Assembly (NCBI RefSeq): GCF_003340495.1
Contig: NZ_QASA01000001.1
Coordinates: 4,650,001 to 4,714,000, forward strand
Length of the DNA stretch: 64,000 nt
Origin: Adhaeribacter pallidiroseus
GTDB taxonomy: Bacteria; Bacteroidota; Bacteroidia; Cytophagales; Hymenobacteraceae
Direction of reading: 5' to 3'
This document shows, one piece after another, positions 1 through 64,000 of this stretch. The first letter of the stretch is position 1, and each line of letters opens with the position of its first letter. Under the pieces are notes generated by a model, which worked only from the letters and a program-made list of their open reading frames with translations, had not been told where the DNA came from and did not search any database. The position numbers and the translations under genes were made by a program.

Positions 1-1020
1 GCCAACGCACAAACCACTCCCACCGAAGCCAGCGGCCCGCAATTTTTAAATAAACCGTTGATTACCGAAATTTACACGGCCGATCCTTCAGCGCACGTAT
101 TTAACAATAAAATTTACATCTACCCTTCGCACGATATCGAGTCGAACATTCCGCAAAACGACAACGGCGACCATTTTGCCATGCGCGATTATCATATTTT
201 ATCACAGGATAGTGTGGGTGGTAAAGTTACCGACCACGGCGTAGCTTTAGATATAAAAGATATTCCCTGGGCTGGTCGGCAATTGTGGGCTCCCGATGCC
301 GCTTTTAAAGACGGCACTTATTTTTTATATTTTCCGGTAAAAGATAAAAACGATGTTTTCCGGATTGGGGTAGCTACCTCTAAATCCCCTACTGGTCCGT
401 TTAAAGCTGATCCGAAACCGATTGAAGGCAGCTTTAGCATCGATCCGGCGGTTTTTAAAGATTCCGATGGCCAACATTATATGTATTTTGGCGGTATCTG
501 GGGTGGTCAGTTACAAAAATGGGAGAATGGCAAATTTAACCCGGCTGGTTCTAAAACCGATTCGGGCAAAGAAAATGATCCGGCCATCAGCCCGAAAGTA
601 GTAAAGTTAAGCGCCGACATGCACCAGTTTGCCGAACCCGTAAAAGATGTGCAGATTATAGACAAAGCGGGCAAGCCTTTACTTACCAAAGATCACGATC
701 GTCGCTTTTTTGAGGCTTCCTGGATGCATAAATACAACGGCAAATACTACTTTTCGTATTCTACCGGCGACACGCATTACATTGCCTACGCTACCGGCGA
801 CAACCCCTACGGTCCGTTTACTTACCAGGGTGTTATATTAAATCCGGTACTCGGCTGGACCAATCACCAATCCATCGTGCCATTCAGCGACAAATGGTAT
901 TTATTTTACCACGACACCGAGTTATCCAAAGGTCAAACGCACTTGCGCAATATTAAGGTTACCGAACTCAAGCATAATCCGGATGGGACGATTGAAACCA
1001 TTACGGCTTATAAGGAATAG
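1..1020 (+). CDS. Glycoside hydrolase family 43 protein, 5' end missing
   Basis: Secreted five-bladed beta-propeller glycosidase of the GH43 type, a family acting on arabinose- or xylose-containing plant glycans. The frame is open to the window edge; the first residues (ANAQTTPTEASG) look like the end of a signal peptide followed by a linker, so the gene starts upstream. A TTG at 58 is open but lies inside the gene. The three acidic residues expected of GH43 are visible: the Asp in TADPSAHVF (codon 82-84), the Asp in SIDPAVFKD (442-444) and the Glu in FFEASWMHK (712-714). The substrate cannot be decided from sequence. It ends about 500 bp before msrA, with a dispersed repeat between. Confidence 0.85.
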   Translation, partial: ANAQTTPTEASGPQFLNKPLITEIYTADPSAHVFNNKIYIYPSHDIESNIPQNDNGDHFAMRDYHILSQDSVGGKVTDHGVALDIKDIPWAGRQLWAPDAAFKDGTYFLYFPVKDKNDVFRIGVATSKSPTGPFKADPKPIEGSFSIDPAVFKDSDGQHYMYFGGIWGGQLQKWENGKFNPAGSKTDSGKENDPAISPKVVKLSADMHQFAEPVKDVQIIDKAGKPLLTKDHDRRFFEASWMHKYNGKYYFSYSTGDTHYIAYATGDNPYGPFTYQGVILNPVLGWTNHQSIVPFSDKWYLFYHDTELSKGQTHLRNIKVTELKHNPDGTIETITAYKE

Positions 1021-1089
1021 GTACTGGCGTGAAGAAATAACAATTTTTTAAATTCTCGAGGGTAATCTTGGTAGAATTGCCCTGTAGTG

Positions 1090-1409
1090 CTACTATGGCG
1101 CGGAAGTTACTCCCGTGCCTTATAAATTACTTTGAATAATCTTGTTCGCATAGCGGCGGCGATTGCTTTGGTTTCTAAGTGCAGTTGTTGCATTGCTGGA
1201 GTATTTGTTCTTTTTATCTTGATACAAAAAGAATCAACGAAAATCAAGACGCTAAAAACTCGCTGACCAACAAAACAGTTTAGCGTCAATCCTTGCACCT
1301 GGCTCAAGCTGTTTGTTGCATAGTAGACTGGCAAAATTTGTAAATTTAAAAATAAGGCTACTACTCACCATGTCATTCAGAAGGAACCTATTTGGCTACG
1401 CAGCGAAAC
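1090..1409 (-). repeat. Dispersed repeat, copy 1 (hairpin-containing, about 320 bp)
   Basis: Copy 1 of a family also found at 37748-38029 and 50707-51031. Read on the minus strand it contains GACGCTAAA, about 22 variable bases, then TTTAGCGTC (a 9-bp stem), followed by a second stem of the type TTCTTTTTG/TAAAAAGAA. The left arm (minus-strand GCGTAGCCAAATAGGTTCC) is shared with copy 3 only. A 75-codon frame (1107-1334, minus) is open and resembles the frames in the other copies, but the paired stems explain the conserved bases equally well. No transposase is present. It may be a MITE-like element or a structured RNA. Confidence 0.7.
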
Positions 1410-1524
1410 AGCATAAGGGCGCTGGGGTATATAAAGGCGTATTTCTTAGAAAATCTGGAGACGAGCTGCTTGTCGAAACAAAACAGTTTTATTTGGGTTA
1501 AACCATCAAAAACAGTTTAGTATT

Positions 1525-2079
1525 ATGGAAAGCGAAAATCTAGAAAATAAATCCTACCAATTAGCCACCTTTGCCGGGGGCTGTTTTTGGTGCATGGTAA
1601 AACCCTTCGACCAATGGCCGGGCATTATAAAAGTAGTATCGGGTTATACCGGCGGCCACGTCGAAAATCCTACGTATGAACAAGTGTGTACCGACCGCAC
1701 CGGCCATTACGAAGCCGTGCAAATCACCTTCGACCCGAGTATTATTTCGTACGACGAAATTTTAACGGTATTTTGGCAATCGATTGACCCTACCGATGCG
1801 GGTGGCCAGTTCGGCGATCGGGGATCGTCGTACCAGACAGCCATTTTTTACCACAGCGAAGAACAAAAAGCGGCCGCTGAAAAGTCGAAAGAAGAATTAC
1901 AGAAAAACGGTCCGTTTGGGGGTTTGCCCATTGTAACGCCTATTTTACCGGCGAAGCCTTTCTACCTGGCCGAAAATTACCACCAAGATTACTACAAGAA
2001 AAACCCGACGCATTACCAGCGTTATAGCGTAGGTTCCGGCCGGGCCGGTTTCTTGGAAAGAACCTGGAAAAAAGCTTAA
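1525..2079 (+). CDS. msrA: Peptide-methionine (S)-S-oxide reductase MsrA
   Basis: Reduces the S-epimer of methionine sulfoxide in proteins and free methionine, a cytoplasmic repair enzyme because no signal peptide is seen. The 184-residue length is normal for the family. The catalytic motif GGCFWC is at residues 18-23 with Cys20 as nucleophile, followed by the family segments [23 protein letters not shown] and the conserved [17 protein letters not shown]. It ends with the usual YHQDYY region and a Lys-rich tail. The ATG at 1525 gives the normal N-terminus. It stands alone, between the repeat and a convergent universal stress gene. Confidence 0.95.
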
Positions 2080-2148
2080 TTTTTTAAATTTTAATCGAGC
2101 TTAACCAGATTTAAAGCAGATTTTAGAATCCGGTATAATCCGTCTGTT

Positions 2149-2985
2149 TTAGGCGTGATACACCAATAAAGGCAACTTGGTTTGGTAAGCCATTTGCTCC
2201 GACAAACTTTGGCTAAATATATTGCTGAGAAAATTTTTATGCTTTTTGAGTACGACTAAAACATCGGCTTGGGTAGTGCTCAAAAAGCCTTTCAGTCCTT
2301 CTACTTCGTCCGGATGAATAATTTCCTGGAAACGCAGATTTGCTTCGGGTAAGTTAGCCCGCAAATTGGCCTGAAACTGAGCGGCCTTAGAATCGCTGCT
2401 GGTGCTTTGCTCGTTACTCACGTGCACAATTTCTACGTCGGCTTTAAAAATAGCGGCTAATTGCAAAAAAGCTCGGATAGCATCTACGTCTTCGGGTTGG
2501 TAATTAGAGGCGTATACCATGTGCCGAAAAGGCTGCACCGGCGTTTTGGCTGGTACCGCCAGCACGGGGCATTTTACGCCTTCGATCACGGCCTGGGTAT
2601 TGCTTCCGATTAAAATTTCCTCCAGCGTGTTACCGCCTCCAGTAGTTCCTATTACGACCATATCAAAGTGTTCGGTGCGGCATAAACCTTTAACTGCATC
2701 GGATAATAAGGCTTCTTTCACTAAAAAATCGTACTCGCAAAAACCATGACCGTACTGGGTACTAAGATGGTGGCAAAGGCGGGACAGTTTTTCCTTGGCT
2801 TGCTGCTTTTGATCTTCTAAAACCTCTTCTGCTACCAGGGCTGTTTCGGTGGTATCTATTAAAGGCAAATGCACGACGTGCAACAAGGTTAGAGGCACTT
2901 GTAAATAATGCGCTACCATAGCGGCAACTTCCACGGCATTGGCGGCCGTTTTCGAGAAATCAGTGGGGCAGAGAATCTTATTCAT
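2149..2985 (-). CDS. Universal stress protein, two Usp domains
   Basis: Tandem UspA-type protein of 278 residues, expected in the cytoplasm. Domain 1 (about 1-145) begins MNKILCPTDFSKTA and keeps the ATP-binding signature G-x2-G-x9-G-S (GTTGGGNTLEEILIGSN). Domain 2 (about 150-278) lacks that signature, ending in a degenerate SNIFSQSLSEQM segment, so probably only the first half binds nucleotide. This two-domain design is common in Bacteroidetes. The precise stress role cannot be read from sequence. It is transcribed convergently with msrA. Confidence 0.88.
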   Translation of the reverse strand: MNKILCPTDFSKTAANAVEVAAMVAHYLQVPLTLLHVVHLPLIDTTETALVAEEVLEDQKQQAKEKLSRLCHHLSTQYGHGFCEYDFLVKEALLSDAVKGLCRTEHFDMVVIGTTGGGNTLEEILIGSNTQAVIEGVKCPVLAVPAKTPVQPFRHMVYASNYQPEDVDAIRAFLQLAAIFKADVEIVHVSNEQSTSSDSKAAQFQANLRANLPEANLRFQEIIHPDEVEGLKGFLSTTQADVLVVLKKHKNFLSNIFSQSLSEQMAYQTKLPLLVYHA

Positions 2986-3281
2986 TGGAAAAACAGCTAC
3001 TGCTACAAATACTATCCAATATATATTTTTTAAGGATTTTTTACTTCTTTCCGCAGGTTATATTTTTATTATGATTGGCTTTGGTTTAAAATCTGGCCGC
3101 ATTTTCTGGAAGTACCCGAAAATGAACAGAATATATTTCTAATTACTTTTTAAAGAACCTATTCTGCGTGGTAGCTAATTTAGATTCCTTAAAAAATAAA
3201 GAAGAAAATAAATAAATCGATAAAAGTAAAGAAGTTGCCTTCCTGCTTTTTTCTGTTTTTTAAAATTTTTCTAATCCGAAG

Positions 3282-4331
3282 CTATTTGAATGCTTTAATC
3301 TCGGGCCAGGTCCAGTGTTGTTTGGGTAAAACGCCCGCGTACCGGGCCTGAAAGTACGAAATAACCTGCGCGCTTAGTTCTTCCGGCAAAATATTGGAGG
3401 AATAAATAGGGCGCTCCGTAGGGTTGGCGTACCGTTGCTTTTTGGGCAGATCGCTCTCGTTCAGGCGCAGAATAGGCCCCGTATCGGTTACACTTTCGGC
3501 GGTCCAGGTACGGTTGGTTGTTTCCAGATTTTGTAAAACTTGGGCCAGCGGTTTTAAAGGCAAACGGGGTAAAGTAGGTCGCGAACTAATATCTACCCAG
3601 GTGGTGTATTTGTATTCTAATTCGTAGCGATTTTGGGTGTACTGGCTCAGCACCATGTCGTAACCCTGCGTTCGGCTGAACAAAGCGTAATAATGTACCG
3701 GTTGCGGCGTCTGGATCTGTACTAAGCCAATTTCGGGAAAGGTAGTTATTTGCGTATCCGCTCCGTGGATAACCTGATAATCCGTTAGCACTTGGTTGTA
3801 TTCTATTTCCCAGTCTTTTTGGAAAATTTCCGGGTGGGCCAGCACCTCGCCAAAAGCCGCCAGAAAGTATTCGAACTTCGGCACCGAGGCTTTTATTTCA
3901 TTTTCTTCCAGATCATCGGCCCCGAACGGCGGGTAAAAATTTTCTTTTTCTACGGTATTAATCCAGCAAACTAGTTTAAGCGCTTGGTCGGCGGCTGGTA
4001 GGCTTAAATCCAATTCCCGGAAATCACCAATAATAGCCATTTGCTGCAACACAGCTTTATTTTGTAAAGCAAGTTCGGGGTTTAAAACACTCCAAACCCC
4101 CACAAAACCATCTACGTCGAAATGATTAGCACTCACGTACGGGACATCTAATCCCGGAATTTGTTGTTCCAGGGCGTTGAGCACAATACCGGCGCTGGTA
4201 TCGTCGGCGGTGCCGGCAGGGTTTACGGCGCCGCGCCAATGCGCCAATACTAAACCTTTCGGGTACAGGCTATCGACGATAATGGCCGGATGCTGCTTTA
4301 CTTGGGTAAAAGGAATGAATTGCTTCAGCAT
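3282..4331 (-). CDS. Uncharacterised conserved protein (DUF6687-like)
   Basis: A 349-residue soluble protein without signal peptide or membrane segment. The N-terminal third has conserved-looking blocks rich in small and acidic residues: HWRGAVNPAGTADDTSAGIV and SANHFDVDGFVGVWS. The HFDVDG block recalls metal-binding phosphoesterases but is not enough to assign one. I associate it tentatively, from memory, with the DUF6687 family of Bacteroidetes; no function is known to me. The upstream gene on the same strand ends about 45 bp before this start, so they could be co-transcribed, although base composition differs sharply. Confidence 0.65.
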   Translation of the reverse strand: MLKQFIPFTQVKQHPAIIVDSLYPKGLVLAHWRGAVNPAGTADDTSAGIVLNALEQQIPGLDVPYVSANHFDVDGFVGVWSVLNPELALQNKAVLQQMAIIGDFRELDLSLPAADQALKLVCWINTVEKENFYPPFGADDLEENEIKASVPKFEYFLAAFGEVLAHPEIFQKDWEIEYNQVLTDYQVIHGADTQITTFPEIGLVQIQTPQPVHYYALFSRTQGYDMVLSQYTQNRYELEYKYTTWVDISSRPTLPRLPLKPLAQVLQNLETTNRTWTAESVTDTGPILRLNESDLPKKQRYANPTERPIYSSNILPEELSAQVISYFQARYAGVLPKQHWTWPEIKAFK

Positions 4332-4377
4332 TAGTAGTTGTTCGTTGTTGGTTATCCGTTGTTAGAAATTAATATTA

Positions 4378-5196
4378 TTAGTAATATTCATAATAACCAT
4401 ACTGGAAAGCTTGTGCTCTACGCAGATAAAATACGTCTGTAATTAGAGTATTAATTTCATCCACGATTCTATTTAATTTCTTCTCTCGTTCAACTTTTTC
4501 GCTTTTTAATGTTTCATAATCTGTTGAGCTCTCGTCTGCAATTAGTTGCCTGAGTGATTTAATATAAAGCTCTTTCTGTTTTGCTATATTATAAGTCTTT
4601 TCAAAGTCGTCCTCATTCTGCAGTAAGAGATAAATAGAGTATTCTGCATAGCCCAAAATTCTTAATTGCTGATGACCAAAGAAAGTGCCTCCGAATTGAA
4701 AATGTTTGAAAAGCGAATTGAGATGAGAATAAATTTCAATCAATATTTTCCTTTGTTTAGTAAATTTGTCAACGCCATTCTTTTGCTTTAAAAAGTATGC
4801 GTATAAAACAAAATACGCATCTTGGCCCTGCTCACTATCAAATTCAACATTATTGCCGAATTGGTGATAAAGGCAGTCTGGATTATAAATGATTTCTCCA
4901 TAAAGTTCAGGGTGCATATCTACTATCCGGTTGAACTCTTTTTGTGCGAATTCTAAAGTGTCACTAGATTCAGTAACAATTGTTAATGTATCGTTTGTAG
5001 TATAAAACTTAGAGTTGTCTTTCTTTTGGCTTGTTGTACTATTTGGAGCAATATTTTTATCGCCTGATTTTTCAGTTTCTTCTATCCGATTATTACAACT
5101 AAAAACCCCAAGAAATATAAAAAAATATACAGCTTTTATAAACTCGTCCCTAACATACATCGAGCGAAGACATTCACTTACAAAGTCCATTATCAT
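4378..5196 (-). CDS. Hypothetical lipoprotein, AT-rich
   Basis: Unrecognised protein of up to 272 residues. The ATG at 5160 is a better start than 5196: it gives a short basic stretch, a hydrophobic run and a lipobox-like GVFSC, so a lipoprotein of about 260 residues anchored by that Cys is likely. The remainder is acidic and helical with long predicted coiled-coil-like stretches near the C-terminus (for example LKSEKVEREKKLNRIVDEIN) and no known motif. The gene is visibly richer in A/T than its neighbours, suggesting recent acquisition or low expression. No function is proposed. Confidence 0.6.
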   Translation of the reverse strand: MIMDFVSECLRSMYVRDEFIKAVYFFIFLGVFSCNNRIEETEKSGDKNIAPNSTTSQKKDNSKFYTTNDTLTIVTESSDTLEFAQKEFNRIVDMHPELYGEIIYNPDCLYHQFGNNVEFDSEQGQDAYFVLYAYFLKQKNGVDKFTKQRKILIEIYSHLNSLFKHFQFGGTFFGHQQLRILGYAEYSIYLLLQNEDDFEKTYNIAKQKELYIKSLRQLIADESSTDYETLKSEKVEREKKLNRIVDEINTLITDVFYLRRAQAFQYGYYEYY

Positions 5197-5252
5197 CTAC
5201 AGCATTATTAAACTACAGTATTACTAAATCTAAACAACCAATAACTAACTAC

Positions 5253-5546
5253 TCACCGGTACCTCCGGCGGCGATTGGCGATGCGGATAATGTTACTCTT
5301 GTTTTTTATCCAGTTCAGGTATTTTTGTAAAGGTTCGGCTTGTTGCAGCGCCTGCACCGAGGCAAATCCCCGCGCCAGTTCCCGGTTGGTAAAGGTACGG
5401 TGAATGGTGCTGTGGCAAGGCTGACACAAATCTACGGTTTCGGAGTAGCGCCCGCCTTCTTGTTTGGGCAATAAATGATGGCGGGTAACGGCATCTACTT
5501 GCCGATTACACAACTCGCAAATTATATTATCTTTTGCTTTAGCCAT
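5253..5546 (-). CDS. Small HNH endonuclease-like protein
   Basis: A 97-residue protein made almost entirely of an HNH/zinc-finger fold. Two cysteine pairs are visible, CELC (residues 10-13) and CQPC (41-44), with the RHHLLP block between them and the final CHSTIHRTF. These fit the zinc-bound HNH subgroup with His-His, Asn/His and His positions. It ends in a basic tail (ANRRRRYR). Such short stand-alone HNH proteins are common in Bacteroidetes and their role is unclear; nothing nearby shows a restriction or phage context. Confidence 0.8.
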   Translation of the reverse strand: MAKAKDNIICELCNRQVDAVTRHHLLPKQEGGRYSETVDLCQPCHSTIHRTFTNRELARGFASVQALQQAEPLQKYLNWIKNKSNIIRIANRRRRYR

Positions 5547-5687
5547 ACATTATCCTAAACAAAAGCCATACCTTCGGGTTTTCTATTTTTTACCAGCATG
5601 GCAAATCTTTTAACCTACTAATTACCTCCTCTTGGTTCTATACGTAGTTGTAGGCTGCTATTATTCTATTTTTTAAATTTTTGTTTT

Positions 5688-6944
5688 ATGTCCGAAACAG
5701 ATTCTTCTAAAACGTATTCTTTGACTCAAGATAACCCGAATAGCATCGTTCCTCCATTGGTAATCCGGGAAGGCTGGTTATTGTTTATTCTGGCCGCTAT
5801 TCAGTTTACCCATATTATTGATTTTGTAATTATGATGCCGCTGGGTCCGCAACTCATGCGCGTCTTCGACATTAGCCCGAAACAGTTTGGTTTACTCGTA
5901 TCGGCGTATACGTTTGCTGCGGCTTTCTCCGGATTTATCAGCACGTTTTTTATTGATAAGTTCGACCGGAAAAATGCGTTATTGGCTTTGTACGTAGGTT
6001 TTATTGTGGGCACGTTTTGCTGCGCCATTGCGCCTAATTACCAAATATTAATGCTGGCCCGGGTGCTGGCCGGGGCTTTTGGCGGCGTAATTGGGGCGCT
6101 GGTGTTTTCCATTATCGGCGACGTGGTGCCCGAAGCGCGCCGGGGCAGCGCTACCGGCAAGGTAATGGCGGCTTTTTCGGCAGCTTCTATTATTGGCATT
6201 CCGGTGGGCTTGTACCTGGCCAGTATCAGCAGTTGGCACGCGCCGTTCTTTGGTTTGGCCGGTTTAAGTGTACTGGTATTATTTGTCGCCATTAAGTTTT
6301 TACCTACCATGCGGGGCCACCTCACCAACGCGGTAAAAACCAAACCCGTGCAACTCGTACTGGATATTATTACCAACCGTAATTTGCTTTGGGCCTTAAC
6401 TTTAATGATTGTGTTGACGCTGGCGGGTTTTACGGTGGTACCTTTTATCAGCCCCTATATGGTAGGCAACATCGGCTTTGCCGAAACGGAACTGGCTTTT
6501 ATTTATTTGTGCGGCGGCTTGGCTTCGGTGGTCACCTCACAATTGGCCGGTAAATTAGCCGATAAATACGGTAAACAGCGGGTATTTATTTACTCCGCTT
6601 TGTTTTCGATTATTCCCATTATTCTGGTTACCAACATGCCGCGCGTACCGCATTACGTAGCCTTAATTATTACTACCAGCTTTTTTATTGGCTTTGGCGC
6701 CCGCTTTGTACCGGCTGTTTCGTTGTTAACTTCCAGCGTCGAAAAAAGATTGCGGGGTAGCTTTATGAGTTTTCAATCATCGGTGCAACAATTGGCTTCG
6801 GGTTTATCGGCATTTCTGGCGGGTTTAATTATTCAAAAAACCCCTACCGGCGAAATCCTGCACTTTAATACGGTGGGTATTATTGCCTGCGTTGCTACCG
6901 TATTCTGTATGTTCATCATCACCCGTTTAAAAGTTGTTAGTTAG
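5688..6944 (+). CDS. MFS family transporter
   Basis: Inner-membrane proton-coupled transporter of the major facilitator superfamily, 418 residues with about 12 hydrophobic segments. The loop after helix 2 reads FFIDKFDRKNALL, matching the G-x3-D-R-x-G-R/K-type MFS motif, and the symmetrical loop of the second half reads GKLADKYGKQRV. The pattern fits the drug:H+ antiporter/arabinose-efflux-like branch, but the substrate is unknown. The 25-residue N-terminal tail is hydrophilic. It is convergent with the lipase-like gene, separated by a bidirectional terminator at 7057-7096. Confidence 0.88.
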   Translation: MSETDSSKTYSLTQDNPNSIVPPLVIREGWLLFILAAIQFTHIIDFVIMMPLGPQLMRVFDISPKQFGLLVSAYTFAAAFSGFISTFFIDKFDRKNALLALYVGFIVGTFCCAIAPNYQILMLARVLAGAFGGVIGALVFSIIGDVVPEARRGSATGKVMAAFSAASIIGIPVGLYLASISSWHAPFFGLAGLSVLVLFVAIKFLPTMRGHLTNAVKTKPVQLVLDIITNRNLLWALTLMIVLTLAGFTVVPFISPYMVGNIGFAETELAFIYLCGGLASVVTSQLAGKLADKYGKQRVFIYSALFSIIPIILVTNMPRVPHYVALIITTSFFIGFGARFVPAVSLLTSSVEKRLRGSFMSFQSSVQQLASGLSAFLAGLIIQKTPTGEILHFNTVGIIACVATVFCMFIITRLKVVS

Positions 6945-6990
6945 AAGGTTGAAAAGTTGGAAAGTTGGAAAGTTGGAAGGTTGGAAAGTT
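6944..6990 (+). repeat. Short tandem repeat, GTTGGAAA units
   Basis: Directly after the MFS stop codon the sequence GTTGGAAA or close variants (GTTGAAAA, GTTGGAAG) is repeated about five times. It is noncoding and could change length by slippage. No function is evident. Confidence 0.75.
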
Positions 6991-7056
6991 ATAATGATTA
7001 GCTCTTTGACAAACTAGTTTTACGAATAGATTGGAACTGTGAAAACCTGAAAATTT

Positions 7057-7096
7057 AAAAAAGCCGCGTTGTATTGATAACAACGCGGCTTTTTTA
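7057..7096. terminator. Bidirectional intrinsic terminator
   Basis: Perfect 12-bp stem AAGCCGCGTTGT (7061-7072) and its complement (7080-7091) with a 7-base loop, flanked by A-run and T-run. It serves the convergent MFS and hydrolase genes. Confidence 0.9.
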
Positions 7097-7138
7097 AATT
7101 TTTCTGCCGACTATGGTCTTTGAACCGCGGACTAAAAC

Positions 7139-8359
7139 CTAATTATCGGGAGTATTTAAACTTTGTATCCAAGGGATAACGGATAAAACCATGGGCTCCA
7201 GGCTGCTGCTGTGCGTACCACCCGGGATGGAGATTAATTCTACGTTAGTAGCACCCGCCGCTTTGAATTTATCGTAAACCGATTGGCTGGTTTGATAAAA
7301 TACCGATTGGTCCGCGGTACCGTGGTATAAGCGCGTCGGGCTTTTGGGTACCCAGTTTAAAAAGCTATTATCTACCAGCGCTTGCTTTAAAGCTAATTCT
7401 TCTTGCGGCTTCTTTAAATTGGCGTAAAAGGTAGGGTTAAATAATTCTGCCGGGTTTTTAGCCAGGCTGCTGTTAATTTTACCGGCTCCGTTAGTACCGT
7501 TAAAAAGCTCCGGAATCCGGCCGGCATAAGGCTCTTGGAAAAAGTCGGTTAACGGGCGGTTCCAGTTGTAAGTAGTATTATACGATTGCAGCACAAACGC
7601 CAGGTACGAAGGGTTACCGTACGATTGTGTAGTAGTAACCGCGGCCAGCATGCCCGTTAAATCGTAACCACCCGCTCCCGCGGCGGCGGCCGTAACGGAT
7701 AAACCGTGTTCCGGATGTGTTTGAATTTCCTTCTGCGCGGCCATGGTTACGTAGCCCCCTTCGGAATAACCAACCAAAAACAAGTTATTGTTTAGTTTAA
7801 TAGCCTGCTTTTTCGCGTACGACTTAGCCGCTTTAATCATATCTACTACCATCAGGCCGGAATGCTTCTGATCGTAATACGGATGGAAAATATCCTTGGA
7901 AATACCGTAACCAATGTAATCCGGAATTAAGGTTACAAAGCCAGTAGAAGCAAATAATTCAAACCCGGAGAAGGTATTCGGGAAGTTCGTCGGGGCATCG
8001 CTATCCAGAAAAGACGTACCGTGCTGGGTACTCAGGATAGCCGCCGGGGTAGTCATGTTCTGCGGCACCGCTAACAAACCCGAAGCTTTAATTTCCTGAT
8101 CTTTATACGTAGTAGTGTACACTAAATTGTAAATAGCTACATCGTACTTAATCTGCGGAACAAATTTGCTGTAGCCTTGGCTGGTAGCGAGCGTTTGCAA
8201 TACAGTTTGCGGCACTACCGCCAATTGTTCCGCCGAAACAAAATAATCTTTTTCCGGGGTTTGGGGCGTTACGGCTTCGGTAGATTCCTTTTGGCAACCG
8301 GCGCTTACAAACATATAAGCAAACAGTAACCAACCCACTATTCCTATCTTTTTTTTCAC
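7139..8359 (-). CDS. Secreted alpha/beta hydrolase, lipase-like lipoprotein
   Basis: A 406-residue alpha/beta-hydrolase expected to be lipid-anchored in the envelope: the N-terminus is a signal peptide ending in SAGC with Cys22 as the lipidation site. The nucleophile elbow is GYSEGG (Ser199), and the likely partners are Asp350 in YHGTADQSV and His383 in PGGTHSSS, so the triad is complete. The STQHGTSF block at about 110-117 supplies the oxyanion region. The overall plan resembles secretory lipases and related serine esterases. Substrate is unknown. It appears monocistronic. Confidence 0.82.
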   Translation of the reverse strand: MKKKIGIVGWLLFAYMFVSAGCQKESTEAVTPQTPEKDYFVSAEQLAVVPQTVLQTLATSQGYSKFVPQIKYDVAIYNLVYTTTYKDQEIKASGLLAVPQNMTTPAAILSTQHGTSFLDSDAPTNFPNTFSGFELFASTGFVTLIPDYIGYGISKDIFHPYYDQKHSGLMVVDMIKAAKSYAKKQAIKLNNNLFLVGYSEGGYVTMAAQKEIQTHPEHGLSVTAAAAGAGGYDLTGMLAAVTTTQSYGNPSYLAFVLQSYNTTYNWNRPLTDFFQEPYAGRIPELFNGTNGAGKINSSLAKNPAELFNPTFYANLKKPQEELALKQALVDNSFLNWVPKSPTRLYHGTADQSVFYQTSQSVYDKFKAAGATNVELISIPGGTHSSSLEPMVLSVIPWIQSLNTPDN

Positions 8360-8579
8360 TTAATCCTGCTTAAATTAAAGGTTTTTGTCTGTATTTTAAA
8401 GAAAAATACCGCCGGTAAAGTTCCTTCCAGCACCTATTCCTACTTCGTCTTTCGGCTTGAAAACAATTAACTCTAATTTTTAAAAATTAGTATATTCTAA
8501 AGATTCTGAAAGATAACAAATGGGTAAAAATTTAAAAAAATCAGCTTTACCGGAGTAAATAGATAGGATTGAACAAAAC

Positions 8580-8614
8580 AAGAGCCCCTTACTTCAGAAA
8601 AGTAAGGGGCTCTT
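8580..8614. terminator. Intrinsic terminator hairpin
   Basis: Perfect 14-bp stem AAGAGCCCCTTACT (8580-8593) and its complement (8601-8614). It lies 40 bp beyond the stop of the minus-strand DUF2939 gene and is probably its terminator. The rest of the 8360-8653 gap is AT-rich and shows nothing else. Confidence 0.88.
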
Positions 8615-8653
8615 GTTATCGATTACTCTTTATAAGATCTGAAACTTGGGCTG

Positions 8654-9274
8654 CTAATCCAGGAGCTTATTTTGCAATCTTTGCTTTTGCAGGCGGGCTA
8701 TTCCTTTAAAAATATCGCTGGTATTAGTTATTTCGGTGGCTTGCCAGTAATCGCCTTTGTTTTGCATTTTTACTTCGAGCACAAAAGTAGTATCGTAGCG
8801 AGGTTGGGTAAACTCTAATCCTACAAAAGCCGTTTCGCCTTCTTCGCGGGTATAGTTTACGCCTTTAAACTGACTGCTGTCGCTTACTACTTTATTCCAC
8901 AAGCCGTTCAGCGAAATATCTACTTTTTTCTCCCGGGTAGGATCTTTGGCAAACGAACCGGTTTCGACGTATTTCTGCACTTCTTTGCGCGCTACACTCG
9001 CTAATTGCGGTTTCATGAACTGGATAGCCTGCTTTAAAACCATACTACCCGGGTTTAACAAACCAATCAGGCTTTTCTGCCGCGACATGTCGTTTACTAA
9101 ATCAGTAGTAATGCTTTCAACGTTCACGTATTTTTCGAAAGCCGCCATGTCGTGGTCCTGTAGGGCTTCGTGGGCTTGCAACAACGAGTATTTCGGGCTC
9201 CTTACCAAATTGCGGTAATACGTGTATCCTCCTATTAATACGACAACTACTAAAATCCAAACAACTTTTTTCAT
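8654..9274 (-). CDS. DUF2939 domain-containing protein
   Basis: A 206-residue protein with one N-terminal transmembrane or uncleaved signal segment (residues about 4-20, VVWILVVVVLIGGYTYY) followed by the DUF2939 signature SPKYSLLQAHEALQDHDMAAFEKYV. The domain is widespread in bacterial membrane-anchored proteins and has no known biochemical role. The remainder is probably periplasmic. It lies about 80 bp downstream, on the same strand, of the TonB-domain gene and may share its transcript. Confidence 0.85.
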   Translation of the reverse strand: MKKVVWILVVVVLIGGYTYYRNLVRSPKYSLLQAHEALQDHDMAAFEKYVNVESITTDLVNDMSRQKSLIGLLNPGSMVLKQAIQFMKPQLASVARKEVQKYVETGSFAKDPTREKKVDISLNGLWNKVVSDSSQFKGVNYTREEGETAFVGLEFTQPRYDTTFVLEVKMQNKGDYWQATEITNTSDIFKGIARLQKQRLQNKLLD

Positions 9275-9354
9275 AAGATTTAAAAGAGCTCTAAAACAAA
9301 TTTAAACTTTTATCGATATTCCAATCAAATACCCGTTTACCGGTAAAAGTTCAA

Positions 9355-10014
9355 CTATTGCTTCATAAACTGAAATGTAACCGGATACGTTACTTCTACG
9401 TCCACGGGTTCGGATTTAACTTTTCCGGGCAACCAATTAGGGGGCAGCAATTTAAAAGCCCGAACAGCTTCCTCGTCCATCCCATAGCCGATGGGATTTT
9501 TAACCTGAAAGTTACTCGCCTTACCCTTTTTATCGACGATAAAGGAAACGTTAACTATTCCCGATATTCCGTTTCTGGAAGCCCCTGCTGGATAACGAAT
9601 TTCTCTGCCGAGCGTGGCATAAATACCCTCATCGCCTTCTAAGAATATAGGGGGTTGACTTAGCTTTATTTCCGCGCTAGCGGGTAGGTTAATAATCTGA
9701 TACTGTCTTTCTGGAGCTGATTCATTTGGCTGGTAAAACAATAGCCGGTTTTTAGTGTAATCGTATTTTAAGCTAAGCTCCCCTTTAAAATTATAACACT
9801 CCCAAATACTATCTTTGGCGCCTTGCTTATAATATCCTTTTACTAACAATGTATTTCTAAAATTAAGTTTATTATACTCGCCGTGCTTGGTGGTTTTGTC
9901 TGATTTAAGAACAAAGAAAATTTCTCTTGTACTCTTGTCAATAACCTTTTTGGTTTCCTGCCCAAACAAACAAGTAGGAATGATTAGTAATAAAAATAGA
10001 AGCGTTTTATACAT
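9355..10014 (-). CDS. Secreted protein with C-terminal TonB-like domain
   Basis: A 219-residue protein with a cleavable signal peptide (about 1-18, ending LFGQ). Residues about 25-90 contain a short MORN-like piece (HGEYNKLNFRNTLLVKGYY), and about 130-219 form a TonB C-terminal domain: GREIRYPAGASRNGISG, VNVSFIVDKKGKASNFQV and a closing PVTFQF strand. Classical TonB has a membrane anchor and Pro-rich arm; both are missing here. It is therefore one of the many Bacteroidetes secreted TonB-domain proteins of unclear partner rather than the main energy transducer. Confidence 0.82.
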   Translation of the reverse strand: MYKTLLFLLLIIPTCLFGQETKKVIDKSTREIFFVLKSDKTTKHGEYNKLNFRNTLLVKGYYKQGAKDSIWECYNFKGELSLKYDYTKNRLLFYQPNESAPERQYQIINLPASAEIKLSQPPIFLEGDEGIYATLGREIRYPAGASRNGISGIVNVSFIVDKKGKASNFQVKNPIGYGMDEEAVRAFKLLPPNWLPGKVKSEPVDVEVTYPVTFQFMKQ

Positions 10015-10335
10015 GATACTGGTAGCTGTTTAAATACGGTTAGTTGTTTTTTTTAAAATTATTGAGGCTTGCTAATTTCTGCCATTACGCTACAAAGAGA
10101 ACCCTAAAAGCTATTAAGCTTAATTAAAGTACCACAGATTACTTTAATAAATAACATTATTTTAGTGTTAAGCTTTAATCAGAATTTAAATTTCGCTTAA
10201 ATAGCAAGTACTCTTTATAAGCGATACTTTCTAAAACTCATCTTCCTCAAGAAAAAATTTAAAAATTCTTTCCCTTACCCTTGTAAATACTTGCACGCAG
10301 GCTTTTTAGATCGATAAGAAAATATTTTCACTAAC

Positions 10336-10390
10336 TACGAAATATTTCGTACAAAAAATTTGGATGTACGAAATTATTCGTATATGTTTG
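10336..10390 (+). promoter_or_regulatory. blaI promoter with two BlaI-type operators
   Basis: Two near-identical palindromes, TACGAAATATTTCGTA (10336-10351, perfect) and TACGAAATTATTCGTA (10367-10382), lie 31 bp apart centre to centre, about three helical turns. A Bacteroidetes promoter is also present: -33 TTTG (10359-10362), 20-bp spacer, -7 TATGTTTG (10383-10390). Operator 2 falls wholly inside the spacer. BlaI/MecI repressors bind TAC..GTA dyads as dimers, so autorepression of the blaI-M56 operon is inferred. Confidence 0.8.
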
Positions 10391-10425
10391 ATGCAGCTTA
10401 AGCAACACCTTTTAATCCACCTGTT

Positions 10426-10815
10426 ATGTCCGATCATCAACCAATAAAACCTACCGAAACCGAATTAGAGATTTTGCAGATCTTGTGGGAGCATGGCCCG
10501 CAAACCGTGCGCTTTGTAAACGAAAAGCAAAACGAAATGAAAGAAGTGGGCTACACCACTACCCTGAAAATAATGCAAATTATGGCGGAAAAAAACTTTA
10601 TTGCCGCTGACAAAACCAATCGCTCGCATGTTTACCAGGCCTTGTTGCCCGAAGAAGCTACCCAAAAACAACTACTCGACAAGTTCCTGGATACTACTTT
10701 CCGGGGCTCGGCCATGAAGTTAGTGATGCAGGCTCTGGGCAATCATCGCACATCCGAAGAAGAATTAAATCAAATCAGAAATTTACTCGATAAACTGGAA
10801 GGAGGTCAAAAATGA
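10426..10815 (+). CDS. blaI: BlaI/MecI/CopY family transcriptional repressor
   Basis: A 129-residue winged-helix repressor. Residues about 10-85 carry the DNA-binding domain (PTETELEILQILWEHGPQTV, GYTTTLKIMQIMAEKNF) and the C-terminus is the helical dimerisation region that is cleaved by the partner peptidase in the staphylococcal BlaI system. It overlaps the downstream M56 gene by 4 bp (ATGA), the typical two-gene arrangement. No beta-lactamase gene is near, so the regulated output is elsewhere or is the operon itself. Two matching operators are upstream. Confidence 0.93.
   Translation: MSDHQPIKPTETELEILQILWEHGPQTVRFVNEKQNEMKEVGYTTTLKIMQIMAEKNFIAADKTNRSHVYQALLPEEATQKQLLDKFLDTTFRGSAMKLVMQALGNHRTSEEELNQIRNLLDKLEGGQK
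10800..10806 (+). promoter_or_regulatory. Strong Shine-Dalgarno site for the M56 gene
   Basis: AGGAGGT lies 5 bases before the ATG at 10812, inside the end of blaI. Strong SD sites are unusual in this phylum, and together with the ATGA overlap it fixes the start and suggests coupled translation. Confidence 0.65.
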
Positions 10816-13100
10816 ATTACTTACCCGCATTTCTATCGCCCAAACTAGTAGAAGCCCTCGGCTGGACTATTCTGCATTCGCTCTGGCAAAGTGCTTTGGT
10901 CGCCATTACCTTATCCGTACTCCTGATTTTGCTGCAGCGTCATTCCGCCCGATTTCGCTACACAGTTGCCACTACGGCCTTGTTTGCTTCCTTGCTCATT
11001 GCCGGGGTTACCTTTGTGCGTACTTACCAGCAAACGCAACCAACGGTTTCGCTGGTTATGCCTGATAGTCAGCTGCAACCCGCGCTAGTGGCAAAACCAA
11101 CCAGTAAAACTAATACTGCGCTTACAAAGGCTAACGATGCCAAACCCATGCTGCGGGGGGCTATTCTGGTAAATTTTAAGTATTATTTCAGCAAGCATTT
11201 GCCGGCGGTGGTACTCGTGTGGCTGCTGGGCATGTTAACCATGCTGCTGAAATTTTTAGGCGGTCTGGCCTACGTGCAACGGTTAAAATTTCAAAAAAAG
11301 TACGCTTTAGGTTCCACCTGGAACACGCGCTTAGCCACAATGGCGCAAAGCTTACGGGTAACGCAACCAGTACGTCTTTTTGAGTCGGCGTTGGTAAAAA
11401 CACCTTTAGTAATCGGCTATTTTAAACCAATAATTTTATTGCCTTTCGGTACCATAGCCGGTTTAAGTTCCGACCAAGTAGAAGCTATTTTGGCGCACGA
11501 GCTCGCGCATATTTACCGGAAAGATTATTTACTGAATATGCTGCAAGCCTTAGTAGAAATTTTATTTTTCTTTAATCCGGCTGTTTGGTGGATCAGCGAT
11601 TACGTGCGGGTAGAGCGTGAAAACTGCTGCGACGATCAGGCCATTGCGGTATGCGGCAACCCGGTTACGTACGCCCGGGCCTTGGCTAATCTGCAAACTA
11701 TTGCGGGAAGTGCCCCCCAACTGGCGTTGGCTTTTGCCGGTAAAGATGGCTCGCTGCTGGGCCGTATTAAACGCTTGGTGCAGCAACCTCGCTTAAGACC
11801 TACTTTTTCCGAAGGTTTTATGGCCGCTTGCGTACTGATTGTGGGACTTACCGTAATTTCGGTGAGCGCCTTTGCTGAGTTTACCGCGCCGGCTAAGGCC
11901 ATAAAAGTAACAAAACCAGTTGTTAATAAAGCCGGGCAACCTGTACCTACTCCGGAAGTAAAGCCGCAAACTGAAGATAACCTGAAAGCCAGTATTTACA
12001 GCATTACGGACTCTTTAACCGGCAAAAAGAGCGACCTGATAATTATCAAAAACAAGAAAGGCGCTATTACCGAACTTTACGTAAATGGTCAGAAAATACC
12101 GAAGTCTGAGATTGTTAATTTCCAAAAAGAAATTGATGTTGCCATGGCTGGCACCCGGCAGGCTCCCCGTTTACCAGCGGCCCAAGTACCGCAGCAATTA
12201 GCTAAAATGAAAGAAGTACTGAAAGATTTAAAACCCGAGAACGAAAGCATTTCTTTTTCATTTAACGGCGACTTGGATGATTTTGGCAGATTGCTCCTAC
12301 CACCCGCGCCGCTTGCTGCGCTAACACCACCTGTACCGGCACCTGCTCCGGCACCAATTGCTCCCATTATTCCGCTTACGCCTCCTTTACCACCCAAAAA
12401 ACCATTGGAATATTTAAAAACGTTGGATTTGCCTACCAACACCTTATACATTATTGATGGCAAAAAGCACCCGGGCAAAAGTGGTAAAGCGGCACTGGCT
12501 AAATTAAAAAACGAAAACATCAATAGTGTGCAAATTTACCACGCGGAAGCTGCTCAAAAACAATTCGGCAACGAGGGAAAAGAAGGCGTAGTGGTAGTTA
12601 AAACCGGTAAAAGCGATCCCAACAACTTTTTACTGCAGGAAATTGGCGATGATCGTACCAACCGGGTGGAAATTAGCCGGGAGTTTATGAACGACCTGCG
12701 CCAGGAAGAACATGATGGCCGTATGCGGGAACACGAGCTGCGCATGAGAGAACACGAGGAACAGACAAGAGCGCGCATGAGAGAAAATGAAGAACGCCTA
12801 AAAGAACATGCCATCCGGATGCAAGAACACGAAGAACGTGCCCGAGAGCACGAAATACGAGCCAAAGAACATGAAAAGCGAGCGGCTCAATTTGAAAAAA
12901 TAAAGCAGGAATTAATAAAGGATAAGTTGATTGATGCGAATAGCAAAAAACTCGCTATCCAGATTAACCAAGAAGGATTTACCATTAACGGCGTAAAACA
13001 GCCTGCCGCGGTTTATGATAAGTACAAAAAACTGTTTTATCCGGACAAAACGGATTGGTCAGGTTCCTTTAGCGAAACGATTAATATAACGGAAGATTAA
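10812..13100 (+). CDS. BlaR1-like M56 membrane metallopeptidase with plug-like and coiled-coil C-terminus
   Basis: Membrane zinc peptidase of 762 residues, partner of BlaI. The N-terminal half has four likely membrane segments (about 15-40, 52-70, 130-150, 335-355) and the catalytic HELAH at 229-233 with a downstream ERENCCDD block supplying the third ligand (Glu268 or Glu270). Beyond the last membrane segment there is no penicillin-binding sensor domain as in true BlaR1. Instead there are two short strands resembling a TonB-receptor plug (LYIIDGKKHPGKSG; GVVVVKTGK), a Pro-rich stretch and, at residues about 637-693, a Glu/His/Arg heptad array (HEERARE-like). The periplasmic part probably senses something other than beta-lactam. 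Confidence 0.88.
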   Translation: MNYLPAFLSPKLVEALGWTILHSLWQSALVAITLSVLLILLQRHSARFRYTVATTALFASLLIAGVTFVRTYQQTQPTVSLVMPDSQLQPALVAKPTSKTNTALTKANDAKPMLRGAILVNFKYYFSKHLPAVVLVWLLGMLTMLLKFLGGLAYVQRLKFQKKYALGSTWNTRLATMAQSLRVTQPVRLFESALVKTPLVIGYFKPIILLPFGTIAGLSSDQVEAILAHELAHIYRKDYLLNMLQALVEILFFFNPAVWWISDYVRVERENCCDDQAIAVCGNPVTYARALANLQTIAGSAPQLALAFAGKDGSLLGRIKRLVQQPRLRPTFSEGFMAACVLIVGLTVISVSAFAEFTAPAKAIKVTKPVVNKAGQPVPTPEVKPQTEDNLKASIYSITDSLTGKKSDLIIIKNKKGAITELYVNGQKIPKSEIVNFQKEIDVAMAGTRQAPRLPAAQVPQQLAKMKEVLKDLKPENESISFSFNGDLDDFGRLLLPPAPLAALTPPVPAPAPAPIAPIIPLTPPLPPKKPLEYLKTLDLPTNTLYIIDGKKHPGKSGKAALAKLKNENINSVQIYHAEAAQKQFGNEGKEGVVVVKTGKSDPNNFLLQEIGDDRTNRVEISREFMNDLRQEEHDGRMREHELRMREHEEQTRARMRENEERLKEHAIRMQEHEERAREHEIRAKEHEKRAAQFEKIKQELIKDKLIDANSKKLAIQINQEGFTINGVKQPAAVYDKYKKLFYPDKTDWSGSFSETINITED

Positions 13101-13122
13101 GCAGTATGGCCTAATTATCTGT

Positions 13123-13158
13123 AAAAAGGAGAAACTTGCGGGTTTCTCCTTTTTTGTT
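13123..13158 (+). terminator. Intrinsic terminator of the blaI operon
   Basis: 13-bp perfect stem AAAAAGGAGAAAC (13123-13135) and complement (13142-13154), 6-base loop, followed by T-rich sequence. Confidence 0.9.
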
Positions 13159-13339
13159 TTTACCCGGATAGTTTGTGCCACCTTTTGCTTATATATTTAA
13201 ACCGGTTTATTAATTTTACCGGTATAGGTCGGTTTGGTTGTTATTTAAAATACGGCTAATTTAAGCTTATTGGTTTAATCTGAAGTATACTGGCTAAAAA
13301 CCTGGTAGCTTACTTTTATCTTCTATTACTACTCTACTC

Positions 13340-15472
13340 ATGCCGCAATCTTGCTCTGGTAAAATAAAAAAGTTTTCTTTAACTGTTGTTCCGGCTATTT
13401 TATGTATTTGTTGGTGCTGGCTACTACCCACCCATAGCTATGGCCAGGAAACTTGCTTACTAACACCCATTAATCTGGAAGAACGCGCGCAAACGGCTAC
13501 GCTGATCGTAGAAGCCGAAGTAGTGGATCAGCAATCGTACTGGAACGCGGCGCACCAAAATATTTACACCCGCCAAACTTTGCAAATTTTTAAAATTTTA
13601 AAAGGTACGGCTTCCGAAACCATAACCGCTATTACCGAAGGCGGCCAGGTAGGCGCCGCTATGCATTCTTTTACCGGTACCTTACAGTTAAAAAAGAAAG
13701 ACCAAGGTATTTTTTTCCTGGTGCCGGCACCAACCAAGATGTTGCCGGCCGGCCGAAGAGTGGTAGATTTTACGGTGTACAGCAGCGCGCAAGGTTTTAT
13801 CCGGTACAATGCGGTGAGCCAGCAAGCCGCCGAACCTTTTAAAACTTACCCCAATATTACTTCGGATTTATACCCGACTCTTCGGCGGGTTGTTCCTATT
13901 TTTAAAAAAGTGCGGTCTAATCCGGCTATAAAATCGCCCGTTCCGGCAAATGGTTCTGGCAATGCAACCGGAAATCTACGAACAAAATCCACCCCGGCTA
14001 TTAGCAGCTTTTCCCCGGATACCTTAACCGCCGGTACCGGTAGCCTCCTGACCATTCGAGGTTCGGGCTTTGGCAGTAGCCGGGGCACGGGATTGGTGCA
14101 GTTTCGCAATGCCGATGATGGCGGGGCTAGCTTTATCGATGTTTCGGACGCCGATTATATTTTCTGGACCGATAATGAAATTCAGGTGCGGGTTTCCGGT
14201 AAGAACAACACGAACAATACTCCTGGCAGCGGTCAATTTCAAGTTACCAACAGCAGTGATCTGGCGGTTATCAGTGCGCAAAAGCTAGTAATCGAATACG
14301 CGGTTTCCCAGGTAATTTATGAGGAAGGCTTTTATTCTCCCCGTTTGGTAAATGCGAATGAACGGGGCGGGTATACTTTTCAATTTTCGTCGAACATGGA
14401 TCAGAACGCACCTGCCAAAGCAGCCTTTACCCGGGCCTTAAATAACTGGTCGTGCCATACGGGTATTAACTGGAACATAGGCAACACCGCGCCTTTAACG
14501 GAAGCACTCGAAGATAACGTAAACTTGGTTTGTTTTGACGAAGCAGGCGATCTGCCCCAGGGAGTGCTGGCCCGCTGTATTAGCCGTTACGCCGGTTGCG
14601 GTAGTGAAATAGCCGACCAGTGGCGGGTTGCCGAAATGGACGTAGTATTTAACCAATCTACCCGCTGGAATTATAGCATCAGCTCTCCGCAAGCAAACCA
14701 AGTAGATTTTGAAACAGTAACTTTACACGAAATGGGCCATGGGCACCAGCTAAACCATGTTATTAAGCCCGGCACCGTAATGCATTACGCCATTACCCGG
14801 GGTCAGGAAGGTCGCCACCTCGATGCCCGCACCGATGTAGCCGGCGGCCAGTTTACGATGGTGCAAAATATTGTTTCTAATTCGTGCGGTCCGGGCCGTA
14901 TGATTCCGCAACCGGTCACGAATTGTTCGCCTTCCTCGGATTCGCTTCAGTTTGCCGCAGAAGCCCTATCGGAAATTGAAGTAAGAGCTACTTGGGCGTT
15001 AAGCAGTAATTTTTTAATTAGTACTTTTATCCTGGAACGAAGCAAAGATGCCGCATCGTGGCGCGAATTAACCGTAGTTAGCCCAAATGCGGCCACTAAT
15101 GCTTACGAATTTACTGATGTAAAACCTTTGCCCGGAATTAGTTATTACCGGTTAAAAGTAGTGAGCCCGGATCAGACTTTTAGTTATTCCCCTATTGCCC
15201 GGATTACCCGCGCCGTGCCGGCCGGTTTTGCTATTGCGCCCAATCCGGTTACCGAAAATACGTTGTGGCTGCAATACGTAACGCAGGAAAGTGGCCAGCT
15301 GCGCATTTACTTATACGATGCCGTGGGCCGTTTACACAAAATCTACACCCGCAGCTACCAACCCAATAGTGATTTAATAGATCTGGATGTTGCTAATTTA
15401 CGACCCGGCATTTACGTAATAGTATACAACGATGGTCGCCAAACTTACCGCGAAAAGTTTGTCAGGTTATAA
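13340..15472 (+). CDS. Secreted metzincin-like zinc protease with IPT/TIG domain and T9SS sorting domain
   Basis: A 710-residue exported protein. The signal peptide ends near SYGQ (about residue 36). Residues about 215-320 form an IPT/TIG immunoglobulin-like domain (PAISSFSPDTLTAGTGSLL, GSGFGSS). The protease region (about 350-510) has the zinc motif HEMGHGHQLNH (463-473) and a Met-turn Met481 (GTVMHY), matching HExxHxxxxxH metzincins of the matrixin type; Gln470 replaces the usual Gly. A fibronectin-like stretch follows, then a C-terminal type IX secretion sorting domain (IAPNPVTENTLWLQY ... REKFVRL). It should be released or surface-attached through the T9SS. Substrate unknown. Confidence 0.82.
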   Translation: MPQSCSGKIKKFSLTVVPAILCICWCWLLPTHSYGQETCLLTPINLEERAQTATLIVEAEVVDQQSYWNAAHQNIYTRQTLQIFKILKGTASETITAITEGGQVGAAMHSFTGTLQLKKKDQGIFFLVPAPTKMLPAGRRVVDFTVYSSAQGFIRYNAVSQQAAEPFKTYPNITSDLYPTLRRVVPIFKKVRSNPAIKSPVPANGSGNATGNLRTKSTPAISSFSPDTLTAGTGSLLTIRGSGFGSSRGTGLVQFRNADDGGASFIDVSDADYIFWTDNEIQVRVSGKNNTNNTPGSGQFQVTNSSDLAVISAQKLVIEYAVSQVIYEEGFYSPRLVNANERGGYTFQFSSNMDQNAPAKAAFTRALNNWSCHTGINWNIGNTAPLTEALEDNVNLVCFDEAGDLPQGVLARCISRYAGCGSEIADQWRVAEMDVVFNQSTRWNYSISSPQANQVDFETVTLHEMGHGHQLNHVIKPGTVMHYAITRGQEGRHLDARTDVAGGQFTMVQNIVSNSCGPGRMIPQPVTNCSPSSDSLQFAAEALSEIEVRATWALSSNFLISTFILERSKDAASWRELTVVSPNAATNAYEFTDVKPLPGISYYRLKVVSPDQTFSYSPIARITRAVPAGFAIAPNPVTENTLWLQYVTQESGQLRIYLYDAVGRLHKIYTRSYQPNSDLIDLDVANLRPGIYVIVYNDGRQTYREKFVRL

Positions 15473-15503
15473 GTCAAGTCTCTTTGGCTTATAACCTTTT
15501 TTT
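15464..15503 (+). terminator. Intrinsic terminator overlapping the protease stop codon
   Basis: 10-bp perfect stem AGGTTATAAG (15464-15473) and complement (15488-15497) followed by seven T. The 5' arm contains the TAA stop codon of the protease. Confidence 0.82.
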
Positions 15504-15550
15504 AAATTTTTATAAAGCGGAGAGCTATTCTTGTAATTGGGTAGGTGTTT

Positions 15551-17523
15551 TTACTCCTTTTTTAACCTCACCAGAAAACCGCCACCCGGTGCCAGCTTAA
15601 TGGGCAAGGAATCGTTACGGGTAATATTTTTTGTAAATAATTGATAATCCGAAGCATACCGATCGGCATTTATACCGTCCTGGCAGATAGTAGCTTCGTA
15701 AGGACCGGAATTTAAAAAATTGAGCTTCAAGGTAAACTCCCGGCTGGTCCAATCCGTCATGCCGCCGATGTACCAATCATCTCCTTTTTACGAGCCGTAA
15801 TAATGTAATCGCTAACTTTACCTTCCAGTACCACGGTAGTGTCCCAGGTGGTAGGTACGCTGCCCAGTAATTCCATGAAAGCGGGTTCCTGCAAACCTTG
15901 CGACGGATTACCCGAGAAAAACTGCATCGGGCTATCGTACACCACAAACATGGCTAACTGGTGGCAACGCGTACCTTGCGACATTACTTTGGTTTCAATG
16001 GGCCGAAAAGTTTTAGCTGTAGCGTTATCCAGTAAACCGGGTTCGTAATCCATTGGCCCAGCCGTCATCCGGATAAAAGGCAATTGCACGTTGTGCTCGG
16101 GCGTAGGTTTGTGGCTCCAGACATTAAACTCCGAACCCAGCACGCCTTCGCGGGTAAGCGCGTGCGGCCAGGTGCGGTTAAAACCGGCCGGCTTAAATGC
16201 CCCGTGAAACATCAGCATAATTTTGTGCCGAGCGCAGGCCGCCGCTATTTTATGGTAAAAATCTACGGCTTTCTGATCATCCCGATCAATAAAATCGGTC
16301 ATAATAAAATCGACACCCCATTTATTAAATTGATCTAAAGCGGGTTCCAGTTGTTTTTCTAAAGTTAAGGCCAGCGTCCACATACTTAATTTAACGCCTT
16401 GGGCTTTGGCGTAAGCCACTAACTCCGGAATGTTCAAGTCGGGATGAGTTTTAAAAAGATCCTGGTAATCGCTCCAGCCGGCATCCAGCATAATACGATC
16501 AAAGTTAAAGCGCTTGGCAAAATCAACGTAGTACTTGTAGGTAGCGGTGTTAATACCGGCTTTAAAAGGCACGTTAAACAAGTTGATGCCAATAATCCAT
16601 TCGTCGGTACCTTTTCCGGGTTTTATCCAGGAAACATCGGTTACCCGCGACGGGGCCGCCAAGCGGTACACCAGATCATTCAGGGGCAAATCCTTATCTT
16701 CCGGAGCGATCATTAAAACCCGCCACGGAAAAGAGCGGCTACCCATAGTGCGGGCGATAAATTGGCTGCGCCGGGTTACAATGACCTGCGGAAATTCGCC
16801 GTTGGTGATGATTTTTTCTTCTGCGGGGTAAGGCGCAAAAGCAGCGGTTAATTGATTTTTACCGGTACCCCGCAAAAACATTCCCGGGTATTCTTCCAGG
16901 TCCGATTCGGTTATGCTGATACGGGGGCCTTTTTCCGGAACGATTAAAGTAGGCGTAAAAATAAGGTGGTGGGTGGTAATGCTATCCAAAGGTTTAATTT
17001 GGTACGGCTCCTCGAAGCTGGTATGGTAAACATCGGCATCTTTCCGGGGTTGCACCGGCGAAAAATAAACCTGTTCCGGTCCCGGGAAGCGGAATTCGGC
17101 CAGTTCGTTTTTAATTTCAATATTATTTTTAAAGTGCGTGCGCCAACGCCAGGCTACTCCATCGTTGTACACGCGCACGATTAAACTAAAAGGCTGCTTA
17201 AACCGGATAGTAAGCTCGCGGTAAACATCCGGAATTATTTTTCTTTTTTCCGGAACCGGCGAAATAATGGTGGCTTGGTGCAGTTCTAAGGTTGTTTTTT
17301 TAAAAATTAGATCGTCCGGTAAGTTTGCGCTCTGGGCTACATTTAATCGAATAGCTGAGGGTAACACCAAAGGGTGATCTTTGTAATAAACCGCGTACGT
17401 AAGCTGGTCTTTATTTTGGATGATTACTTTTACGGCTCCATCCGGAGAAAGCACGGTTGCCCCATCAGCAGCTAATACGAATTGGCTGATCCATAATAAA
17501 AAGAAACAGAGCGTATATTTCAT
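15551..17523 (-). CDS. Glycoside hydrolase family 97 protein, frameshifted near the 3' end
   Basis: Periplasmic GH97 glycosidase of about 657 residues when the frame is repaired. The ATG at 17523 gives a clean signal peptide (MKYTLCFFLLW...FVLA); the upstream in-frame ATG at 17559 does not. The N-terminal beta-sandwich is followed by a TIM barrel with the family block MTDFIDRDDQKAVDFYH and TREGVLGSEFNVWS. An Asp in the first and a Glu in the second are the pattern of the retaining (alpha-galactosidase-like) branch. The first frame stops after TARKKEMIG; adding one A to a run of five (plus-strand T 15785-15789) gives ...KKGDDWYIGGMTDW and runs on to 15551. I regard the protein as probably intact. 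Confidence 0.85.
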
Positions 17524-18167
17524 GGAATTACCTTTTAACAAACAACACTTTCGCCTCACTTAGTAAGCTAAAAAACTACTCTTGTTTTATCAAGCAAGGC
17601 TAGTTAATATTCCGGCAGTTTATTTTCCTGACGGTACAGCAAAGTAAAATTTGTTGCTCAACAAGAATCCTGATTTTTAGTATGCCGGGTAAAATTTATC
17701 ATCCTAAATAATTTACACCGGTAATGAGCTAAGCTCCCGAATATTTGATTGTAATCCTTAGCTCCAGTACTACTTTTCTTATAAAAATTAAGCTTATTTA
17801 AGTAAATAGATAATTTTGTTCATCTGGTAAATAGTCTTATTTACCCGGTAGAATTCTGGCTTAACCTAATTTAATGCTCTTTTATCTTAAATTAATGAAA
17901 CATAATTTGCTTAATTGAGATATAATCATATACTTTACACTATATTTATTATTTAAAATATTATATACAAGAATATTTCTGCCGAAAACAAATAAGCGCA
18001 GGGTAAAAGAACAGCCAACATAAACAAAGAAACGCATGACAACTACCATAACCTTTACTAGAAAGCAATATATTATTTACGTCATCTGGTCTATTTTTTC
18101 AAAATAAGTTTATACTACCTGTAACCCGAACGCCTTAAGCACCAACCACTAATACATACTTATTAGA
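17524..18167. other. AT-rich intergenic region
   Basis: About 640 bp between the divergent GH97 and small secreted protein genes. It is strongly A/T-rich, must hold both promoters, and contains no convincing ORF, RNA gene or paired -33/-7 element that I could assign. Confidence 0.6.
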
Positions 18168-18527
18168 ATGAAAAAGATTTTTACGCTACTTTTATTAATG
18201 CTTTCGCTGGTAACAGCCCAAGCCACTCCTTTAAATTTCCCTAACCCAGATCGTGGTAACGACGAACGTTTAAAAGTTCAGGCCATTGAGCAAACCCGGG
18301 AACTGGCGATTAAACTTGGTTTAAACGAAGCCGACTATATCCGGGTAAAAAATATTATTTTCCAGAAGTTAATAGCCATTCAGGAGGTACAAGATACGTA
18401 CGCCAAGAACCCGGAACTGCAAAAGAAGAAAATGCAGGTTATTCTGGAAGATTACAACCAACAATTAGCCGGCGCCTTATCGGCCAAACAACACAAAATG
18501 TACCTAGCCATCGCTTCCGTTAATTAA
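18168..18527 (+). CDS. Small secreted helical protein, unknown
   Basis: A 119-residue protein with a clear signal peptide (MKKIFTLLLLMLSLVTAQA, cleavage near 19-20). The mature part is predicted helical and charged, with ERLKVQAIEQTRELAIKLGL and a final SAKQHKMYLAI. The helical layout and the terminal L-x-x-x-Q-x-x-x-Y/L pattern recall the Spy/CpxP-like periplasmic proteins, but the LTxxQ motif is not clear. Function is not assigned. Followed by a tandem repeat and a strong terminator. Confidence 0.72.
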   Translation: MKKIFTLLLLMLSLVTAQATPLNFPNPDRGNDERLKVQAIEQTRELAIKLGLNEADYIRVKNIIFQKLIAIQEVQDTYAKNPELQKKKMQVILEDYNQQLAGALSAKQHKMYLAIASVN

Positions 18528-18535
18528 TAACCAGT

Positions 18536-18592
18536 AGTTGATCGTTATTAGTTGTTCGTTATTAGTTGTTCGTTATTAGTTGTTCGTTATTA
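18536..18592 (+). repeat. Tandem 15-bp repeat GTTGTTCGTTATTA
   Basis: Three to four near-perfect copies of a unit GTTGTTCGTTATTA directly after a stop codon. Degenerate single copies of the same sequence occur near 4331-4365, 39205-39240 and (reverse) 53378-53403, all at gene ends. No spacers, so not CRISPR. Confidence 0.75.
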
Positions 18593-18669
18593 GAACAACA
18601 AATAATTATTAAACAACAATTTACAACTGATTCTACTCTAAACTAATTACGTTGCAGGATTTATGCATT

Positions 18670-18707
18670 AAAAACAAAGGGCCACTAACAAGAGGCCCTT
18701 TGTTTTT
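18670..18707. terminator. Strong bidirectional intrinsic terminator
   Basis: 14-bp perfect stem AAAAACAAAGGGCC (18670-18683) and complement (18694-18707), 10-base loop, A-run and T-run. It separates the convergent small secreted protein and sulfite dehydrogenase genes. Confidence 0.9.
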
Positions 18708-18820
18708 TATTGGCATCCTTTTTTAAAAATTGAACAAGTTTCCTGTTCATTTCGCTTCTTAGCCTTACCCGATTTTAGAATTTTCTTTAAAAAATTACCA
18801 CGAGAAATTTACAAAGTTTC

Positions 18821-19273
18821 TTAATTAGTAAGCTTATACCACTCCGTATTTTTTAAAAGTGGCCGCCGGCCTTCGTTTTTCGGTGCGTAGTTTTTCGCTA
18901 AATAATCCAGTATAACCGGTTCCTGCGGACCTAAATCCCATAACCCCTGGGTTTGCTGCATCCACCGGATCGTGGCCAGCCAACCTTCGCGGGTAGCGCG
19001 CTTTTCGGTAATTAATTTGGGCGAATGGCACCGCACACAAGTAGTACTTACCACCGCAAAACCCGGCGCCATAATTAATCCGGTCTTTTGATCTATACTA
19101 TCTGTAATACTCGCTGGCCGCAGCGGGTGCGTACCGGCCTTGTTTAGTACAGCCGGTTTAGAATAGCTGCTGGAAAAGTTTACGATTCCTGCTATTAACG
19201 CCAAGCTTAAAAGTATTTTTTTAAATTTTGGCCCGGTTAGGCGTGCTATTTTATGCTTTGTGCTTGGTTTCAT
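18821..19273 (-). CDS. Sulfite dehydrogenase cytochrome c subunit, SorB-like
   Basis: Periplasmic c-type cytochrome of about 150 residues, likely taking electrons from the adjacent molybdenum subunit. The ATG at 19273 is preferred to 19339 because it gives a basic region plus a hydrophobic signal (ILLSLALIAGIV). A single haem site C-V-R-C-H lies at about residues 79-83, preceded by MAPGFAVVSTT and followed by WLATIRWMQQTQGLWDLG, whose Met is a possible distal ligand. The gene begins 31 bp after the molybdenum subunit ends, a two-gene operon as in SorAB. The role follows from context rather than from the sequence alone. Confidence 0.8.
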   Translation of the reverse strand: MKPSTKHKIARLTGPKFKKILLSLALIAGIVNFSSSYSKPAVLNKAGTHPLRPASITDSIDQKTGLIMAPGFAVVSTTCVRCHSPKLITEKRATREGWLATIRWMQQTQGLWDLGPQEPVILDYLAKNYAPKNEGRRPLLKNTEWYKLTN

Positions 19274-19304
19274 GTGTTTTTTAAATTTTTGCCGCCCCAC
19301 CAGC

Positions 19305-20585
19305 CTATACAATTTCCACGGCAATCCGGTGACAGGCATTGTTCAAGTAACCGCCGGGGTTCCAGGCGGGCACCAACATGGGCTGCATTTTATTAGTGCT
19401 ATCGGTGGCGCGGGCCCACACTTCGTAATACCCTTTATCCGGAAAGTTTATCTGCGCTGTCCATTGCTGCCAGCAATTGCGGTTACGGGGTGCTTTTAAC
19501 GTACATTTTTGCCAGGTAGCCCCAAAATCAATGGAAACGTGCATGTCGTTCACTTTTAAATCGCCGGCCCAGGCGTGGCCGCGTACTTCCAGGGCCTTGC
19601 CCGCCGTTACCTGCGCCCCGGTTTTCGGGTAAGTAATCAAAGATTTTACCGGCATGGCTTCAATAATCCGGAAGTGTTCGTTGTCCTCCGGAATTTTAGC
19701 GCCGGGCGCAATGGGGTGAATAGGTAAACGGTAATCGTGGCCGTTCATTTTGGCGCCATCGTGTACTTTGTTACGGATAGAAATACGGGTTAGCCATTTG
19801 CCGCTGCAAGAGGCCGGCCAACCGCCGAATAACACCCGTAACGGGTAACCGTGCACTTCCGGAATAGCCTTGCCGTTCATGGCCCAGGCAATTAAAGCTT
19901 CGTCTTCCAGGGCTTTGCGCATGGGTACGCCCCGCGAAATAGGTACTTCGTCGGCTTTGCCGCTCAGGTGCGTGTCTTTGCCGTAGTAGCCAATGTACAC
20001 CGCATCTGGCTTTATGCCGGCGGCTTCCAGCACGTCGCGCAAGCGTACGCCGGTCCACTCGCAGCAACCCACGCCACCGGTGGTCCACTGGTTACCCCGC
20101 CCCGCCGGGCTAAACTCCGACCGGCCGTTACCGGCGCATTCATGTACCAATTGGTAGGTATAATGTTTGAATTTTTTCTTCAGATCGTCCAGGGTAAATA
20201 CGGTTTTCTTTTTCACCGATTCGCCATCAATGGTCAGGGTCCAGGACGAGGCATCGAGATTAGCCGGCATTAAGCCGTTGTTGCGGATAAACAGTTTATC
20301 GGCGGGCGTCACGGCATCATCGAGTAAGTACGGCGGCGTTTCGGCGTTCAAAGGTTTATCGCTCAGCAAAATTAAATCCGGATGCTTGCCCGCCGGTAAA
20401 GGCGATTTATCAGCAGAAACGCTTTTGGTTTGAGCCGCTAATTTTTCTGGGCCAGCCAGTAAACGCCAACCCAAACTAAGACCCGCTAACCGGGCTGTTT
20501 TAAAAATAAATCCCCGGCGGTCGAGTTCCGGAAGCATATTTAACTTTTCAGGAAAGCTGTTTTTTTTGTTTTCTTCACTATTCAT
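19305..20585 (-). CDS. Sulfite oxidase-family molybdopterin dehydrogenase, SorA/SoxC-like
   Basis: Molybdenum-cofactor enzyme of about 426 residues, expected to oxidise sulfite (or a related sulfur compound) in the periplasm. The start at 20585 is chosen over 20666 since it leaves a normal N-terminus for a Tat signal: DRRGFIFKTARLAGLSLG contains the RRxFxxK motif. The molybdenum-ligand Cys is in HECAGNGR, and the substrate-pocket blocks GGVGCCEWTGVRLRDVL and HGYPLRVLFGGW are present. A C-terminal dimerisation Ig-like domain (about 300-426) completes the fold. Sulfite as substrate is inferred from family and the neighbouring cytochrome. Confidence 0.87.
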   Translation of the reverse strand: MNSEENKKNSFPEKLNMLPELDRRGFIFKTARLAGLSLGWRLLAGPEKLAAQTKSVSADKSPLPAGKHPDLILLSDKPLNAETPPYLLDDAVTPADKLFIRNNGLMPANLDASSWTLTIDGESVKKKTVFTLDDLKKKFKHYTYQLVHECAGNGRSEFSPAGRGNQWTTGGVGCCEWTGVRLRDVLEAAGIKPDAVYIGYYGKDTHLSGKADEVPISRGVPMRKALEDEALIAWAMNGKAIPEVHGYPLRVLFGGWPASCSGKWLTRISIRNKVHDGAKMNGHDYRLPIHPIAPGAKIPEDNEHFRIIEAMPVKSLITYPKTGAQVTAGKALEVRGHAWAGDLKVNDMHVSIDFGATWQKCTLKAPRNRNCWQQWTAQINFPDKGYYEVWARATDSTNKMQPMLVPAWNPGGYLNNACHRIAVEIV

Positions 20586-20905
20586 AACAGGTACGGACAA
20601 ATAATCCCGGCTTAAAACAAGGAAAATTAAGAAATATCGTTTAGTAAACGAAATACGCCAGCGCAAAGGGCAAATTTTTAAAATTTTAATTTTAACCCGG
20701 ATTAATTCCTTTTCAAGGTTAAATATAGCTTGCCGGATTTACGCAAAATCGCGGTTAAATCTTCCGGTTACCGAAGAGGGCGTATAATTCCTGGCACTTT
20801 TGTGTATATTTGCTTTTAACTCAAGTCTGTAAAACCACTAGCCTCCATACTATTTTATACAACTTCAACCTGCTTTTAAATTATTGATTATTTCCAACGT
20901 TTTTT

Positions 20906-22225
20906 ATGAAAAAAAAATTTGTTACCTGCCTGCTGTTGTGTACAGCTTTTTTGGCGCGTGCCCAAAGCAGCAAGATTGATTTTACCGAATATACCCTGGA
21001 CAATGGCTTGCACGTAATTCTGCAACCCGATAAATCTACCCCGATTGTGGCAGTATCGGTAATGTACCACGTGGGTTCTAAAAACGAACAATCGAACCGT
21101 ACGGGTTTTGCCCATTTTTTTGAACATTTAATGTTTGAAGGCTCCGATAATATTAAACGGGGCGAGTACACCAACTTAGTGCAAACCGCCGGCGGCACTT
21201 TAAACGCCAACACCTCCCAAGACCGTACCTACTACTACGAAGTGCTACCCTCTAACCAACTGGCTCTGGGCTTGTGGCTGGAATCGGAGCGGATGCGCAG
21301 CGCTAAAATTGACCAGGCCGGGGTAGAAACGCAACGCAACGTAATCAAAGAAGAAAAAAAAGAACGCATCGATAACCAGCCGTACGGTACTATTCTGGAA
21401 AAAACCTTTGCTAATGCGTATTCGGAACATCCGTACCGCTGGGTTCCCATTGGTTCGGCGCAATACATTGATCAGGCTACTTTAAGTGAGTTCGTTGATT
21501 TTTATAAGACCTTTTACGTACCTAATAACGCTACCCTGAGTATTGCGGGCGATATTAACGTAACTCAGGCCAAAGAATTGATTCAGAAATATTTTGCCGT
21601 TATCCCGAAAGGCACCAAAGAAATACCGCGGCCTACCGTAAAAGAAGCCCCTAAAACCCAGGAAGCCCGTGAAATTGTATTTGATAATGTGCAGTTACCC
21701 GCCGTAGTGCAGGCCTACCATATTCCGGAGCAAACCAACCCGGATTACTACGCCATTACCATGCTCACTAATTTGCTTACCGGTGGCGAAAGTGCCCGTT
21801 TGAATAAAGCGTTGGTAGATCAGCAGCAAAAAGCGGTGTACGTGGGCTCTTTCCCGATGCAGCTCGAAGATCCGGGTTTATTTCTGGCTTTTGCCGTGGC
21901 CAACGCCGGCGTAAACATCGACGAAGTAGAACGGAGCATGGATGCCGAAATAGAGCGGGTAAAGAAAGAACAAATCAGCGACGCGGAGTTCCAGAAACTG
22001 CGCAACCAAATCGAAAACAGCTTTGTCCAGAAAAACTTTACGGTAGCCGGCCGCGCCGAGCAATTAGCGAACTATCATACCTTCTACAAAAACACCAACC
22101 TGATTAATACCGAACTGCAAAACTTTTTAAAGGTAACCAAAGACGATCTGGCCCGGGTGGCGAATCAGTATTTCACCCGCGAAAACCGGGTAGTTTTGCA
22201 CTACTTGCCTAAGTCTAATAATTAA
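20906..22225 (+). CDS. M16 family zinc peptidase (catalytic partner)
   Basis: Secreted or periplasmic M16 peptidase, 439 residues, with a signal peptide ending ARAQ (about 20). The inverted zinc motif H70-F-F-E73-H74 (AHFFEHLMFEG) is intact and the third ligand Glu lies in the NVIKEEKKERIDN region about 76 residues later, as in the family. The TGGESARLNKALVDQQQ block matches the second half of the fold. It is followed after 76 bp by an M16 protein without a zinc motif, the usual active/inactive pair in Bacteroidetes. A -7-like TATATTTG lies at 20805-20812. Confidence 0.92.
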   Translation: MKKKFVTCLLLCTAFLARAQSSKIDFTEYTLDNGLHVILQPDKSTPIVAVSVMYHVGSKNEQSNRTGFAHFFEHLMFEGSDNIKRGEYTNLVQTAGGTLNANTSQDRTYYYEVLPSNQLALGLWLESERMRSAKIDQAGVETQRNVIKEEKKERIDNQPYGTILEKTFANAYSEHPYRWVPIGSAQYIDQATLSEFVDFYKTFYVPNNATLSIAGDINVTQAKELIQKYFAVIPKGTKEIPRPTVKEAPKTQEAREIVFDNVQLPAVVQAYHIPEQTNPDYYAITMLTNLLTGGESARLNKALVDQQQKAVYVGSFPMQLEDPGLFLAFAVANAGVNIDEVERSMDAEIERVKKEQISDAEFQKLRNQIENSFVQKNFTVAGRAEQLANYHTFYKNTNLINTELQNFLKVTKDDLARVANQYFTRENRVVLHYLPKSNN

Positions 22226-22301
22226 TTTTAAAAAAATTACTGGTTATCCGGCATTTGCCCCGGTTAAATAGCGCAATGCCCTTTTATTCAATCTCAAGAA
22301 A

Positions 22302-24368
22302 ATGAAACGTATCTTTTATAGTTTACTGCTTACTCTTTGTTACCCCTTGGCGCTGCTGGCGCAAAATCAAACCCCGCCCCCGCCCGGTCCGGCGCCTGAT
22401 ATTCAGGTTGGGCAAGCTGCGTCTTTTCAGTTGAAAAATGGCTTAAAAGTATTCGTGGTAGAAAATCATAAGCTACCGGTCGTTTCCATGTCGCTGGTGC
22501 TGGATAACGATCCCATTAAGCAAGGCGATAAAAACGGGTACGTGGATATTGCCGGCACTATGCTGCGCACCGGCACCAAAACCCGCAGCAAAGAAAAACT
22601 CGACGAAGAAATTGATTACATCGGGGCCAACCTCGAACCTTCGGCGAATGGCTTTTCGGCTTCGGGTTTAAAAAAGCACGTGGGTAAACTCATGGAACTG
22701 GCCGCGGATGTTGTGCTGAACCCTAACTTTAAGCAAGAAGAACTCGATAAAATTAAAAAACAGACAGTATCGAATCTGGCTAATTCCCAAGCAGACCCGA
22801 ACTTTGTTCAAAGCGTGGTGCGCAGCACTTTGCTCTACGGCAAAGATCACCCGTTCGGCGAAGTACCCACCGAGCAATCGGTTAACAACATTACCCTGGC
22901 CGATATTCAGGGCTATTATGCTACGTACTACAAACCCAATGTAGGCTATTTAGCCATTGTGGGCGATATTTCGGTGAAAGAAGCTAAATCGTTGACTAAA
23001 AAATACTTTACCAACTGGAAGAAAGGCGACGTAAAACGCAACGAAGTAGCGAAACCCGCGCCTATAACGGGTACCCGGGTAGCCATCGTGGACCGGCCGG
23101 CAGCGGTGCAAAGTGTACTGGCCATTGCCAACGTGGCTGATTTAAAGCCTGGCACCGACGATGCCATTACCGGGCGGGTATTAAACACCATGCTGGGCGG
23201 CAGCTTCTCGCGGCTTACCCAAAATCTGCGCGAAAAACACGGCTACACTTACGGCGCTTACTCCGACTTATCGGCGAGTAAATACATCGGCGAGTTTACC
23301 GCTAGCACCAACGTGCGCAACGCTGTAACCGACAGCGCCGTGCAGGAAATCTTGTTTGAATTAAACCGCCTGCGGACCGAGAAAGCGACCGCGGCTGAAG
23401 TACAAAAAATTAAAAATATTGTAACCGGCGAGTTTGCCCGCTCCCTGGAAGACCCGAACACCGTGGCTTTGTTCGCCATAAACACGGCCCGCTATAACTT
23501 ACCCAAAGAGTATTACCGCGATTATTTAAAGAAAGTAGCCGCCGTTACCCCGGAAGCGATTCAGCAGGTGGCCCAAAAATACGTGAACCCCGACCAGGCC
23601 GTAATTCTGGTGGTAGGCAACGCCGACCAGATTGAAGACCGCCTGAAGCGTTTTGATAAAGACGGCACCTTGGAATACTACTCACCCACCGGCGACAAAG
23701 CCGAACGCACCACTTTAGCCTTACCCGCCGGCGCCTCCGCCGACAAAGTGCTGGATAGCTACATACAAGCAGTGGGTGGCCGGGCTAACCTGGAAAAAGT
23801 AAAAGATTTAATTGTAAGAAGCACCATCACTTCCACGGGAGCCAATTTAACCTATACCCAGTATTTTAAAGGGCCGGATAAAATGGTGCAATCCATTAAG
23901 GTGGGCGACCTGGAAATTCAGAAAACCATTATTAACGGCAATAAAGGCAAAGTAATCAGTCAGAACGGAACCAGAGTAATGGACCCGCAGGAAGTGCAGG
24001 AGCAAAAAATACAATACGGCCTGAACAGCTTTTTACGCTACAATACTTTAGGCGTCAAGAAAAACCTCAGTACTTTAGAACGCATTGAAGGACGCCGCGC
24101 TTATCGCCTGGAATTAACTTTACCTACCGGTCAGCAATTGTACCAGTATTACGACTTAGAAACCGGCTTAAAAATACGCGAAGTAGTTATTACGGCCACC
24201 GAACTCGGCAATGCCACCCAAGTAACCGAAGTAAAAGATTACCGCGAAGTAAGCGGCGTAAAAGTTCCTTACCTCACCCAACTCCGGGCCGGCAATCAAT
24301 TGATTAGCACGAATGTGCAGAGCGTAGAAGTAAACAAAAACCTGAAAGACGATCTGTTTAAATTGTAA
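22302..24368 (+). CDS. M16 family protein, inactive partner with extra C-terminal domain
   Basis: A 688-residue exported protein (signal peptide ending LLAQ). Residues about 30-460 are two M16 half-domains. The zinc motif is replaced (DIAGTMLRTGTKTRS where HxxEH should be), while the substrate-positioning NLREKHGYTYGAYS block is kept, as in inactive subunits of heterodimeric M16 peptidases. The extra C-terminal part (about 490-688) is beta-rich and resembles LolA-like lipoprotein-sorting folds (GLKIREVVITATELGNATQ). It likely pairs with the protein upstream. Confidence 0.9.
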   Translation: MKRIFYSLLLTLCYPLALLAQNQTPPPPGPAPDIQVGQAASFQLKNGLKVFVVENHKLPVVSMSLVLDNDPIKQGDKNGYVDIAGTMLRTGTKTRSKEKLDEEIDYIGANLEPSANGFSASGLKKHVGKLMELAADVVLNPNFKQEELDKIKKQTVSNLANSQADPNFVQSVVRSTLLYGKDHPFGEVPTEQSVNNITLADIQGYYATYYKPNVGYLAIVGDISVKEAKSLTKKYFTNWKKGDVKRNEVAKPAPITGTRVAIVDRPAAVQSVLAIANVADLKPGTDDAITGRVLNTMLGGSFSRLTQNLREKHGYTYGAYSDLSASKYIGEFTASTNVRNAVTDSAVQEILFELNRLRTEKATAAEVQKIKNIVTGEFARSLEDPNTVALFAINTARYNLPKEYYRDYLKKVAAVTPEAIQQVAQKYVNPDQAVILVVGNADQIEDRLKRFDKDGTLEYYSPTGDKAERTTLALPAGASADKVLDSYIQAVGGRANLEKVKDLIVRSTITSTGANLTYTQYFKGPDKMVQSIKVGDLEIQKTIINGNKGKVISQNGTRVMDPQEVQEQKIQYGLNSFLRYNTLGVKKNLSTLERIEGRRAYRLELTLPTGQQLYQYYDLETGLKIREVVITATELGNATQVTEVKDYREVSGVKVPYLTQLRAGNQLISTNVQSVEVNKNLKDDLFKL

Positions 24369-24395
24369 TTAACAACCAGATTAAATCAGAAAAGC

Positions 24396-24432
24396 AAAAA
24401 AAGGAGTTAATGTAAAATTAACTCCTTTTTTT
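24396..24432 (+). terminator. Intrinsic terminator of the M16 pair
   Basis: 16-bp perfect stem AAAAAAAGGAGTTAAT (24396-24411) and complement (24417-24432), 5-base loop, ending in a T-run. Confidence 0.92.
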
Positions 24433-24524
24433 ATTGGCATTAAGTTCCATTATTTAAAAATCCGGACTTATATAAAAATATTTCTTAGGCCGTTTAGGAA
24501 GGCACAAGCAATTGGCAACGCCGT

Positions 24525-24544
24525 CGTTTGTGTCTTCACAAACG
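24525..24544. other. Short hairpin without T-run
   Basis: CGTTTGTG, loop TCTT, CACAAACG: an isolated 8-bp stem in the gap between the M16 terminator and the DUF72 gene. It does not look like a terminator for either neighbour. Possibly a fragment of an intergenic repeat. Confidence 0.4.
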
Positions 24545-24656
24545 AGTTCTACCGATGGACAGTAAACACCATCCAAAAAAGTCAAGGAGGAGAAAATTTT
24601 TAAAATTTTGTTTTTCTGTAAGAATAAAGAGCTGGTAGCTATTAATTAAATCAATT

Positions 24657-25580
24657 TCAATTAAACAAGGAACCCTGGATAGGCTGCGAAATGGGTTTAG
24701 ATCCTTCTTGGGAAACAGGTATAGCAGTGGTGGTAGCTAATTTATCGAGCATATACCGGATTACTTTCGGAGAATGTAGGATGTCTTCGTAATGCACAAA
24801 AAAGTACACTGTTTGCAGCCCTTGTTCCAGCCAGATGACCAACTGCTTTAGCCAGGCGTCTGCTCGGGCATAGTCGATAGCATCGTGGCGGTACCCATTA
24901 AAACGGACAAAAGTTGTATTGGTAGTGAGTCGGAGGTGTAGCACATCGCGCCGGCCGGCTACATCCGTAATAACCGTGCTTACCGCGCAGGCTTCCAGCA
25001 GGGCCGCTAAGTCCGCAAAAGCTTGTTCACCGGTAAACCAATCCGGGTGGCGCACTTCCACAGCCAGCGGTATTTCACGGGGTATTTGCGTTAAGAAATT
25101 TTCTAAAACCGCTAATTTATCCGGGCCAAAGCTCGGTGGTAATTGCAAGAACGACATGCCCAGGTTTTCTTTAAAGGCCCGCAACGACGTGCAAAATGCC
25201 GTTGTGGCACTCTCTACGCCTTGCAACTCTTGCTCGTGGCTGATTTGTTGCGGCCACTTCGGACAAAATTTAAAATCCGGACGCACGGCCGCGCACCATT
25301 TGCTTACGGTAGCTTCGTCCGGGATGCGGTAGTGCGTGGTGTTTAACTCAATGGTATTAAACTGCTGGCTGTAGTAACGAAGAAAATCTTTAGCCGGTAA
25401 CCCGACCGGATAATAAGTACCTAGCCAGCTTTTATTCGTCCAGGTGGGGCAACCCAGGTAAGCTTGGGGCTTTAAGTAAGTGCTTGTTTTTTGGCGCGCC
25501 AGTACTTGTTGGTTAGCCAATGGCTCGACCGGAAAGCTAAAATCGATTGCTTCTAATACAGTTACTTTGCCAAAGTCCAT
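24657..25580 (-). CDS. DUF72 (YecE family) protein
   Basis: A 307-residue TIM-barrel-like protein of the YecE/DUF72 family, whose biochemical role is unknown. Family blocks are clear: YLGCPTWTNKSWLGTYYP, FNTIELNTTHYRIP, FKFCPKWPQQISHE, LGMSFLQLPPSF, PLAVEVRHPDWF and VRFNGYRHD. No signal peptide, so cytoplasmic. The first 35 residues precede the domain and are variable. It appears monocistronic. Confidence 0.92.
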   Translation of the reverse strand: MDFGKVTVLEAIDFSFPVEPLANQQVLARQKTSTYLKPQAYLGCPTWTNKSWLGTYYPVGLPAKDFLRYYSQQFNTIELNTTHYRIPDEATVSKWCAAVRPDFKFCPKWPQQISHEQELQGVESATTAFCTSLRAFKENLGMSFLQLPPSFGPDKLAVLENFLTQIPREIPLAVEVRHPDWFTGEQAFADLAALLEACAVSTVITDVAGRRDVLHLRLTTNTTFVRFNGYRHDAIDYARADAWLKQLVIWLEQGLQTVYFFVHYEDILHSPKVIRYMLDKLATTTAIPVSQEGSKPISQPIQGSLFN

Positions 25581-25885
25581 AAGCTTTAAACTTATAAAAA
25601 TTTAAATAATTATTTGGTACTAAAAAGCAAAAACCGCTTTATAATTTATTCTTCTACTAAAAACCTTCTGATACAGGTAACAAAGCTCATTTGACCTAAT
25701 TAACCCTGTAAACGTGATTTAGTAGTTTTTATCCAAGACGAGCATTGCATTATAACCCTTACAAGGCCTTATCTTAAAAATGCCCTCCTTACCACTACTC
25801 TTTATACAAGCAAGCGCTAAAGGGCTGTAATGTAGTTTTTCTAAATTTTTATTTTATATTTGTCTTTCCACCAAATAATGAAGAC
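25581..25885 (+). promoter_or_regulatory. Intergenic region with a -7 element for rlpA
   Basis: About 300 bp between divergent genes. A TATATTTG -7 element at 25855-25862 suits the downstream RlpA gene; no matching -33 TTTG is at the usual distance. Otherwise nothing is seen. Confidence 0.45.
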
Positions 25886-26593
25886 ATGATGTTATCAAAA
25901 CTACCTTATGTATTCAGCTTTACTTTCTTAATTTTTTGCAGCCTTTCTTTCGAAGGATTTGCACAAAACACAGGATCTACTACTGGTTCGGCCACTTGGT
26001 ACGGCTCGCAACATCACGGCAAAAAAACCAGCAGCGGCGAAGTTTTCAATAAAAATCAAATGACTGCCGCCCACAAATACCTCCCCTTCGGCACTAAAGT
26101 AAAAGTAACGAATATTGTCACCCAAGAAAGCGTGGTAGTAAAAATAAACGACCGGGGTTCTTTCCGGCGCAAAGGCCACATCATTGATTTATCGGAAGCC
26201 GCCGCCCGCCGGATTAATGTAGGCGGTGGTACCAAAGTAAAAGTGCAGGTTTTAAGCGCTACAACCGCCGAAGAGTTAATAACGCTGGAAGAACCCGAAT
26301 CGCAGGAAATGCTGACGCCCGTTGTTAGTCCGCTTTTTACGGCTACCTCTTATTTTGTCATTCAGGCCGGTTCTTTTTCAGACCCCGATAAAGCGAGATC
26401 TTTCTCCGACAAAATCAAAGCTTTTATTAAGGAATTACCCATTGCAACCAGCGAAGATACGGTAAACGGCAAAAAAATACACCGGGTAGTGGCCGGTAAA
26501 TTCAACGACCGGAGTGCGGCCGAACAAGCCAAAGCTGAACTAGAGAAAAATGGTATCATGGGCATGGTAAAACAAATCAATTCCGGCTCTTAA
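25886..26593 (+). CDS. rlpA: RlpA-like double-psi beta-barrel protein with SPOR domain
   Basis: Exported peptidoglycan-acting protein, 235 residues. After the signal peptide (ending GFAQ) the RlpA domain (about 32-120) shows SATWYGSQHHGKKTSSGEVF, TAAHKYLPFGTKVKVTN, NDRGSF and IDLSEAAARRI; homologues are lytic transglycosylases acting on denuded glycan. A C-terminal SPOR domain (about 155-232, FVIQAGSFSDPDKARSF) would bind such glycans at the septum. Enzymatic activity is inferred from the family. It is the only gene on its transcript. Confidence 0.9.
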   Translation: MMLSKLPYVFSFTFLIFCSLSFEGFAQNTGSTTGSATWYGSQHHGKKTSSGEVFNKNQMTAAHKYLPFGTKVKVTNIVTQESVVVKINDRGSFRRKGHIIDLSEAAARRINVGGGTKVKVQVLSATTAEELITLEEPESQEMLTPVVSPLFTATSYFVIQAGSFSDPDKARSFSDKIKAFIKELPIATSEDTVNGKKIHRVVAGKFNDRSAAEQAKAELEKNGIMGMVKQINSGS

Positions 26594-26718
26594 TTTTTAT
26601 CCTGGAAAAGCAGCTTACCGGCATCAGAAATTTTAAAAATCTGGTGGTTTTAGCGGTTGCACGCTACCGGAGCGGGTAAGCTAATTACCAAGTCCTCCCT
26701 TTTAACCAATACTGCTTC

Positions 26719-27057
26719 TTATTTTTTCAGCGGATCGTGCCCCCAGTTTTTAAGGGAGTATAACCAGTTGCTGGTTTCCAGGTCGTGGGTTGGTTGCTGC
26801 GCCATGTGCCGACTGATGTACGAAATAACTTTGTGCATGTGCTCGTAATCGGCTTCTTGTAGATCCGCTTTTTTCGTTTTTTTAATTTCTATAATGCGCC
26901 GGGCCGATTTTCGCCCGATTGACTCGCCATCGCCACTATCCTGCCCTACTTTGTTTGATTCTTCGGTGCTTAGCCACCTTTCTATTTCGGCAGGGCTCAT
27001 GTTTACTAATTCGTTAAAGCGGTGGTACGCGGTTTCTTGTTCGGTTGCTTCTTTCAT
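26719..27057 (-). CDS. DUF3140 domain-containing protein
   Basis: Small soluble protein of 112 residues covered almost fully by DUF3140: FNELVNMSPAEIERWLSTEES at the start, the KSARRIIEIKKTKK basic stretch, and the closing SWxYSLKNWGHDPLK-type block (here NWLYSLKNWGHDP). Members are found in bacteria with no known function; the basic helix suggests nucleic-acid contact but this is a guess. It is convergent with rlpA and divergent from the CDF transporter. Confidence 0.88.
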   Translation of the reverse strand: MKEATEQETAYHRFNELVNMSPAEIERWLSTEESNKVGQDSGDGESIGRKSARRIIEIKKTKKADLQEADYEHMHKVISYISRHMAQQPTHDLETSNWLYSLKNWGHDPLKK

Positions 27058-27244
27058 AATATTACTTTTTAAAGAAACCGTTAAAGGGCAGAAAAGTTAT
27101 TCTTTTGACTCTCACCAGATACCAACCGCAAATCTTTTAGCGCTTAAAAACTACTTGTTCTGGTATTCAGTTAAAGAGTAAATAATTTACCTTTGCGCTC
27201 CCGTAACGCAAAGCAAGATTACTGCTTTTAAAACTTAATACTAA

Positions 27245-28138
27245 ATGACTCATCCGCGAACCACTGCCCAACGTGCCGAAAAAGGCTTACGTTCTACCTT
27301 GCTGGGCATTGTGGCTAATTTATGCATGGTAGCCATAAAAGCTTTGGCGGGTTATTTTGGCAATTCCTACGCTTTAATCGCCGACGCCATTGAATCGGCT
27401 TCGGATGTTTTTACTTCTTTTATTGTTTGGGTTGGCTTGCGGGCGGCTTCGAAAGAACCCGATCAGGATCATCCGTACGGCCACGGCAAGGCCGAGCCTT
27501 TGGCCGCGATAATGGTTGCTTTATCTTTAATTGGTGCCGCTATTTTTATCGCCATTCAAAGCGTAGATCATATTCTTACGCCGCATACTTCGCCGGCACC
27601 GTTTACTTTAATTATTCTGGTAATCATAATTTTGGTAAAAGAAGGCATGTACCGGTATACCAACCGGGTAGGTTCCGAAATAGAGAGTGCCGCCGTAAAA
27701 GCCGATGCCTGGCACCACCGCTCCGACGCGATTACTTCTTTAACGGCCGCCATCGGCATTGCCATTGCCTTAATTGGTGGCCCAGGTTACGAAAGCGCCG
27801 ACGACTGGGCCGCGTTGATTGCTTCCGTTATTATTGTGATTAATGCGTACCGCATTTTTATGCCCGCTTTCACCGAAATCATGGATGCAGCCCCGCCCTC
27901 CGACTTCGCCAACGAAGTCCGAAATATTGCCGCCACCGTGCCCCAGGTGCAAGGCCTGGATAAATGCCTGGTGCGTAAAATGGGCTTCGAGTATTTCGTG
28001 GATTTACACATTATTGTGGACGGTAATTTATCGGTGCGCGAAGGCCACGATATTGCCCACGCGGTAAAAGCCGAAGTAATGCGCCAGAAACCGTCGGTGT
28101 ACGATGTGCTTATTCATGTGGAGCCTACTTACTTGTAA
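27245..28138 (+). CDS. Cation diffusion facilitator (CDF) metal exporter
   Basis: Inner-membrane divalent metal/proton antiporter, 297 residues with six membrane segments. Metal-site motifs are visible: ADAIESASDVFTS in helix 2, DHPYGHGKAEPLAA in the loop, and AWHHRSDAITS in helix 5, with the FieF-type D-x3-D/H-x3-D arrangement. The cytoplasmic C-terminal domain (about 210-297) ends in VLIHVEP. The metal (Zn, Fe, Co or Mn) cannot be told. A -7 element TACCTTTG lies at 27188-27195. Confidence 0.92.
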   Translation: MTHPRTTAQRAEKGLRSTLLGIVANLCMVAIKALAGYFGNSYALIADAIESASDVFTSFIVWVGLRAASKEPDQDHPYGHGKAEPLAAIMVALSLIGAAIFIAIQSVDHILTPHTSPAPFTLIILVIIILVKEGMYRYTNRVGSEIESAAVKADAWHHRSDAITSLTAAIGIAIALIGGPGYESADDWAALIASVIIVINAYRIFMPAFTEIMDAAPPSDFANEVRNIAATVPQVQGLDKCLVRKMGFEYFVDLHIIVDGNLSVREGHDIAHAVKAEVMRQKPSVYDVLIHVEPTYL

Positions 28139-28533
28139 TTTTTTAAAAAAACACCTCATTTATAACAATTTACCCGTTATTTATTTCAATAACTTTTCTA
28201 TTCCTAGCATTAAATTTTGGGAGCAACCTGGGCCTGAGTAGTCTGTTAAAAACAACTACCCGGGAAGTTGATGGGTTTACCTAAACTATTAAAAACCATA
28301 AGCCAAAACTTTACTACTGGGTTTGGCCAAACTCTTTGTTCTACTTTTTTAGTATTGATAATTTCTACCTGAGGATAGCCTAAGAAATGTGGTTAATAAA
28401 GCTTTGACCGCACTTAGTATTTTTTTAAAAATTTCTGGCGTTCCGATTTAATTATTTGCAGGATCGATCAAATTTCAAATTTCCATTAATATTTTACCTT
28501 ACGCTTTTGATAAAACTTTAACGCTATACGCCA
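28139..28533. other. Intergenic region, nothing recognised
   Basis: About 395 bp between co-oriented genes, AT-rich. No ORF, terminator or repeat could be supported. Confidence 0.5.
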
Positions 28534-29967
28534 ATGGCTAAATCCATTTCTACCCTGCTTTGTTTGTTGTTTTTCTCGTTGGGGCTGGTTAAACCCGTAC
28601 AAGCCACCCATATATTAGGCGGTGAAATCATGTACCAGTCTGATACCACCGCTTTAGCCAATCCACTGCACTATTTTTTTAAATTAGTTATTTATCAGGA
28701 TGGAAACACCGTGGCCGATATGCCTTCCTCTACTTTGTATTTTGGCGATGGAATCTTCCGTACTTCTGATAGAGCAAGTAAAAAATTAATTGAAAGCTCT
28801 TGTGTTGCCGTTTACCGGTCTACTTATTATTTTGATTATACTTTTGCCGGCCCAGGCACTTATACGGTTGCGTACCGGGAGATAAACCGTGACAAACAAA
28901 TTCAAAATATTGAAAATGCAGTGGATCAAGCTTTTGTTATTACTGCCCAAATAACGGCTGATGCATTTGAGAAAGTAAATACTTCGCCTCGGTTTATTCT
29001 ACCAATTCTTCCCTGCGCCATACAGAATCAACCTTTCCGGCATAGCCTGGCTACCACTGATTTAGATAAAGATAGTTTAGTATACGAGTTAATCACGCTC
29101 TTAAGTAGTACCAATTCCAATTCTAATGACAACTTTTCGGTAAAAAACGTAACAGGCTACACTTTGCCGCAACAGGTAAGTCTTAATTCTAAAACCGGCG
29201 AATTTATTTGGGATAAGCCCGGTCTGCTTGGCCGCTACAGTTTTGCCGTACGCGTAAAAAAATTTAGGAATAACCGGATAATAGGCAGTACCCTGCGCGA
29301 CTTCGTAGTTATGGTTACGCCAGACCCTAACAATTTCACCCAAGTTTTTACCATCGAAAACCGCTCCGAACTTTCAATTACCGATGACAATCAGATTTCC
29401 TTAACTCCAGGTCAACCGCTCGAATTAAAAGTAAAATACCAAACCAGCGGCCAAGCTACAAACCTGAATGCTTATTCGGAGTTATATCAATGGCAACCGT
29501 TTACAATAGATACCACAGCCACTACCAATAGCATCACGGCCGAGCTAACCTTAAACCCCGAAGAAGCCTGGCGGCGTAGCCAACCGTATATTTTAGTTTT
29601 TCGGGGTACTTCCGAATTAAACGGCGTGCTGGCGCAGCAAGATTTTACCATTACGCTGGTAGCTACCCCCAAACTGGTAAGTGGTGGCATTAATCCGGAT
29701 CCCGGAGAAGTAGCCCCTGATCAAAAAGATTTATTTGTAGTTTATCCGAATCCGGCGCAAAATCACTTTTGGGTAAAAAATCAAAAGCAACTGCCCCGCA
29801 CCCGGTATGTATTGTATAACGCTCTGCAGCAACAAATTTTAATAACCGAGTTAAATAAGCTAAATACCCGCATTACGTTACCAACCATAGCCAACGGAAT
29901 CTATTTTTACCAGATTTTAGCCGAAAATGGCAAGGTATTGCAAAGCGGCAAATTACTTATTGAATAA
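28534..29967 (+). CDS. T9SS-exported surface protein, adhesin-like
   Basis: A 477-residue secreted protein. The signal peptide ends near VQA and the mature part begins THILGGEIMYQ, a start typical of Bacteroidetes Ig/cadherin-like surface proteins. The centre is made of beta-sandwich repeats (ATTDLDKDSLVYELITLL and FIWDKPGLLGRYSFAVRVKK are cadherin/Ig-like stretches). The C-terminal sorting domain (about 400-477, VYPNPAQNHFWVKNQ ... GIYFYQILAENGKV) marks it as type IX secretion cargo. No enzymatic motif seen, so an adhesive or structural role is inferred. Confidence 0.82.
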   Translation: MAKSISTLLCLLFFSLGLVKPVQATHILGGEIMYQSDTTALANPLHYFFKLVIYQDGNTVADMPSSTLYFGDGIFRTSDRASKKLIESSCVAVYRSTYYFDYTFAGPGTYTVAYREINRDKQIQNIENAVDQAFVITAQITADAFEKVNTSPRFILPILPCAIQNQPFRHSLATTDLDKDSLVYELITLLSSTNSNSNDNFSVKNVTGYTLPQQVSLNSKTGEFIWDKPGLLGRYSFAVRVKKFRNNRIIGSTLRDFVVMVTPDPNNFTQVFTIENRSELSITDDNQISLTPGQPLELKVKYQTSGQATNLNAYSELYQWQPFTIDTTATTNSITAELTLNPEEAWRRSQPYILVFRGTSELNGVLAQQDFTITLVATPKLVSGGINPDPGEVAPDQKDLFVVYPNPAQNHFWVKNQKQLPRTRYVLYNALQQQILITELNKLNTRITLPTIANGIYFYQILAENGKVLQSGKLLIE

Positions 29968-29992
29968 ATTCTTTTGCCATCTCTCTTAAATT

Positions 29993-30034
29993 AAGCCCCG
30001 AATTACTATAGCCTCTTTCATTAATTCGGGGCTT
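29993..30034 (+). terminator. Intrinsic terminator
   Basis: 13-bp perfect stem AAGCCCCGAATTA (29993-30005) and complement (30022-30034), then a T-rich tail. It ends the T9SS cargo gene. Confidence 0.88.
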
Positions 30035-30234
30035 GTTTTTCTCTATTTTACAAACAAATTAAATAGTATTCAGGATTTGTCCAATCTCATCTAGATTCCA
30101 CCTTTTATCTGATAGCCTGATTTTAAAAAAATCATTAATGAGATGTAGTTGTTAATTTTTTAATCTTAAGCTTATTTTTAAATTTTTTATAAGATTCTAC
30201 CCTAAACCTCTGTTATTTATAAATACATTTGGTA

Positions 30235-30266
30235 TTTGCACAATAAGAATCATCGTGTTATCTTTG
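30235..30266 (+). promoter_or_regulatory. Promoter of the metH riboswitch leader
   Basis: Bacteroidetes-type promoter: -33 TTTG (30235-30238), 20-bp spacer, -7 TATCTTTG (30259-30266). The start of transcription would be a few bases later, right at the riboswitch. Confidence 0.75.
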
Positions 30267-30271
30267 CACCA

Positions 30272-30383
30272 CTTATCAAGAAAGACGGAGGGACTTGGCC
30301 CGTTGATGTCTTAGCAACCCTGGCTGGCAGGGTGCTACTTCCAGCCCCGAACGGTGCACACCGTGGGGGAAGATGAGGGTAGA
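30272..30383 (+). ncRNA. SAM-I (S-box) riboswitch upstream of metH
   Basis: S-box aptamer: CTTATCAAGA at the 5' strand, the conserved GGAGGGACTTGGCCCG core, the TTAGCAACC segment, GGTGCTACTTCC, and GAAGATGAGGG at the 3' end. P1 pairs CTTATC (30272-30277) with GATGAG (30372-30377), one G-U. S-box RNAs bind S-adenosylmethionine and turn methionine genes off. The distance to the metH ATG at 30478 is about 95 bases, holding the expression platform. Confidence 0.92.
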
Positions 30384-30417
30384 AAAGGCGTTTCGCCTGA
30401 AAAACTCAGCTCAAAAC

Positions 30418-30470
30418 TCTTGATAAGCAAAAAATTACGCCCTCCAGAAGGGTTAATCTTTTTTTGCTTA
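30418..30470 (+). promoter_or_regulatory. Predicted riboswitch expression platform hairpin
   Basis: TAAGCAAAAA (30424-30433) pairs perfectly with TTTTTGCTTA (30461-30470), with an inner CCCT/AGGG stem; it ends 8 bases before the metH ATG. TCTTGATAAG (30418-30427) overlaps its base and is the exact complement of the aptamer P1 strand CTTATCAAGA (30272-30281), so the two pairings are mutually exclusive. Whether it stops transcription or hides the start is not decided. Confidence 0.6.
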
Positions 30471-30477
30471 TAACACG

Positions 30478-33158
30478 ATGACACGCATAGAAGAAGAAGT
30501 AAAAAAACGCATCCTGGTGCTGGATGGCGCCATGGGTACGCAAATTCAAGGCTACCAACTCACCGAAGCCGATTACCGCGGCGAACGTTTCCGGGATTTT
30601 CCGCACGACCTAAAAGGCAATAACGATTTACTTTCCATTACCCGGCCCGATATTATCCGGGAAATCCACGCGAATTACTTTGCCGCCGGGGCCGACATTG
30701 CCGAAACCAATACGTTTAGCTCTACTACCGTGGGTATGGCCGATTACCACATGGAAGACTTGGTGTACGAACTCAATTACGAGTCGGCCAGAATAGCCCG
30801 GGAAGTAGCCGATGAATATACCGCGCAAAACCCGGATAAGCCGCGCTTTGTAGCGGGTTCCATTGGCCCGACCAATCGTACCGCTTCCATGTCGCCGGAT
30901 GTAAATAACCCGGCCTTCCGGGCCATTACCTACGACGAATTAGTAGAAGCGTATACCGGGCAGATTGAAGGTTTGATTGACGGTGGTGTAGATGCTTTAC
31001 TGGTAGAAACTATTTTTGATACACTCAACGCCAAAGCCGCCCTGTTTGCCATTGATCAATATTCGCAGCGCACCGGCAAACGCATCCCCATCATGGTATC
31101 GGGTACCATTACCGACGCCAGCGGCCGGACTTTATCGGGTCAAACGGTAGAAGCCTTCTTATTTTCTATTTCGCATTTACCTTTACTGAGCGTAGGTTTA
31201 AACTGCGCTTTGGGCGCGAAACAATTACGGCCGCACTTACAAACCCTAGCCAAAGAAGCGAAGTTTTACGTAAGTGCGCACCCGAATGCCGGTTTGCCTA
31301 ACGCTTTTGGCGAGTACGATGAAACACCGGAGCAAATGGCCGCGCATATCCACGATTTTCTGGAAAACAATTTTGTCAATATTATCGGGGGTTGTTGTGG
31401 CACGTCGCCGGCGCACATTAAAGCCATTGCCCAGGAAGCAGCTAAATATCCGCCCCGCGCTATTCCGCAATTACCCGCCTTACCCAAATTAAGCGGTTTA
31501 GAGCCGCTCACGATCTTCGAAGGTTCTACCTTTGTGAACATTGGCGAACGCACCAACGTAACCGGTTCCAAGAAATTCGCTCGGCTTATTCTGAATGAGC
31601 AATACGAAGAAGCTTTAGCTATTGCGCGCGAACAGGTAGAAAATGGCGCCCAGATTATCGACGTGAACATGGACGAAGGCATGCTCGATTCGGAGAAAGC
31701 CATGGTTCATTTTTTAAATTTAATTGCCTCCGAGCCTGATATTTCGCGCGTACCCATCATGATTGACTCCTCGAAGTGGAGCGTGATTGAGGCTGGTTTA
31801 AAATGTGTGCAAGGTAAAGGCATTGTTAACTCAATCAGCTTAAAAGAAGGCGAAGAAAAATTTAAAGAAATTGCCCGTAAAGTACTGAGTTACGGTGCGG
31901 CCGTGGTAGTAATGGCTTTCGACGAACAAGGCCAGGCTGATTCTTACGAACGCCGCATTGAAATCTGCGAACGCGCTTACAACATCCTGACCAAAGAAGT
32001 AGGCTTTCCGGCCGAAGACATTATTTTCGACCCCAATATACTCACCGTGGCTACGGGCATGGAGGAGCATAACAATTACGCCATCGACTTTATTAACGCT
32101 ACCCGCTGGATAAAAGAAAACTTGCCGGGGGTGCGCGTGAGCGGTGGGGTAAGTAACGTATCCTTCTCCTTCCGGGGTAATGATTTGGTGCGCGAAGCCA
32201 TTCACACAGTATTTTTATACCACGCCATTAAAGCTGGGCTGGACATGGGAATTGTAAATGCCGGCCAGATTGAGGTGTATGAAGAAATTCCGAAAGACCT
32301 GCTCCAGTTAGTAGAAGATGTATTGTTTAATCGCCGGCTCGATGCCACCGAGCGCTTGATTGAACACGCCGAAAAAATAAAAAACAAAGGCAAAGAAATT
32401 GTAAAAGACGAAGCCTGGCGCAACGCCCCCGTGCAGGAACGTTTAACGCACTCGCTGGTAAAAGGCATTACCGATTACATTGACATTGATATTGAAGAAG
32501 CCCGTCAGCAATACGAAAGGCCTTTGGAAGTAATTGAAGGTCCCTTGATGGCTGGGATGAATGTGGTAGGCGATTTATTCGGTGCCGGTAAAATGTTTTT
32601 ACCGCAGGTAGTCAAAAGCGCCCGCGTGATGAAAAAAGCGGTGGCGTATTTACTCCCGTTTATTGAAGCGGAAAAGGATAGAGTAGCAGCTTTGTTGCCC
32701 CACCCCCACCCCCTCCCCGGAGGAGAGGGGAGCTTTGCTGATAATTATGTTAAACCGATACCCCCTGAAAAATATACTAGGTTAAAAGAATTAGCGCGGG
32801 TGCATCGTAAAACCCCAACTAAAGCAGAGAATATACTATGGCAGGAGCTGCGGGGTAAGAAGTTGGATGGATTTAAGTTCCGGCGGCAACATGCTTTTGA
32901 AGACTATATTGTCGATTTTATTTGCCTAAAACAAAAATTAGTAATAGAAGTAGACGGCGAATACCACGAACAACAGCAGGAATACGACACACTTCGTACC
33001 GAATTCTTGCAAGGTTTAGGCTACCGGGTACTGCGCATCACCAACAACGAAGTAGAGCAAAACCTCCAAACGGTACTCCAAACTATAAAAAAGAACTCCA
33101 CAAAGAGCTATCAAAAGAAAACTCCCCTCTCCCCCGGGGAGGGGCCGGGGGTGGGGCC

Positions 33159-33186
<28 letters not shown>
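30478..33186 (+). CDS. metH: Methionine synthase MetH, N-terminal modules, with in-frame DUF559 nuclease insertion
   Basis: Cobalamin-dependent methionine synthase. Frame 30478-32696 holds the homocysteine domain (zinc cysteines in GLNCALG and GGCCGTSP), the folate domain (starting near [16 protein letters not shown]) and the B12 cap domain ([29 protein letters not shown] block). The same frame runs on without a stop through an inserted 461-bp element encoding a DUF559 nuclease domain and ends at 33186. Without the insert, this part (about 740 residues) plus the downstream piece (488) would give about 1227 residues, the size of E. coli MetH. The insertion is at the cap/Rossmann linker. A SAM riboswitch is upstream and metF downstream. 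Confidence 0.9.
32697..33157 (+). mobile_element. DUF559 nuclease element with 35-bp inverted repeats inside metH
   Basis: 461-bp insertion bounded by GC-rich inverted repeats at 32697-32731 and 33123-33157, matching at 32 of 35 positions (start GCCCCACCCCC, end GAGAGGGGA). Between them lies a complete DUF559 / Vsr-like PD-(D/E)XK domain: [32 protein letters not shown] and [12 protein letters not shown] carry the catalytic Asp and Glu-x-Asp. All of it is translated in the metH frame. No intein motifs, transposase or clear target duplication is seen. Similar nuclease genes flanked by such GC-rich repeats occur elsewhere in Bacteroidetes (recalled, not checked). Confidence 0.8.
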
Positions 33187-34622
<1,436 letters not shown>

Positions 34623-34636
34623 ATAAAATAAAATTA

Positions 34637-34728
34637 GAAATTATGAATTAGAAATTAGACTTGGCTCCGGAGCAAAAATTTAAAATTTTCGGCCATTTCT
34701 AATTTCTAATTTTTAATTCATAATTCCT
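34637..34728. repeat. AT-rich inverted repeat between metH and metF
   Basis: ATTATGAATTAGAAATTAGA near 34640-34660 is matched, with a small interruption, by TTCTAATTTCTAATTTTTAATTCATAAT near 34697-34724. It could form a long weak hairpin between the two genes, damping read-through, or be an intergenic repeat. Exact ends are approximate. Confidence 0.5.
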
Positions 34729-34731
34729 GAC

Positions 34732-35685
34732 ATGAAAGTAACCGAACATATCGCAAACGCGACAAAAACGCTTTTTTCTTTTGAGATTTTACCGCCGGTA
34801 AAAGGTACCAGCATCCAATCCATTTACAACGGCATCGACCCGTTGATGGAGTTTAAGCCGCCATTTATTAACGTTACTTACCACCGCGAAGAATACGTGT
34901 TTAAGGAACGAGAAAATGGCTTGCTCGAAAAAATCAGCATTCGCAAACGGCCGGGTACCGTAGGCATTTGCTCGGCTATTATGCATAAATACAATGTAGA
35001 TGCCGTACCGCATATTATTTGTGGAGGCTTTAGCCGGGAAGAAACCGAAAATGCCTTAATGGACCTTAACTTCTTGGGCATTGATAACGTGCTGGTTTTA
35101 CGCGGCGATTCTATTAAAACCGAAACCCAGTTTCGGCCGCATCCTGATGGACATGCATACGCATCAGATTTACTCAAACAAATTTGTGATTTGAATAACG
35201 GCAACTATCTGGACGAAGACATTGCCAACCCGGTGCCTACTAATTTTTGCGCCGGCGTAGCCGGTTACCCCGAAAAACACAGTGAAGCGCCCAATCTGGA
35301 AATCGATTTGAAATACCTGAAGATGAAAGTTGACATGGGCGCGCAGTACATCATTACGCAAATGTTTTTCGATAATCAAAAGTATTTCAACTTTGTAAAA
35401 GCTTGTCGCGAACATGGCATCAACGTACCCATTATTCCGGGCATTAAACCGCTTACCGTAAAGAACCAATTGCGCATGTTACCCAACTTGTTTCACATCG
35501 ATATTCCGAATGATTTAGTGCAGGCCATTGATAGCGCTCCAACGCCGCAAGCGGTACGCCAGGTAGGTATTGAATGGGCCACGCAGCAGTGTAAAGAGTT
35601 GGTTCAATTCGGGGTGCCTTGCCTGCATTTTTATACCATGAGTAAATCCGAGGCAACCGCCGCCATCGCCAAAGAAATTTTTTAA
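34732..35685 (+). CDS. metF: Methylenetetrahydrofolate reductase [NAD(P)H]
   Basis: Reduces 5,10-methylene-THF to 5-methyl-THF, the methyl donor used by MetH just upstream. The 317-residue length is normal. Family blocks are clear: FSFEILPPVKG at the N-terminus (catalytic Glu), NVTYHREE, GGFSREETENALMDL, NVLVLRGD (FAD pocket), and GAQYIITQMFFD. It follows metH by about 110 bp on the same strand, so the SAM riboswitch probably controls both if transcription reads through the inverted repeat. A strong terminator follows. Confidence 0.95.
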   Translation: MKVTEHIANATKTLFSFEILPPVKGTSIQSIYNGIDPLMEFKPPFINVTYHREEYVFKERENGLLEKISIRKRPGTVGICSAIMHKYNVDAVPHIICGGFSREETENALMDLNFLGIDNVLVLRGDSIKTETQFRPHPDGHAYASDLLKQICDLNNGNYLDEDIANPVPTNFCAGVAGYPEKHSEAPNLEIDLKYLKMKVDMGAQYIITQMFFDNQKYFNFVKACREHGINVPIIPGIKPLTVKNQLRMLPNLFHIDIPNDLVQAIDSAPTPQAVRQVGIEWATQQCKELVQFGVPCLHFYTMSKSEATAAIAKEIF

Positions 35686-35706
35686 AAAATTCTTTTGAGT
35701 TCTATC

Positions 35707-35744
35707 AAAGGCCAGTTGACTTTCCCGTTAACTGGCCTTTTTTG
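35707..35744 (+). terminator. Intrinsic terminator of the methionine operon
   Basis: 11-bp perfect stem AAAGGCCAGTT (35707-35717) and complement (35730-35740), 12-base loop, followed by T-run. Confidence 0.9.
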
Positions 35745-35866
35745 TTTTCTAACAGTTTTAAGTTGACCCAAGGAAATATTCTTGCTTAATGCTGGATTAA
35801 GAACCAACACAACTTATAGTGAGCATTAAAAGTACTGGTGTATACCATCATCATCAAACTAGTTTT

Positions 35867-36595
35867 ATGCTGCAACAATTTCTGGAACGTGCCATTCCCT
35901 CTTGGGAATTAATCTGGCAACTCGGTCCGTTTATTTTTGGGTACGTGTTGGTAGTAGCTTTATTGGTTTCGCATTTAAAAAAGCAGCACCGGGTACGCAC
36001 AGCTTACACTCGTAAAATTTTTCATTTTTTAATTTTTTCTACCGCCAGCATTTTTCAGGTAAAGTACGGTTTACCCGCGGTTATATTGTTTGGCAGTATT
36101 GTAAGTTTATTCGTGTTATATGCGGTATTTAAAGGCGACCACTTCCCCTTCTACGAGGTAATGGCCCGGCAATCCGACCGGCCACATCGTACTTTATTTA
36201 TTTTAATACCTTTAATAACTACTGCCCTAGGTGGCGTTCTATCAAACCTCTTTTTTTTAAAATTTGCCTTCATCGGCTATCTGGTAGGTGGCTGGGGCGA
36301 TGCCGTAGGCGAGCCAGTGGGTTCGCGCTGGGGCAAACACCGCTACCAGGTGCCATCGTTGCTGGGCGTAAAGGCCACTCGTAGTTTAGAAGGCTCCGGC
36401 GCCGTAGCATTTGTGAGTATCGTGGTGGCTTTTCTGGGGCTTTACTTTATTGGCTATCCGTTATCAAATTGCTTAAAAACCGCGGTTGTTTGTGGACTAG
36501 GCGGTGCCGCTATTGAATCAGTCAGCAACCACGGCCTCGATAATTTAACCATGCAGCTTACGGCAGCTGGTCTGGCTTATTGGCTATTAGCTTAA
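35867..36595 (+). CDS. Phytol/dolichol kinase-like membrane protein
   Basis: Integral membrane protein of about 242 residues with seven or so hydrophobic segments, in the phytol kinase / dolichol kinase / CDP-diglyceride synthetase-like superfamily. The signature RKIFHFLIFS after the first segment, the GGWGDAVGEPVGSRWGKH motif (Asp/Glu near the nucleotide site) and SLEGSGAVAF are all present. The ATG at 35867 is preferred over the GTG at 35819 because the segment from it begins the membrane domain. Isoprenoid alcohol phosphorylation is the family activity; the actual lipid is unknown. Confidence 0.82.
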   Translation: MLQQFLERAIPSWELIWQLGPFIFGYVLVVALLVSHLKKQHRVRTAYTRKIFHFLIFSTASIFQVKYGLPAVILFGSIVSLFVLYAVFKGDHFPFYEVMARQSDRPHRTLFILIPLITTALGGVLSNLFFLKFAFIGYLVGGWGDAVGEPVGSRWGKHRYQVPSLLGVKATRSLEGSGAVAFVSIVVAFLGLYFIGYPLSNCLKTAVVCGLGGAAIESVSNHGLDNLTMQLTAAGLAYWLLA

Positions 36596-36811
36596 AATCA
36601 ACCTTTTTAGCCAATCTTATAACGTTACTTTTCCTCTGTAAGAATCGCTGCAAAAATTCAGTATAAAAAGCGGCTCTGTGCTTAAGTTTTCTAACGGAAT
36701 AATTACTATACTTGTACCGGTCCGATTTTTTTTGACCATACTTTAGTAAGTCATTGATTTAATAGCAGTTAAAAATTTTGCTCATTTTTAGATTTCTACA
36801 CCCTTAACCTT

Positions 36812-37624
36812 ATGCGCAAATTGCACTACTTTCTACTAATAGCTTTTTCTGGTATTTTAATTATTTCTGGCTGTAAATCCGGTTCCGGCGCACAATCCTC
36901 CACGAGTACTTCTGCTGCGATGGCTGGCCCGAAAGACACCCGTTTGTTTGAAATGCGGGTTTATTACGCGCATCCCGGCAAATTAGCCGACCTGGAAAAC
37001 CGATTCCGGACCAATACTACCCGGATTTTTGAAAAACACGGCATGACCAATATTGGCTACTGGCTACCCCTGGAGAATCCAGACAATAAACTGATTTATA
37101 TTCTGGCTTACCCGAACCGCGAAGCCCGTGATGCTTCCTGGCAGGCTTTCGGCTCCGATCCGGAGTGGAAAGAAGTGGCTTCTAAATCCGAAGAAAACGG
37201 TAAACTGGTAGCTAAAGTAGACCAGTTGTTTATGGAAACGACTGATTATTCGCCGGCCATTACCTTGAAAAAAGCTACGCCGGAGCGTACTTTTGAGCTA
37301 CGCACGTATACCACCACGCCCAATAACTTAGTAAACCTCGATGCCCGTTTCCGGGACCATACTATGGGATTATTTAGCAAATACGGTATGGAAAACATTG
37401 TTTACTTTCATCCGGTAGCGGGCCAGCCGGGAGCCGAAAATACCTTGGTTTATCTATTAGCGCATAAAAGCCAGGAAGCCGGCTTAGCTTCTTTCGATGC
37501 TTTCCGGGTAGATCCGGAGTGGGTAAAAGTAAAAGCAGCTTCGGAAGTAAAAGGAGGCGGATCTTTAACCACCAAAGTAGAATCGGTTTACATGAAACCG
37601 ACGGATTACTCCCCCATGAAATAA
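36812..37624 (+). CDS. NIPSNAP-family lipoprotein, two domains
   Basis: A 270-residue putative lipoprotein: the N-terminal hydrophobic run ends IISGC, giving a lipidated Cys at about residue 21. Two NIPSNAP domains follow, about 45-140 (LFEMRVYYAHPGKLADLENR) and about 155-268 (FELRTYTTTPNNLVNLDARF), both with the dimeric alpha-beta barrel pattern and the repeated pattern DxxWQAFGSDPEW/SFDAFRVDPEW. They arose by internal duplication. Bacterial NIPSNAP proteins have no settled role. Followed by a terminator. Confidence 0.85.
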   Translation: MRKLHYFLLIAFSGILIISGCKSGSGAQSSTSTSAAMAGPKDTRLFEMRVYYAHPGKLADLENRFRTNTTRIFEKHGMTNIGYWLPLENPDNKLIYILAYPNREARDASWQAFGSDPEWKEVASKSEENGKLVAKVDQLFMETTDYSPAITLKKATPERTFELRTYTTTPNNLVNLDARFRDHTMGLFSKYGMENIVYFHPVAGQPGAENTLVYLLAHKSQEAGLASFDAFRVDPEWVKVKAASEVKGGGSLTTKVESVYMKPTDYSPMK

Positions 37625-37664
37625 AAAATACCTGGTACAGCAATCCATATTCAGGCTATTCAAC

Positions 37665-37700
37665 AAAAGCACTTACCTTCCACAGTAAGTGCTTTTTGTT
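37665..37700 (+). terminator. Intrinsic terminator
   Basis: 12-bp perfect stem AAAAGCACTTAC (37665-37676) and complement (37685-37696), then T-rich sequence. Confidence 0.88.
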
Positions 37701-37747
37701 TGATCAAACCAGAACGAACGTCCACTTTTTTAAATTTTAAAAATTTT

Positions 37748-38029
37748 GTCAGTCTGCCATGCAACAGATAGCCTGAGCCAGGTGCAAGTGTTGACGCTAA
37801 ACTGTTCGAGCGGTCAGCGAGTTTTTAGCGTCTTGATCTTTTTGGTTCTTTTGTATCAAGACAAAAAGAACAAATACCTCAGCAATGAAACAACTTCACT
37901 AAGCAATAAAGCAACTCCGGCAGCTATGCGAACAATAATTAACTGGTAAGTAGCCAATGTAACAGTCGCAGCTATGCAAACGAAAGCTTTTTAAATTAAA
38001 AGACACGGAAGTAAATCCGCGTCATCGTA
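37748..38029 (+). repeat. Dispersed repeat, copy 2
   Basis: Second copy of the family at 1090 and 50707, on the plus strand. The stem GACGCTAAA/TTTAGCGTC and the TTCTTTTG/CAAAAAGAA pair are kept, while the loop (CTGTTCGAGCGG...) differs. The left arm seen in copies 1 and 3 is missing, and its small frame (37746-37949) changes after a T-run relative to copy 1. It lies between the NIPSNAP terminator and the ebo promoter. Confidence 0.7.
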
Positions 38030-38187
38030 AAATATAAAGCACAAGCGATGCAACTACAAAACCCATGCTTCTGCTCACTTCCCAAGCACCTTCAAAAATT
38101 AGAAAATTTTAAAAATTATAGCGCTTTACAAATCAAAAGTAAAAGGCAATGATAAAAATCATTTCTAATATAAAAGAAACCTAATAT

Positions 38188-38220
38188 TTTGCCATTCAGA
38201 AGTAAATATTGTTACATTTG
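38188..38220 (+). promoter_or_regulatory. Probable promoter of the ebo operon
   Basis: -33 TTTG (38188-38191), 21-bp spacer, -7 TACATTTG (38213-38220). It is about 100 bp before the eboA start. Confidence 0.65.
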
Positions 38221-38317
38221 ACGTGCTAAAGCAAATAAGCAGCACCTTTTGGGTAATAAAATGCGTAAGCTTTTATCATCGAAAAGCTGCTTTCACTTAA
38301 ACCTGTTCTTTTCTGAT

Positions 38318-39204
38318 ATGCCAACAGCTGACCAAGAATCTGTAAAAAACTTTTTAACGGAACTTCTTACCCGCGCCACCACGCCCCCAGGAATTACCTG
38401 GCTCGAAAAACAATTAGCCGAAGCGCGAACCGAAAGCAAATTTTTCAGGCTTTTAGTATGGCTCCCCGGTTTGTCGGGAAAAAGAAATTGGAAATTACCG
38501 AAACGGACCTCGCGGCGGCGCAAGCTTTACGCCCAGGTTTTAACCCGACAGGCTGGACCGCCGACCAAACGGCCCGCACTTTATTAGCTTTGTCGTTGCC
38601 GCACCAATCGCCGGAAGAGTATGTAAAAACCCTGGATAAATTGTTTGCTACCGCCGACGTAAACGAACTAGTGGCTTTGTACGCGGCTTTACCCGTTCTA
38701 CCGTATCCGGAAAAACTCATCCCGCGCCTCGCCGAAGGCGTGCGTACGAACATGACTTTGGTGTTTGAAGCCGTTGCCTTACAAAATCCGTATCCGCACG
38801 ATTATTTGCCCGAAGAAGCCTGGAACCAGTTAGTCTTAAAATCGATCTTTACCAGCCGGTCGTTGTACCGGATCTACGGTTTAGAAAATCGCCGAAATTT
38901 GAAATTAACCCAAATGCTGTCGGATTTTGCGCACGAGCGCTGGGCCGCCGGCCGTACTTTAAGCCCGGAAGTTTGGCGCAACGTGGGTCCGTTCGTAGAC
39001 GCCGCTATCTGGCCCGATATTCAAAAGTTATTTACCCAACCCAACGATACAGAACAACAAGCCGCCGCTTTGGTATGCGCCGAAAGCAATTACCCGGCAG
39101 CGAAAACCATGCTCGACACCGTGCCGGATTTAAAAGCGAAGATTGCCAGCGGCGAACTTACCTGGGATACCATCGGCGAAGCCGTAGCTGCGCAAACCGT
39201 TTAA
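38318..39204 (+). CDS. eboA: EboA domain protein, frameshifted
   Basis: First gene of a conserved cluster whose product is thought to help make a lipid-like or prenylated metabolite that is transported (Ebo, described in cyanobacteria, algae and diverse bacteria). EboA is unique to these clusters and of unknown biochemistry. The first frame (ATG 38318, MPTADQESVKNF) is followed by LEKQLAEARTESKFF and then loses the frame; the second frame (from 38458, MAPRFVGKKKLEI) holds most of the protein (WTADQTARTLLAL, FEAVALQNPYP) to 39204. One more T in the T5 at 38441-38445 joins them. The family assignment is by overall resemblance and neighbours. Confidence 0.78.
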
Positions 39205-39487
39205 ATAGTTGTTAGTTGCTCGTTTTTCGTTATTAGTTATTCCATAAGATTTAGAAGCATCCCGGAAACAGTAAATTATGTTTATTTATTTCTGCTGGCG
39301 TACTGCATTTTTAAAATTTTGAGGAAGAATCCTAATTAGGTTATTCCGAAAAAGTACTTAAATAAAATAGATTTAAGTAACGACGCGAGATAAAATAATT
39401 GATAATTCAGGTTTTATTATCCGCATAACCAACAACTAAAACGACCAACTACTTATACTCATTCATCATCTTTATAAACGAAATAAA

Positions 39488-40423
39488 ATGAATACTACCA
39501 GTCCTTTCCCGTTGATTGACCCCCACGTACACATGACTTCCCGGACCACTGACGATTATGAAGCCATGCGCCGGGCCGGTATTGTCGCGCTTATTGAACC
39601 TGCTTTCTGGATGGGACAACCGCGCACCGAAGCCGGCACCTTTAAAGATTATTACAGCCACCTGATTGGTTTCGAGCGTTTCCGGTCGAGTCAGTTTGGT
39701 ATTAAACATTACTGCACCATTGGTTTAAATTCTAAAGAAGCGAATAACGAAGCTTTAGCCGAACAGGTAATGGAACTGCTGCCCTTGTACGTAGCCAAAG
39801 AAGGCGTAGTAGGCGTGGGCGAAATTGGCTACGACGACCAAACCGCTGCCGAAGATAAATACTACCGCTTACAGCTCGAAATAGCCAAAGAAGTAAACCT
39901 GCCGGTACAAATCCATACGCCGCACCGCGACAAGAAAAAAGGCACCCTGCGCAGCATGGAAGTAGCCCTGGAACACGGCCTAGACCCCGGCATGGTAATC
40001 GTGGATCATAACAACGAAGAAACCGTGAAGGACGTGCTGGACCGGGGCTTTTGGGCCGCGTTTACCATTTATCCGCATACCAAAATGGGCAACGAGCGCA
40101 TGGTAGAAATTGTAAAACAATACGGCCCCGAAAGAGTCATGATTAACTCGGCTGCCGACTGGGGCATCAGCGATCCGTTGGCCGTGCCTAAAACCGTAGC
40201 CTTAATGCTGGAACGTGGGATACCCGAAGAGCAGGTGCAGTTGGTAAGTTACGGTAACGCCTTAGCTGCCTTTGGCCAAAGCGGACAAATGCCGGAAAGC
40301 GACTGGCTCGAAGCCCAACCTATTGATCAAAGTCAGAAATTTTCGGGCAGTTCTATTTTACGCGGTGGCCAAACGCCCCGCATTGATGAAGCTAACACCC
40401 CTACTTCTAATATCATCCGCTAA
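39488..40423 (+). CDS. eboB: EboB, TatD-like metal-dependent hydrolase
   Basis: A 311-residue TIM-barrel metal hydrolase of the TatD/amidohydrolase superfamily. Metal ligands are visible in order: DPHVHM (residues about 12-16), VGEIGYDD (Glu), QIHTPHRDK (His), VIVDHNN (His) and INSAADWG (Asp). The active site looks intact, so it should be an enzyme; its substrate in the Ebo pathway is unknown. It is preceded by a 280-bp gap with a decayed GTTGTTCGTTATTA repeat and followed by eboC after 15 bp. Confidence 0.87.
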   Translation: MNTTSPFPLIDPHVHMTSRTTDDYEAMRRAGIVALIEPAFWMGQPRTEAGTFKDYYSHLIGFERFRSSQFGIKHYCTIGLNSKEANNEALAEQVMELLPLYVAKEGVVGVGEIGYDDQTAAEDKYYRLQLEIAKEVNLPVQIHTPHRDKKKGTLRSMEVALEHGLDPGMVIVDHNNEETVKDVLDRGFWAAFTIYPHTKMGNERMVEIVKQYGPERVMINSAADWGISDPLAVPKTVALMLERGIPEEQVQLVSYGNALAAFGQSGQMPESDWLEAQPIDQSQKFSGSSILRGGQTPRIDEANTPTSNIIR

Positions 40424-40438
40424 ACTTAACGCTTGCTT

Positions 40439-41359
40439 ATGAACCGCATTTTTGCGCATCTGGTGCTTATGCGCCCGGCTAACATTGTTACGGCCATTGC
40501 CGATATTATGGCGGGTTTTGCCGCGGCCGGCGCCGTACGCTTGATTCAGCAAGAAGTTGGTTCGGCTTACGGCTCTTTGTACCACCCGCTCGCTTCGGAC
40601 TTAGGCTGGCTGGTTTTATCTACCATTGGTTTATACGGTGGCGGCGTGGTATTTAACGATGTATTTGATGCGGAGTTAGATAAAGTAGAGCGCCCGGAAC
40701 GACCCATTCCTAGCGGTGCCGCCACCAAGGCCAGTGCTGCTACTTTAGGTGCTTTATTACTGTTACTGGGTATTGGAGCAGCATTTGTGGTATCTACCAC
40801 CAGCGGTGTTATTGCCGCAGTGGTGGCGGGCTTAGCCTTATTGTACGATGCCTGGGGGAAACACCAGGGGTTTCTCGGGCCGATTAACATGGGCGCTTGC
40901 CGGGGTGGCAATTTACTTCTGGGTATGAGTGCCGTTACTTCCAGCCTGGAGCATTATTGGTACCTGGCCTTTATCCCGATTGTGTACATTGCCAACATTA
41001 CGGTTATTAGCCGCGGCGAAGTACACGGCGGCAGCCGGCCTATTTTACAGGCTGCCGTGGCCTTATACGTGCTGGTATTTTTAAGTATTGGTGCTCTCTC
41101 ATTTCTACCCCATTTTTCTTTACTAACCGCCTTGCCTTTTGCTTTGCTTTTTGCTTACTTGATATTGCTGCCTTTGTTAAAAGCCGTAAAAACCTTGCAA
41201 CCCCAAGAAATACGCTTGGCGGTAAAAGCCGGGGTATTATCTTTAATTATCATGGATGCCACCCTGGCGGCGGGTTTTGCGGGTTGGTTGTACGGGCTGG
41301 CAGTATTATTGCTTTTTCCGGTATCGCGGTTTATGGCCAAACAATTTGCGGTTACCTAG
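40439..41359 (+). CDS. eboC: EboC, UbiA-family prenyltransferase
   Basis: Integral membrane prenyltransferase of the UbiA superfamily, about 307 residues with eight to nine hydrophobic helices. The first Asp-rich site NDVFDAELDKVERPERPIPSG is complete and the second (LYDAWGKHQG) is present, so it should bind prenyl diphosphate with Mg. The ATG at 40439 is used; a TTG two codons earlier is also open. In Ebo clusters this enzyme is expected to attach an isoprenoid to a small precursor. About 140 bp separate it from eboD. Confidence 0.9.
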   Translation: MNRIFAHLVLMRPANIVTAIADIMAGFAAAGAVRLIQQEVGSAYGSLYHPLASDLGWLVLSTIGLYGGGVVFNDVFDAELDKVERPERPIPSGAATKASAATLGALLLLLGIGAAFVVSTTSGVIAAVVAGLALLYDAWGKHQGFLGPINMGACRGGNLLLGMSAVTSSLEHYWYLAFIPIVYIANITVISRGEVHGGSRPILQAAVALYVLVFLSIGALSFLPHFSLLTALPFALLFAYLILLPLLKAVKTLQPQEIRLAVKAGVLSLIIMDATLAAGFAGWLYGLAVLLLFPVSRFMAKQFAVT

Positions 41360-41499
41360 CCCATAAGTCAGGTACCGCTTGTTAACAGATTAAATTATAA
41401 TTAAAAAACGTTTCGTACAAAACCACTTTTTTATTTTTAATTTTGTTATCTGTACAATAATAGGCCGTGATAAAAGCGGCAATTTTTTAAATCTTATTC

Positions 41500-42674
41500 A
41501 TGCAGATATACCCGATCCAGCAGACATTTCAGGTAACGTATCATTATACCGTACACTTTACCGAAAACTTATTTTCTATCCGGAATTCTTTATTACGCGA
41601 TGTAATAGCCAGCGGCGGCGAAGGAACCCGGAAAGTTTTTTTTGTGGTAGACCATCACGTAGCCGAAGCGCTGCCGGCTTTAACCGCCGATATCAAAAAT
41701 ATACCACGCATTATGCCGATACTTTACAACTTGCCGCTGATTCTTTGATTATTCCGGGAGGCGAACAATGCAAAAATGACCCCGCGTACGTGGATCAGGT
41801 GATTGATGTGATTAACGAAAAAGGCATCGACCGGCATTCGTACGTACTGGCCATTGGCGGCGGCGCTTTGTTAGATATGGTGGGGTATGCTTGTGGGATA
41901 GCGCACCGGGGTATCCGCCACATTCGCATTCCTACTACCGTTTTATCGCAAGACGATTCGGGCGTGGGTGTAAAAAACAGCATTAACGCCTACGGTAAAA
42001 AGAATTTTCTGGGCACCTTTACGCCCCCCTTTGCCGTAATCAACGACTTCCATTTTCTGCGTACCTTAACGCACCGCGAATGGCGGGCCGGTATTGCCGA
42101 AGCCATTAAGGTAGCGCTCATTAAGGATGCCGATTTTTTTAAATTTTTGCAGGAAAACACGCAGAAACTGGCCGAACGCGATATGGCCGCCATGCAGTAC
42201 CTCATTCACCGGTGCGCCGAAATGCACGTGCAGCACATTGCCAGCGGCGACCCCTTCGAGAAAGGTTCTTCGCGGCCTTTGGATTTTGGGCACTGGTCGG
42301 CGCACAAAATGGAGCAGCTCAGCAATTACCGCATTCGCCACGGCGAAGCGGTAGCCATGGGTATTGCTTTGGATTCCACGTACTCCTATTTAAAAGGCAT
42401 GCTTACCGAGGAAGAACTAAAACAAATTCTGGAAGTAATTACCGGCGTTGGTTTTGAGTTATTTGCCCCCGAAATGCTTTCGCACCTGGAAGACGATACG
42501 CACCCGCAAAGTTTACTGCGCGGTTTACAGGAATTCCGCGAACACTTGGGTGGTCAGTTAACCATTATGCTGTTGGCTAAAATAGGCCATGGCGTAGAAG
42601 TACACGAGATTGATAACGAGATTATGATTGCCGCCATCGAGCAACTCCGCCACCACGCGGAAGCTACTGTGTAG
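41500..42674 (+). CDS. eboD: EboD, 3-dehydroquinate synthase-like, frameshifted
   Basis: Sugar-phosphate cyclase of the dehydroquinate synthase family, about 391 residues when joined. Frame 1 (ATG 41500, MQIYPIQQTF) contains the N-terminal nucleotide-binding part and loses frame after TADIKN; frame 2 (from 41745, IIPGGEQCKND) carries IGGGALLDMVGYACG, TTVLSQDDSGVGVKNSINAYGKKN and the metal ligands Glu (EAIKVALIKD), His (DFGHWSAHKME) and His (RHGEAVAMG). Adding one A to the A5 at 41695-41699 gives KKYTTHYADTLQLAADSL and joins them. The cyclised product of this enzyme is probably the prenyl acceptor of EboC. Confidence 0.83.
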
Positions 42675-42697
42675 ATAAATTTTTAAAAATTTACCCG

Positions 42698-42745
42698 AGC
42701 TGGTTAAAACTTATCTGGAAACAGGTGGTTTAACCAGCTTTTTTA
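42698..42745 (+). terminator. Intrinsic terminator of the ebo cluster
   Basis: 11-bp perfect stem AGCTGGTTAAA (42698-42708) and complement (42729-42739), 20-base loop, followed by T-run. It closes the cluster after eboD. Confidence 0.88.
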
Positions 42746-42775
42746 TTTTGTTCTGAAATTTGATAACCAGTAGCA

Positions 42776-43672
42776 TTACCTATCTTTCATGTAATCGTCA
42801 TAAACTTCTTTATTACTGTAGTATAAACTATTGTTTTTGGGGTTCTTTTTAAGTTTTTCCACAAAATCTTTTTCAAAGTAGTTTTCAATATCTTTTGGTT
42901 TTAGCATCTCCAACTTATCTATATTTTCTTGGTCGAACCCAAAGAACAAAGCTCCAGTTACGCTACATGCAACTATGCTATCAAGCTTTATAGTCGTTCG
43001 ACCAGATTGGCTTTCCAGAATACTGGAAAGTGCTCTAATATCTGCCCGAAATTCAGGTATGTAAAAATGCAAGTAGAAGAGCGAATCATGTAAGCTTTTT
43101 GATAATGTGTCGCTGCTAAATGTGGGGTTCATCCGATTGAACAATTCTTCTTTATTAAACTCCAATACAAATGCTTGATCTACGTCAGCCTGAATGTTTA
43201 CGCCCTTCTTAGGTAAAGTAGTGGCACAAAATGAAAAAACTGAAATAAATGCCAGTAAGTTAACTGTAATACTTTGCTGGTTTATTCCTTTATAAATTTT
43301 AGAGTTAAAATAATTAAAAGAAAGAGGAAGTATAATAAGCGTTAAAAGGTCAGAATAATCAATTGTCCGATAAAATTCAATTCCGATATTATTCCAAAAA
43401 TTAAAAAGTGGTTGAGAAACAGGTAATTTCCAGAAGGTGAACAGAATTCCTGTTAGAAGGTATATTAATAGGTTAAAGCGGGGAAGTAGTGCAGAGAAGA
43501 AATACGGAAAAATAAAAAGGCCGGCAATATCAGAAAGCTTACCAGTTATTTCATTTGCAAACTCGTATTTAGCATAGAAATCATTTACCAACAAAGTTCC
43601 TAGTCCAATTAAGAAAAGAGGATCCTTTACTTTCCCAAGTTGTGTCGTGCTGTTAACTTTATCCGTAATCAC
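42776..43672 (-). CDS. Hypothetical membrane protein, AT-rich
   Basis: A 298-residue protein, not recognised. The N-terminal half has about five hydrophobic segments and contains the phrase FANEITGKLSDIAGLFIFPY, an intramembrane-like motif seen in other hypothetical proteins. A further hydrophobic segment (about 130-145) is followed by a soluble, mostly charged C-terminal half (about 155-298). Its A/T content is noticeably higher than that of neighbouring genes, suggesting acquisition. Nothing nearby suggests a role. Confidence 0.6.
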   Translation of the reverse strand: MITDKVNSTTQLGKVKDPLFLIGLGTLLVNDFYAKYEFANEITGKLSDIAGLFIFPYFFSALLPRFNLLIYLLTGILFTFWKLPVSQPLFNFWNNIGIEFYRTIDYSDLLTLIILPLSFNYFNSKIYKGINQQSITVNLLAFISVFSFCATTLPKKGVNIQADVDQAFVLEFNKEELFNRMNPTFSSDTLSKSLHDSLFYLHFYIPEFRADIRALSSILESQSGRTTIKLDSIVACSVTGALFFGFDQENIDKLEMLKPKDIENYFEKDFVEKLKKNPKNNSLYYSNKEVYDDYMKDR

Positions 43673-43702
43673 AGTAATTTTGAAGACGCTAAATTTTTAA
43701 AT

Positions 43703-44056
43703 TTACTCCGTCTTTTTCGCCCCAGACTGAAAAATCTGATCCATTAAAATCCACTTATCGCCTGCTTTGGCCCAGGGCAAGGGCACTTGGTATTTCCACA
43801 TGAGTTGTTCCCAGTCCTGCACTTTAGGCACTGTAGCATCTAACGCGGCCTTTTTCTCGAAGGTAAAATCATCGTCGGTGTCCATAATCATAAACATGCG
43901 GGTACCGGTCCGGTATATTTGTAGATTAGTAATGCCGGCATCCCGGTCATTTTGGGTTACTTCGGGCCAATCGTTGCCGGGGCTGTGATAGTTTTCGTAC
44001 TCCTGGATTAATTCCGGATCATCTACTAAGTCTAAAGCAAAGCAAAATCGCTGCAT
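43703..44056 (-). CDS. L-rhamnose/L-fucose mutarotase-like protein (paralog 1)
   Basis: A 117-residue protein of the L-rhamnose mutarotase / DUF718 family, which interconverts the anomers of a deoxy sugar. Visible blocks: FALDLVDDPELIQEYENYH, ITNLQIYRTGTRMFMIMDTDDDF, ATVPKVQDWEQLMW and KWILMDQIF. The His of the YENYH block and the later aspartates form the family active site. It is last in a four-gene minus-strand set (aldo/keto reductase, Zn dehydrogenase, isomerase, this). A close paralog is on the plus strand at 50179. The sugar is uncertain. Confidence 0.85.
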   Translation of the reverse strand: MQRFCFALDLVDDPELIQEYENYHSPGNDWPEVTQNDRDAGITNLQIYRTGTRMFMIMDTDDDFTFEKKAALDATVPKVQDWEQLMWKYQVPLPWAKAGDKWILMDQIFQSGAKKTE

Positions 44057-44082
44057 AATTTGGGGTGGGCTTGAATACCTTA

Positions 44083-44901
44083 CTAATTTTTAAAAAATTT
44101 GTGGAATGCCTTTATAGTTTGCTGGGCTGCTTCGTCCGGATTAGGCCAGGGCAAAGCTTCGGCGGATACATACCCGTTGTAATTTATTTCTTGCAAAGTT
44201 TTAGCAATTTCGGCAACTGCTGTATGCCCCAAGCCAACTGGTCGACGGTTACTATCGGCAAAGTGAATGTGGCCAATAGAAGATTCGTTCTGCCGGATGC
44301 TTTCCGTTAAAGAACTTTCCTCGATGTTCATGTGAAACAAATCGGCTAATAATTTTACGTTCCGGGTTTTCAAAGAATTTAAAAATTCGGCACCATCGCT
44401 CAAGCTATTCAGTAAATTCGTCTCGTAGCGGTTCAAAGGCTCGTAAATTAAGGGAACTTCTCGGGCTACCGCTGCTTCGCCCAGAAAATTTAATCCTTCT
44501 GCCAGCCACTCCATCGCCTGCTCGCGCTCCACTCCGGCTACTATGTTGCCTTGCATCGAGCCGATAATGGCAAGAGCCTGAAACTGGGCACCAAAAGCAA
44601 TCATATCCGCGATAAAAGTAGTGGCTTGTTGCCGGATAGCCGGATCAGGATCAGTTAAAGTGAAGCCTTGAATAACTTTACCCGCTCCCGTACCCACGGC
44701 TGCTAATTTAAGTCCGGATTGCTCCAACAAAGTAGTTAATGTGGCTGGATCTATAGCATCCGCAGAAGCCGTAAAAAGCTCAATTCCTTCAAACCCCAAC
44801 TGAGCAGCTTTAGTTATACTGGTTTCCAGATTTTCCCAATAAATCCAAGGACCAGTTTTTATCTGGGGCACCAAGGCAATGGTTACACAAGATTTTATCA
44901 T
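44083..44901 (-). CDS. Sugar phosphate isomerase/epimerase family protein (hydroxypyruvate isomerase-like)
   Basis: A 272-residue TIM barrel of the AP-endonuclease-2/xylose-isomerase-like superfamily. Glu/His/Asp metal positions are suggested by PLIYEPLNRYETNLL, LLADLFHMNIEE, IGHIHFADSNRR and VSAEALPWPNP. No signal peptide. It ends 26 bp before the mutarotase. The real substrate (a ketose or keto-acid) is not known. A similar domain is EboE, but this gene faces away from the ebo operon and belongs to the sugar set. Confidence 0.82.
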   Translation of the reverse strand: MIKSCVTIALVPQIKTGPWIYWENLETSITKAAQLGFEGIELFTASADAIDPATLTTLLEQSGLKLAAVGTGAGKVIQGFTLTDPDPAIRQQATTFIADMIAFGAQFQALAIIGSMQGNIVAGVEREQAMEWLAEGLNFLGEAAVAREVPLIYEPLNRYETNLLNSLSDGAEFLNSLKTRNVKLLADLFHMNIEESSLTESIRQNESSIGHIHFADSNRRPVGLGHTAVAEIAKTLQEINYNGYVSAEALPWPNPDEAAQQTIKAFHKFFKN

Positions 44902-45006
44902 GTATTTTTAGTTAGAGCGAGTTGGAACTAGTTTATTTTAATTTTTGCTTCTGGTAGTCCACTCTAGAAACTTAGTCTCGTATCTCCAATCAAAATACGG
45001 GTGTTT

Positions 45007-46026
45007 TTACCTTTCAAAATCTACCATTATTTTAGTAATAGGGCCCGGATTATCCGACCAGGCCGCCAAGGCAGCACCAGCCTCGTCGATTGTTACTACT
45101 TTTGAAATAACCGCATCTACCGGAAATTTGCCAGATTCCAGGTAGCTGATTACTTCCGGAAATTCGCCGAGGCAATTACGGGAACCCAAAATTTCAATTT
45201 CTTTACGTACAAAAATGCCCGTGTTAAATTCGACGGGCTTTTTAGCGTAACCGATGCAAACTACTCGGCCGGTGTAGGCTACTTCTTCTACCGCGGCCCG
45301 GTACGTTTGCGGACTGCCCACGGCTTCAATAATAACATCCGGCCCGTCGCCATCGGTAATATCGGCTAAAGCTTGGTGCAGGTCTACTTTGGTGGTGTTA
45401 ATGGTGTGCGCCACGCCAATCTTTTGGGCAATTTCCATTTTAGAATCGGCGATATCAATGGCAATTACTCTGGCGCCGCGGTTCACGGAGGCGGCTAATG
45501 CTCCCAGGCCCACAATGCCGCAACCAATTACGGCCACTGTATCTTTTTCAGAAACCCGACCCCGAGCCGCCGCGTGAAAGCCTACCGTGAGCGGTTCCAC
45601 CAGAGCCAGTTCCCGGAGCGATAATTTATCGGAAGCGAATAAATTTTTCCAATGAATGCTGATGTAGTCGGTCATGGCGCCGGGCCGGCGCACGCCCATG
45701 GTTTTATTATCCTGACAGGCATTCGGGCGGCCTTTCCGGCAGGATATGCAAGTGCCGCAGTTTAAATACGGGTAGACCGTTACCCGCATGCCGGGCTTAA
45801 ACTCCGCTGGCACCGCGCTACCCACTTGTTCAATGGTAGCGCCCACTTCGTGACCCAGAATATTGGGATATTCCTGCAATTCAAATAAGCCCCGGAAGCC
45901 ATTTAAATCGCCGCCGCAAAAACCTACCATGCCGATGCGTAACAAAACTTCGTCAGGATTGGGTATCATAGGCTCTACTGTCCGTACTTCGGTTTTCCCG
46001 GGTTCCATTAAAAATAAAGCTTTCAT
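45007..46026 (-). CDS. Zinc-dependent medium-chain alcohol/sugar dehydrogenase
   Basis: NAD(P)-dependent dehydrogenase of the zinc MDR family, 339 residues. The catalytic zinc site is in MVGFCGGDLNGF and GHEVG; the structural zinc cluster is CGTCISCRKGRPNAC. The Rossmann motif is GCGIVGLGALA at about residue 170. It starts 15 bp after the aldo/keto reductase ends, so they are co-transcribed. It likely oxidises a sugar alcohol or aldonate in the same pathway. A divergent paralog is at 48919. Confidence 0.87.
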   Translation of the reverse strand: MKALFLMEPGKTEVRTVEPMIPNPDEVLLRIGMVGFCGGDLNGFRGLFELQEYPNILGHEVGATIEQVGSAVPAEFKPGMRVTVYPYLNCGTCISCRKGRPNACQDNKTMGVRRPGAMTDYISIHWKNLFASDKLSLRELALVEPLTVGFHAAARGRVSEKDTVAVIGCGIVGLGALAASVNRGARVIAIDIADSKMEIAQKIGVAHTINTTKVDLHQALADITDGDGPDVIIEAVGSPQTYRAAVEEVAYTGRVVCIGYAKKPVEFNTGIFVRKEIEILGSRNCLGEFPEVISYLESGKFPVDAVISKVVTIDEAGAALAAWSDNPGPITKIMVDFER

Positions 46027-46041
46027 AAGCGGTTCATTCGT

Positions 46042-46983
46042 TTATTTTTTAGGAATATTATTTTCTGGTCGGCCTTCATACCACATCTGGTTTTTAACCG
46101 GAGCTACCATTTTTAAAATTTTTTCTAGCAAGTCGGCCGGTATTTGTAAATCTAAGGCCTTTAGATTTTGCTGTACCTGCCTTGTTTCCGACATGCCCAC
46201 GATAGTAGTAGCAATAGCCAGATGATCAACGGCGTATTTAATAGCTACATCACTTAGATTTACGCCATAGCTTGCGCACAATTGTAGGAGTTTGGGTTGC
46301 ACGTCTTTGACAGCCTGCGGCGAGCGGTGCCAATCGGGCAAAGGCGCATCCGAAAGAATTCGTTGCATTAAAGGCGCTGCATTCATTAAACCAAAGCCTT
46401 TCTCTTGAGACAGCGGCACTAGTTCGTCGTTAATTTCATCGGCAAGCAAGTTGTAATGCGCCCACGAAAGCATCGTATCCAGTTCCACTTGCCGGGCAAT
46501 TTCGGCGAGGTAACGCACTGGTAAACCCGTAATACCTATAAAGCGGGCTTTGCCCATTTTTTTAATTTTTTGAACGGCCGGGATGGCTTCTTGCAATAGC
46601 TGCTGCTTATCTACAAACTCAATATCGTGGAGCTGCAAAACATCTACGTAATCAGTTTTTAACCTTGCCAGCGATTCATCAATGCTTTTCAGAATCCGGT
46701 TATACGAAAAATTAAAATCCTGTAAACCATAGCGACCGCATTTAGTGGCCAGCAAAATCTCTTGGCGTTTTCCGGCTAAGGCTCTACCTAACCGTTCCTC
46801 GGCCAGTGTTAAACCATAAAAAGGAGAAACATCAAAAAAATTAATGCCGTTGGCAATGGCGTAATGCACGGCTCTTACACCTTCTTTTTCGTCGGCTACA
46901 TCAAACACGTTACCTAAAGGCGATGCGCCAAAGCCCAGAACCGATACCTCTAAACCCGTTTTACCTAATGTACGATGTTCCAT
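46042..46983 (-). CDS. Aldo/keto reductase, L-galactose/L-fucose dehydrogenase-like
   Basis: A 313-residue (beta/alpha)8 NAD(P)-dependent oxidoreductase. AKR tetrad features are present: FFDVSPFYG (Asp and Tyr), LATKCGRY (Lys) and LQLHDIEFV (His). The MEHRTLGKTGLEVSVLGFGASPLG start and the DVSPFYG block resemble plant L-galactose dehydrogenase and bacterial L-fucose dehydrogenases. Together with the mutarotase it supports an oxidative deoxyhexose or hexose pathway rather than the kinase route. First gene of the minus-strand set. Confidence 0.83.
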   Translation of the reverse strand: MEHRTLGKTGLEVSVLGFGASPLGNVFDVADEKEGVRAVHYAIANGINFFDVSPFYGLTLAEERLGRALAGKRQEILLATKCGRYGLQDFNFSYNRILKSIDESLARLKTDYVDVLQLHDIEFVDKQQLLQEAIPAVQKIKKMGKARFIGITGLPVRYLAEIARQVELDTMLSWAHYNLLADEINDELVPLSQEKGFGLMNAAPLMQRILSDAPLPDWHRSPQAVKDVQPKLLQLCASYGVNLSDVAIKYAVDHLAIATTIVGMSETRQVQQNLKALDLQIPADLLEKILKMVAPVKNQMWYEGRPENNIPKK

Positions 46984-47238
46984 TTTTCTTGTAGCGCGTT
47001 ATTCTAGGTTATTAAAATAAATCTTCTTTACATTTTTTAGGGCAAATTCCCGAATCCTGCTTAAGTTTAAAAATTTAAAAATCGGGCATACAAATTTAAA
47101 AAACTGCTTGCCTACTCCTCCAATTTCTTATTTTTTACCAAGTACTTTTATTTAAAATTTTGCCGCCGCGAACCAGTATAATGTTCTGGCTGGCTTCTAA
47201 CGTAAATTCTTTTTATTACGCATTCATCAAGAATCAGA

Positions 47239-48114
47239 TTAAACTTTGCCCAGTCGGTGTTGTTTCTGGTAGCTCTGGGGCGTACTGCCGGTAATGAGCT
47301 TGAAGTTCTTATGAAAACAGGTAAAGTTGTTAAACCCACTTTCATAACATAAATGCTTTACACTGTAGCGGTCCTCGATTAATAACTTACAGGCGTAGCC
47401 TACCCGCAACTCCAACAGAAACTGCGAGTATGTTTTCCCGGTTTTGGTTTTAAAATAACGACAAAACGAGTTTGGTGCCAGACCCGCTATTCCGGCTACT
47501 TCTTCTAAGTAAATCTTGCCCTTGAAATGCTTAAAGGTATAATCGTAAATGGCATTAATCCGCTCACTCTCTAACTCCGACAAGCTTCCCTGAAAACCCA
47601 TCGAAGAAAGTAGCGTAAACTCCTGGGTTTCGGCAATTACCAGCAAGCACTCCATTAAGCCCATGATGCGCACCGGACCTTCGGCCAGCAAGATTCGCTG
47701 AATCAATTTGCCCACTTGCTCCACCGCTTGCCCCGTTATCAGAATGCCACGTTTGGCCTTCTCCAACACCATCTTCAAGGGCAGATTCTCGGGCAAGTTT
47801 AAGAAAACCTCGCCCCAGAAGTGCTCGCCAAAGTGCACCACCGTGGAGAAGGCACTCGTGGGCGTTTGCTCCTGAAAATACACGTCATCGTAGCGCCAGT
47901 AATGGGGCAGGTTGGCGCCCACCAGAACAATGTCGTTGGCTTTAAACCGCTTGATATTATCGCCCACAAACTGGGTACCGCTGCCTTTATGAAAATGAAT
48001 GAGCTCTACCTCGGCGTGGTAGTGCCAGCAGTTGTTAATGTAGGGCACCTTGTCTTGGCGCACACTAAAAGAATACGCCGGACCAGGAGACACTTTGAGT
48101 AATTGCGGTTTCAT
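47239..48114 (-). CDS. AraC family transcriptional regulator with cupin sensor
   Basis: A 291-residue regulator: an N-terminal cupin (about 15-100, CWHYHAEVELIHFHKGSG, RFKANDIVLVGANLPHYW) and a C-terminal double helix-turn-helix (about 190-288, VAGIAGLAPNSFCRYFKTKTGKTYSQF, then YESGFNNFTCFHKNFK and GSTPQSYQ). Cupin-AraC proteins of this form usually respond to a sugar. It is oriented with, and about 255 bp upstream of, the aldo/keto reductase, and is the likely regulator of the locus on one or both sides. About 800 bp separate it from the divergent dehydrogenase. Confidence 0.88.
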   Translation of the reverse strand: MKPQLLKVSPGPAYSFSVRQDKVPYINNCWHYHAEVELIHFHKGSGTQFVGDNIKRFKANDIVLVGANLPHYWRYDDVYFQEQTPTSAFSTVVHFGEHFWGEVFLNLPENLPLKMVLEKAKRGILITGQAVEQVGKLIQRILLAEGPVRIMGLMECLLVIAETQEFTLLSSMGFQGSLSELESERINAIYDYTFKHFKGKIYLEEVAGIAGLAPNSFCRYFKTKTGKTYSQFLLELRVGYACKLLIEDRYSVKHLCYESGFNNFTCFHKNFKLITGSTPQSYQKQHRLGKV

Positions 48115-48918
48115 AGGTTTTAAATATGCCTAAAAAAATCAACAGCTCCGCTCCAGTGGTTAAAATAGCTTAATACTACGTTAAGAAATGCCGCGCAATT
48201 CTTTGCTGATTACTTTTTCTTTGATCTTAGCCAAGCGTAGTTTAAAGAGCTTTTATCGTCTTATTCACTTTTTGCTTTCTTTTACTTATCAGCATTTATA
48301 TTATAAAACAACCGCTTGGCAATTATCCTGATTACTTCTTTGTTCTGCTGGTGGAGTTTTGCGCTTAATATTAACCCTATCCTGATTCTAAATTTAAAAA
48401 AAAGCCCGTTAGCCTGGTAATAATTGCCAACAGTATGACTATTAAAAATAACCCACCCAATTTAATTGCTTTTTATGTAAAAATTATAGACGTAACAAGG
48501 GCAAAGAATTAATTCACCGGTAGTTTTATGCAGGCTTTTTAATTAACACGGAGTATTTTGATTGTAAATCAGGTTAAACCGGCTACCGAAGAAAATAAAG
48601 TTATCTTTAAATGGCGCGACGCTTTTTTGTTTTGTGCCAGGTGTTTAATATACTGCCCGCGGCGGCCTGCGTTCAGTTTGGACTGAACGCCCCGGGCGTA
48701 GTTAGCATTGCCCTAAATACCACTAGCTCCAAACGGACGAAAGAAAATGTACCTATGATCCAATGCCCTGGTACCAGCCGGGTTCTGGCGAGCCATGAAA
48801 GCATAAAAGCTTGTTCGAACGGATTATACTTTTTGGCCCGAAGAATAAGCAAACTACCAATTAGTAAAAACAGAGAAAGGCAAACAGAATTGAGCAAGCC
48901 TTAAAAGTTAAACAGAAT
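48115..48918. other. Large intergenic region with a short palindrome
   Basis: About 800 bp between divergent AraC and dehydrogenase genes. The first 480 bp are AT-rich; the last 300 bp are noticeably richer in G/C with frames on both strands, none recognisable. A palindrome GCGTTCAGT-TTGG-ACTGAACGC is at 48669-48690. It may be a regulatory region or hold a decayed gene. Confidence 0.5.
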
Positions 48919-49935
48919 ATGAAAACACTTGTGTGTACTTCTCCCGGTCGGTTTGAATACAGCCAGGGAGTAAAGCCATTATTAACCCAAGGAAACGCTA
49001 TTATTAAAATAAAACGTATTGGTATTTGCGGTACCGATTTGCATGCTTACGAAGGAACCCAGCCGTATTTTGAATACCCCCGGATTTTAGGGCACGAGCT
49101 GGCCGGTGAACTGGTAGAAACCGATGCCGCGGAAGGGTTTAGAGTAGGAGAAGCTGTTACCTTTATTCCGTATTTTAACTGTGGCATCTGCATTGCCTGC
49201 CGCAACGGCAAGCCTAATTGCTGCACTTCTATGAAAGTATGCGGCGTACACGCGCACGGAGGCATGGTGGAGTATTTATCGGTACCTTCTTCCTCGCTCA
49301 TTCACGGCGAGGGCTTAAGTTTTGATGAACTGGCTTTAATAGAACCTCTGGCCGTGGGAGCGCATGGAGTGCGGCGAGCCGCCGTACAACCTACCGAACT
49401 GGTATTGGTAATAGGTGCTGGGCCCATTGGGTTGGGGACGATGGAATTTGCCCGCCTGGCCGGCGGAAATGTTATTGCTCTGGATATAAACGAAGAACGG
49501 CTGCAATTTTGCCGGGATAAGCTGCAAATCCCTTATACGGTAAACGCCCTGTCCGCTAACGTAACCGAACAACTCGCCCAAATAACCAACGGCGATATGC
49601 CTACGGTAGTAATAGATGCCACCGGTAATCAGAAAGCCATAAACAATGCTTTTCAGTACCTGGCGCACGGAGCCCGATACGTGCTTATTGGTCTGCAAAA
49701 AGGAGATATTGTATTCAGCCATCCGGAATTTCATAAACGCGAAGCTACTTTAATGAGCAGCCGCAATGCTACCCGCCAGGATTTTGAACAAGTAGTGGCA
49801 GCCGTGAAAAATGGTTCAGTAGACCCCACCAAGTACATTACGCACCGTGTATTATTTAACCAAGTGAAAAGCGAGTTTGAAAGCTGGCTTGATCCGGCTA
49901 CCGGAGTAGTAAAAGCAGTAATTGAAATGGAATAA
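48919..49935 (+). CDS. Zinc-dependent medium-chain dehydrogenase (paralog 2)
   Basis: A 338-residue zinc MDR dehydrogenase, similar in plan to the protein encoded at 45007 but clearly divergent. Catalytic zinc ligands are in RIGICGTDLHAYEG and LGHELAGE; the structural zinc cluster is CGICIACRNGKPNCC. The Rossmann loop is GAGPIGLG (about 173-180). Threonine/sorbitol dehydrogenase-like, probably with a sugar or sugar-acid substrate. It is the first plus-strand gene of the other half of the locus. Confidence 0.87.
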   Translation: MKTLVCTSPGRFEYSQGVKPLLTQGNAIIKIKRIGICGTDLHAYEGTQPYFEYPRILGHELAGELVETDAAEGFRVGEAVTFIPYFNCGICIACRNGKPNCCTSMKVCGVHAHGGMVEYLSVPSSSLIHGEGLSFDELALIEPLAVGAHGVRRAAVQPTELVLVIGAGPIGLGTMEFARLAGGNVIALDINEERLQFCRDKLQIPYTVNALSANVTEQLAQITNGDMPTVVIDATGNQKAINNAFQYLAHGARYVLIGLQKGDIVFSHPEFHKREATLMSSRNATRQDFEQVVAAVKNGSVDPTKYITHRVLFNQVKSEFESWLDPATGVVKAVIEME

Positions 49936-49992
49936 ACTACCTATTGCTCAAAAGTAGCTAAACGTTAATTTCAATAAAATTAAATGTAACAG

Positions 49993-50076
49993 ATGAACCA
50001 GATAAAAACGTACACGCTGTTTTTTTTAAGTTTCTTACTAAGAGTTAGCCCCACCGTTGCCCAGCAATATTTTTAA
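49993..50076 (+). pseudogene. Truncated secreted-protein remnant (signal peptide only)
   Basis: A 27-codon frame, ATG to TAA, reading a typical signal peptide (MNQIKTYTLFFLSFLLRVSP then TVAQQYF) with an AQ cleavage site, then stopping at once. It fits the front end of an exported protein whose body has been lost between the dehydrogenase and mutarotase. Alternatively chance. Confidence 0.45.
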
Positions 50077-50178
50077 TTATAGTACCAGCAACCCGCCAAA
50101 ATTTGGTAAAGATTGGCCAAAAATTTAAAAATTTAAGACTCAGACCTTATTTATTGCCTTAAAAATAAAAGATACGTT

Positions 50179-50514
50179 TTGAAAAGATATTGTTTAGCCC
50201 TTGACCTGCACGATAACCCTGAGCTGGTTGCGCAATACGAGCATTGGCATAAACCCGAAAACTTTCGGCCGGAAATAAAACAAAGCATCCTGGAAGCCGG
50301 CATCACCAACATGGAAATCTACCGTTTTGGTACCCGTCTGTTCATGATTATGGATACGGATGATAATTTCAGTTTCGAACGAAAAGCAGCGATGGATGCT
50401 GCTAATCCCCAAGTACAGGATTGGGAAAACTTTGTCTGGCAGTTTCAAAAACCCGTTCCGGGGGCAAAAGCAGGCGAAAAATGGACTTTAATGGATAACA
50501 TTTTTAAGTTGTGA
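50179..50514 (+). CDS. L-rhamnose/L-fucose mutarotase-like protein (paralog 2)
   Basis: A 111-residue member of the same family as the protein at 43703 and closely similar in sequence: LALDLHDNPELVAQYEHWH, ITNMEIYRFGTRLFMIMDTDDNF, PQVQDWENFVWQF, KWTLMDNIF. The start is a TTG at 50179 (reads MKRYC as in the family); no ATG at the right place is seen. It is followed by a terminator and then copy 3 of the dispersed repeat. With the dehydrogenase upstream it mirrors the minus-strand set. Confidence 0.86.
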   Translation: MKRYCLALDLHDNPELVAQYEHWHKPENFRPEIKQSILEAGITNMEIYRFGTRLFMIMDTDDNFSFERKAAMDAANPQVQDWENFVWQFQKPVPGAKAGEKWTLMDNIFKL

Positions 50515-50565
50515 TACTTTTGCAGATTGCGGAAAGGTAAAATTTTAAAAAATCAGTAATCAGGT

Positions 50566-50599
50566 AGCCACTTTCAAGTAAAGTGGCTTTTTCTTTTTT
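50566..50599 (+). terminator. Intrinsic terminator
   Basis: 9-bp stem AGCCACTTT (50566-50574) and complement (50580-50588), then a T-rich run. It ends the mutarotase transcript. Confidence 0.82.
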
Positions 50600-50623
50600 A
50601 GTGGATTCTTCGATGCAACTTAT

Positions 50624-50655
50624 TCTCCCCCTACCCTTTCCAAAGGGGGACTTTT
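50624..50655. repeat. Short GC-rich palindromic element
   Basis: TCTCCCCCTACCCTTTCC then AAAGGGGGACTTTTTG: a C-run/G-run palindrome in intergenic DNA. It is the same style as the GC-rich ends of the metH insertion, but no nuclease gene is attached here. Confidence 0.4.
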
Positions 50656-50706
50656 TGCTTAAAAGTATCGTGGAGGTACTAAAGAGGGCTATTACTATTT
50701 AAAACT

Positions 50707-51031
50707 TTTCTACTGCGTAGCGAAATAGGTTCCTCCTGAATGACACCGTAGATGGTTTTAATGACAATTTTTAAAATTTTCCCTGCCTGCTATGCAACAG
50801 ATAGCATTAGCTCGGTGCAAAGAATGACGCTAAACTGTTCTGTTGTTCAGCGAGTTTTTAGCGTCTTGCGTTTTTTTGATTCTTTTTGTGTCAAGACAAA
50901 AAGAACAATTACTTCAGCCATAAAACAACTCCAATTAGCAATCAAAGCAAAAGCCGCTGCTATGCGAACGAGAATTTACTTTATAAATCGTAAGGCGTAT
51001 TAGGCACGAAAGTAAATCTGCGCTATAGTAG
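50707..51031 (+). repeat. Dispersed repeat, copy 3
   Basis: Third copy, plus strand, about 325 bp. It keeps the left arm (GCGTAGCGAAATAGGTTCC), the 9-bp stem GACGCTAAA/TTTAGCGTC and the TTCTTTTTG/CAAAAAGAA stem, and the right end GGCACGAAAGTAAATCTGCG. Its 83-codon frame (50752-51003) resembles that of copy 1. Confidence 0.7.
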
Positions 51032-51083
51032 AGCCGTTGTTATGATAAAGAGAATTTAGTCGAATTCAACCTAACTATTAAGT

Positions 51084-51941
51084 TTACCGATGCAACCCGT
51101 GCCTCTGACACATTTGCTGAATAAACGTTAAACCTTTTTCGGCAATATCCCAGGGTTTGGAAAACTCGCGCCATACGCCAATAGAATTGGCAAAGTCCGG
51201 ATCGTTGCGGGAAAAAGCCTCGATGGTGAGTAAACCCTGGTAGTTTATGCCGGCTAAAGCCGCAAAAGCTTCGTCGAAGTTAATGTGGCCATCGCCGGGC
51301 GTGCCGCGGTCGTTTTCGCTGATATGCACGTGCACCAGATAAGGCGCAATGGTTTGAATAGCCTGGGTAAACTTTTTTTCTTCGATGTTGGCGTGGTGCG
51401 TATCAAACATGGCCCGAACGTTCGGATGATTTACTTGCTGCAGTAACCGGGTAAGCTGCTCCATGGTATTACATAAATAACACTCAAACCGGTTTAAAGC
51501 TTCTAAGCCAAAGGTTACACCCGCCGGAGCAGCGTACTCTCCGGCTGCATGTAATACTTCGGCACTCCAGCCGTATTCGGCATCTTCGGGAGCGTGCAAA
51601 GCAAATACCGCGTGTGCCGAATGCAACGGGCCACATAAAATTTTAGCTCCTAAATCATGGCTTCGGTCAATCACCCATTTCAGGCGATCCAGCGCCTTAG
51701 CCCGCGTCTCCGCCGAGTCGCTAATGGGGTTTTCAGCTTTACCCACCGTGGATACCGTACTTACTGCTAAACCCAGGTTGCGGCAATGCTCCCCCACCTG
51801 CTTATAAGCCGCGGCATCCGGCGAGCCTACGTAAAACTCGACGCTATCATAGCCGGTTTCTTTTAATCGGTCGATAACTGGCAAAATTTCATCCGACACA
51901 ACGGCCGACCAGGCGAGCACATTAAATCCAATTTTGTTCAT
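51084..51941 (-). CDS. Sugar phosphate isomerase/epimerase (tagatose/psicose epimerase-like)
   Basis: A 285-residue TIM barrel with all four metal-site segments: FGLEALNRFECY (Glu), RAMFDTHHANIEE (Asp, His), HVHISENDRGTPGDGHINF (His, Glu/Asp) and LLTIEAFSRND (Glu). The metal and closing residues match the D-tagatose 3-epimerase / hydroxypyruvate-isomerase branch, so it probably epimerises a ketose. It is on the minus strand, separated from ThuA by about 150 bp and perhaps co-transcribed with it. Confidence 0.85.
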   Translation of the reverse strand: MNKIGFNVLAWSAVVSDEILPVIDRLKETGYDSVEFYVGSPDAAAYKQVGEHCRNLGLAVSTVSTVGKAENPISDSAETRAKALDRLKWVIDRSHDLGAKILCGPLHSAHAVFALHAPEDAEYGWSAEVLHAAGEYAAPAGVTFGLEALNRFECYLCNTMEQLTRLLQQVNHPNVRAMFDTHHANIEEKKFTQAIQTIAPYLVHVHISENDRGTPGDGHINFDEAFAALAGINYQGLLTIEAFSRNDPDFANSIGVWREFSKPWDIAEKGLTFIQQMCQRHGLHR

Positions 51942-52094
51942 TTAGAAAGAGCAGTATTACTGGTAATAATTAAATAAATACCGGGGTAAAATGAAGGTAA
52001 ACGAAATTTCTTAAAATTAGCTGATACTCCAGTTGCTATTGCTTCACGAGCAATTACCTACAAACAATTACAAGGCAAAAATTTAAAAATTTAC

Positions 52095-52982
52095 TTATTT
52101 ACTGGCTTGTATGCCGTGGTAAGGCGCATTAATGGCGATTTTGCCGGCCCATTTTTTAGGTACGGGCTTACCAGCAGCCCAATGAACGCCATTAATTACC
52201 AACCGTTGCACCGGCTCTAAGTCAAAATCTTCCGGGTGGCCCAAGGTGGTCATAAAAAATTTTCCGCCGAAAGAATTGGTGCCGGTCCAGGCTACCGGGT
52301 TATCTTGTGCTTCTTTATCCGGGTTAACCGCATGGCCCATTAATAACAACGTGGAGCCCTTGGCAGGATAATCGGGCAGTACACGGTATAACCAGGAGCG
52401 GGCGTGAAAGTTATTGCTGACACCGGTGAGAATCGGATTTTTAGCGGCTTCGGGAATTATACTGACATCGGTGCTGGATTCGTGTCCGTAGTGCGTGTGT
52501 TTGGCCTTACCGCCCCAGCCCGGAGGTGCATTAAACACCATTTCGCCAAAAGCATTCCATTTTTCGAGTTCGTGACCGGCCGGGTAGTTAAACGCGTGCG
52601 TGGTAGTCCGGAAACCAATTACGGGTTTACCGGATTTTAAATAAGCCTCAATGTGCTTAACCTGGTCGGCGGGTAAACGGCGCCAGCGTAAAAAAAACAC
52701 GGCTACGTCGGCGTCTTTCAAAGCTTCTAAGCCCGGAATGTTTTCTTCGGAGTTATGATCCGGCGAAGCTTTGAGTACTTTGGTCCGGAACCCGTAATTT
52801 TTTTCCAGTTCGGTGGCAATAGCCGGCATGGTTAATTCGCCGCTGTACTCGTGGTCGCCGGTTACAAACACGATTAAAGGCTTTTTGGCGCTACTTTTAC
52901 TTTGGGCACAAGCCACAAAGACCGATTGCAACAGAATGCTGAGAAAAAGAAACAGGTAATGCATTTTTTTTAAATTTTTCAT
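52095..52982 (-). CDS. ThuA domain-containing protein
   Basis: A 295-residue exported protein (signal peptide ending FVACAQ; a lipobox-like VAC is possible). The ThuA fold, a class I glutamine-amidotransferase-like domain, covers about 35-270: LIVFVTGDHEYSG, DADVAVFFLRWRRLP, GKPVIGFRTTTHAFNYP, and the THYGHESSTDV and TLGHPEDF blocks. ThuA proteins are linked to trehalose/sugar utilisation without a known reaction. It lies between the isomerase and the SGNH/cytochrome fusion on the same strand. A -7-like element (minus strand TAAATTTG) is at 53029-53036. Confidence 0.87.
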   Translation of the reverse strand: MKNLKKMHYLFLFLSILLQSVFVACAQSKSSAKKPLIVFVTGDHEYSGELTMPAIATELEKNYGFRTKVLKASPDHNSEENIPGLEALKDADVAVFFLRWRRLPADQVKHIEAYLKSGKPVIGFRTTTHAFNYPAGHELEKWNAFGEMVFNAPPGWGGKAKHTHYGHESSTDVSIIPEAAKNPILTGVSNNFHARSWLYRVLPDYPAKGSTLLLMGHAVNPDKEAQDNPVAWTGTNSFGGKFFMTTLGHPEDFDLEPVQRLVINGVHWAAGKPVPKKWAGKIAINAPYHGIQASK

Positions 52983-53406
52983 AAACCGCTAGTAAGTGGT
53001 ACAGTATATTTTGCAGGAAGTACTTTGTCAAATTTAATATTATGTAAACGTAAAAAGATTACATGAACTAGAAGTAAATCACTTTATCTATAGAGGTTAT
53101 TCCGCAGGAAATTATTCACGTAGCTAAATAACTTCCTGCGTAAAAACAGCATCATTAAACTTTTTTGTTTAGGCCCCAAGTTTAAATTAGTGCTGTTTTA
53201 ATTTTAATTTTGGGTTAGATTTAGCAAAGCATAATTAATACTCTCATATAAAGAGAGCTTGTAACTGCCGGAAGGCAGAGACTCTTCTTTATACATTAAA
53301 GCCTCGAGCTGCTTCGCTTAACAGTAGCGCTAGCTAATTTAACTGAAGCACTCGTTTACGGATAGTTTTTTTACCAGTCGAACAACGAGCAACGAATAAC
53401 CAATGC
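52983..53406. other. Intergenic region
   Basis: About 420 bp upstream of thuA. Contains only the -7-like element noted and, at about 53378-53403, a reverse-oriented decayed GTTGTTCGTTATTA-type repeat at the end of the neighbouring gene. Confidence 0.5.
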
Positions 53407-56400
53407 TTACTGCGCGCCGTTTTCCAGCGGATATTGTTTCAGCAGATCATCCGGAGAATAGAAACCCGTTTTGGCTTTGGTGGAGGCTCGTACTACTTTC
53501 ACTTTGTCCGGAGAAATAGCGGGTGCTTTATTACCAAAAGAGTTGCGCACGTAAGTAAGCACCGCCGCTACTTCTTCGTCCTTCAGCATCCCGCCAAAAG
53601 GAGTCATGGGTACTTGCCCGCCGTAATTCTGGCCCAGTACGTTAATAGGACCTTGCATGCCATTTAACACTACTTTAATTAAGCGTTCTTCGTTGCCGGT
53701 TACCCATTTGGTGCCAGCCAGCGGCGGAAAGCCGGAAGCCGAAAGACCATTACCATCGGGCTGATGACACGTAATGCAATATCCTTCCCGGGCATAAATG
53801 GCTTTGCCTTGCACAAATAACTCGCGTTCCTTGCCTTTTAAATCCGTTGTAATAGCAGCTTCTTTTTTCTCTTCTACTGATTTACCGTTTAAATGAGCCA
53901 CCGCTGTTTCGTGGGCGTGTATCATCCAGTCATCCAGAGGCTTTTTAGCGGCTTCCGCCAGAATAGGCAAGCCTTTTTCTTTATCGAGCCACGATGCCGC
54001 CACAATTGCTTCCAGGCGCACCCGTCCATGTTCGTCGCGGGCCGCCTGCATTAATAAATCGGCTTGTTCCGGTACCTGATGACCGGTGTAACGCACCACG
54101 CGCGTAGCCGCTGCCCGCACATGATAATCTTTGGCCTGCAGCAATTGCTTTAATAAATTCTGATCTACTTTATTCATGCCCCAGCTTACCCATAAGCCTT
54201 CGAGTAAGTGGTGTTCGTATTTCGGATCGTTTTTATCCAGTTTGGCGGTCCAGGTATTCAGTTGCGACAGAACCTCAGCCGTTGGCCGACCGCGAAGTTC
54301 CCGGCGGGTACGGTAGCGGGTGCGGTATTCCGGTAATTTTAAATTTTCGAACAGCTCGCTAATGCTGGCTCCCGCTACTTTGGCTGGTTGCACCAATGGA
54401 CGACCCGGATAGGTAATGCGGTAAATGCGGCCGTGTACGTGGTCGCGCAACGGGTCGCGGGCATTGTGCTGCATGTGCCCGATTAAGATGTTGTGCCAAT
54501 CGGCTATGTACAAAGAACCGTCCGGGGCAAACTCCATATCTACGGGCCGGAAATTGCGGTCTTCGGATACCAATAGATCTTGCCGATGCTGGCTAATGTA
54601 GCCGGTTCCGTCGTCTTTTAAGGAGTGTTGCTTCGTGCCTAAAAAGCCGATGGTATTATTGATAATAATATCGCCCTGCGCATCATCCGGAAAGTGGCGG
54701 CTCGATATAAACTCTAGGCCGGAGGTAGGCCGCACCCGGTGCTTGTCTTCTATTAACTGCTTGGATTTGTGGGTAGACACCCCGTAACGTGGTTTCACGC
54801 TGCCGGGCATCATCCAGCGCACATCGGGGCTGGAAGTTTCGGCAAAGAAATTTTGGCCCCAATCATCGAAAGCAATCCCCCAGGGATTGGGAATTGCGAG
54901 TTGAGCGGTACGTTCCAGTTGCCGGCGCTGCGGATTATAACGGTAAAAACCGCCGTTGGTCGCCCGCACCGGTCCATACGACGTTTCGACGTTGGTGTGC
55001 AGGAAAACGCCTTCGCCCATGTAAATGGCGCCGGAAGGATCGAGCGTATAGGTATGGTGGGCGTGGTGCGTATCGTGGTCATCAAAACCGCTTAACAAGA
55101 TTTCCCGGGTATCGGCTTTATCGTCGCCGTTGGTATCCCGGAACAGCATAAAATTAGTACCCTGCGAAATATAAACTCCTTCCGGAGCCAGCTCAAAACC
55201 AACCGGCAAATGCAAGCCATCGGCAAAAACCGTTTGTTTATCGGCTTTGCCATCGTTATTGGTATCTTCCAGAATAATAATTTTATCGTTGGGTTTCGCG
55301 TCGCCGGGCTTATAATGCGGGTACGTAGGCATGGTGGCCACCCACAGCCGGCCTTTGTTATCGAAGGTGATCTGGCAAGGGTTGGCTAAATCGGTAAACT
55401 CTTTCTCCGACGCAAACATTTCAATTTTGTAACCCGGCGCTACTTTTAACTTGTTTAAAGCATCTTGCCCGTACAAGTATTCCATGCTGCCGTTTTTCTC
55501 CGGGTTATAGTTCGTAGTTACAGGCGGCAAAACGGTAGTTTTCTGGTCAGCGGCGGCTACGTCCATTTTTTGGCCTTTTACGGCTTGCCAAATAGCCTGA
55601 TCCCGGATATCCGTCATTTCGCGGATTTTCTTTAATTCAGCGGGGTAATTATCGGGTCCGAAAGGATTGTAGCGACGACCGTACACGTGCACGCCATTCG
55701 GGATTTTAAGATCGTTGTGCCACATCCAGTTTTTCTCCTGAACGGCCGCGTGTACTAAAGCCCGGTTTTTTTCATTTTTAACGGGCGTTTTACCAAAAAC
55801 CTGGTCGGCTAATAATTTAGAAAATCGGGCGTACCCATTATCGGTCAGTTGCGAACCGTCGATGGTTAAAAACTCTTCAGTGGCATCGTACCAGCCTTTA
55901 GTAGGAGTAAAAGCATTTACGAAAAGTACTTTATTTTTGGCGGCTACTTCTTTCATTGCCTCGGTATACAGGCTTAGGTTGGCGTTTTCTTTTTTCCCGT
56001 TGGGCAAATCGTATTTACCCGAAAGATCTTCGAAGGCAATGGGAGAAACTAAGGCTAGTTGCGGCGCGGTTTTGCCATTGTACTTTTGCTTTAAAGTATG
56101 TTTTACAAAAGCGTCCAGCTCGGCTTTGTAATTTTCTAAACCTGGTTTACCTTCGAAGGATTCGTTATAACCAAAAAAGGCAATTATAATATCGGCTTTG
56201 TGGCGCGTAATCCATTCATCGGGGGTTTCGTAGTGGCCTTGGCTGTCAGAATAATTAGCTAATTCCGTTTGAAACTTTTCGGCCCCGGGGAAAGCCCAGG
56301 GCGATACCCGGCCAGAGTGCGGCCGAAAGCCGGGCGTATTGCCCCCGTCGCACATATTCCGGATATACAGCTGGTTATCGGGGTAGCGCAACTGCATTTC

Positions 56401-56589
56401 TGTTTCAAAATGCCCAAAGTTCAACATGCGGGAACCCAGGTTGTTGCCCACCAGAATAAGGTGCGAACCTTTGCTGAGTTTTAAGGGATTGGAAGTTGAC
56501 TGGGTAAATTGCAGCGTTAAAAAAGCTATGATTACTAGTCCTAAACTAGTGAGGCCAACCGGTAAATTTCCTCGCTTACTACTTTTCAT
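53407..56589 (-). CDS. SGNH hydrolase - dehydrogenase - HEAT - cytochrome c fusion protein
   Basis: A 1060-residue exported protein. After the signal/anchor (about 1-28) come an SGNH/GDSL-like domain (about 35-280; LVGNNLGSR near the start and FFGYNES) and a PVC-type membrane-bound dehydrogenase beta-propeller (about 380-720; KIEMFASEKEFTDLANPCQI, LWVATMPTYPHY, FAPDGSLYIADWHN). Helical HEAT-like repeats (about 760-900) and a class I cytochrome c end the protein, with C938-I-T-C-H942 and a MTPFGGM methionine ligand. It probably oxidises a sugar or polyol released in the periplasm. Downstream of susD on the same strand, after an intergenic hairpin. Confidence 0.85.
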   Translation of the reverse strand: MKSSKRGNLPVGLTSLGLVIIAFLTLQFTQSTSNPLKLSKGSHLILVGNNLGSRMLNFGHFETEMQLRYPDNQLYIRNMCDGGNTPGFRPHSGRVSPWAFPGAEKFQTELANYSDSQGHYETPDEWITRHKADIIIAFFGYNESFEGKPGLENYKAELDAFVKHTLKQKYNGKTAPQLALVSPIAFEDLSGKYDLPNGKKENANLSLYTEAMKEVAAKNKVLFVNAFTPTKGWYDATEEFLTIDGSQLTDNGYARFSKLLADQVFGKTPVKNEKNRALVHAAVQEKNWMWHNDLKIPNGVHVYGRRYNPFGPDNYPAELKKIREMTDIRDQAIWQAVKGQKMDVAAADQKTTVLPPVTTNYNPEKNGSMEYLYGQDALNKLKVAPGYKIEMFASEKEFTDLANPCQITFDNKGRLWVATMPTYPHYKPGDAKPNDKIIILEDTNNDGKADKQTVFADGLHLPVGFELAPEGVYISQGTNFMLFRDTNGDDKADTREILLSGFDDHDTHHAHHTYTLDPSGAIYMGEGVFLHTNVETSYGPVRATNGGFYRYNPQRRQLERTAQLAIPNPWGIAFDDWGQNFFAETSSPDVRWMMPGSVKPRYGVSTHKSKQLIEDKHRVRPTSGLEFISSRHFPDDAQGDIIINNTIGFLGTKQHSLKDDGTGYISQHRQDLLVSEDRNFRPVDMEFAPDGSLYIADWHNILIGHMQHNARDPLRDHVHGRIYRITYPGRPLVQPAKVAGASISELFENLKLPEYRTRYRTRRELRGRPTAEVLSQLNTWTAKLDKNDPKYEHHLLEGLWVSWGMNKVDQNLLKQLLQAKDYHVRAAATRVVRYTGHQVPEQADLLMQAARDEHGRVRLEAIVAASWLDKEKGLPILAEAAKKPLDDWMIHAHETAVAHLNGKSVEEKKEAAITTDLKGKERELFVQGKAIYAREGYCITCHQPDGNGLSASGFPPLAGTKWVTGNEERLIKVVLNGMQGPINVLGQNYGGQVPMTPFGGMLKDEEVAAVLTYVRNSFGNKAPAISPDKVKVVRASTKAKTGFYSPDDLLKQYPLENGAQ

Positions 56590-56727
56590 CGACGATCTTA
56601 TATTGTAAAAATTTAAAAAATGACGTTGTGGGTGGCAGTTGCGGGAGCAAGCTGCTTTGTATAAAGGTATCGGGTTATATAAAACTAACTATCCTGACCT
56701 GTCCTGGCCCGTGCTTCTTCATTAATT

Positions 56728-56767
56728 ATCCGATAAGAAACGTAAACGCGCTAGTTTCTTATCGGAT
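56728..56767 (-). terminator. Hairpin after susD
   Basis: Perfect 14-bp stem ATCCGATAAGAAAC (56728-56741) and complement (56754-56767) with a 12-base loop. It is beyond the susD stop (minus strand) and before the fusion gene; the T-run is weak, so termination may be partial. Confidence 0.75.
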
Positions 56768-56804
56768 AAGTGCGGTAATGAAACCTTTAATATAAGCTTA
56801 AAAT

Positions 56805-58313
56805 TTAATAACCGGTGTTCTGACCCAGGTTTTTATTGTTCCGGACTTCGGCAGTTGGTAATGGAAATAACAATTCCCGATCTTTTAATACCGGTCCGTA
56901 GGAGAACTGGTGCCCTACGTAATCGTCGAAAGTTTTGGTTTTTACATTGAAGGCTTTGCGCAAACGCACCATATCGAACCAGGTTTTATTTTCGTAACTC
57001 AGCTCATGCCATTTTTCGCGCCAGATGGCCTCCCGGAATAGTTCCTTGCTTAATCCTTGCAGCTCCGGCAGTTCAGCTCTTCTTCTAATTAAATTAACCG
57101 CTTCGTAAGCTTCGGCAGTTGGCCCGGCTGCTTCATTGGCCGCTTCGGCATAAATTAACAAGACTTCGGCATACCGCATTAACATCCAGTTTAAGCCACT
57201 GTTGGTCGTTTCCAGCTGGGCTTTCGGGTCGAAATGCTTGTAAATAAAATGCCCGCCTAAATTAATACTACTATTTCTATCGCTGCTCAGGGTATACTCG
57301 GTGTAGTAAAACTCTTTTTCCCGGGTTCGTTTGTCGTTGGGTTCGTAGGTCTGCACAAAATCAGTATTGGCGTAAATGGCCCCGGTTTCGTCGGAGTAAG
57401 CCGAAATACCTTTGTTATAGGGTATAATGGAAGTTTGCCAGTTAGACGATATCAGAAAAGGCGCAAACTGCACCATAAAAATGTGTTCGCCGGTATTTTC
57501 GGTGGCTTCGTTGTGCAAATCGTTGTAAGAAGCAAACAAGCTATAGGCGTTGGACGAAATAACCTCCTGGGCTTTAGCGGCGGCTTTCTGGTAATATTCG
57601 GTGCCTTTTTGTAAAGGGTAGCCGGCCATAGTCAGGTACACGCTGGATAGTAAAGATTTTACGGCTCCGGTAGTTGCTTTTCCGGATTTATCAGTAACCG
57701 GCAGCCCGGCTGATTCGGCCACTGTTAAATCTTCGACAATTAAGTTGTATACTTCTTGTTCCGGCGCCCGCGACGGGTATAACGCTTCCGAATTTAAATC
57801 TACTGGTTCGGTAATTAAGGGAATAGGGCCAAAAATCCGCACCAGGTTATAATAGTAATAAGCCCGTAGAAATCGGGCCTCGCCCAGTAGCCGCTTTTTC
57901 TGGCTTTCGTCCATGGTTATACTGGGTATATTTTTAATAGCCAGATTGGCATTGGCAATACCCTTGTAGCTGCTGGTCCAGTAGGTACCGCCGTAGGAGT
58001 TGTCAGAATTGTTTACCAGGTTCCGGATATTAATGCTGTTCTGGGCCTGACCTAAATCGGTGTTGGCGAGCCCGGTAGCAAATTCCAGCATCATCCAGGG
58101 AGCGCCATTAAAGCCGCCGCCGGTAGTGGACCGTAAATCGGCGTAAATGGCGTTTACAATACTTTCGGCGTGCTTGGGTTGCGTAAAATAAGTATCCTGG
58201 GTGAAATTAGACTGGTCGGTCTCTTCCAGAAAATCATCACAACTGGTACTAAAAAGCAGTAAAGCAAGGCCTAAAAACGAATGGCGCGTATATTTTTTAA
58301 AATTTCTATTCAT
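56805..58313 (-). CDS. RagB/SusD family nutrient-binding lipoprotein
   Basis: Outer-membrane surface lipoprotein of about 502 residues, partner of the SusC-type channel encoded just upstream. The ATG at 58313 gives the signal peptide with lipobox STSC (LALLLFSTSC) and the family start DDFLEETDQSNF. TPR-like helices (FLRAYYYYNLVRIFGPIPL, MRYAEVLLIYAEAANEA) and the C-terminal WREKWHELSYENKTWFDMVR, AEVRNNKNLGQNTGY are typical. The gene starts 25 bp after susC. The glycan it binds is not determined. Confidence 0.92.
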   Translation of the reverse strand: MNRNFKKYTRHSFLGLALLLFSTSCDDFLEETDQSNFTQDTYFTQPKHAESIVNAIYADLRSTTGGGFNGAPWMMLEFATGLANTDLGQAQNSINIRNLVNNSDNSYGGTYWTSSYKGIANANLAIKNIPSITMDESQKKRLLGEARFLRAYYYYNLVRIFGPIPLITEPVDLNSEALYPSRAPEQEVYNLIVEDLTVAESAGLPVTDKSGKATTGAVKSLLSSVYLTMAGYPLQKGTEYYQKAAAKAQEVISSNAYSLFASYNDLHNEATENTGEHIFMVQFAPFLISSNWQTSIIPYNKGISAYSDETGAIYANTDFVQTYEPNDKRTREKEFYYTEYTLSSDRNSSINLGGHFIYKHFDPKAQLETTNSGLNWMLMRYAEVLLIYAEAANEAAGPTAEAYEAVNLIRRRAELPELQGLSKELFREAIWREKWHELSYENKTWFDMVRLRKAFNVKTKTFDDYVGHQFSYGPVLKDRELLFPLPTAEVRNNKNLGQNTGY

Positions 58314-58338
58314 AACAAATGTTTTTAAACGGAATAAA

Positions 58339-61300
58339 TTAAAAACCAAGATTAAGACCCACCATAAACACCCGGGGCTTGGGATAATCGTACAAGGCTA
58401 AGCCCTGGTCGAAGGTGCCGCCCGCGGTAGCTACTTCCGGATCGTACCCTTCGTACTTAGTAATCAAAAAGAAATTTTGTAGAGAGGCATACACCCGTAA
58501 CCGGTTAATGCGTAGTTTTTCGGTTACGCCGGCGTTAAAATTATACCCCAGCAGCAAATTCCGGCCCCGGATAAAGTCAGCATCCTGCACCCGGTGGCTA
58601 TCATCGAAGGTATCGTAGCCGGCGGGTATGGGGCGCCATTGGGCAATATCGGTGTTTTGGTTTTCGGGGGTCCAGGCGTTTAGTACGGTAGCAAAGCTGT
58701 TGGCTATACCCTGGCGGTCTTCGGCAGAGTGCTGACTGGCTAGGGAAACATCGTTGCCGTACATAAACTGCAAATCGAGCATTAAGTCGAAGTTTTTATA
58801 CTTAAAGGTGTTGATGAAGGAGCCAAAACCATCCGGAATGCCTTTGCCGATAATTACCCGGTCGCGGTCGTTGATTTGGCCGTCGTTATTTACATCCTGG
58901 TACTTTACATCGCCAGGCAGTCGTAAATATTTAGTCGCCTGATCAGCTTCGGCGGTGCTCCAGGTTCCCTGACGTACATAGCCAAAGAAAGATCCTACGG
59001 GTTCACCTTCCCGGATAATGCCGCGTCCGGAGAATATATCATCGCCGCCCGTTAAGGCCAGTACTTTATTTTTATTGATGGAAATATTAAAGTTGGTGCT
59101 CCAGGTAAAACTGCCGGCGGTAATATTAACCGTGTTCAAGCCAAATTCAATACCTTTATTCTCCATGCTGCCCACGTTCCGGGTTACGGTGGTGTAGCCG
59201 CTGCTGGAAGGCACCGGGGCACTCAACAGCATATCGGTGGTTTTTTTGCGGTATACATCTACTTCCAGGGCTACCCGGTTGTTAAATAAACCTAGTTCCA
59301 GGCCGGCATCTATCTGGTGGGTTTTTTCCCATTGCAAATTAGGGTTAGCCAAGCGGCTGACGCCTACCCCAATGGAACGGGTACCATTTAAAATAATTTC
59401 GTAGTTGCCCATACCGGCTTCGGCCTGGTAAGCATTTATTTCGGAGTTACCCGTAACGCCATAACTGGTGCGTAATTTTAAATCCGAGATAACCGGCGTA
59501 CCTTTCAGGAAACTTTCTTCGGATACCCGCCAGGCTAAAGCCGCCGAAGGAAAAAAGGCATACCGGTTCTCGGAGCCAAATTTAGAAGAGCCATCGGCCC
59601 GGCCGGTAAGCGTTACTAAATACTTTTCTTTAATGCTATAATTTACCCGCCCGAAATAAGAATTGAGGCCATACGCGCTGGCACTGGAAGTAGGGGCCAC
59701 GGTAGTAGCGCCGGCACCTAAATTATTGTACTGGAAATAATCATCCTGGAAATTTTGCGACTGCGCCCGGGCCGTAAAAACATCCACGTGCTGCCACGAC
59801 AAACCCAACAAGCCGGTAAGCGAATGATTAGCCGATATTCTTTTGTTGTAGGTCAGGTAATTTTCGAACTGCCAGGAATTGTGCCGCTGGTTTTGCACGT
59901 ACGCTACCCCACCCTGATCTTTGGAGATATAGTTCAGCTCCCGGCCCCCGTGGTAATTAATGGCTTGGTTGATAATGTTAGTACCCAGTACGGTTCGCAG
60001 TTCTAAATCTTTGGTTATCTGGATACTGGTGTATATATTACCCAGCGTATTTTGCGTTTTGAGGATATACCGGCGTTCGGCTGCCACTTGTACCGGATGG
60101 TCGCCCCCTTCCATACCCGGATAATCGGCGTTACCGGCCCAGGTACCATCGGGGTATTTTATCGGAATAATAGGTAACGCTTCCAGTACCTGGCGCATGG
60201 CGGTAATTCCTCCTTCGCCTTGCAAATCCAGTTGTTTTTCCTGTTGGTCGTTATAAGCCAGTGAGCCACCTACTTTGAGCCAGGTTTTAATCTGGCTGTC
60301 GAACACAAAACGCCCGGAATACCGCTTCAACCACGATTCCCGCATCACCCCTTCTTCGTCGCGGTAGCCCAGGAAAGCGCCAAAGCTGGATTTATCGCTG
60401 CCGCCGGTAAACGATAACTGGTGGTTTTGCGTGAAAGCTTTCTGGGAAGCTTCTTTTTGCCAGTCGGTATCGTACAACGGATTGCCGTTAGCATCAAAAA
60501 GCAAAGGGTTGGTTCTTTTGGTTTTCGGGTCGACGTATTTGCCGGCGGCCCAGCCTTCCGGGTCAAACTTTCGGCATTCTGATAGGCCACGTCTTCTACA
60601 TGTAAAAATTCGGCGGAGTTTAATAAATCAATTTTACGCGCCATGGTGCCCACGCTAAAGTAGGTATCGTAATTTACGCGGCCGCCGTCTTTGCTGCCCC
60701 GTTTGGTAGTTACCAGAATAACGCCGTTGGCGCCCCGGGCGCCGTAAATAGCCGTGGCCGACGCATCTTTCAGTACTTCAATAGAAGCAATATCGTTGGG
60801 GTTCATGTAATCAATCGGCGAGGTACCATTTCCTAAATTGGTAACATTTAAAATAACGCCATCCACTACGTAAAGCGGATTATTGGTAACACTTACCGAG
60901 GTATTTCCCCGAATCCGGATATTAGCCGCGCCGCCGGGCCGACCCGAGTTTACCGAAACGTTAGCGCCCGTTACGCGGCCAGCCAAAGCCTGGGTAAGAT
61001 TGGCCGAAGGACGTTCTTCCAACGTTTCCGCTTTTACCGAGGCCACAGCGCCGGTTACATCCGATTTTTTCTGCGTACCGTAGCCCACCACAATTACTTC
61101 ATCCAGCGCCTTGGTGTCGGAAGCTAAGGTAATGTTCAGCGTAGTGCGGTTGTTAATAGGAACTTCCTGCGTTAAATAGCCCACAAAAGAAGCAATAATG
61201 GTGTTGTTCCCGTTGGGCACATTCAAGGAAAAACTTCCGCCGGCATCAGTAGTGGTACCATTGGTGGTACCTTTTACCAGGATAGTAACGCCGGGTAAAC

Positions 61301-61427
61301 CTTCGCCTTTTTCATCGGCCACTTTGCCGGTAAGCGTAGTAGACTGCGCCAGCGAAGTAGTAACCGCGAGTAAAACAAAAGGCAGCGTCAAAATAAACTT
61401 CAACTTTCTAAGTATTGGGTGTAGCAT
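58339..61427 (-). CDS. SusC/RagA family TonB-linked outer membrane protein, frameshifted
   Basis: TonB-dependent outer-membrane importer of about 1030 residues when joined, working with SusD. The signal peptide (ending TSLAQ) is followed by a carboxypeptidase-like domain (about 30-115), the TonB box region (ALDEVIVVGYGTQKK), the plug (PLYVVDGVI ... SATAIYGARGANGVILVTTKRG), and then the beta-barrel. The first frame (from 61427) loses register after VAYQNAES; the second (to 58339) continues from LLFDANGNPLYDTDWQK and ends in the usual terminal aromatic MVGLNLGF. Adding one base to AAA (plus T 60569-60571) gives NAEKFDPEGW and restores one gene. Confidence 0.88.
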
Positions 61428-61895
61428 AGACGTAAATTTTAGGGGTAAAAACGCTTAAAAAAAACTGAACTCTACTTCATTACTTCTTATCTCTATTAAG
61501 TTTTGGTAGATCAACAATAAAATATTCTGGTGAATTAATAGAATATTTTAAATTTAAGTGTTAAAATAACCCTTACTATCCTGCTCTGTCCGGTACTGGA
61601 GTTTAATTTTTTAAAATTTTTAAATTTTGCCCAAACCTTTGCTCTCCTTCCAAAGGAATACTCCCGAGAAGGCTATCAACCTTAAAAGAACAACGTAAAT
61701 TTTTTATAATTACAAATGGCTTTCGGTTCTATTGGGGTGGCTGTAACCTGGATTTATCGCCAAAAGATAGACACTAACCTGCTTCGGAACAGGTTAGTTT
61801 ATTATTAAGCCAGGAGCCTGGCAGCAGTAGTTCAGTAATGGATAGATGCTACGCAGTGATAAATCTCCATATTGCGGGAATTTAAAAAATAAAAA

Positions 61896-61918
61896 AGGCG
61901 AAGAATCATCTCCGCCTC
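61896..61918 (-). terminator. Second hairpin after the cytochrome c dehydrogenase gene
   Basis: AGGCGAAGA and TCTCCGCCT arms form a short stem read on the minus strand, after the stronger hairpin at 61938. Supporting terminator. Confidence 0.55.
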
Positions 61919-61937
61919 TTTTATTTTTTAAATTTTT

Positions 61938-61983
61938 AAGACTTGGGAACAAGTAGCCTTGCAGCTATTTGTTCCCAAGTCTT
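61938..61983 (-). terminator. Terminator of the cytochrome c dehydrogenase gene
   Basis: 19-bp stem with a single G-U: AAGACTTGGGAACAAGTAG (61938-61956) against 61965-61983, 8-base loop. In the minus direction it is followed by an A/T-rich tail. It is 5 bp beyond the stop codon. Confidence 0.85.
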
Positions 61984-61987
61984 GTTT

Positions 61988-64000
61988 TTATTTTTTCTGT
62001 TGCGATAGAAAAGTAATGAGCGAAGCAAACTCTTCGTAAGATAAAGCATTGGCTAAACCGGACGGCATCATGGAGGTTTCCATTTCTTTGCGCGAGGTTA
62101 TGTCGCTGGTTTTAATCGTGAATACTTGGCCGGCAATGTTGCGCATCACTACTTTACCGGCCGTTTCTTCCGACACAAATCCCGTGAACGTTTGGCCACC
62201 TTTGGTATTAATGGTAACCGTGGCAAAGCCCTGGGAAATAGAAGCATTGGGTTTCAGGATAGATTCGGCGATTTGTTCCCGGTTCATGATGGAGCCAATC
62301 TGGCCCATAAACGGCCCTTTTAAAGTTTCGCCCCGGTTTATACTGTGGCAGGCAATGCAACCTTGCCGGGTAAACAATCCTTTACCAATAGCGGCATCAC
62401 CTTTCACTTTAGCCATCGCCAGCATCACATCTTCAATCGACGATTTACCAATCTGGCCTTTCTGGTTCCGGATTTTGTCCAGATCTACTTTCACGGTTTC
62501 CTCAGTAGCTACCGAATCTTCGCCGCCAAATTCAGTAATACCCATCCGCAAACGGCCATTCATATCGGCAAACAATTGTTTGCCGGTGGCATCGGCTTGA
62601 TTCCACTCCTTTTTTAAAAATTTTTCAATTTCCGGCGAAGCTTCCCAGGTTACTCCTTTGTAATAAGGGCCATGGGTATCGGGGCGAGTGCTCCACCACC
62701 AGGAACCATCGTAAGGCGCTTCTTTTTGGTACAAACGGGCTACGGTAGTCACTATCTCTTTTTTCCGGTTCGCATCTTGGGTTTGCTGGTAAGCGGTAAT
62801 TAAACCATTTACGGCTTTCGGATCGTGCATATAACGCAAAGCCCAGAGCGCTAAAGTTGCATTTTCGGAATTTAGAGCTTTCACGCAAGCATCTACGGCG
62901 TTTAAGTTTACTAAAGCCCGCACCGCCAGGTGCGCCGGAATAATAGCGGCATTAGGCGTAGCATGCGGTCCTTCGGTGTTTTTAGCCGGCGCGACAAACG
63001 AGGCCGGCACTTTGGTTTGGAGTAAAGCTTCGGCGGCATCTGGCCGGCCCAAACGGCCTAAACCAATAATGGCGGCTACCTGCACTCTTTCGGAAGGATC
63101 TTTTAAAGCTTGCAGGAAAGGCTCGGTGGGTACATTTTTTAAAAATTCCTTCCGATCGGTTAATACTTTTAAGGCAAATTCTTTTACCTGATTATCTTGA
63201 ATTAACTTAATTAAGTTAAGAATACCCGATTCACCGGCAAGCTGGGCATAAGTATACATCCCCGCTACGCGCACTTCCAAAGGCTGGCTTTTATCGCTGG
63301 CAATTTTCCAGACAGTTTTCGTGGCTTTTTTGGCTGGTCGAGTCAGCAGTTCCTGCTGTGCGTACAAACGAGCCACGGCGCTATTCGACTTAATTAAGCC
63401 GACTAAGTCGTTGAGGGAAGATTTTTTTAAATCCGGGAAGGCTTTGTAGGTCCAGTTCTGCGGCACTACGCGTACCACGTAGCCTTTAGCGGGGTTCCCG
63501 GAATAACCAGCGCCATCCCAGGCAGCTAAATACATGCGGCCCGAGCCGTCTACATCCACATCGGTGATTTGCGGGAGCTTAATAAATTCTTCTTCTTTTT
63601 GCGTAAAGCTGGGGCCATCCGGGGTAACCCGGTGAATGTACAACTGGCTCCGGCCCCAATCGGCCATCAGGGGTACTTTGTTGTATTTAGCGGGCCAGGT
63701 AGGTTCATCCATAAACAAAGAGCCCGTGCCGGAGCCACCGCCTACATCTACCAGCGCCGGAATAATTTCGTCGGTAAAATGCTGAAACAACACCGGGTAG
63801 CCGTATTCGCCGGATTGCAGCTGGTGACTAAACCGAATGTTCCAGCCGCCGCCGTCGTTGGTATTGTCGCGCGTAAAAATGTTCATGTAGGGGTCAATGG
63901 CTACGTCGTAGATATTGCGCATACCGTGCGAATATACTTCCATGCCGGTACCATCGGGCCGCACCCGTACAATACCGCCGCCCAGCATCGTTAGCTTTTT
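61988..64000 (-). CDS. Dehydrogenase - HEAT - cytochrome c protein, 5' end missing
   Basis: Frame open from 61988 to the window edge (671 codons inside), so the start lies beyond the right side; an ATG at 63988 is internal. The N-terminal visible part is the PVC-type dehydrogenase propeller (GGGIVRVRPDGTGMEVYSHG, DVAIDPYMNIFTRDN, DVDVDGSGRMYLAAWDG). HEAT-like repeats follow (ALKDPSERVQVAAIIGLGRLG). The C-terminus is a class I cytochrome c with GCIACHSINRG (about residues 543-553 from 63988) and NASISQGFATVTI. It is upstream of susC on the same strand and related to the fusion protein at 53407. Presumably oxidises a periplasmic carbohydrate. Confidence 0.82.
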   Translation of the reverse strand, partial: KKLTMLGGGIVRVRPDGTGMEVYSHGMRNIYDVAIDPYMNIFTRDNTNDGGGWNIRFSHQLQSGEYGYPVLFQHFTDEIIPALVDVGGGSGTGSLFMDEPTWPAKYNKVPLMADWGRSQLYIHRVTPDGPSFTQKEEEFIKLPQITDVDVDGSGRMYLAAWDGAGYSGNPAKGYVVRVVPQNWTYKAFPDLKKSSLNDLVGLIKSNSAVARLYAQQELLTRPAKKATKTVWKIASDKSQPLEVRVAGMYTYAQLAGESGILNLIKLIQDNQVKEFALKVLTDRKEFLKNVPTEPFLQALKDPSERVQVAAIIGLGRLGRPDAAEALLQTKVPASFVAPAKNTEGPHATPNAAIIPAHLAVRALVNLNAVDACVKALNSENATLALWALRYMHDPKAVNGLITAYQQTQDANRKKEIVTTVARLYQKEAPYDGSWWWSTRPDTHGPYYKGVTWEASPEIEKFLKKEWNQADATGKQLFADMNGRLRMGITEFGGEDSVATEETVKVDLDKIRNQKGQIGKSSIEDVMLAMAKVKGDAAIGKGLFTRQGCIACHSINRGETLKGPFMGQIGSIMNREQIAESILKPNASISQGFATVTINTKGGQTFTGFVSEETAGKVVMRNIAGQVFTIKTSDITSRKEMETSMMPSGLANALSYEEFASLITFLSQQKK

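Follow-up and report, generated by a model that had tools for sequence, protein, structure and literature searches.

A palindrome-bounded DUF559 nuclease element in the metH gene of Adhaeribacter pallidiroseus, probably one copy of a widespread in-frame passenger

The stretch of the Adhaeribacter pallidiroseus genome analysed here (64,000 nucleotides, hereafter the window) contains a methionine synthase gene, metH, which spans 30478-34622 on the plus strand and is preceded by a SAM riboswitch (30270-30379, plus strand; Rfam RF00162, 71.8 bits, E 7.5e-16). The host gene comes in two pieces. Its N-terminal half (30478-32669) encodes the Hcy methyltransferase, pterin-binding and B12 cap domains (PF02574, PF00809 and PF02607) and is, up to 32669, 88.5% identical to the gene of the same-genus genome L017. 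The C-terminal half (33168-34622) encodes the B12-binding Rossmann and activation domains (PF02310 and PF02965) in a frame that is -1 relative to the N-terminal half. Profile searches of the genome (three contigs, 99.97% complete) found no MetE catalytic domain and placed the sole Met_synt_B12 domain in the interrupted gene. The initial annotation, made from the sequence of the window, had named a second complete metH or a metE as evidence against its own reading; none was found, which leaves the interrupted metH as the genome's one methionine synthase in these searches. Further downstream lies a gene that we take to be an MTHFR-like metF (34732-35685). The space between it and metH holds an AT-rich inverted repeat (34632-34728, with arms at 34636-34659 and 34705-34728, 92%), which is of a different kind from the arms described next.

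Between the two halves, at the cap/Rossmann linker of MetH, sits a DUF559 element (32697-33157). Its boundaries are the 35-bp inverted repeats reported in the initial annotation (32697-32731 and 33123-33157), which match at 32 of 35 positions. Extended to 40 nt, the left arm (32697-32736) and the right arm (33118-33157) match at 36 of 40 positions; neither contains a stop codon in any of the six frames, and the left arm is itself an imperfect hairpin. A search pattern for the arm hairpin, with three mismatches allowed, gives four matches in the window (two places, each on both strands), compared to 0.02 expected in shuffles. Between the arms lies the DUF559 domain (32779-33093, plus strand), a PD-(D/E)XK nuclease domain of the Vsr/EDxHD type with its conserved residues kept. 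It is indeed intact and open in the frame of the N-terminal half (PF04480, E 6.4e-38; 129.4 bits against a curated cut-off of 20.6), so that the N-terminal half and the nuclease together occupy one open reading frame of 902 amino acids (30478-33186). The insertion length of 461 and the deficit of one base given earlier are both correct.

The insertion is not as clean as had been supposed, since approximately 27 nt to the left and 10 nt to the right of the arms are also non-homologous to same-genus genomes. The left stretch (32670-32696) has no counterpart in same-genus empty alleles, and its peptide DRVAAL resembles that of filled alleles from a Rufibacter-type genus; the right stretch (33158-33167, SRYA) is as in those same filled alleles. 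The native linker of same-genus genomes, QPGDESKN, is missing. Because the flanks are of same-genus type up to 32669 and again from 33168, we rejected the idea that a long tract of metH had been co-converted from the other genus. A clean target-site duplication was seen neither in the window copy nor in a second filled gene (genome G139, discussed below), the linkers having been rebuilt; in the G139 element a palindromic GGCC at both ends belongs to the arms and is indistinguishable from a duplication. In terms of known machinery, Pfam scans of the window ORFs and of 18 host ORFs (E 0.001) contain no intein/Hint family, and an Rfam scan of 30000-36000 (E 0.1) returns the SAM riboswitch and a sub-threshold CyaR match only. 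With no splicing domain or intron module in these scans, an intein or intron reading was dropped. The element also lacks a recognised transposase, its Pfam matches being DUF559 and the related MTES_1575 only.

As sequenced, the window copy leaves metH out of frame by one base. The initial annotation had looked for the frame change at 33120-33160; comparison with intact copies places it upstream, at an A6-G run (33087-33093, with the A6 run itself at 33087-33092), where the frames of the two halves part. A frameshift within the right arm was discarded in favour of this run, as the right arm read in the C-half frame yields an 18-residue peptide in the frame of intact Rufibacter-type copies (TPSPRERGQGGEVSRYAGR, TPSPRGRGQGSGASRFAGK). 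The A6-G run, read in the frame of the N-terminal half, is A AAA AAG, which has the form of a -1 slippery heptamer. Neither arm folds better as RNA than its shuffles (z -0.58 and 0.06), and the RNA that begins at the A6 run and includes the right arm is similar (z -0.41). Values this near to shuffles give no support for a frameshift-stimulating RNA structure.

Selection on the two halves bears on how this break is to be read. Compared with L017, the nearest relative examined, dN/dS is 0.019 for the N-terminal half and 0.018 for the C-terminal half. Compared with L016 and L018, the C-terminal half reaches 0.035 and 0.039 and is less constrained than the N-terminal half; it is likewise the less constrained half between empty relatives (0.030-0.051). 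Since the C-terminal half shows no decay relative to L017, it does not appear to have been released from selection for long, and the frameshift may be a very recent change or loss, a sequencing error, or a break bypassed by slippage at A AAA AAG. One could also propose that insertion and frameshift destroyed metH and that methionine is now taken up, as the frame is broken by one base and neither a second metH nor a MetE was found. We consider this highly doubtful, given a C-terminal half that is constrained like the N-terminal half in the L017 comparison, an intact SAM riboswitch, and an insert that leaves metH open in other genomes.

The MetH linker was compared across 120 family genomes, among the matches listed. 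DUF559 is absent from the linker in all seven same-genus genomes, among the matches listed, where the empty linker was read directly in L016, L017 and L019-L021, by alignment in L018 and from the match end only in L022; the empty sites that the initial annotation had proposed to look for in close relatives are thus present. In the Rufibacter-type genus the linker holds DUF559 in 3 of 16 genomes and lacks it in 13 (again among the matches listed), and the three filled genomes (G062, G037 and G022) have intact ORFs of 1385-1440 amino acids. Filled alleles of both genera have RVAAL and SRYAGK or SRFAGK beside the arms in common. These arm-adjacent residues (RVAAL, SRYAG) hint at common descent or at transfer of a filled linker.

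More widely, 7 of the 10 DUF559-bearing MetH ORFs of named genomes are filled at the cap/Rossmann linker, the linker hosts being Flavobacterium, Maribacter, Aquimarina, a Cytophagia MAG and Rufibacter. Other arrangements around MetH were also seen. One MetH (L116:2146-6321) carries DUF559 inside its Hcy methyltransferase domain, elsewhere than the linker, and an arm-like peptide without a nuclease at its cap/Rossmann linker. At four Hymenobacter-type loci (L074, L075, L076 and L081) a DUF559 element is fused to the MetH C-terminus, and in several other genomes a DUF559 lies on the contig that has the MetH cap match, approximately 2 kb further downstream (among the matches listed).

The arrangement at metH recurs in many genes and taxa, mostly in frame. 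At least 176 of 204 family genomes have a DUF559 match. Flanking arms (score at least 30) accompany 46 of the 49 family loci examined, which comprise the 29 best matches and 20 loci (L071-L090) picked for long open frames. Among named genomes we analysed the best 80 of at least 560 confirmed candidate loci, so that the following fractions are no survey. Bacteroidota account for 71 of these best 80, and Pseudomonadota, Cyanobacteriota, Chloroflexota and two candidate phyla are also represented. The ORF that contains DUF559 is at least 300 amino acids long at 65 of the 80, and at 57 the same ORF continues for at least 100 amino acids on both sides; at the remainder it is near the N end (5), near the C end (4) or alone (14). 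An inverted-repeat score of at least 30 was obtained at 47 of 78 loci (two of the 80 were dropped because their flanks were too short), whereas random placement within these loci reached that score once in 1024 trials; no arms are detectable at the other 31.

Hosts in the family scans include repair and DNA-acting proteins (RecG, UvrA, Mfd, a RecB-like helicase, an AddB-like PD-(D/E)XK protein, RecQ and RecO), as well as MetH, LeuRS, IleRS, MazG, chorismate synthase, a PurQ-type amidotransferase, a DegT aminotransferase and adenine deaminase. In the LeuRS and IleRS cases that were mapped, the sequence on either side of the domain aligns collinearly with the host, and a few insertion positions recur. 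A Gracilibacteria MAG locus (L096, scored alone) would also be in frame, in a presumably RecG-like gene, if TGA is read as glycine. In plasmid records (Azospirillum, Synechocystis and Deinococcus) the match begins at the arm-coded peptide, and phage records gave four weak DUF559 matches, none covering more than 80% of the query. The genome of Rickettsiales AM-377-L16 carries DUF559 in frame at two loci (L111 and L143), in Mfd and in a second protein, presumably ValRS-like; the same two proteins contain extra, nuclease-less palindromic peptides. In the available portions of the open-licence literature searched, we found no description of DUF559 elements inside proteins. One study reports that, in Legionella, segments carrying DUF559 together with a transposase are hotspots of recombination (PMC12308824).

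The nuclease itself is conserved. Twelve columns are invariant in the 80 sequences, including D46, E57, H63 and D70, which we infer to be putative catalytic residues. For DUF559 pairs at the same site, dN/dS by a simple counting method is 0.06-0.20 in 14 of 19 pairs (the other five were set aside because dS was saturated), which shows purifying selection on the nuclease for same-site copies elsewhere. An AF2 model of the domain built from the 80 sequences has a pLDDT of 89 (40.7 when predicted without an alignment). In Foldseek this model retrieves 3hrl, a DUF559 protein (E 4.1e-9), the homing endonuclease I-Bth0305I (5.8e-5) and, more weakly, Vsr (0.027); a sequence profile also reaches I-Bth0305I with hmmsearch (E 1.1e-6). 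By both sequence and fold, the catalytic domain is homologous to that of EDxHD homing endonucleases. PADLOC matches a homing-endonuclease model only (E 3.6e-6), and PHROGs gives weak matches only.

This degree of conservation raises the question of whether the nuclease was recruited and now serves the cell inside its host proteins, the arms being relics of insertion. Such a domesticated fusion would fit the purifying selection in same-site pairs and the 12 invariant columns, the several DNA-acting hosts (RecQ, RecG, RecB-like, UvrA, Mfd and RecO), and the RecG copies of Flavobacteriaceae, which form one clade with little trace of arms. It sits badly with the many metabolic and translational hosts (MetH, PurQ-type, LeuRS, IleRS, MazG and chorismate synthase), with patchy presence among close relatives (among the matches listed) and with arms that look fresh in many copies. 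We therefore regard it as improbable.

Evidence on movement comes from the nuclease tree (125 domains, with three duplicates left out) and from filled and empty relatives. Host labels change 46 times on the tree, against a mean of 93.6 when shuffled, that is, copies are clustered by site. The tree is weakly resolved, with 14 of 121 inner branches starred, and for the MetH-linker copies it neither supports nor excludes a single origin. Two starred clades contain host changes: RecB-like copies fall within LeuRS copies of Flavobacteriaceae (97*), and RecB-like copies group with AddB-like ones (96*). The two hosts of the one Rickettsiales genome also group together (88). Moreover, at the RecB-like site genome G139 is filled, in frame, with an ORF of 1368 amino acids, and its close relative G135 is empty, with an ORF of 1158; their flanks are 93.2 and 94.5% identical (among the matches listed). 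G176, slightly more distant, is filled, so that G135 may have lost the element, the element may have been gained twice, or recombination may have taken place. Taken together, host changes within nuclease clades and filled and empty relatives support past mobility, as judged from sequence comparison.

At the RecB-like site, seven of the nine DUF559 copies examined are in frame and two are broken by the element: G176 (L190), where a G-run of the right arm is off by one base, and G154 (L219), on both sides. As the G176 break shows, the window copy is not alone in having a single-base change within a run of the element. Such a break could be a sequencing error, or could reflect switching of the host gene via slippage in the arms.

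Inheritance at a given site is nevertheless partly vertical, since nuclease distance tracks host distance at the MetH linker (Mantel r 0.78, n=9 without the window copy), in LeuRS (r 0.51) and in RecQ (0.46); for IleRS the correlation is not significant (r 0.34, p 0.063). Could the whole pattern at metH then go back to an old insertion in the family ancestor, followed by many losses and immobile since? The correlated distances and the arm-side linker residues that filled alleles of both genera have in common are what one would expect. Yet under this history the element must have been lost from all seven congeners and, in the other genus, from 13 of 16 genomes (among the matches listed), with a linker restored each time; in the nuclease tree the window copy does not group with the Rufibacter-type copies, and hosts change elsewhere. 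On balance we find it unlikely. The initial annotation had itself named the same insert at the same place with a non-mobile history as grounds for abandoning its reading: the first part is seen, in that Rufibacter-type relatives are filled at the same linker, and the distances there point to a partly vertical history; the patchy presence (0/7 and 3/16, among the matches listed) and the host changes in supported nuclease clades speak against a purely static one.

The arms also occur beyond metH in the same genome, where we found 10 hairpin arms (control 0), comprising the metH pair, nuclease-less pairs and solo arms. One solo arm (G000:C1:6247637-6247670; L009, L181) is in frame in a gene that we take to encode methylmalonyl-CoA mutase, adds 8 residues net and is absent from all seven same-genus relatives. 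Separately, the genome has a second, stand-alone DUF559 gene (G000:C1:4815202-4815507, L002), 50% identical. That nuclease-less pairs and solo arms share a genome with the element would suit a scheme in which DUF559 is cargo and another enzyme (e.g. a REP-type transposase) moves the palindromic repeats. Against this, DUF559 lies between arms in several phyla and is kin of a homing endonuclease, and we give the cargo scheme a small chance.

We conclude that 32697-33157 is probably a copy of a widespread, mobile, palindrome-bounded DUF559 element, which persists as an in-frame, non-splicing passenger domain. The core of the initial reading, a nuclease that survives as a non-splicing extra domain at tolerant linkers, recurs across genes; one point against it is that the window copy itself is frame-broken as sequenced. 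In the mechanism that we propose, the putative nuclease would cleave either the arms or an empty target, whereupon repair would place a copy of the element in an empty allele or at a new site. Insertions that are out of frame or that break the fold of needed genes would be lost, leaving in-frame linker copies, which in needed genes would then be hard to delete. Arms readable in every frame would allow the element to be read through in its host gene.

If this is right, a selfish nuclease in a gene has a third lifestyle, neither intron nor intein, as a tolerated extra domain, and residence in needed proteins would shield it from deletion. It would also account for proteins annotated as DUF559 fusions, and provide, in aminoacyl-tRNA synthetases, MetH and repair enzymes, a natural collection of loops into which a folded domain of ~110 residues fits. 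We know of no mover of the nuclease-less, Rickettsia-type in-frame palindromes, and the element would be a candidate mover for in-frame palindromic elements. More tentatively, and with rather less than even confidence, we suggest that the elements form a class distinct from inteins, introns and insertion sequences, and are the autonomous parent of those Rickettsia-type palindromes. The co-occurrence of DUF559 with nuclease-less palindromic peptides in the same Rickettsiales proteins bears on this last suggestion.

How does the element compare with known systems? Like DNA transposons or insertion sequences it has terminal inverted repeats, and unlike them it has no recognised transposase. With REP/REPIN elements and MITEs it shares hairpin arms and miniature copies without a nuclease; REPs are moved by Y1 (HUH) transposases, whereas none was seen in the DUF559 element. 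Inteins with homing nucleases likewise occupy recurrent sites and keep their nuclease in the frame of a conserved and often essential protein, but no splicing domain was found in the DUF559 element and its passenger stays in the host. The EDxHD endonuclease I-Bth0305I (PDB 3r3p) has a related catalytic domain and is, according to PMC3943268, intron-encoded, whereas the DUF559 element is palindrome-bounded and translated within a host protein. DUF559/Vsr-like endonucleases (PDB 3hrl, and VsrA of Caulobacter, for which PMC12907096 proposes a role in mismatch repair) belong to the same domain family and differ in being stand-alone proteins. The Rickettsia palindromic elements (RPE) and other in-frame bacterial MITEs are, according to PMC2229807, likewise palindromic, non-splicing and found in conserved genes as well as between genes. 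These are ~100-200 bp long and non-autonomous, whereas the DUF559 element is 461 bp with its own nuclease, and its class is mainly from Bacteroidota. The RPE-type trait of lying in frame in conserved genes is present in the class, with the window copy one base out. Altogether, Rickettsia-type palindromes that lie in frame are already known, as are the homing nucleases that inteins carry in frame; the non-splicing, palindrome-bounded nuclease passenger, not found in the portions of the open literature searched, appears new by that comparison and has a real chance of being a class of its own.
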